Of a DNA stretch of 23,287 nucleotides, positions 1 to 23,287 are shown one piece after another; positions within the stretch are counted from its first letter, which is position 1; each line of letters begins with the position of its first letter. The notes under the pieces were generated by a model, which saw only the letters and a program-made list of their open reading frames with translations, was not told the DNA's origin and ran no database searches. A program made the position numbers and the translations under genes. Origin of the DNA: a virus; IMG/VR virus record IMGVR_UViG_3300023109_000147, positions 1 to 23,287 of that record; one strand, written 5' to 3'.

Positions 1-2144
1 AGTTTGAAGATAAATTTGGTACACCTGATGGTACTTACTATACAGAGTATGCAGTGCAGAACTATTTAAGGGAAGCAGGAAGTGCAACTATTGTTAGAGT
101 AGCAGGTGTAGATGGTTATAGTCAAGTGGCACCTATTGGTATTGCAATAACTGGTTCAGCTGGATTAAAATTAATTTCAACACTTCACTCAACACATAAT
201 GGTGATGAAGAAGTTGGATTTAGTGGATTTAGTATAGCTGATGGAAGTGCAACTGGTTCATTTGTTGTTAGTGGTAGTGGTATTGGAGAAATATCTTCTT
301 CTTTAGACTCAACTGATAATAATGATGTAACTGATGTATTTGGTTCTAACCCAAGAGGTTCGAAAGATGCATATACATATTCTTACTTTAAGAACGCATA
401 CGATGGAATCGTTGATAAGAATGAAGTACAGTCGGTTGTATTACCAACTCAAAATTTTTCTGTTGATGCACAAACGGCACACACACCATATGTAAAATCA
501 CAATTAATCTCCGGTGAAAGATATGATTTATTTCGTTTCCATACATTAGGACATGGTAATGGTGAAAATAAAAGATTTAAAGTTTCTATATCTGGTGTAA
601 AGGCAGCTGGTGAAGATGGTGGTACTGATTATTCAGTATTCTCATTAACTATCCGTTCTTATTCAGATACAGATAAAAGAAAAGTAGTATTAGAATCATT
701 TAATAATGTTAACTTAGACCCAGGTTCTGCAAATTATATTGCAAGAGTAATTGGTGATAGATATAGTACTATTGATTCAAATGGAAAGATTACCGAAAAT
801 GGTGATTGGATAAACAACTCTAAGTATATTAGAGTAGAAGTAGGAGAACAAGGTTCATATCCTGTATCTGCTGCACCATTTGGACATGGGGCTTATTCTA
901 ATCCAATTAAAGCAACTGTTGAAACTATCGTTCCTTCAGCTGTATTCCAAACTGGTTCAATAGCTAACACAACTGGTAACCCACAATTTTATGCTGGATT
1001 TGATTTTGAATCAATCGGTGTAAAAGATGATAACGCTAACTATATGAAACCTCTACCAGAAAGTGTAGGAGTTGGTTCAAACGTAGTATTTGGATTTGAT
1101 GGAAATGTAAGTGGAGTTGGTTTAACATTAGAAATGACTGGTTCTGATTCATCAGATATGATTAAGAGACAATTCTCTTTAGGTTTCCAAGGTGGATTTG
1201 ATGGAATGAGTCCTAATAGAGAAATCGCTTTAGGTTCTTCTATTTCAACTGGAAACTCACAAGGATTTGATTTAACTGATTCAACTAAGTTTGGTTCTAA
1301 GGCATACGCAAAGGCTGTAAATGCTATATCAAACGCTGATGAGTATGATATTAATATGGTAGTAACACCAGGTATTGTAAGAAGATTACACCCTGCAGTT
1401 ACAACTGATGTATTAGATATGGTTGAGGCTAGACAAGATTGTTTCTATATCTCTGATTTAACTGGGGTAAACGATACAATAACACAAGTAACTACTCAGG
1501 CTAATGCAATTGATTCAAACTACATAGGTTCTTACTACCCTTGGGTTAAGACAGTAGACTCTAATACAAATAAACTAGTTTCAGTACCACCATCAGTATT
1601 ACTACCAGCAGTATACGCAGCAAATGATGCCATATCGGCAGAATGGTTTGCTCCTGCAGGTCTTAATAGAGGAGGTATTATCGGAGCAGTTAGTGTATTG
1701 AATAGATTGACACACTCTGAAAGAGATACTTTATATGAAAACAAAGTAAATCCTATTGCTACTTTCCCTGGACAAGGTATCGTTGCATTTGGACAAAAGA
1801 CTTTACAAGATAAGGCTTCTGCATTAGATAGAATTAATGTAAGAAGATTATTAATCAATGTTAAAAAGTTTGTTGCTTCTACATCTAGATTCTTAGTATT
1901 TGAACAAAATACGGCTCAGACAAGAGGTAGATTCATTAATACTGTACAACCTTACTTAGAAGGAATTCAACAAAGACAAGGATTGTATGCATTTAAAGTA
2001 GTTATGGATGAATCTAACAACGGACCTGATGTGGTTGATAGAAACATACTTGCTGGACAGATATTTTTACAACCGGCTAAGACGGCTGAATTCATTGTAA
2101 TTGATTTCAACATCTTACCAACTGGAGCATCGTTCTCGGCATAA
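1..2144 (+). CDS. Contractile tail sheath protein (T4 gp18-like), 5' end missing
   Basis: Forms the contractile sheath around the tail tube and drives DNA injection. The frame is open from base 3 to the TAA at 2142-2144, giving 713 visible residues; the true start is left of the window. The GTG at 54 is an internal codon, since family-like sequence (FGTPDGTYYTEYA) continues upstream of it. The last 160 residues carry the typical sheath C-terminus: NPIATFPGQGIVAFGQKTL, then RINVRRLLINVKKFV, FLVFEQN and, near the end, PAKTAEFIVIDF. These match the conserved gp18 C-terminal pattern as I know it. The middle region (about residues 60-330) is Ser/Gly/Thr-rich and probably the variable surface insertion. 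Codon use is AT-rich like the rest. The next gene encodes the tube, the usual gp18-gp19 order. Confidence 0.95.
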   Translation, partial: FEDKFGTPDGTYYTEYAVQNYLREAGSATIVRVAGVDGYSQVAPIGIAITGSAGLKLISTLHSTHNGDEEVGFSGFSIADGSATGSFVVSGSGIGEISSSLDSTDNNDVTDVFGSNPRGSKDAYTYSYFKNAYDGIVDKNEVQSVVLPTQNFSVDAQTAHTPYVKSQLISGERYDLFRFHTLGHGNGENKRFKVSISGVKAAGEDGGTDYSVFSLTIRSYSDTDKRKVVLESFNNVNLDPGSANYIARVIGDRYSTIDSNGKITENGDWINNSKYIRVEVGEQGSYPVSAAPFGHGAYSNPIKATVETIVPSAVFQTGSIANTTGNPQFYAGFDFESIGVKDDNANYMKPLPESVGVGSNVVFGFDGNVSGVGLTLEMTGSDSSDMIKRQFSLGFQGGFDGMSPNREIALGSSISTGNSQGFDLTDSTKFGSKAYAKAVNAISNADEYDINMVVTPGIVRRLHPAVTTDVLDMVEARQDCFYISDLTGVNDTITQVTTQANAIDSNYIGSYYPWVKTVDSNTNKLVSVPPSVLLPAVYAANDAISAEWFAPAGLNRGGIIGAVSVLNRLTHSERDTLYENKVNPIATFPGQGIVAFGQKTLQDKASALDRINVRRLLINVKKFVASTSRFLVFEQNTAQTRGRFINTVQPYLEGIQQRQGLYAFKVVMDESNNGPDVVDRNILAGQIFLQPAKTAEFIVIDFNILPTGASFSA

Positions 2145-2163
2145 ACAAAAAAAATGAATAACT

Positions 2164-2173
2164 AATATTTATT
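2164..2173 (+). promoter_or_regulatory. L-class promoter box (AATATTTATT) before tail tube gene
   Basis: The box lies 23 nt before the tube ATG and is followed by AGTATAAAA, which recurs after the box at 3787-3796. It resembles the Bacteroidetes -7 element in its ATATTT core but lacks the final G. I infer a phage-specific promoter; orientation follows the gene. Confidence 0.5.
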
Positions 2174-2196
2174 AGTATAAAAGGAAAAATAAAAAA

Positions 2197-2685
2197 ATGG
2201 CAGAAGTATTAGAATTTAACGAAATGATGTTCACCAACTTCGAACCGAAGATGAAGAACAGGTATATAATGGAGATTGATGGAATTCAATCATACCTTAT
2301 AAAAGCTGCAAGTAGACCTGCGATAAACTTTGAGACGGTGAAATTAGACCATATCAATACTTATAGAAAACTACAAGGTAAAGGAGAGTGGCAAGACATT
2401 ACAATAACAATGTATGACCCAATCGTACCTTCAGGTGCTCAACAAGTAATGGAATGGGTAAGACTAGGATATGAATCTTTAACTGGTAGAAAAGGTTACG
2501 CCGATTTCTACAAAAAGGATATTGATTTCTATATGTTAGGACCTGTTGGAGATAAAATCGAACAATGGAAGTTAAAAGGTGCATTTATTCAAGCAGCTAA
2601 CTTTAATGATTTATCATTTGACTCTAATGACCCTGCTGATATCGAATTAACCCTTTCTTACGATTACGCAATATTAGAATTTTAA
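2197..2685 (+). CDS. Tail tube protein (T4 gp19-like)
   Basis: Structural subunit of the inner tail tube through which DNA passes. The protein has 162 residues, close to T4 gp19 size (about 163). Early residues read FEPKMKNRYIMEIDG, followed by a short beta-rich domain with WQDITITMYDP in the middle and an ending of ELTLSYDYAILEF. This is the usual opening (membrane of beta strands, YxMEIDG) and closing of gp19 family members. It follows the sheath gene directly, as in T4-like phages, but has its own L-class box upstream and a strong terminator downstream, so tube can be made as a separate transcript. This fits the large copy number needed. The ATG is preceded by an A-rich leader with only a weak SD-like GGA. 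Confidence 0.92.
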   Translation: MAEVLEFNEMMFTNFEPKMKNRYIMEIDGIQSYLIKAASRPAINFETVKLDHINTYRKLQGKGEWQDITITMYDPIVPSGAQQVMEWVRLGYESLTGRKGYADFYKKDIDFYMLGPVGDKIEQWKLKGAFIQAANFNDLSFDSNDPADIELTLSYDYAILEF

Positions 2686-2713
2686 GATATTATTCACTAC
2701 TATCTATATTTTG

Positions 2714-2747
2714 AAAAGGTTCTCTTAGTGAGAACCTTTTTTATTTT
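2714..2747 (+). terminator. Rho-independent terminator after tail tube
   Basis: A perfect 11-bp stem (AAAAGGTTCTC at 2714-2724 and GAGAACCTTTT at 2730-2740) with loop TTAGT is followed by TTATTTTAT. It sits 28 nt after the tube stop codon. Confidence 0.9.
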
Positions 2748-2763
2748 ATAACTTTTTGTTTTC

Positions 2764-2777
2764 GATATACTTATATA
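2764..2777 (+). promoter_or_regulatory. Degenerate L-class box before gp26-like gene
   Basis: CGATATACTTATATAT resembles the SSB-leader box CGATATTTATATAT but carries a two-base insertion (AC). It lies between a strong terminator and the ATG at 2800, so a promoter is expected here. The assignment is tentative. Confidence 0.3.
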
Positions 2778-2799
2778 TACAACTAATAAAGGTTAAATT

Positions 2800-3573
2800 A
2801 TGAGCGAAAATAAATTTGAATTCCCAACTGAGGTAATTGATTTACCATCTAAAGGTTTGGGATACCCAGAAGACCACCCCCTAAAAAAAGGAAATATTGA
2901 AATTAAGTATATGACTGCGAGAGAAGAAGATATTCTTGCATCACAATCTTTAATTAAAAAGGGTGTAGTTTTAGATAAGTTATTTGAATCAGTAGTTGTA
3001 GAGCCTGATTTAAATATAAACGATATTCTTATTGGAGATAAAAATGCTATTTTATTAGCAACTAGAGTATTAGGATATGGACCAGAATACAAAGTAGAGA
3101 TAACTGACCCATCTACATTAGAGGAACAATCAGTAACTATTGACTTATCTAAAGTAAAAACTAAAGATTTTAATGAGGAATTACTAAATTCTGAAAATCT
3201 TTATAAATTCAAATTACCAAAAAGTGGAACTGAATTAGAGTTTAAACTTTTAACACATGGTGATGAATTAGAAATTACAAAAGAAAACCAAGCATTGGCT
3301 AGATTGTATAAAGGAAAGGGAGATGCTACATTTGATGTAACCACTCGTTTGAAGTATATGATTCAATCAGTAGATGGTAATAACGATAGAGGAAATATTA
3401 CTAAGTGGGTACAAAACTCATTCTTAGCATTAGATACTAAAGCATTTAGAAAATACGTTAAAGAAATTAGTCCAGATATGGATTTAAAATTCAATTTCAC
3501 ATCGGAGTTGACGGGTGAGGAGGAGGCACTCGATATCCCCTTTGGGGCCGGGTTTTTTTACCCTGCCGAGTAA
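2800..3573 (+). CDS. gp26-like baseplate hub / tail assembly protein
   Basis: 257 residues with the hallmarks of the T4 gp26 baseplate family: IDLPSKGLGYP (18-28), MTAREEDILASQSLIKKG (about 38-55), GDKNAILLATRVLGYG (about 79-94), and a C-terminus ending PFGAGFFYPAE. In T4, gp26 belongs to the central baseplate hub assembly set. Here the gene lies between the tail tube and the tape measure, exactly where other tailed phages encode the tail-assembly chaperone whose longer form is made by ribosomal frameshifting. A second frame overlaps its 3' end through a T7 run at 3553-3559, so a 321-322 residue extended form is likely. The gene starts at an ATG behind AATAAAGGTTAAATT. I am confident of the family; the chaperone role is inference from position. 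Confidence 0.85.
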   Translation: MSENKFEFPTEVIDLPSKGLGYPEDHPLKKGNIEIKYMTAREEDILASQSLIKKGVVLDKLFESVVVEPDLNINDILIGDKNAILLATRVLGYGPEYKVEITDPSTLEEQSVTIDLSKVKTKDFNEELLNSENLYKFKLPKSGTELEFKLLTHGDELEITKENQALARLYKGKGDATFDVTTRLKYMIQSVDGNNDRGNITKWVQNSFLALDTKAFRKYVKEISPDMDLKFNFTSELTGEEEALDIPFGAGFFYPAE

Positions 3574-3766
3574 CTACTCAATTCAACTTCACAACCAGAT
3601 TTGGGAGTTGGTTAACTTTGGTAATGGATTTACTTGGAGAGATGTTTACTTCATGCCAATACAATGGAGAAAGTTCTATTTTAAGAAACTAGTAGAATTA
3701 AAGAAAAAAGAATCAGCTGAATACAAAAAGGCTGAAAGACAATCAAAAGTAAGGGTTAGAAAATAA
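3515..3766 (+). CDS. +1-frame extension of the gp26-like protein (tail assembly chaperone C-terminus)
   Basis: This open frame overlaps the end of the gp26-like gene by 59 nt. It carries a coherent 68-residue segment after the T7 run: IQLHNQIWELVNFGNG, then WRDVYFMPIQWRKFYFKKL and a charged lysine-rich helix. The frame has no ATG before the one coding the Met of MPIQW, which lies inside the conserved-looking part. Only a GTG at 3515 or a TTG at 3542 could start it independently. I therefore read it as the tail of a frameshift fusion of 321 (+1) or 322 (-2) residues, analogous to lambda G-T and Mu tail chaperones. The alternatives are independent initiation behind GAGGAGG, or a homopolymer miscount in the assembly: six Ts would give one continuous gene. 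The function of the segment is not known to me beyond the positional analogy. Confidence 0.7.
   Translation: MRRRHSISPLGPGFFTLPSNYSIQLHNQIWELVNFGNGFTWRDVYFMPIQWRKFYFKKLVELKKKESAEYKKAERQSKVRVRK
3546..3567 (+). promoter_or_regulatory. Probable programmed ribosomal frameshift site (T7 run inside a hairpin)
   Basis: The upstream frame reads GGG TTT TTT TAC; the downstream frame reads GGT TTT TTT ACC. A +1 slip (skipping T3559) or a -2 slip on the seven Ts joins the two frames. The run is the loop of an 8-bp stem with one mismatch, GGCCGGGT (3546-3553) against ACCCTGCC (3560-3567). This is unusually GC-rich for the window. Just upstream lie CCCCTTTGGGG (3537-3547) and GAGGAGGAGG (3517-3526), the strongest Shine-Dalgarno-like string I saw. 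Confidence 0.6.
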
Positions 3767-3782
3767 TCCTTACTTTTTTTTT
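3745..3782 (+). terminator. Strong terminator overlapping the end of the frameshift extension
   Basis: A 14-bp stem with one G-U pair (AAAAGTAAGGGTTA at 3745-3758, TAATCCTTACTTTT at 3764-3777) with loop GAAAA is followed by a run of Ts to 3782. The left arm lies in the last codons and the stop codon TAA forms the start of the right arm. Confidence 0.9.
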
Positions 3783-3786
3783 ATCC

Positions 3787-3796
3787 AATATTTATA
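3787..3796 (+). promoter_or_regulatory. L-class promoter box (AATATTTATA) before tape-measure operon
   Basis: Exact core ATATTTATA lies five bases after the terminator T run and 28 nt before the next ATG. It is followed by ATAGTATAAAAG, nearly as after the tube box at 2164. It likely drives the 7.5-kb tail/baseplate operon, in which I see no further terminator before 11282. Confidence 0.55.
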
Positions 3797-3824
3797 ATAG
3801 TATAAAAGTATAAACACATTACTC

Positions 3825-4028
3825 ATGTCAAAAAAGAAAATAAATGAACTAAATCTGGCTTCTCGATTCATAGGAGATTTCTTCGATGGACTTCAAAGGG
3901 GCACTGCTGATAGACTAATCAAGAAAGCAGCAGAAAGAGGAATACCAAAAGAGCTTACTGATAGAATGGAAAAAATCAACAAACAGAAAGCAGAAATCGA
4001 TGCACTAATGAAGAAATATTCTAAATAA
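3825..4028 (+). CDS. Small helical protein before the tape measure, unknown
   Basis: 67 residues, basic and probably all alpha-helical: SRFIGDFFDGLQRGTADRL in the first half, then a charged helix ending ALMKKYSK. No catalytic or metal-binding motif and no signal peptide are visible. It is the first gene after a strong terminator and an L-class box, 13 nt before the tape measure gene. A role in tail assembly or as a tape-measure partner is therefore plausible, but this is inference from position. I do not recognise a named family. The reading frame is convincing from its position, its codon use matching the neighbours and its tight spacing. Confidence 0.75.
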   Translation: MSKKKINELNLASRFIGDFFDGLQRGTADRLIKKAAERGIPKELTDRMEKINKQKAEIDALMKKYSK

Positions 4029-4041
4029 ATACGAATAAAAA

Positions 4042-6468
4042 ATGGCCAACGATAAAGATAGTCTTAAAATAAAACAAGATATTGCTACACTACAGCAAGC
4101 TATAGCACGTCAAGAAGCCAATACAAATGAACTTATTGAGATAAGAAATCAAAAAATACGTGCATACAAAAAAGAAATATTAGTTCTTGCTAGAGAACTT
4201 AAAAAAGTAAACCAACAATCACTTGATGCATATGGTAGTGCCGAACAATCGATAGGTTCTATATCTGGTATTTATAAAAATTTACAAGAGTCTCAACAAA
4301 AATCATTAAAATTACAACAGGATTCATTTGCAGAAGGTAGTCAACAAGAAAAATCTGCATTTAAAATAGCTTCTATTAATAGGCAAATAAGTGACTTATC
4401 TGCATCTGATGTCCAACAAAAGGCAGCATTACTTAGCTTAAGAAACGATGAGATGGCGGCTATATCTAAAGGATTGGATGCAAATTCTGCAGTTCTTAAA
4501 AATCTAGAAGAACAAAATAAAATAGCAATCAATAATTCAAATCTTTCAGAAGATGAGATAGAAGCTCTTAAAAAACAAGTAACTGCACAAGAAGCATTAA
4601 AATCTTCAATGCAAGCTATAACAGAAACTGCTCAAACATTTGTTAGTAGGCTCAGTAGTGCAGAAGGTATAACTGGGTTACTACTAATAGGTAGTGGAAA
4701 GTTTTTTGGTAAACTATCCGAAGTAAATGCAGAATTAGGACAAGTTGGTGAAGGTTTAAGTGGAGCAGCTGGTAGTGCAACTTTATTAAGTTTTGCATTT
4801 GGTGATTCTGCTACAACATTAAAAGCTTTATCTGCCGAAATGGGTGGATTGGAAGATGCTACATTTGGAGCACAACTTCAGACTAGTATAATGGCCAATA
4901 ATATGGGTATTACTGGTACTGAAGCAGCTACATTGAGTGGTTCTTTATCTAGATTAAATGATGGTTCATTAGAAACTGCTGGTAATCTTGCAGATGGTAC
5001 AAGAGAATTTGCTAGAATGAATAATATACCTGTTTCTCAATTAATGGGTGATGTTGCTGGTGCAACTGAAGAGTTTGCATTATTTGGAAAAGATGGTGGT
5101 AAAAATATATTACAAGCTGCAGGTTATGCTGCTAAGTTAGGTACTAACATGAGTACAATTAGTGGTATAGCAGATGGGTTACTTGATTTTGAATCATCTA
5201 TTACCAAAGAATTAGAATTGGGAGCAATGTTAGGTAAAAACATTAATCTTGATAAGGCCAGACAATTAGCAATGGAAGGTGACTTAGAGGGTATGATGAA
5301 AGAAACCCTAAGTTCACTTGGTGGGATTGATGCATTTAACAAAATGGATTACTTCCAAAAGAAAGCTACGGCAGATTTATTAGGTGTATCAGTTGCAGAA
5401 CTTGGAAAAATGGCAACCAACCAAGAAAAAGCACAAAAAGTATCTAAATTAATGAGTGGTGATTTCTCTAACATTGGGGAATCACTTAAGGCATTAGTTT
5501 CTCAAGCAGGCCCAAAACTTTTAGATTGGGGAGGTAAGTTTTTAACACTATCTGCCCAGGCAGGCCAATCTTGGACTGGTATAACCACTGTATTGGGTGG
5601 GATTCGTGAGAAATTCAAAGGACTTGGTGGTGGAGCAACTGATGCTGCTAGTTCTATCTCCGGCCCATTAACTAAGGCTGGTAAACCTGATATGAGGTTT
5701 AACTCCAATAAAGGTGGTGTAAGTGATATGTTAAAAGGAAAATCTAATCCAGCTGGCAAGGGTGGAATGATGGATTCGATGTCTAAAATAAATATGAATG
5801 CAGTTCTTAAAGGAGCAGCAGCAATGGTAATAGTAGCCGCATCAGTATTCGTATTTGGAAAAGCAGTACAAGAATTTATGAAGGTTAGTTGGAAAGCAGT
5901 CGGAATGGCTGTGGTATCAATGTTAGCTTTAGTTGGAGCAGTTTCTTTATTAGGTGCAATTATGATGAGTGGAGTTGGGGCAGTAGCAATATTAGCCGGA
6001 GCTGCAGCAATGTTAGTTATTGCATCATCTGTATTAGTATTAGGAATTGCACTTCAGCAAATAGGAACTGGATTTGAAATGTTAAGTAGTGGTATTGGAA
6101 CATTAATGCCACAATTGTTATCTATATCTACTGTGATTGGTGGATTGGTATTACTAATTCCAGCAATAGGATTATTATCATTATCATTAATGGGATTATC
6201 TGCATCGTTGGTAGCATTGGGTGTAGCTGGAATACTTGCATCACCTGGTTTACTCGCACTTTCAGTAGTTGGTACAGTAACTTCAGGATTAAATTCACTT
6301 ATGGGTGGTGGTGATAGTAAAAGTAGTAATGATGAAATACCAGCATGGGTGGAGGAACTAAAAACAACATTCAGAGAAACAAAAGATGTTTATATGGATG
6401 GTACAAAGGTTACATCTGTTATAAAGAGTAAAGTAAGTAAGGTAGGAAGTAATACATACGCAATATAA
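4042..6468 (+). CDS. Tail tape measure protein
   Basis: 808 residues. Sets tail length and is held inside the tube until injection. The first 200 residues are Gln/Lys/Glu-rich and look like long coiled coil (KIKQDIATLQQAIARQEAN and after). The middle (about 220-500) is Ala/Gly/Ser-rich. From about 585 to 755 there are several long hydrophobic stretches (for example AAAMVIVAASVFVFGKAVQ and LLIPAIGLLSLSLMGLSAS) typical of the membrane-active part of tape measures. Identification rests on size, this domain order and position between the tail chaperone unit and the baseplate genes; sequence identity within the family is generally low. At the usual rule of about 1.5 angstrom per residue the tail would be roughly 120 nm. 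Two TAA codons end the gene in tandem. Confidence 0.88.
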   Translation: MANDKDSLKIKQDIATLQQAIARQEANTNELIEIRNQKIRAYKKEILVLARELKKVNQQSLDAYGSAEQSIGSISGIYKNLQESQQKSLKLQQDSFAEGSQQEKSAFKIASINRQISDLSASDVQQKAALLSLRNDEMAAISKGLDANSAVLKNLEEQNKIAINNSNLSEDEIEALKKQVTAQEALKSSMQAITETAQTFVSRLSSAEGITGLLLIGSGKFFGKLSEVNAELGQVGEGLSGAAGSATLLSFAFGDSATTLKALSAEMGGLEDATFGAQLQTSIMANNMGITGTEAATLSGSLSRLNDGSLETAGNLADGTREFARMNNIPVSQLMGDVAGATEEFALFGKDGGKNILQAAGYAAKLGTNMSTISGIADGLLDFESSITKELELGAMLGKNINLDKARQLAMEGDLEGMMKETLSSLGGIDAFNKMDYFQKKATADLLGVSVAELGKMATNQEKAQKVSKLMSGDFSNIGESLKALVSQAGPKLLDWGGKFLTLSAQAGQSWTGITTVLGGIREKFKGLGGGATDAASSISGPLTKAGKPDMRFNSNKGGVSDMLKGKSNPAGKGGMMDSMSKINMNAVLKGAAAMVIVAASVFVFGKAVQEFMKVSWKAVGMAVVSMLALVGAVSLLGAIMMSGVGAVAILAGAAAMLVIASSVLVLGIALQQIGTGFEMLSSGIGTLMPQLLSISTVIGGLVLLIPAIGLLSLSLMGLSASLVALGVAGILASPGLLALSVVGTVTSGLNSLMGGGDSKSSNDEIPAWVEELKTTFRETKDVYMDGTKVTSVIKSKVSKVGSNTYAI

Positions 6469-6474
6469 TAAGAT

Positions 6475-8280
6475 ATGCCAACATTAGAACAATTATTTAA
6501 AAATAGACAACTTCCCTCACAAGGTGGAAAGACTGCAGAAGAGGCATATGATATTAGAAATTCAAAAGATATTCGTATTTCAGCAGCAGACCCATTTGTG
6601 AATACAGTTGGTATGTCTTTAGCTAGATTAGCTAGAAAAAATTTAGGAGCTAAAGGAAGTGAAACTCTTTTAGAAGAAGAAGTAACAGGAGCTAGATTAA
6701 TAAGAACGGCATCAATGCCATTTATATATGGTAGTGAATTACCAAGATTAACACTTAGAACTACTACACTTTTGGATACAATGAGAGCAGCAACTGGTGG
6801 TGATGATGGTGGTGGTGGTCCATTGGGTAATCTTATCAAAAAAGGTAGAGATGCAGTACTTAATAGTAAATTCTTAGGAATTCCACAAACAATAATACCA
6901 ACCAAAGTAGCAACTAATAAACTGATTAAAGAAATGTTAGCTGGTACTAGTGATAGTGCAGATAGTGGTCAAATTCAAAAAAATTATCTACAAACTTTAA
7001 AATCTGTAAAAGAAGCTGGTGAAGGTAAACCATTAGGACAGTTCTTAAAAGGTTTAGGTGGTGGTAATATAAAAGATATCGGTAAACAGGCATTAGGTAG
7101 TGCACTAAAATTAGGAAAGGATAAATTAAGAGGAGCATTATTTGGAGGAGCTCCTACAACTGGATTCAATGGGGCATCATTAGCTGGTTTAAAAAATACA
7201 ACAACAAATTATGGTAGTATTTCTGTTCCTGGTGAAATCAATAGAACAGCTGATAATTATGGTGTAATAGATGTAAAGGGTTTAATGTATTCTAAGACAT
7301 TTGATTTAAAATTACCACCAAAGGTAGAAATACCAATGTGGGGTGTTGATTTAGATGGAGTTAACTCAAAGGGTACAGATACAAGAGTTGGTTTAGATAA
7401 CAATAAACAAAATGACCCAAATCCTAACAAACTTGATTTTGTTGATATATCCGATGAAGGTGGTTTAGGTGGAAGATACTCAAAAGCTCTAAAAGACTTA
7501 GATACACCAAATAAGATATTATTCAGTTCAAATCCTGATAGAAAGGGTAAATCATTTGCAAGTAAGATTAAAAGACCAATATCAAAGGATGATTTTATAG
7601 AAAAGAAAAGAGGTATGGGTCAGATATCTGATACTATAAATAAAACATCAATATTTGATGGAGACACTAAAGATTTGGGTAATGGTAGTACGTTAGATGA
7701 TTATGATTTTGTACCATTAAAGTTTACTTCTGTACATACAAATAAAACAGTACAATTTAGAGCAACATTAAGTGGGTTGACTGAAGCACTTTCTCCATCA
7801 TGGGATTCTCATAAGTTTATTGGTTCACCATTTAGTAATTACACATATAGTGGAATAGAAAGAAGTGTAACTTTTAATTTTAAAGTTTATTCATTAAATG
7901 CAGAAGAACATAAAATAGGATGGGATAAAATTAACTTTTTAAATTCATTGGTATTCCCGCAAGGGTATTATGATTCATCGGCAATAGTTCCTCCATTTAT
8001 TAAATTAACTATTGGTGATTTATATAAAGGTAAATTATCATTTATCGAATCTTTATCTCATACATGGGATGATAGTACTCCTTGGAATGTAACTAATAAA
8101 GAACATAAAGTATCGGTGAATGACGCGAATACTATAACTGGTACTTCAGAAGATGCTGATATAGATATGAAAGGATATAGATTGCCATTTATTACTGATG
8201 TAGCAATGAGTGTTAAATTTTTGTTAAGTAAAAATAATACATCATCCAAAAAATTCTATTCATTTACACCAACAACATAA
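6475..8280 (+). CDS. Baseplate protein, probably tube-initiation or inner baseplate component
   Basis: 601 residues. The N-terminal half is Gly/Lys-rich and likely extended (GGDDGGGGPLGNLIKKG at about 103-119). The C-terminal region (about 410-590) is a beta-rich domain with FRATLSGLTEALSPSWDSH, FIGSPFSNYTYSGIERSV, VPPFIKLTIGD and a late DDSTPW. This combination, a fold with PxW followed by a YxGxxR strand and an IGD strand, is what I associate with tail-tube-like baseplate proteins in the position of T4 gp48/gp54, which cap the baseplate and nucleate the tube. It starts six bases after the tape measure, as gp48 follows gp29 in T4. The role is moderately supported; the exact T4 equivalent is uncertain. 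Confidence 0.65.
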   Translation: MPTLEQLFKNRQLPSQGGKTAEEAYDIRNSKDIRISAADPFVNTVGMSLARLARKNLGAKGSETLLEEEVTGARLIRTASMPFIYGSELPRLTLRTTTLLDTMRAATGGDDGGGGPLGNLIKKGRDAVLNSKFLGIPQTIIPTKVATNKLIKEMLAGTSDSADSGQIQKNYLQTLKSVKEAGEGKPLGQFLKGLGGGNIKDIGKQALGSALKLGKDKLRGALFGGAPTTGFNGASLAGLKNTTTNYGSISVPGEINRTADNYGVIDVKGLMYSKTFDLKLPPKVEIPMWGVDLDGVNSKGTDTRVGLDNNKQNDPNPNKLDFVDISDEGGLGGRYSKALKDLDTPNKILFSSNPDRKGKSFASKIKRPISKDDFIEKKRGMGQISDTINKTSIFDGDTKDLGNGSTLDDYDFVPLKFTSVHTNKTVQFRATLSGLTEALSPSWDSHKFIGSPFSNYTYSGIERSVTFNFKVYSLNAEEHKIGWDKINFLNSLVFPQGYYDSSAIVPPFIKLTIGDLYKGKLSFIESLSHTWDDSTPWNVTNKEHKVSVNDANTITGTSEDADIDMKGYRLPFITDVAMSVKFLLSKNNTSSKKFYSFTPTT

Positions 8281-8281
8281 T

Positions 8282-8572
8282 ATGGCAAGTAGATACGAAA
8301 ATAACAGAAGTAAAAAAATTAATGATGGTAGGGTTGTATATCGTTCTAAGATATATCCTGAAATTCCATTAAGAGATGATGATATCTATGTAGCAAGTGA
8401 AACAGGTGATAGGTTAGATACTCTTGCATTTCAGTACTATAAAGATTCATCACTATGGTGGATAATTGCATCAGCAAATAACATACATAATGCTCCATTT
8501 GGTTTAAAGGATGGTACAATTTTAAGAATACCACAAAACTATATTGAGATAATAGTAAATTTTAGTGAATAA
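8282..8572 (+). CDS. LysM-like baseplate protein (gp53 / XkdP / gpX type)
   Basis: 96 residues. After about 30 residues comes a LysM-like core: GDRLDTLAFQYY (42-53), WWIIASANN (59-67) and LKDGTILRIP (75-84). Such small LysM proteins sit between the tape measure and the hub in many contractile tails (Bacillus XkdP, P2 gpX, the C-terminal part of T4 gp53), where the domain acts as a structural adaptor rather than for cell-wall binding. No signal peptide is present. The ATG follows the previous stop with one base between, so translation is probably coupled. Family assignment is good; wedge versus hub placement is not decided by the sequence. Confidence 0.8.
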   Translation: MASRYENNRSKKINDGRVVYRSKIYPEIPLRDDDIYVASETGDRLDTLAFQYYKDSSLWWIIASANNIHNAPFGLKDGTILRIPQNYIEIIVNFSE

Positions 8573-8577
8573 CAGTT

Positions 8578-10929
8578 ATGGGAACATTTCCAAATTTTTC
8601 AAATATTATAGGTTACGCTCAAGAGAAATTAGTCGGCCGTAAAAATAGCCCCTATGCAATATCTAAATTAAATGCATGGGTAAGAGTAACATCTGGTGTC
8701 TCATCTGAAACAGCAGATGGTTTAACAATAGTATCTAATCCAAATTTTAAATTATTTGCAGCTGCTGGTATTTCTTCAATCTATGGAAATGATAAACAAA
8801 GTGGTACAATTGGTAAAACTTGGAAAGGTGCCGCAGTAAACCCATCAGTAGGACAAGGATATAGACCATCTCCTATAATTGAATCAATTGAGATTGATGA
8901 GGGTGCTGGTAATTTAAGTAGAAAGGCAAACTTTCAAATAAAATGTTTCTCAAAAGAACAAATGGAGTTAGTAACTCAGTATTTCCAAGAACCAGGATTT
9001 AGTATTTTTTTAGAATGGGGATGGAATACTGATGATGGGGTTAAAGGTATTGTAAAAGAACTTACCGCAGATGCTATTTCTAACTTTAATAATTTTACAA
9101 ACGTAAATGAACGAAGAGCATTAGGTAAAGGTGAGTATGATAATTATTTAGGATTTATAACAGGTGGTGGTTTAACAACTGAAGGTGATACATGGACTGT
9201 TGGAGTTAATTGTACGGGTTTTACAGAATTACCATCTTATTTGGTAAATGGTGATAATGCTGGTGCTAAAAAGGAGGAAAAGCCTAAACCAGAAAGTGAT
9301 TATAGTAATCTAAGTGGTAAATACTTGGATTTAGGAAAAAAAAGGTGGATGTTTTGTTTCAATGCACTACCATCTAGTAGAAAAACCCCTGAAATTAAAT
9401 CATTAGAAAGTAAAAATGATTTTTCACTTAGCAAAGTTCCTATTGCAAATATAGTAAACTACATAAATTTTGACCCAAGAATAGCTGATAAAGTAAATAA
9501 AAACGCCGATGGAACTATGCTTAGTAGATTTTTTAATGTTGGTGGTGGAACACAAACGGACAGTGAAGGGAACAGTAAAAGAATTGAAATAGTACCAGGA
9601 ACTCCATTAACTGATGAAAATAAATTCATTAGATTTGGTACTTTGATGAGAATAATAAATCAAAGAGAATTAAAAAGTTTAAAACTTGGTTCAAATAATA
9701 ATGTTTCTATGATATTACACTCTTCGGATTGTGTATGTTCGGCATTTAAAAATATGTTTAGTACAGATAAAAGTAAATTATTTATACCAAATAAAGCAGT
9801 ACCTAAGTTTGATTTTATAGCTGCAAGAAACTCAGAAGAAAGATTAAATGCAATTCCAGAAAAAACTACCGATTGTTCAATAGACGGTAAGAATGGTTTA
9901 AATATAGCATTTCCATATGAAGGAGATATTATAAGTGGCTCCATACAAAACGGCCCTGCTGCAAATCACAGTGTAGATTTTTCAAACACATTAAAGAAGG
10001 ATGCTGGTACATGGGGGTTATTGGATGATTTATATGTAAATTTTGATTTTGCTGCTAGAATTTTGGATAGTACAAATATAACTATAAAAGATGCGGTGTA
10101 TCAAATACTAAATGGAATGTCATCTGCAGTTAATGATTTATGGAATTTTCAAATATTGGAAACTCAAGCTACAAACACAATTGAAATAGATGGTGTTAAA
10201 ATAAAAAAAGGTGATAGTATTGTTTCGATAAAAGAAGTAAACTTTACACCAAAAGGAGAACCACCTGAAGTTTTTAAATTTAGTTTACTTGGTACTGATT
10301 CGATTTTTAAAGATGCATCTTTAAAATTGGATATAAGTGGGGCAAAGATGAATCAAGTTATTGGAAGTAGATTAAATATAAAATCAAATAAAGAAACTCA
10401 ACCAAATGTTGGAAGATTAAATGCAATTGGTCTTAAAGATAAGATTTTATACGAGGTTTACAGAAAAGCAGAAGAAGCAGATAACACCAAAGATGAATCC
10501 GAAAAAAACGAAACGGAAGTTGAACAACTTAAAGAAGCTAATTTCTTAAACTTTATAGGTAAATTAGGACAATACCCCAAAGTACATATCAGAAACTTCA
10601 AAAGATTTAAATCTGACACAGTAATAAATGGGTCATTTGATGTTAATAAGACTTTATACGTTGCATCATATGATGATAAACAACTTCTAAAGTTAGCAAA
10701 GGGTGATATCAAAAGTTATAGTGATATGTCTCCGTTACTACCAATTGAGTTTACGTTTACTATTCATGGTATTAGTGGTATAAAGCGAGGGGATAAGTTT
10801 GGTGTAATCGGAATCCCTAAAAAATATGATGGTGGATTTTTTCAAGTACTTGGTGTAAAGCATACAATACAAGGAATGGAGTGGACTACTGAGGTGACCG
10901 GTGGATATAGAAACACAAAAGGATTTTAA
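8578..10929 (+). CDS. Baseplate hub protein (gp27/gpD-like)
   Basis: 783 residues. An early domain (about 100-150) reads ESIEIDEGAGNLSRKANFQ and then EPGFSIFLEWGWN, a pattern known from large hub proteins. The last 50 residues include GIKRGDKFGVIGIP, FFQVLGVKHTI and W-T-T-E-V, the closing module of tail hub proteins of the gp27/gpD/VgrG-base fold (a GDxF turn, then a V-x-H-x-I strand and a W-x-T strand). Together with the LysM gene just upstream this gives the order tape measure, LysM, hub seen in XkdO-XkdP-XkdQ and in P2-like tails. The protein is about twice the length of T4 gp27 (391), so it probably carries inserted domains. I saw no lysozyme domain of the gp5 kind. It starts behind AATAACAGTT. 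Confidence 0.75.
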   Translation: MGTFPNFSNIIGYAQEKLVGRKNSPYAISKLNAWVRVTSGVSSETADGLTIVSNPNFKLFAAAGISSIYGNDKQSGTIGKTWKGAAVNPSVGQGYRPSPIIESIEIDEGAGNLSRKANFQIKCFSKEQMELVTQYFQEPGFSIFLEWGWNTDDGVKGIVKELTADAISNFNNFTNVNERRALGKGEYDNYLGFITGGGLTTEGDTWTVGVNCTGFTELPSYLVNGDNAGAKKEEKPKPESDYSNLSGKYLDLGKKRWMFCFNALPSSRKTPEIKSLESKNDFSLSKVPIANIVNYINFDPRIADKVNKNADGTMLSRFFNVGGGTQTDSEGNSKRIEIVPGTPLTDENKFIRFGTLMRIINQRELKSLKLGSNNNVSMILHSSDCVCSAFKNMFSTDKSKLFIPNKAVPKFDFIAARNSEERLNAIPEKTTDCSIDGKNGLNIAFPYEGDIISGSIQNGPAANHSVDFSNTLKKDAGTWGLLDDLYVNFDFAARILDSTNITIKDAVYQILNGMSSAVNDLWNFQILETQATNTIEIDGVKIKKGDSIVSIKEVNFTPKGEPPEVFKFSLLGTDSIFKDASLKLDISGAKMNQVIGSRLNIKSNKETQPNVGRLNAIGLKDKILYEVYRKAEEADNTKDESEKNETEVEQLKEANFLNFIGKLGQYPKVHIRNFKRFKSDTVINGSFDVNKTLYVASYDDKQLLKLAKGDIKSYSDMSPLLPIEFTFTIHGISGIKRGDKFGVIGIPKKYDGGFFQVLGVKHTIQGMEWTTEVTGGYRNTKGF

Positions 10930-10931
10930 AT

Positions 10932-11282
10932 ATGAATATAGATAGATATAAACAACTTTTAAAATCATCTGATTATGATGAAATAAACATCTCATCAGAA
11001 ATACCATCTATAACAAAAACTCAGTATAAGCGAGGGTATATTGAACGTAGTTTTATTCAAAAATCAAATGATACTTCCTCTAATATATTTGAAGTTACAA
11101 CTGATGACGCTGGTTCATATTCACAAAACCCATTTTATATTTCTGTTACATTAGACTGGAGATTGACTGGAGACCCCATCGATGTAAAGAAATCCAATAC
11201 AGAATCATTAAGAATAGCATCTAAGACTATTCCTAAGATTTCATTATACTTACCAAATCTTTTACAATTTCATAAGAAATAA
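10932..11282 (+). CDS. Unknown small protein ending the tail/baseplate operon
   Basis: 116 residues. A charged N-terminus is followed by a beta-rich middle (YIERSFIQKSND, PFYISVTLDWRLTG) and an ending of ISLYLPNLLQFHKK. No enzyme motif, membrane segment or signal peptide is seen. The gene begins two bases after the hub stop and is the last gene before a possible terminator and a host-type promoter. It is therefore almost certainly co-transcribed with the tail genes, and a minor virion or assembly role is the simplest guess. I do not recognise the family. Confidence 0.75.
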   Translation: MNIDRYKQLLKSSDYDEINISSEIPSITKTQYKRGYIERSFIQKSNDTSSNIFEVTTDDAGSYSQNPFYISVTLDWRLTGDPIDVKKSNTESLRIASKTIPKISLYLPNLLQFHKK

Positions 11283-11304
11283 TTTGGTTATTCCAATTAT
11301 TTTT
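11279..11304 (+). terminator. Possible terminator at end of tail operon, overlapping next promoter
   Basis: An 8-bp AT-rich stem with one bulged T (ATAATT-t-GG at 11279-11287, CCAATTAT at 11293-11300), loop TTATT, is followed by TTTT. It includes the TAA stop of the previous gene and the -33 TTG of the following promoter. The hairpin is weak, mostly A-T pairs. Confidence 0.35.
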
Positions 11305-11314
11305 CTTATATTTG
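11284..11314 (+). promoter_or_regulatory. Host-type (Bacteroidetes) promoter before DNA polymerase
   Basis: TTG (11284-11286), exactly 20 nt, then TATATTTG (11307-11314). This fits the known Bacteroidetes consensus of TTG at -33 and TAnnTTTG at -7. Only four bases separate the box from the ATG at 11319, so the transcript would begin at or next to the start codon. Confidence 0.75.
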
Positions 11315-11318
11315 TTAG

Positions 11319-12587
11319 ATGGTTGTAGTAGAATCTAATAAAGAGATAGAACATTTCATGCAAATGTGGGAGAATAATCCTTCCATAGTTGTACCGATAT
11401 GGTGTGATTTGGAAAAACATCCAATGAACAATAACCTTGCGTTCTTATTCGTAAGGGTGGAAAAAACTGACTTTATTCTCATATACAATCATATTGATGG
11501 GAAATCTCATCATTTAGACCTCTCAACCTCCACACAACCAAAATGGGTATGGAATAAGAAGGGTTTACTACAAACTGATACAAATATACAAAATATTTTT
11601 GATATATCCAATTATAACTTCTTTGAAGGTGGTAAACTTATACCCGATGAGGTACAAAATCAATCATTTATCTCACATTATACCCGAATGGGTGTAAGAG
11701 AAAACTTAGGAAAGATTGCACCTTTGATGAAATGGAATGAATATCTTAAATCATTTATTGATAAGTTTAATCTTCCTACTCCTTCTAAAAGTTGGATTGA
11801 TGATACGATGATTCCTCTTTTATCAGATATTGAACGATATGGTTGCCGCGTCGATGAGAAAAAATTTATTGATAGGTATCCCAATGCTACTAAACATCTA
11901 AAAGGTAATACCCTTTATACCGAATATAACCCATATACAGTCACTTCAAGACCCTCAAATAGGTTTGGTGGTATAAACTTTAGTGCTCTTAATAAAAAAG
12001 ATGGTACAAGAGAAGTATTTGTTCCCAAAGAAGGTCATATATTCCTTCAAATGGATTATGATGCATATCATCCCCGTATTATCGGTAAGTTGATTAAATA
12101 CGATTTGCCCAAAACATCGGTACACCAATGGTTGGCAGACCAATACGAAGTTGATTATAGTGAATCAAAAGGAATTACATTCCAATTACTATATGGTGGT
12201 ATACCTGAGGAGTTTGACTCTATTCCTTATTATAAGAAGGTTAGAGAGTACATTGAGGTGTTATGGAAGGAATCATCAAAGAAAGGGTACTTATCGACTC
12301 ACAATAGAGATATACCTCTTAGCTCGATAGAAGGTGTGAATCCACAAAAGGTGTTTAACTATCTACTTCAAGCAACTGAAACTGAATTGAATATGGGGAT
12401 AATGAAAAAGATGTTGGAGTTTATAAAGCAAACCGACATTGAGTTAACCTTATATACTTATGATTCGTTCTTATTTAGTTTTCCACTCGATACTCCAAAA
12501 GAACATGCACTTAAATTAAAAGAAATTGCAGAATCATTTGGATTTCCTATAAAGGTTGATTGGGGAACGGATTACTCAAAAATTTAA
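11319..12587 (+). CDS. Compact family A DNA polymerase
   Basis: 422 residues, far shorter than T7 polymerase (704) or Pol I. The palm is clear: TVTSRPSNRFGGINFS (207-222), motif A QMDYDAYHPRI (244-254, catalytic D246), motif B K284 with Y292-G293 seven residues later, and motif C Y381-D382-S383. The usual motif B Arg, four residues before the Lys, is Tyr280, and motif C reads YDS instead of HDE. Both metal-binding aspartates (D246, D382) are kept, so activity is possible. The first 130 residues look like a degenerate 3'-5' exonuclease domain: D30-L31-E32 could be its first motif, but I see no convincing second or third motif. The thumb region (about 150-205) is very short. It has its own host-type promoter, apart from the other replication genes at 18640-23287. 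The 5'-3' nuclease role is supplied by a separate FEN gene at 20842. Confidence 0.85.
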   Translation: MVVVESNKEIEHFMQMWENNPSIVVPIWCDLEKHPMNNNLAFLFVRVEKTDFILIYNHIDGKSHHLDLSTSTQPKWVWNKKGLLQTDTNIQNIFDISNYNFFEGGKLIPDEVQNQSFISHYTRMGVRENLGKIAPLMKWNEYLKSFIDKFNLPTPSKSWIDDTMIPLLSDIERYGCRVDEKKFIDRYPNATKHLKGNTLYTEYNPYTVTSRPSNRFGGINFSALNKKDGTREVFVPKEGHIFLQMDYDAYHPRIIGKLIKYDLPKTSVHQWLADQYEVDYSESKGITFQLLYGGIPEEFDSIPYYKKVREYIEVLWKESSKKGYLSTHNRDIPLSSIEGVNPQKVFNYLLQATETELNMGIMKKMLEFIKQTDIELTLYTYDSFLFSFPLDTPKEHALKLKEIAESFGFPIKVDWGTDYSKI

Positions 12588-12595
12588 TATTTATA
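12586..12595 (+). promoter_or_regulatory. L-class promoter box (AATATTTATA) before the large unknown gene
   Basis: The exact core overlaps the stop codon of the polymerase gene and lies 21 nt before the ATG at 12617. It supports that start over the in-frame ATG at 12560. Confidence 0.55.
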
Positions 12596-12616
12596 GGATA
12601 TAGGAATAATTACACT

Positions 12617-14677
12617 ATGGAGAGAAGAGAATTAATCAAAGAATTACTATCAGAGTTATCTTATCGTTCTAACGAAGGATACCCTATTTTAGATAACAAA
12701 GAACATATATCAATCCTTGCTGAGATATTAGATGAGTTTGGATTAGGTTCAATCAAAAACGAATTAATTGAAAATCTTTTAGAAGCAGAAGCCAAAAGTA
12801 AAACTGATGATTTATATAAAAACATCGGTGGTACTGGTTATGTACTTGCAAAAGATTATGATAAGTGGGAAAAGAATAAAGATGCATATACTGGTGACAA
12901 ATTCACTAAAGGTAAGGATGGTCAATATACAAAACAAGATGGGGATGGTACTGCCGATGATACTCCAAAAACAGGAACTGCAGTAGATGTTAATTCTGAT
13001 TATGCAAAGGCAGAGAGAGAAAGAGTGAAACGGGTAAATGGTAATGATAATAAAGAATCATCAAAAACAAAAAATAAATCATTATCAAATGTAAATACTC
13101 AATCAAGTGAAGTTTTTACAGAAACCGAAACAGGTATCAGTGATGAAGCATTTGCAAATGGTAAGGCAAAGCCAATATACAAAGATAAAAAAGACGAACT
13201 TAATGCATCTGATTTAGATGAGTATTTTAAATCTAATAAAATACCTAAAAAGTATCAAAAAGTAATTACAAGACTAATAAATACTCAAAACGGTAAACAA
13301 GAAATTACTGACTATATGACAGGTGTTGGTGCAGGTGTACTACCATCACAGGCTGGTGAAATATTAACAATGTCATCAATTGGTATGAGTGATGAAGAGT
13401 TTGAAGGATTTATGTCAACTCTTGAAAAACAAGTAGCTAAATACCCAAAAGGTACAAAGCCAATTATTACCAAAGAATGGCTCGAATCCGTAAGGCACGT
13501 AAGAACTGTTACAAATAAAAGATATGATTCACAGTTCGGTAAAGGTAATTGGGAAATTTCTAATGTAGCATGGGATGTTCCAGCTGAGTTTGAGGCATTA
13601 GGTAACGATAATTATAACGAAAATAAAGGATTCTCAAGTGATATGTACGTTAAAGTTAGTTCTAATGGTAAACCGGTGTTGGATGAAATTTCACTTAAAA
13701 AGGATTCTAATGCAAACATATATAATGGAGTTGTTACTGATATTAAAGAATGGTCAAGTAATGTACCAGACGCTGCAGATATTGCTAAATATAAAAAAGG
13801 TGAAATTGAACGACCAACTCAATATGGAAAGGATGCAGTAACTTTACAAGTTGATAGAAAAATTTTAACATCTGAATTGGTAATGAAAAACAAAGAGTTG
13901 AGAACAACTCTAAATGCATTAGGTGTTGTTTCGGGTAATGCAAAAGATGGGTACAAAGTTGAACCTAAAGCAGAGGAAATTATTAGTAAATTAGAATCAA
14001 TGCCAATCCCACCGCCAATTGATTTAGATAGGTTTAAAGAAACATTCGGAACTGGTGATAAAACAAGATTTAAGAAATATTTAATCATGCATGCCGCTGT
14101 ACAAAGAGCAAAAGAAATTTCTGAAGGAAATACCGAAAAAACCACTGCTAGTGAATTTTTAAATAATCATATTGGATATGAAAAGGGTGACGATGGGAAA
14201 TTTCCAGAGGGTTCAATTAAACGATATCAAAATGATACTATACAGTTTTTAGTAGAGGATGAAGAGGCAAAAGAAGGATGTTTAAATGCTTTGGCAGAAA
14301 AATTACCAATGAAAGCATTATTAGGAGGTGAAGAAAAAATGGCAATAGGTGGACTATCCGCAGACCCTAAAACTTTAAGTAGAGTTTTTGGTATTTCAAG
14401 TTATGACGATTTTAAGGCTGGATTAACAATGAAAGAAGATGAAGATGGTAATAATTTCCTTGTTTATGAATCAAAAGGACCACCTGCAAAATCAGTACCA
14501 ATTTCAATAGTTAAAGTAAGACAAAAAGGACAAGGGTATGCATCAAGTGTAGGGTTGGAATTTGAAATAGCACCTGAATTTGCACGTGCATTATATGATG
14601 CAAACAAAGAAGAGTATCCGCCGGAGCCGGAAATTTCTAAAAAAGAAAGAAGAAGACTTAAAGTAGATTCCAAATAA
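12617..14677 (+). CDS. Large phage protein of unknown function (686 aa)
   Basis: An ATG at 12560 is also in frame but would overlap the polymerase and lie upstream of the promoter box, so I take 12617. Residues 1-60 are helical and acidic. About 85-195 is low-complexity, rich in Lys/Asp/Thr/Ser, and looks disordered. About 195-680 seems folded. Within it, D342 followed by E357-I-S-L-K361 resembles the D...(E)xSLK pattern of PD-(D/E)XK-type nucleases, but the flanking core cannot be judged by eye. The C-terminus is basic (KKERRRLKVDSK). No membrane segment or signal peptide is seen. It is expressed from its own L-class box, like structural genes. Options are an internal virion protein delivered with DNA, a head or tail accessory protein, or a nuclease-like protein. 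I do not recognise a named family. Confidence 0.8.
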   Translation: MERRELIKELLSELSYRSNEGYPILDNKEHISILAEILDEFGLGSIKNELIENLLEAEAKSKTDDLYKNIGGTGYVLAKDYDKWEKNKDAYTGDKFTKGKDGQYTKQDGDGTADDTPKTGTAVDVNSDYAKAERERVKRVNGNDNKESSKTKNKSLSNVNTQSSEVFTETETGISDEAFANGKAKPIYKDKKDELNASDLDEYFKSNKIPKKYQKVITRLINTQNGKQEITDYMTGVGAGVLPSQAGEILTMSSIGMSDEEFEGFMSTLEKQVAKYPKGTKPIITKEWLESVRHVRTVTNKRYDSQFGKGNWEISNVAWDVPAEFEALGNDNYNENKGFSSDMYVKVSSNGKPVLDEISLKKDSNANIYNGVVTDIKEWSSNVPDAADIAKYKKGEIERPTQYGKDAVTLQVDRKILTSELVMKNKELRTTLNALGVVSGNAKDGYKVEPKAEEIISKLESMPIPPPIDLDRFKETFGTGDKTRFKKYLIMHAAVQRAKEISEGNTEKTTASEFLNNHIGYEKGDDGKFPEGSIKRYQNDTIQFLVEDEEAKEGCLNALAEKLPMKALLGGEEKMAIGGLSADPKTLSRVFGISSYDDFKAGLTMKEDEDGNNFLVYESKGPPAKSVPISIVKVRQKGQGYASSVGLEFEIAPEFARALYDANKEEYPPEPEISKKERRRLKVDSK

Positions 14678-14699
14678 ACCACCCCCAAATTTATTATTT

Positions 14700-14709
14700 G
14701 ATATTTATA
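14700..14709 (+). promoter_or_regulatory. L-class promoter box (GATATTTATA) before lysis/halogenase region
   Basis: The exact core ATATTTATA lies 28 nt before the ATG at 14738 and 22 nt after the preceding stop. No clear terminator is seen between here and 18410, so it may drive all six genes to the halogenase. Confidence 0.5.
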
Positions 14710-14737
14710 GGTGATTGAATAATTTTTAAGAAAAAAT

Positions 14738-15139
14738 ATGAAAACACAACTATTGTGTACATTTACTTCTAAGGATACTTTACAAAAGACTCTACAAGAT
14801 ATTAGAGAGACTTATGTGATAGTGTATAACTATATCTATATTTTACAGAATAAGTCAAATTTGGATGAATTGTATGTTACCTATAACATCAATACCGAGT
14901 TTAAACCTCCACATCCTTTAGAAGATACTATACTAATACACAGAAAAAAAGAGTCAAATACTTTATACACCATTAACGCACTAAACCAATTAGTTAGAGA
15001 AGAAAATGGTGGTGTATTAGATAAAACATTTATCATTGATTGGCAGAAATTTAGAAATTCAATAATACTCACAAATACAGAGGGTACTAAGCGTATTCAA
15101 ACTCGCATCTTTGAGGTTATCGAATTTAATCAAAAATAA
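14738..15139 (+). CDS. Conserved-looking phage protein, unknown function
   Basis: 133 residues. Starts MKTQLLCTFTSKDTL and has a central HRKKESNTLYTINALNQLV and a later DWQKFRNSIILTN. This pattern resembles, from memory, a small protein common in marine T4-like phages with no known role; I could not verify this. Mixed alpha/beta, soluble, no signal peptide and no catalytic motif that I can name. It is the first gene after the L-class box at 14700 and lies 10 bases before the lysis candidate, suggesting late expression. Confidence 0.75.
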   Translation: MKTQLLCTFTSKDTLQKTLQDIRETYVIVYNYIYILQNKSNLDELYVTYNINTEFKPPHPLEDTILIHRKKESNTLYTINALNQLVREENGGVLDKTFIIDWQKFRNSIILTNTEGTKRIQTRIFEVIEFNQK

Positions 15140-15149
15140 AAAATAAGAA

Positions 15150-15761
15150 ATGGCAAAATTCACAAGAGAACAAATCGAAGAAGCATTAAATTGTAATGGG
15201 TATAAATACTTTACAAGTGATAAAGGATATGATGTTAACATCGTTGGTATTAGAAATTCCGATACACATGGTGAAGTAACAAATAAATTTGATGATACTC
15301 TTACGATATCTTACAAAGATTCAGATGGAAAGTGGATTTATAATGAATATAAAGCAACAACTGACCCTGGTTCACATTGGGAAAAGAACTTATTGAACAA
15401 AGATGGTGTTGCAATTCTAAAACCAGGTCAATATAGAGGTTCTCATAAACTTGGATTACACCAAGGTAAATATGAGGCACTAAGACAGAAGTCACCTGTT
15501 AAAGTTTATAGAGATAATAACAAAGATGGTAAATATGATATGATTGAAGAGAATGTACAAGAAGGTATATTTGGAATCAATATTCATAAAGCTGGAAAGT
15601 TTGTAAATGGGTCAACTCAGATTGATAAATGGTCTGCAGGTTGTCAAGTATTCTCTAAGGAATCGGATTTCAACGAATTTATGGATGTTTGTAGAAAGGC
15701 TAGAGATATATGGGGAAACTCTTTCACATATACGTTGATAGAATCCAACGATATTTCGTAA
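15150..15761 (+). CDS. L,D-transpeptidase-like phage protein, possible endolysin
   Basis: 203 residues. The C-terminal half holds GINIHKAG (142-149) and KWSAGCQVF (160-168). The spacing His146 to Cys165, with S-A-G-C around the cysteine, is the pattern of YkuD-like L,D-transpeptidase or related cysteine peptidoglycan enzymes. A Ca-binding EF-hand/dockerin-like loop precedes it: D122, N124, D126-G127, D130, E133 (DNNKDGKYD). No signal peptide is present, so an endolysin would need a holin or other export; none is obvious in the window. It sits between late-type genes and the fibre-like gene, so it could instead be a virion-associated wall enzyme. Family-level call is fair; in vivo substrate and direction (hydrolysis or transpeptidation) are inference. 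Confidence 0.7.
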   Translation: MAKFTREQIEEALNCNGYKYFTSDKGYDVNIVGIRNSDTHGEVTNKFDDTLTISYKDSDGKWIYNEYKATTDPGSHWEKNLLNKDGVAILKPGQYRGSHKLGLHQGKYEALRQKSPVKVYRDNNKDGKYDMIEENVQEGIFGINIHKAGKFVNGSTQIDKWSAGCQVFSKESDFNEFMDVCRKARDIWGNSFTYTLIESNDIS

Positions 15762-15775
15762 AAAAATAAAAAGTT

Positions 15776-16324
15776 ATGACAATCACCTTATCAGGACAAA
15801 TTAGGTCAGGCGATATCAATAGGGAATTTGGTAGAGTATTCTCTAGCTATATGTCTATGTGGGATGCTAGAAATGGTAGATATGGTTCTATCAACACTCA
15901 ATCTGCAAGAAATCCTCTAAATGGAATTTCTAAAGCAAATAGTGGATATGCATTTTCAGATTGGTATGGGTATAGTCATAGCGCAAGAAGCGCTTCAATA
16001 GGATTGAAGCAACAAGAAAGATATGTTGATGCAGATACCAGAGCTTGGGAATTTAGATATGATGGAACTGCTTTATCTCAAAATTGGCAATGGGGAACTA
16101 CAAGTATAAGGAATTGGTTTTATGTTCCAATTGGTAATAGAATAGATGTTTATTTTGATAATGATATTAGTTGGGGTTCTAGTTGGTATTCCGCAACAAG
16201 ACAAATATATTCAAACCAAAGAGGATATTTATTAAACGTTTCCGAACGAGCATCAACTTATAGAAATTATAGTGGTTTATATGTTCAATCATCAGAACAA
16301 ATTACTATTTTCAATAACAGTTAA
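15776..16324 (+). CDS. Tail-fibre/virion-type protein, Trp/Tyr-rich
   Basis: 182 residues. The N-terminus ITLSGQIRSGDINREFGR followed by ISKANSGYAFSDWYG is the short module (SGQI..xDIN.E.G ... FsdfYG) seen at the start of many phage tail-fibre and other virion proteins. The rest is beta-rich with eight tryptophans (for example NWQWGTT, NWFYVPIG, SWGSSWYS), as expected of a compact receptor- or ligand-binding domain. No signal peptide is present. The leader AATAAAAAGTT directly before the ATG is identical to that of the small gene at 20603. It is followed by two small paralogues and a flavin halogenase, which makes its aromatic-rich surface of interest as a possible substrate; that link is speculation. 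Confidence 0.65.
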   Translation: MTITLSGQIRSGDINREFGRVFSSYMSMWDARNGRYGSINTQSARNPLNGISKANSGYAFSDWYGYSHSARSASIGLKQQERYVDADTRAWEFRYDGTALSQNWQWGTTSIRNWFYVPIGNRIDVYFDNDISWGSSWYSATRQIYSNQRGYLLNVSERASTYRNYSGLYVQSSEQITIFNNS

Positions 16325-16335
16325 AAAAAGTTATT

Positions 16336-16575
16336 ATGGCAAATCATTATTTTAAAGAAAACGATTCTTATTTTAAATTTGTAGATGAAACACATGAAGT
16401 AGTTTGTGTAACTACTAATTTTACAAACAAATGTATAGCAATTAGCTTTATTGAAGATAATGGATATTCGAATATAAAATCTGTATATACCGATGGAGCT
16501 GGTGAAATTATATCCGAAGAACTCTTTGATACAAAAAGAGATGAGGTAAAGGATTATATAAATGAAAATCTATAA
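16336..16575 (+). CDS. Small protein, paralogue A, unknown
   Basis: 79 residues. Shares with the next gene an N-terminal YFKF-x-D-(D/E) (residues 12-18) and a C-terminal IISE-x-L-(F/W)-(D/E)-x-K-(K/R)-x-E-(V/I)-K-x-YI-x2-(N/S)-L. Probably a small beta domain with a C-terminal helix. Soluble, acidic, no motif for catalysis. It lies 11 bases after the fibre-like gene and two bases before its paralogue. A fibre-associated or decoration role is a guess from position. Leader AAAAAAAGTTATT. Confidence 0.75.
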   Translation: MANHYFKENDSYFKFVDETHEVVCVTTNFTNKCIAISFIEDNGYSNIKSVYTDGAGEIISEELFDTKRDEVKDYINENL

Positions 16576-16577
16576 AA

Positions 16578-16877
16578 ATGGGTAATTGGTTTGTAAAATC
16601 TTTTGATAACTACTTTAAGTTTATGGATGATGATTCATCTATGATTGTACTAACATCATCTAGTTTAGATGGAAGTGGAAGTGATGTAAGTATTAACTTT
16701 AATCATTTATCCGAAAGTTTACCTAAATACGAAGGTATTAGAGATTCTCTTATATCATCATCTTATTTTACATCATCATATACAGGTTCATCAGAACCAG
16801 TACCACAAATTATTAGTGAATCCCTTTGGGAAGAAAAGAAAACAGAAATAAAAAGTTACATAATAAATAGTTTATAA
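16578..16877 (+). CDS. Small protein, paralogue B, unknown
   Basis: 99 residues. Clearly related to the preceding gene at both ends (NYFKFMDDD near residue 11; IISESLWEEKKTEIKSYI near the end), with a longer Ser-rich middle (about 44-75, SSSYFTSSYTGSS). This points to tandem duplication followed by divergence of the central loop. No enzyme motif is seen. Its stop TAA is directly followed by the ATG of the halogenase, so the two are probably translated together. I do not recognise a family. Confidence 0.75.
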   Translation: MGNWFVKSFDNYFKFMDDDSSMIVLTSSSLDGSGSDVSINFNHLSESLPKYEGIRDSLISSSYFTSSYTGSSEPVPQIISESLWEEKKTEIKSYIINSL

Positions 16878-18410
16878 ATGAAAATAGTTATAGCGGGTGG
16901 AGGAACTGCTGGTTGGTTATCAGCATTATTCCTAGCCAAACAAAATTTACACAGAGATATTCCAGCTTACGATGTTACTCTTATAGAGAGTGATGATATT
17001 CCAATTATAGGAGCTGGTGAAGGTTCAACTGGAGTACTACAAAAAGTACTTCTATCTACTTTAAGAGAATTGGAAGGATTTGGAGAACAAGAGTTTTTTG
17101 AAAATTGCAATACAACATTTAAATTAGGAATCGATTGTATTGATTGGAATGGGGTAGGTGATAGATTCTTTGCATCCTTATCAGGAACACAAACTTCAGA
17201 ATGGCCATTGGATAGAGATTTTACGATTTGTTCAAAATACGGAAACTCTGCAGAATCTAGTCCTAACAAATATCTTTGGGAAAAAAATCTAACACCATTT
17301 TTAAAAACTCAAAATAACGATAGCTACGAAACTGGATATGCATATCACTTTGATGCACATAAAGTGGGTGAGTGGTTTAAGAAGATTGCATTGGAAAATG
17401 GAATCAAATTACAAAAAGGTACAATAACCGATACTAAGTTAAATTCAAAAAATGGTGAATTGGATAAAGTAATACTTTCCGATGGAACTGAAATAGAATC
17501 TGATTTTTGGATTGATTGTACTGGATTCAATAGAGTACTGAGTAAATCAGTTGGTTCAGAATGGGTTTCATATTCAGAATATCTACCAATCAACTCAGCA
17601 TTAGTTTATTCACACCAATATGAAGAAGGTGAAGAAATATCACCTGCAACAACTGCATGGGCAATGCCAAATGGTTGGATGTGGCAAATTCCAACTCAAG
17701 AAAGATTAGGATGTGGATATTGTTATTCTGATAAGTTTGTATCTGAGGAACAAGCTCTGAAAGAACTACAAGAAGTTACTGGTAGAAAGATAACACCTCT
17801 TAGAACTATTAAGTTCGATAGTGGTAGGTTAAAAGAAGTTTGGAAAAAGAATGTACTTTCAATAGGATTATCATCTTCCTTCTTAGAACCATTAGAAGCA
17901 ACATCGATACATTCATCTATAATTCAGTTAGTACAATTAACACAACATCACTTATCGCCTTACAAAAAGGATATGATGAGAGAATCAAACATCAAAGCAA
18001 ATAATGAACACTTTAATATGATGTTAGATGAATTTAGAGGTTTGATTCAAATGCACTATATTACAAAAAGAAATGATACTCCATTTTGGAAATATGTACA
18101 TAATGATTTAAAGAGAGACCCATTAGTTGAAAGAATTTTAGAAATATGTAAATATAGAGTTCCAAACGCAAATGATTTTCCGCATTATAATGGTTCAGCT
18201 GGTTGGGGTGTATTCAATTGGATATTGGCTGGTAATGATTTAATCAGTAAAGATGTATTAGATAAATCCCTAAATACTCATAATTTTGAAAAATCATCTG
18301 AACAGGTTTATAAACATATGGTAAAACAATACATATTTGATTCTAAACAACACTTCCCACATACTGAATTTATCAATTGGGCAAAAGATTTTTCAAAAAA
18401 CTCAAAATAA
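16878..18410 (+). CDS. Flavin-dependent tryptophan-halogenase-family enzyme
   Basis: 510 residues, the usual length for PrnA/RebH-type halogenases. The FAD-binding GGGTAGW is at 7-13 and a further GAGEGS at 45-50. Lys82 in TTFKLG corresponds to the catalytic Lys79 of RebH. The halogenase signature WMWQIP is at 266-271. FLEPLEATS (334-342) matches the RebH segment FVEPLESTG: Glu339 corresponds to catalytic Glu357, while Ser358 and Gly360 become Ala340 and Ser342. The family uses FADH2, oxygen and halide to chlorinate, brominate or iodinate aromatic rings; FADH2 must come from a host flavin reductase, as none is encoded here. Cyanophages carry relatives, one of which (VirX1 of Syn10) is a characterised iodinase. 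It lies directly after two small paralogues and a Trp-rich fibre-like gene. Family call is secure; substrate and halide are unknown. Confidence 0.93.
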   Translation: MKIVIAGGGTAGWLSALFLAKQNLHRDIPAYDVTLIESDDIPIIGAGEGSTGVLQKVLLSTLRELEGFGEQEFFENCNTTFKLGIDCIDWNGVGDRFFASLSGTQTSEWPLDRDFTICSKYGNSAESSPNKYLWEKNLTPFLKTQNNDSYETGYAYHFDAHKVGEWFKKIALENGIKLQKGTITDTKLNSKNGELDKVILSDGTEIESDFWIDCTGFNRVLSKSVGSEWVSYSEYLPINSALVYSHQYEEGEEISPATTAWAMPNGWMWQIPTQERLGCGYCYSDKFVSEEQALKELQEVTGRKITPLRTIKFDSGRLKEVWKKNVLSIGLSSSFLEPLEATSIHSSIIQLVQLTQHHLSPYKKDMMRESNIKANNEHFNMMLDEFRGLIQMHYITKRNDTPFWKYVHNDLKRDPLVERILEICKYRVPNANDFPHYNGSAGWGVFNWILAGNDLISKDVLDKSLNTHNFEKSSEQVYKHMVKQYIFDSKQHFPHTEFINWAKDFSKNSK

Positions 18411-18412
18411 AT

Positions 18413-18443
18413 TTGGTAATCTCAAAATAATTCCTTATATTTG
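18413..18443 (+). promoter_or_regulatory. Host-type promoter 1 in SSB leader
   Basis: TTG (18413-18415), 20 nt, TATATTTG (18436-18443), begins right after the halogenase stop. The surrounding ATTTGG around the TTG matches the copies at 11283 and 18492. Confidence 0.7.
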
Positions 18444-18492
18444 TATTAACAAATGAGGAAAAAAACTTTTTTAAATAAAATTCAAAAAACAT

Positions 18493-18523
18493 TTGGAATT
18501 GTTAAAAACTTTTCGTATATTTG
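18493..18523 (+). promoter_or_regulatory. Host-type promoter 2 in SSB leader
   Basis: TTG (18493-18495), 20 nt, TATATTTG (18516-18523). It is preceded by ACATTTGG and shares TTTTCGTATATTTG with the helicase promoter at 21908-21921. Confidence 0.75.
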
Positions 18524-18541
18524 TATAGATAAATGGAGATA

Positions 18542-18564
18542 GACCCTCTTAAAATCGGGTTTTT
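18542..18564 (+). terminator. Possible attenuator hairpin in SSB leader
   Basis: GACCC (18542-18546) pairs with GGGTT (18557-18561, one G-U), ten-base loop, within a run of five Ts (18560-18564). It lies about 20 nt downstream of promoter 2 and just before the L-class box. The stem is short, so efficiency would be low or regulated. Confidence 0.35.
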
Positions 18565-18565
18565 C

Positions 18566-18575
18566 GATATTTATA
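18566..18575 (+). promoter_or_regulatory. L-class promoter box (GATATTTATA) in SSB leader
   Basis: The exact core lies 64 nt before the SSB ATG and is preceded by TTTTTC as at 2759-2763. It gives the SSB both promoter classes, in keeping with need through the whole infection. Confidence 0.5.
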
Positions 18576-18639
18576 TATGGTGTAGGATAGACACCTAAAT
18601 AAAACCAATAAATAAATAAAACTTTAAAATTTAAAAATT

Positions 18640-19458
18640 ATGGCACTTGATTTAAATGCAATCAGAGGTAGACTGAACAAACTACAAAACACTTCAAATC
18701 GTAAAGATAATTTGTGGAAACCAACACCTGGTAAACACCAAGTAAGAATTGTTCCTTACAAATTTTCTCCTGAAAATCCTTTCATTGAGTTATTCTTTCA
18801 CTACAACATCAACAACAAAACGTATTTGTCTCCTTCTTCTTTTGGAAGACCAGACCCTATTGTTGAGTTTGCTGATAAGTTGAAGAGAATGGGTGATAAA
18901 GAAGATTGGAAAGCAGCTAAGAAGATGGAACCGAAATTAAGAACTTTTGTACCTGTAATCGTAAAAGGTGAGGAATCAGAAGGTGTAAGATTTTGGGGAT
19001 TCGGAAAAACTGTTTACCAAGAATTGTTAGGATATATCGCAGACCCTGATTATGGTGATATTACAGATGTTGACAATGGTAGAGATATTACTATTGAGTA
19101 TACATCCGCAGACGATGCAGGAACTTCATATCCTGTAACTACTGTTCGTGTAAAACCAAATCAGACTCCATTGTCTGCAGATGAAACTGCTAAACAAAAC
19201 TTTGTAGAAAGTCAAACTAATATTACTGACATATATTCTGAATTAACTTATGATGAATTAAAATCAGTATTAGAAGGATGGTTAAATCCTACATCAGATG
19301 AAGGTGAAGGTAGTGTGAGTCAACAAACTCTATCAACCCCATCTACACCTAAAACTGAAACTGCTACTGCAACAGTACCAACATCTCAACCAACGGTTGA
19401 AGATAAGAAAAAATTGGATGATGTTGCATCTGCATTTGATGACTTGTTTAACGGATAA
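18640..19458 (+). CDS. Single-stranded DNA-binding protein (T4 gp32-like)
   Basis: 272 residues. Coats ssDNA during replication and recombination. The N-terminal basic arm (about 1-25, RGRLNKLQN) is followed by KHQVRIVPYKF and PFIELFFHYNI of the gp32 core, WGFGKTVYQELLGYI, then a Ser/Thr/Pro linker (about 220-255) and an acidic tail ending DDVASAFDDLFNG, the part that in gp32 and bacterial SSBs recruits partner proteins. The protein has no cysteine at all: the zinc-ribbon stretch seen in T4 gp32 (Cys77, Cys87, Cys90) is replaced by YLSPSSFGRPDPIVE. It is the first gene of the replication module, behind a 229-base leader with two host-type promoters, a hairpin and an L-class box. UvsX follows after 10 bases. 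Confidence 0.9.
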   Translation: MALDLNAIRGRLNKLQNTSNRKDNLWKPTPGKHQVRIVPYKFSPENPFIELFFHYNINNKTYLSPSSFGRPDPIVEFADKLKRMGDKEDWKAAKKMEPKLRTFVPVIVKGEESEGVRFWGFGKTVYQELLGYIADPDYGDITDVDNGRDITIEYTSADDAGTSYPVTTVRVKPNQTPLSADETAKQNFVESQTNITDIYSELTYDELKSVLEGWLNPTSDEGEGSVSQQTLSTPSTPKTETATATVPTSQPTVEDKKKLDDVASAFDDLFNG

Positions 19459-19468
19459 TATATAATAA

Positions 19469-20587
19469 ATGGCAAAAAAAGAAATTGATTTAGCATCAGT
19501 CCTAGCGTCTGAACTAAATAAAACAAACAAAGACCAGAAGGTTGCCTTCTTTTTAGGAGAAGATGATGCACCCACAAATGTGGATGGCTGGATATCAACC
19601 GGATGTGCAATGTTAGATGTTGCAATTTCGAATCGCCCATATGGTGGACTTCCTGTTGGAAGAATTACCGAAGTTACTGGTTTAGAACAAAGTGGAAAAT
19701 CATTAGTATCTGCTCACCTCCTTGCTGAAACACAAAAGCAAGGTGGTGTCGCAGTTCTTATTGATACTGAAACTGCAGTAAGTAGAGAATTCTTAGAAGC
19801 AATTGGTGTAGATGTAGGAAAACTACTTTATGTATCTGCGGATTCGGTTGAACAAATTTTCGAATTTACTGAAACAATCATTGAAAAGGTTCGAGAAACC
19901 TCAAATGATAAATTAGTAACAATAGTAGTAGATTCAGTAGCAGCTGCATCAACAACAAACGAGTTGGCATCTGACTATAAGAAAGATGGATATGCAACTG
20001 ACAAAGCTATTATTATCTCAAAAGCGATGAGAAAGATTACCAATATGATTGGTAGACAAAAAGTAACCTTAGTATTCACTAATCAATTAAGACAGAAGAT
20101 GAATGCTATGTTTGGTGACCCTTGGACTACGAGTGGTGGTAAGGCCCTTGCGTTTCACGCATCGGTTAGACTCCGTTTGAAAAATATGGGACAAATCAAA
20201 CAAAAGGTAAATGGTAAAGATAAGACCATTGGTATGAAAGTAAGATGTCAGGTTATTAAAAACCGAATGGGCCCACCATTAAGAGCAGCAGATTTTGAAA
20301 TATTTTTTGACAGAGGAATCGATAATTATGGTTCTTGGTTAAGTGTAATGAAAGAATATAAGTTGTTAAAACAGGCAGGTGCATGGTATACTTATGTTGA
20401 TACGGATACTGGCGAAGAAATTAAATTCCAATCTAAGGACTTTATAGATTTAATGGAAGATAGAGATGAAATAAAAGACCAAATTTATAAAAAGATTTGT
20501 GATGAAACTATCTTACAATATAAATCAGATTCAAAAGACATCGAGGCACACAAACTAGATACTGCAGGTGCAGAGATAGTTGATTAA
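19469..20587 (+). CDS. uvsX: RecA/UvsX-type recombinase
   Basis: 372 residues. ATP-dependent strand-exchange protein for recombination-driven replication and repair. Typical start of the core: STGCAMLDVAIS, PYGGLPVGRITEV. Walker A GLEQSGKS is at 71-78, Walker B LVTIVVDS at 149-156, and the loop 2 region FTNQLRQKM at 203-211. The C-terminus is shorter and different from bacterial RecA, as in phage UvsX, though the Walker A segment is RecA-like. Works with the SSB encoded just upstream (gp32-UvsX partnership known in T4). No separate promoter is visible in the 10-base gap, so it is co-transcribed with the SSB. The ATG follows an A-rich leader. The symbol is by analogy with T4. Confidence 0.92.
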   Translation: MAKKEIDLASVLASELNKTNKDQKVAFFLGEDDAPTNVDGWISTGCAMLDVAISNRPYGGLPVGRITEVTGLEQSGKSLVSAHLLAETQKQGGVAVLIDTETAVSREFLEAIGVDVGKLLYVSADSVEQIFEFTETIIEKVRETSNDKLVTIVVDSVAAASTTNELASDYKKDGYATDKAIIISKAMRKITNMIGRQKVTLVFTNQLRQKMNAMFGDPWTTSGGKALAFHASVRLRLKNMGQIKQKVNGKDKTIGMKVRCQVIKNRMGPPLRAADFEIFFDRGIDNYGSWLSVMKEYKLLKQAGAWYTYVDTDTGEEIKFQSKDFIDLMEDRDEIKDQIYKKICDETILQYKSDSKDIEAHKLDTAGAEIVD

Positions 20588-20602
20588 ATTAAATAAAAAG
20601 TT

Positions 20603-20842
20603 ATGAGCAAATTAAAAGAAATGTTAAAAACATCTGCTTCGGCAGATAAGGCGAAAGCCCTTCTTACATTGGAGTTGTTAGAGAAGCATCCCGCAGGAAT
20701 CGGAGACCATTCAACCAAAGATTTCTATGAGAACGCAGAATCAGCACTTCAAATGTTAGTTGATGCAGATGATAGATTAGAGACAATCGAAAAGTATTTT
20801 GGTGAATCTAATGATATTAACTACACAACTACAACTACATAA
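20603..20842 (+). CDS. Small protein between recombinase and FEN nuclease, unknown
   Basis: 79 residues. Likely all helical: KLKEMLKTSASADKAKALL, then LLEKHPAGIGDHST and an acidic helix with ALQMLVDADDRLETIEKYF, ending in a run of six Thr. No known motif. The leader AATAAAAAGTT before the ATG is identical to that of the fibre-like gene at 15776. Its stop overlaps the next start as TAATG, implying translational coupling to the nuclease. A replication accessory role is inferred from position only. Confidence 0.8.
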   Translation: MSKLKEMLKTSASADKAKALLTLELLEKHPAGIGDHSTKDFYENAESALQMLVDADDRLETIEKYFGESNDINYTTTTT

Positions 20843-21888
20843 TGAAAGGACTCTATAAAAATATTCTAAACGAGGTTGAATCTGAAAGAGAATCAAATCA
20901 ATCTCGTGAAAGAAACAGTAGAGTCATGATAATAGATGGACTAAACACTTTCATCAGGTCATGGACAGTTAATCCTACAATGAATGAGGATGGTGACCAT
21001 ACTGGTGGAGTTGTTGGTTCTCTAAAATCTATTGGATATCAAATTAGAGAATTCAATCCAACTAGATGTATTGTGACATTTGATGGAAAGGGTGGTTCTA
21101 AATCTCGTAAAAAGGTATATGAAGGCTATAAGGCAGGGAGAGAGAATCGTAAGTTTAGAGTCAACCGACAATATATGGAGTTCTTAGATGAAGAAGAAGA
21201 ACAATTATCCATGAGACAACAATTCGTTTGGCTAAATGATGTGTTAGATTACTTACCTGTACAGACAATGATTTATGATGGTATTGAGGCAGATGATACT
21301 ATTGCGTATCTAACTAAACATACTCAACAAGATTTAGATGGTGAAGTTGTAATAGTTTCAACGGATAAAGATTTTCTTCAATTAGTTTCAGATAAAGTTA
21401 GTGTTTTTTCTCCTACTAAAAAGAAAATGTACAATAGACAAGTTGTATTTGATGAGTTTGGTATATGGCCTGAAAATCTTCTATTATATAGAACATTAGA
21501 TGGTGATAAATCAGATAACATACCAGGTATTCGAGGATGTGGTGTTAAAACCGTTTTAAAGAGGTTTCCTGAACTTTCTGAAGATAGACTTATAACTCAT
21601 GAAGAGTTCTTTAAAATGTGCGAGGAGAAACAAGGTAAAATCAAATTATATGATGATATCTTAAAAGCAAAAGACCAACTTCTTATGAATAAGAGGTTAA
21701 TGGAATTGGATGAACCTCATATCCCAACTAATCAAAAGTTAAAAATTTTAGAAAGATTCAATGTAGATGATATCCAATTTAATAAATTAGATTTTCTAAA
21801 AGTTGGACAGAAATATAAGATTCTTCAAAATTGGAGAGACATTAATGATTGGTTACATTCAACTTTTCATAATATTATTACAAAATAA
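20842..21888 (+). CDS. 5'-3' exonuclease / RNase H (FEN family, T4 RNase H-like)
   Basis: 348 residues. Removes RNA primers and flaps on the lagging strand. Metal-site acidic residues are visible in order: D32 in IIDGLN, D81 in FDGKGGSKSRK with the following basic arch VYEGYKAGR, E149-A-D-D152, D175 and D177 in STDKDFLQL, and GDKSDNIPGIRGCGVKT (221-237), the helix-3-turn-helix DNA-binding motif. About 28 residues precede the usual N-terminus of the domain; I keep this start because TAATG couples it to the preceding gene. It supplies the 5' nuclease missing from the short family A polymerase at 11319. Confidence 0.93.
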   Translation: MKGLYKNILNEVESERESNQSRERNSRVMIIDGLNTFIRSWTVNPTMNEDGDHTGGVVGSLKSIGYQIREFNPTRCIVTFDGKGGSKSRKKVYEGYKAGRENRKFRVNRQYMEFLDEEEEQLSMRQQFVWLNDVLDYLPVQTMIYDGIEADDTIAYLTKHTQQDLDGEVVIVSTDKDFLQLVSDKVSVFSPTKKKMYNRQVVFDEFGIWPENLLLYRTLDGDKSDNIPGIRGCGVKTVLKRFPELSEDRLITHEEFFKMCEEKQGKIKLYDDILKAKDQLLMNKRLMELDEPHIPTNQKLKILERFNVDDIQFNKLDFLKVGQKYKILQNWRDINDWLHSTFHNIITK

Positions 21889-21890
21889 AT

Positions 21891-21921
21891 TTTTTTAATC
21901 CAAATATTTTTCGTATATTTG
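21891..21921 (+). promoter_or_regulatory. Host-type promoter before helicase, with inverted repeat
   Basis: TATATTTG (21914-21921) is identical to the other three host-type boxes and shares TTTTCG before it. The -33 position is TTT rather than TTG. A 9-bp inverted repeat, TCCAAATAT (21899-21907) and ATATTTGGA (21915-21923), covers the -7 box and could be an operator or chance in AT-rich DNA. The ATG lies 18 nt after the box. Confidence 0.6.
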
Positions 21922-21939
21922 GAATCAAATAGGTTATAG

Positions 21940-23287
21940 ATGCAAAATACAGATACACTTTCTAAATACGGACAATCTTTTCAAACCAAAGTAATATCAA
22001 CTTTGATTGCAGATTCTCGTATATTGGATACCCTTAGTGAAATTATACATCCTAAATTTTTTGAGGCAGAATCTAATAAGTGGATTGTTGATGAAGTAAT
22101 TAATTACTATGATGAATTTAAGAAACCACCAACTTTAGATGTATTCAAATCAGAAATATCTAAATTAGAAGATAGGGGTTTTCAAAAAAACATAATAGAA
22201 CAACTAAAATCTGTATTTACTAAAGTTGGTGATTCTGACTTAGATTATGTAAAGAAAGAATTTTCAAACTTTTGTATTAATCAAAATCTTAAAGAAGCAA
22301 TTGTACAATCTGTTGATTTACTAAAAGCTGGTTCTTATGATAGAATCAAAGATTTGGTAGATAAAGCAATGAAGGTAGGAGTTGATTCTGATTTGGGACA
22401 TGATTATCTATTAGATTTCGAAGAAAGAACAACTGAAATTAATAGAAATTCAGTTCCAACTGGCTGGGATTGTATTAACGAAGTTATGGATGGTGGTTTA
22501 GGTCCTGGTGAATTGGGTGTTGCAGTTGCTCCATCTGGTGTTGGAAAGACTTGGGTATTATGTGCACTTGGTGCTGCCGCAGTTAAGGCAGGTCTTAATG
22601 TTGTACATTATTCTTTAGAACTTTCTGAACATTATGTTGGGCAGAGATATGATACTGTTTTTACTCAAATTCCATCATCTGATGTGAAGGAAAAGAAAGA
22701 AACTGTATTAGAAAAGATATCGAGATTAAAAGGTAAACTTTTAATTAAGTATTATCCACCGAAGGGTGTATCTCCCAAGAAGATAGAGGCACATATTGAG
22801 AAGATGACTGCAGCAGGTAATAAACCTGATTTAATCATAGTTGATTATGCTGATTTGTTACTTTCTCACACTAATAAATCAGATTCAACGTATGGTGAAC
22901 AAGGTGGTGTTTATATTGAACTAAGAGGTATTAGTGGTGAGTTAGGAATTCCAATTTGGACAGCATCACAAACTAATCGTTCAGCTATTGATTCTGAAGT
23001 TATTGAAGCAGATAAGATTGCAGATTCTTATGCTAAAGTTATGAATGCTGATTTCATTATGAGTATCAGTAGAAAATCTAAAGATAAGTTAAATAATACT
23101 GCTAGATTTCATATTATGAAAAATAGATTTGGACCCGATGGAATTACATTTCCATCTAAGATGGATACAAATACAGGTTTTATTGAAGTGTACGATGGTA
23201 ATTCTTCCGATGGGATTATTACACAAAAGGAATCCGCTGATGGAGGGCAGATGGAAAAAAAGTTACTCCATAAAAAATATGTAGAGA
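21940..23287 (+). CDS. DnaB-type replicative helicase, 3' end missing
   Basis: 449 residues visible; the frame runs off the right edge. Ring-shaped 5'-3' helicase that drives the fork. The N-terminal domain is about 1-155, and the ATPase domain follows from about 160. PTGWDCINEVMDGGL (173-187) precedes Walker A APSGVGKTW (197-205). YSLELSE (224-230) holds the conserved Glu region, Walker B LIIVDYADLL is at 298-307, motif H4 TASQTNRSA at 341-349, and KNRFGPDG (394-401) matches the arginine-finger motif. This arrangement fits the T4 gp41/DnaB group. It has its own host-type promoter, so it may be an early gene separate from the SSB-UvsX-FEN operon. The start ATG is the first in frame after the promoter. 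No stop is seen before the window ends. Confidence 0.93.
   Translation, partial: MQNTDTLSKYGQSFQTKVISTLIADSRILDTLSEIIHPKFFEAESNKWIVDEVINYYDEFKKPPTLDVFKSEISKLEDRGFQKNIIEQLKSVFTKVGDSDLDYVKKEFSNFCINQNLKEAIVQSVDLLKAGSYDRIKDLVDKAMKVGVDSDLGHDYLLDFEERTTEINRNSVPTGWDCINEVMDGGLGPGELGVAVAPSGVGKTWVLCALGAAAVKAGLNVVHYSLELSEHYVGQRYDTVFTQIPSSDVKEKKETVLEKISRLKGKLLIKYYPPKGVSPKKIEAHIEKMTAAGNKPDLIIVDYADLLLSHTNKSDSTYGEQGGVYIELRGISGELGIPIWTASQTNRSAIDSEVIEADKIADSYAKVMNADFIMSISRKSKDKLNNTARFHIMKNRFGPDGITFPSKMDTNTGFIEVYDGNSSDGIITQKESADGGQMEKKLLHKKYVE

Follow-up and report, generated by a model that had tools for sequence, protein, structure and literature searches.

A conserved candidate +1 frameshift site in a T4 gp26-type phage gene for a probable tail assembly chaperone

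The tail module and its two reading frames

The locus studied here raises the question of how a phage expresses a coding frame that overlaps the 3' end of a tail gene in another register. The window, meaning the whole stretch of DNA that was analysed, is a virus record of 23,287 bases (IMG/VR IMGVR_UViG_3300023109_000147) and represents a fragment. According to the ORF list and a Pfam search, it carries a tail module with the following genes:

54..2144, plus strand: tail sheath protein (PF04984, E 5.3e-13; also PF17482)
2197..2685, plus strand: tail tube protein gp19 (PF06841, E 1.1e-7)
2800..3573, plus strand: 0-frame ORF of 257 aa, probable short form of the tail assembly chaperone (TAC-N), T4 gp26 family (PF12322, phrog_150, fold)
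4042..6468, plus strand: probable tape measure protein, 808 aa, judged from position and size

The location between the tail tube and tape measure genes, which formed part of the original prediction, was confirmed by gp19 upstream and the tape-measure-sized ORF downstream, and in the Flavobacterium phage immuto an ORF annotated as tail tape measure protein sits downstream of the same chaperone gene. The window has an ORF of 67 aa (3825-4025) without a Pfam match after the chaperone extension and ahead of the tape measure gene; homologues of this ORF occur at the equivalent place in 13 of 106 clusters of related loci. Elsewhere in the window, a tryptophan halogenase-like gene was found (16878-18410; PF04820, E 3.9e-97), and the structural genes are followed by a gp32-like single-strand DNA binding protein, RecA and a 5'-3' exonuclease (18640-21888). 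An ORF of 422 aa (11319-12587) resembles the C-terminal portion of DNA polymerase family A only weakly (PF00476, E 5.9e-6, under the curated cut-off); it may be half of a split polymerase.

The ORF 2800-3573 matches PF12322 (T4_baseplate, the T4 gp26 family) with E 3.3e-8 and 33.9 bits against a curated cut-off of 24.5, as the one such match within the 23-kb record, itself a fragment, and also matches phrog_150 (baseplate hub). The core and the extension were modelled with AlphaFold as separate chains. The core model (pLDDT 88) retrieved T4-like baseplate hub proteins from BFVD, including the baseplate hub subunit of SP-15 (E 8.5e-19, TM 0.81-0.85). A comparison with the PDB, by sequence and by fold, gave no significant relative, the HK97 chaperone appearing only at E 3.3, and a plasmid search gave no match.

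The 3' end of the ORF reads GGG TTT TTT TAC CCT GCC GAG TAA, and a second frame, offset by +1 (or -2), is open from 3512 to 3766. In agreement with the predicted lack of an ATG ahead of the conserved part of this frame, only GTG (3515, -38) and TTG (3542, -11) are present there. If TTTT is read as one Phe step, both frames are joined to a long form of 321 residues (TAC-NC). The elements of the junction are as follows:

3522..3526, plus strand: Shine-Dalgarno-like GGAGG, 26 nt upstream of the T run, within the string GAGGAGGAGG
3537..3547, plus strand: small hairpin CCCC-TTT-GGGG upstream of the site, in the TACCC subset only
3552..3552, plus strand: base immediately 5' of the T run; no T in the +1 group (0/106 clusters against 58.3 expected)
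3553..3563, plus strand: candidate frameshift site TTTTTTTACCC, 0-frame TTT TTT TAC CC, with +1 re-pairing of the Phe tRNA predicted on either TTT, then ACC CTG
3560..3766, plus strand: C-terminal extension, 68 aa and stop, predicted three-helix domain that would be read only after a +1 shift
3571..3573, plus strand: 0-frame stop TAA, codon 7 counting from the site start

We consider it very probable that the region 2800-3766 is a tail assembly chaperone gene whose long form is produced by +1 programmed ribosomal frameshifting. Most ribosomes would end at TAA 3571 and yield the short form, and in a minority the Phe tRNA that decodes UUU of UUU_UUU_UAC in the P site would move one base forward and pair again with UUU (in relatives with UUU or UUC), after which the +1 frame would be read to 3766. 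The product of the shift would be the long form with its helical C-terminal domain of 68 aa. If both forms behave as lambda gpG/gpGT do, they would cover the tape measure protein and bring in subunits of the tail tube.

Conservation of the junction and of the extension

A first scan of IMG/VR with the extension as query yielded 80 loci, and further scans with the core led to 339 loci with a core match. Since TTTTTTTACCCT and the extension occur at a constant offset in 80/80 loci of the first scan, and the motif TTT[TC]TTT(GG|AC)CC is present in frame near the core end in 318 of the 339 loci surveyed, chance is excluded as an explanation. Most of the loci outside these 318 are covered by variants at the site position, namely TTTTTTTATCC, TTCTTTTACCC, TTTCTATGGCC, TTTTTTTTCCC, CTTTTTTGGCC and TTTCTATTCCC. 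The 0-frame stop follows 6 or 8 codons past the site start in 307 of the 318 loci. A position could be assigned to the junction in 335 loci, which form 110 clusters at 80% core identity and 28 at 60%, and all of these loci keep the junction, the C-terminal extension and the +1 frame relation. On this evidence, a programmed frameshift (+1 or -2) in the gp26-like gene, as originally predicted, is the best explanation, and the overlap and the T run, named at that time as something to be compared in related phages, are conserved, with T-run variants that keep the frame relation.

The relatives are a large set of phages, most of them marine or freshwater. Isolates with the junction include phages of Flavobacterium (immuto), Microcystis (Mel-JY01), Bacillus (SP-15), Listeria (LIS04), Streptococcus (GXN1) and Rhodothermus (RM378). 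In the GenBank annotation, the extension is missing in immuto and SP-15 and appears as a separate hypothetical ORF in Mel-JY01.

Within the site, TTT occupies codon 1 in 103 of 106 clusters and codon 2 in 96, with CTT at codon 2 in nine others, compared with a use of TTT for Phe of 68% in these loci. The naive log10 P of this excess is about -18 for codon 1 and about -17 for codon 2, values that are not true probabilities, as the clusters are related. The CC at site positions +9 and +10 does not vary. Immediately ahead of the T run, C is found in 67 and G in 32 of the 106 clusters, both in large excess, although the probabilities calculated for this position serve only as a guide because the clusters share ancestry. 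The absence of T at this position does not result from an amino acid constraint in the extension frame, since the position is non-coding in that frame; a base other than T at 3552 would prevent a T_TTT_TTT heptamer for -1 shifting or a longer run. One related record of 252 kb contains three further matches to the motif, none of them at a frameshift junction, and the motif alone is therefore no predictor of shifting.

The reading frame of the extension has a pN/pS of 0.175, as opposed to 1.4 and 1.7 in the other two frames (93 independent pairs), which points to strong purifying selection on the encoded protein. The conserved residues of the extension start right at the site. Its model (pLDDT 81) contains helices at residues 8-22, 28-32 and 36-68, and only weak matches were obtained in BFVD (E 0.3 or worse), some of them to proteins named tape measure chaperone.

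Direction of the shift and rival explanations

In the re-pairing audit, the P-site tRNA was placed on codon 1 or codon 2 of each locus, and shifts of +1, -2 and tandem -1 were considered. The simplest single rule is +1, because at least one +1 slip is possible in 335/335 loci, -2 re-pairing is impossible in seven of the 335 (TTTCTAT in five, TTCTTTT and TTCTTTC), and tandem -1 re-pairing is possible in none (0/335). The slip codon is not fixed, as TTTCTAT requires codon 1 and both TTCTTTT and TTCTTTC require codon 2; the slipping codon is thus apparently not set by the sequence alone, and no single codon fits all loci. Wherever the T run is broken, a UUU codon that permits +1 re-pairing is still present.

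With regard to stimulation, GGAGG occurs in 64 of 110 clusters as opposed to 0.4% of background windows, with its start mostly at -31, and an excess of G in the third base was observed at codons -11 and -10. The string GAGGAGGAGG, to which attention had been drawn in the original prediction, accordingly contains a conserved element, but no role was found for it: GGAGG lies too far upstream for prfB-type or other known frameshift stimulators. Pairing of GGAGG with a downstream CCT was considered and was not supported by the cross-locus test. For the small upstream hairpin, pairing within loci is greater than pairing across loci in the 28 AC-type clusters (z about -6.8), an excess that the 74 GG-type clusters do not show. 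The GC-rich imperfect hairpin with the T run as its loop, also part of the original prediction, had to be abandoned, as it is not conserved and its GGG is replaced by TCG, AAC, AGC, GAC and others in the relatives. RNAalifold detected no RNA structure common to all loci (mean z -1.37 for -45 to +15, no consensus), and with GGAGG too distant and no universal RNA structure, no recognised +1 stimulator was found at the site.

The original prediction gave the direction as +1 or -2; this frame relation was borne out, and the relatives favour +1. A -2 ribosomal shift at the same site, the direction known from Mu, would differ by one extra Phe at the junction (GFFFTLPSN) and lead to an identical frame, and by the audit rule re-pairing at codon 2 is allowed in 328 of 335 loci. 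We nevertheless regard it as unlikely, given that the seven loci listed above permit +1 re-pairing but no -2, and that an upstream T, which would extend the run for backward slips, is never present. Considerably less probable still is transcriptional slippage on T7, in which RNA polymerase would drop one U or add two and so generate a minority of in-frame mRNAs. The T7 run with a small GC hairpin directly upstream, found in the window and in the AC-type relatives, would suit such a process, but the run is broken or shortened in 16 of 110 clusters (TTTCTTT, TTTCTAT, TTCTTTT, CTTTTTT, TTCTTTC, TTTTTTC, TTTTTTA) with the extension still in the same frame, and the GG-type majority shows no upstream hairpin signal.

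The extension could also be a small gene in its own right, starting at GTG 3515 or TTG 3542, or be translated by reinitiation after TAA 3571. The window alone could not settle the question of the start, because GTG at -38 and TTG at -11 remain in its extension frame. The relatives make an own start highly improbable: a stop in the extension frame lies at most one codon from the T run in 26 of 109 clusters and at most three codons from it in 43, 41 of 109 have no ATG, GTG or TTG between the upstream stop and extension codon 12, and the conserved residues begin at the site, while the candidate starts are not conserved. An independent start in relatives had been named as a point to check, and the outcome speaks for the frameshift, as many relatives lack any other expression route for the extension. 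As for an error of homopolymer sequencing or assembly, or a decayed gene, in what is truly one continuous ORF, homopolymers are error prone, but the probability of this explanation is close to negligible. The T7 is not a sequencing error, since three other IMG/VR assemblies carry an identical gene region, which also answers the earlier question about the length of the T run; the same frame relation recurs in hundreds of contigs and in isolate genomes, and the selection on the extension likewise argues against decay.

Known frameshift systems and the gp26/gp51 family

The best reading of the locus is that +1 frameshifting would represent the lambda G-T principle in a new form within the T4 gp26/gp51 family. 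With lambda G-T (Xu et al., 2004; PMC5009743), the gene shares a pair of overlapping ORFs located between the tail tube and tape measure genes, an extension without its own start, a conserved slippery site near the 3' end, and a short and a long form. However, lambda shifts by -1 and the window gene probably by +1, and the window core belongs to the T4 gp26 family. A review from 2016 describes G-T frameshifting as a conserved feature of long-tailed phages other than T4; members with -1, -2 and +1 shifts are all known among tail assembly chaperones, most of them -1 (PMC5009743). The original prediction held a frameshifted gp26-type chaperone to be unusual. It is unusual no longer to the same degree, as tail assembly chaperones of T4-like phages were identified by Vladimirov et al. 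in 2022, some of them encoded as a short gene and a separate long fusion gene (cited in PMC10885494), and poly-T -1 sites are described for some T4-like chaperone genes (PMC12846349). The literature searched, which included few subscription papers, did not yield any account of a +1 site conserved in genes of the gp26 type.

Among the known +1 sites, those of influenza PA-X (UUU_CGN), the HF1-group haloviruses (proposed at TTT-CGC; PMC7230728) and prfB (CUU_U) share UUU or CUU in the P site and forward re-pairing with the phage group described here; Streptococcus phage GXN1 carries the exact sequence TTT CGT, and CTT T is found in immuto. They differ in that the A-site codon in the phage group is usually UGG or UAC. 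In addition, prfB has a stop in the A site and a Shine-Dalgarno sequence 3 nt upstream, whereas the phage group has neither, its GGAGG being 26 nt upstream. The -2 shift of phage Mu brings about the same frame change as the probable +1 shift of the phage group, but -2 re-pairing is impossible in seven relatives of the window gene.

Homologous genes with another frame relation were found as well. In cyanophages (L090, L341-L343), phiN3 (L344), OLIVR5 (L346), Vibrio PVA8 (L348), a PA5oct-like phage (L349) and Atu_ph07 (L087), gp26-like genes end with nnT TTT TTC or nnT TTT TTT, a -1 heptamer, and the extension is open in the -1 frame. In existing annotations these extensions either form a separate gp51-like ORF or are missing, and some have an early ATG, so that a separate start is possible for some of them. 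The cyanophage-type site (T_TTT_TTC) and the window site share a homologous core and extension and FF at the junction, at nearly the same position, but the former uses the -1 frame and has a T ahead of TTT TTC, which the +1 group never has. Homology between the extensions of the -1 and +1 groups was detected with hhalign (95%, E 3.5e-8), and the -1 extensions as a set resemble the C-terminus of T4 gp51 (76%, E 2.3e-5). A profile comparison of the window extension alone with the T4 gp51 C-terminus gave no significant match, and its link to gp51 is indirect, because it runs via the -1 group. In the core tree, 30 of the +1 clusters group together (97/86), and the deep branches are long.

In T4, both gp26 and gp51 match PF12322, as does the window core, and gp51 consists of the core and a short C-terminal part of about 48 further residues. 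T4 differs in having two separate genes on opposite strands, where the window has one gene with a probable frameshift. Vladimirov and colleagues reportedly assigned gp26 as the short form and gp51 as the long form, and the PF12322 matches of both fit this assignment.

Bacteria and their phages have few natural +1 frameshift sites, and a site kept over 110 clusters would allow its rules to be read from nature, i.e., which codons slip, which bases precede them and what never occurs. It would also fill a gap in the picture of tail assembly, in which T4 had been named the exception to chaperone frameshifting, as homologous genes would reach the same end by -1, by +1 or by two genes. In the relatives with a broken run, one peptide could tell which codon slips. 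A more far-reaching proposal, which we put forward tentatively and with slightly more doubt than confidence, is that UUU_YUU_U(GG/AC)CC may be an unrecognised and very widespread class of bacterial +1 sites, in which the conserved non-U before the U run would block the -1 shift of the homologous phages, so that one base would help to set the direction; one chaperone family would then have moved between -1 shift, +1 shift and gene duplication, and GGAGG 26 nt upstream might be a new kind of stimulator.

Another arrangement may exist in L347 and L345 (Ackermannviridae, Vibrio phage K441), where the gp26-like gene has no TTT TTT site and is followed by a -1-frame ORF with a similar extension.
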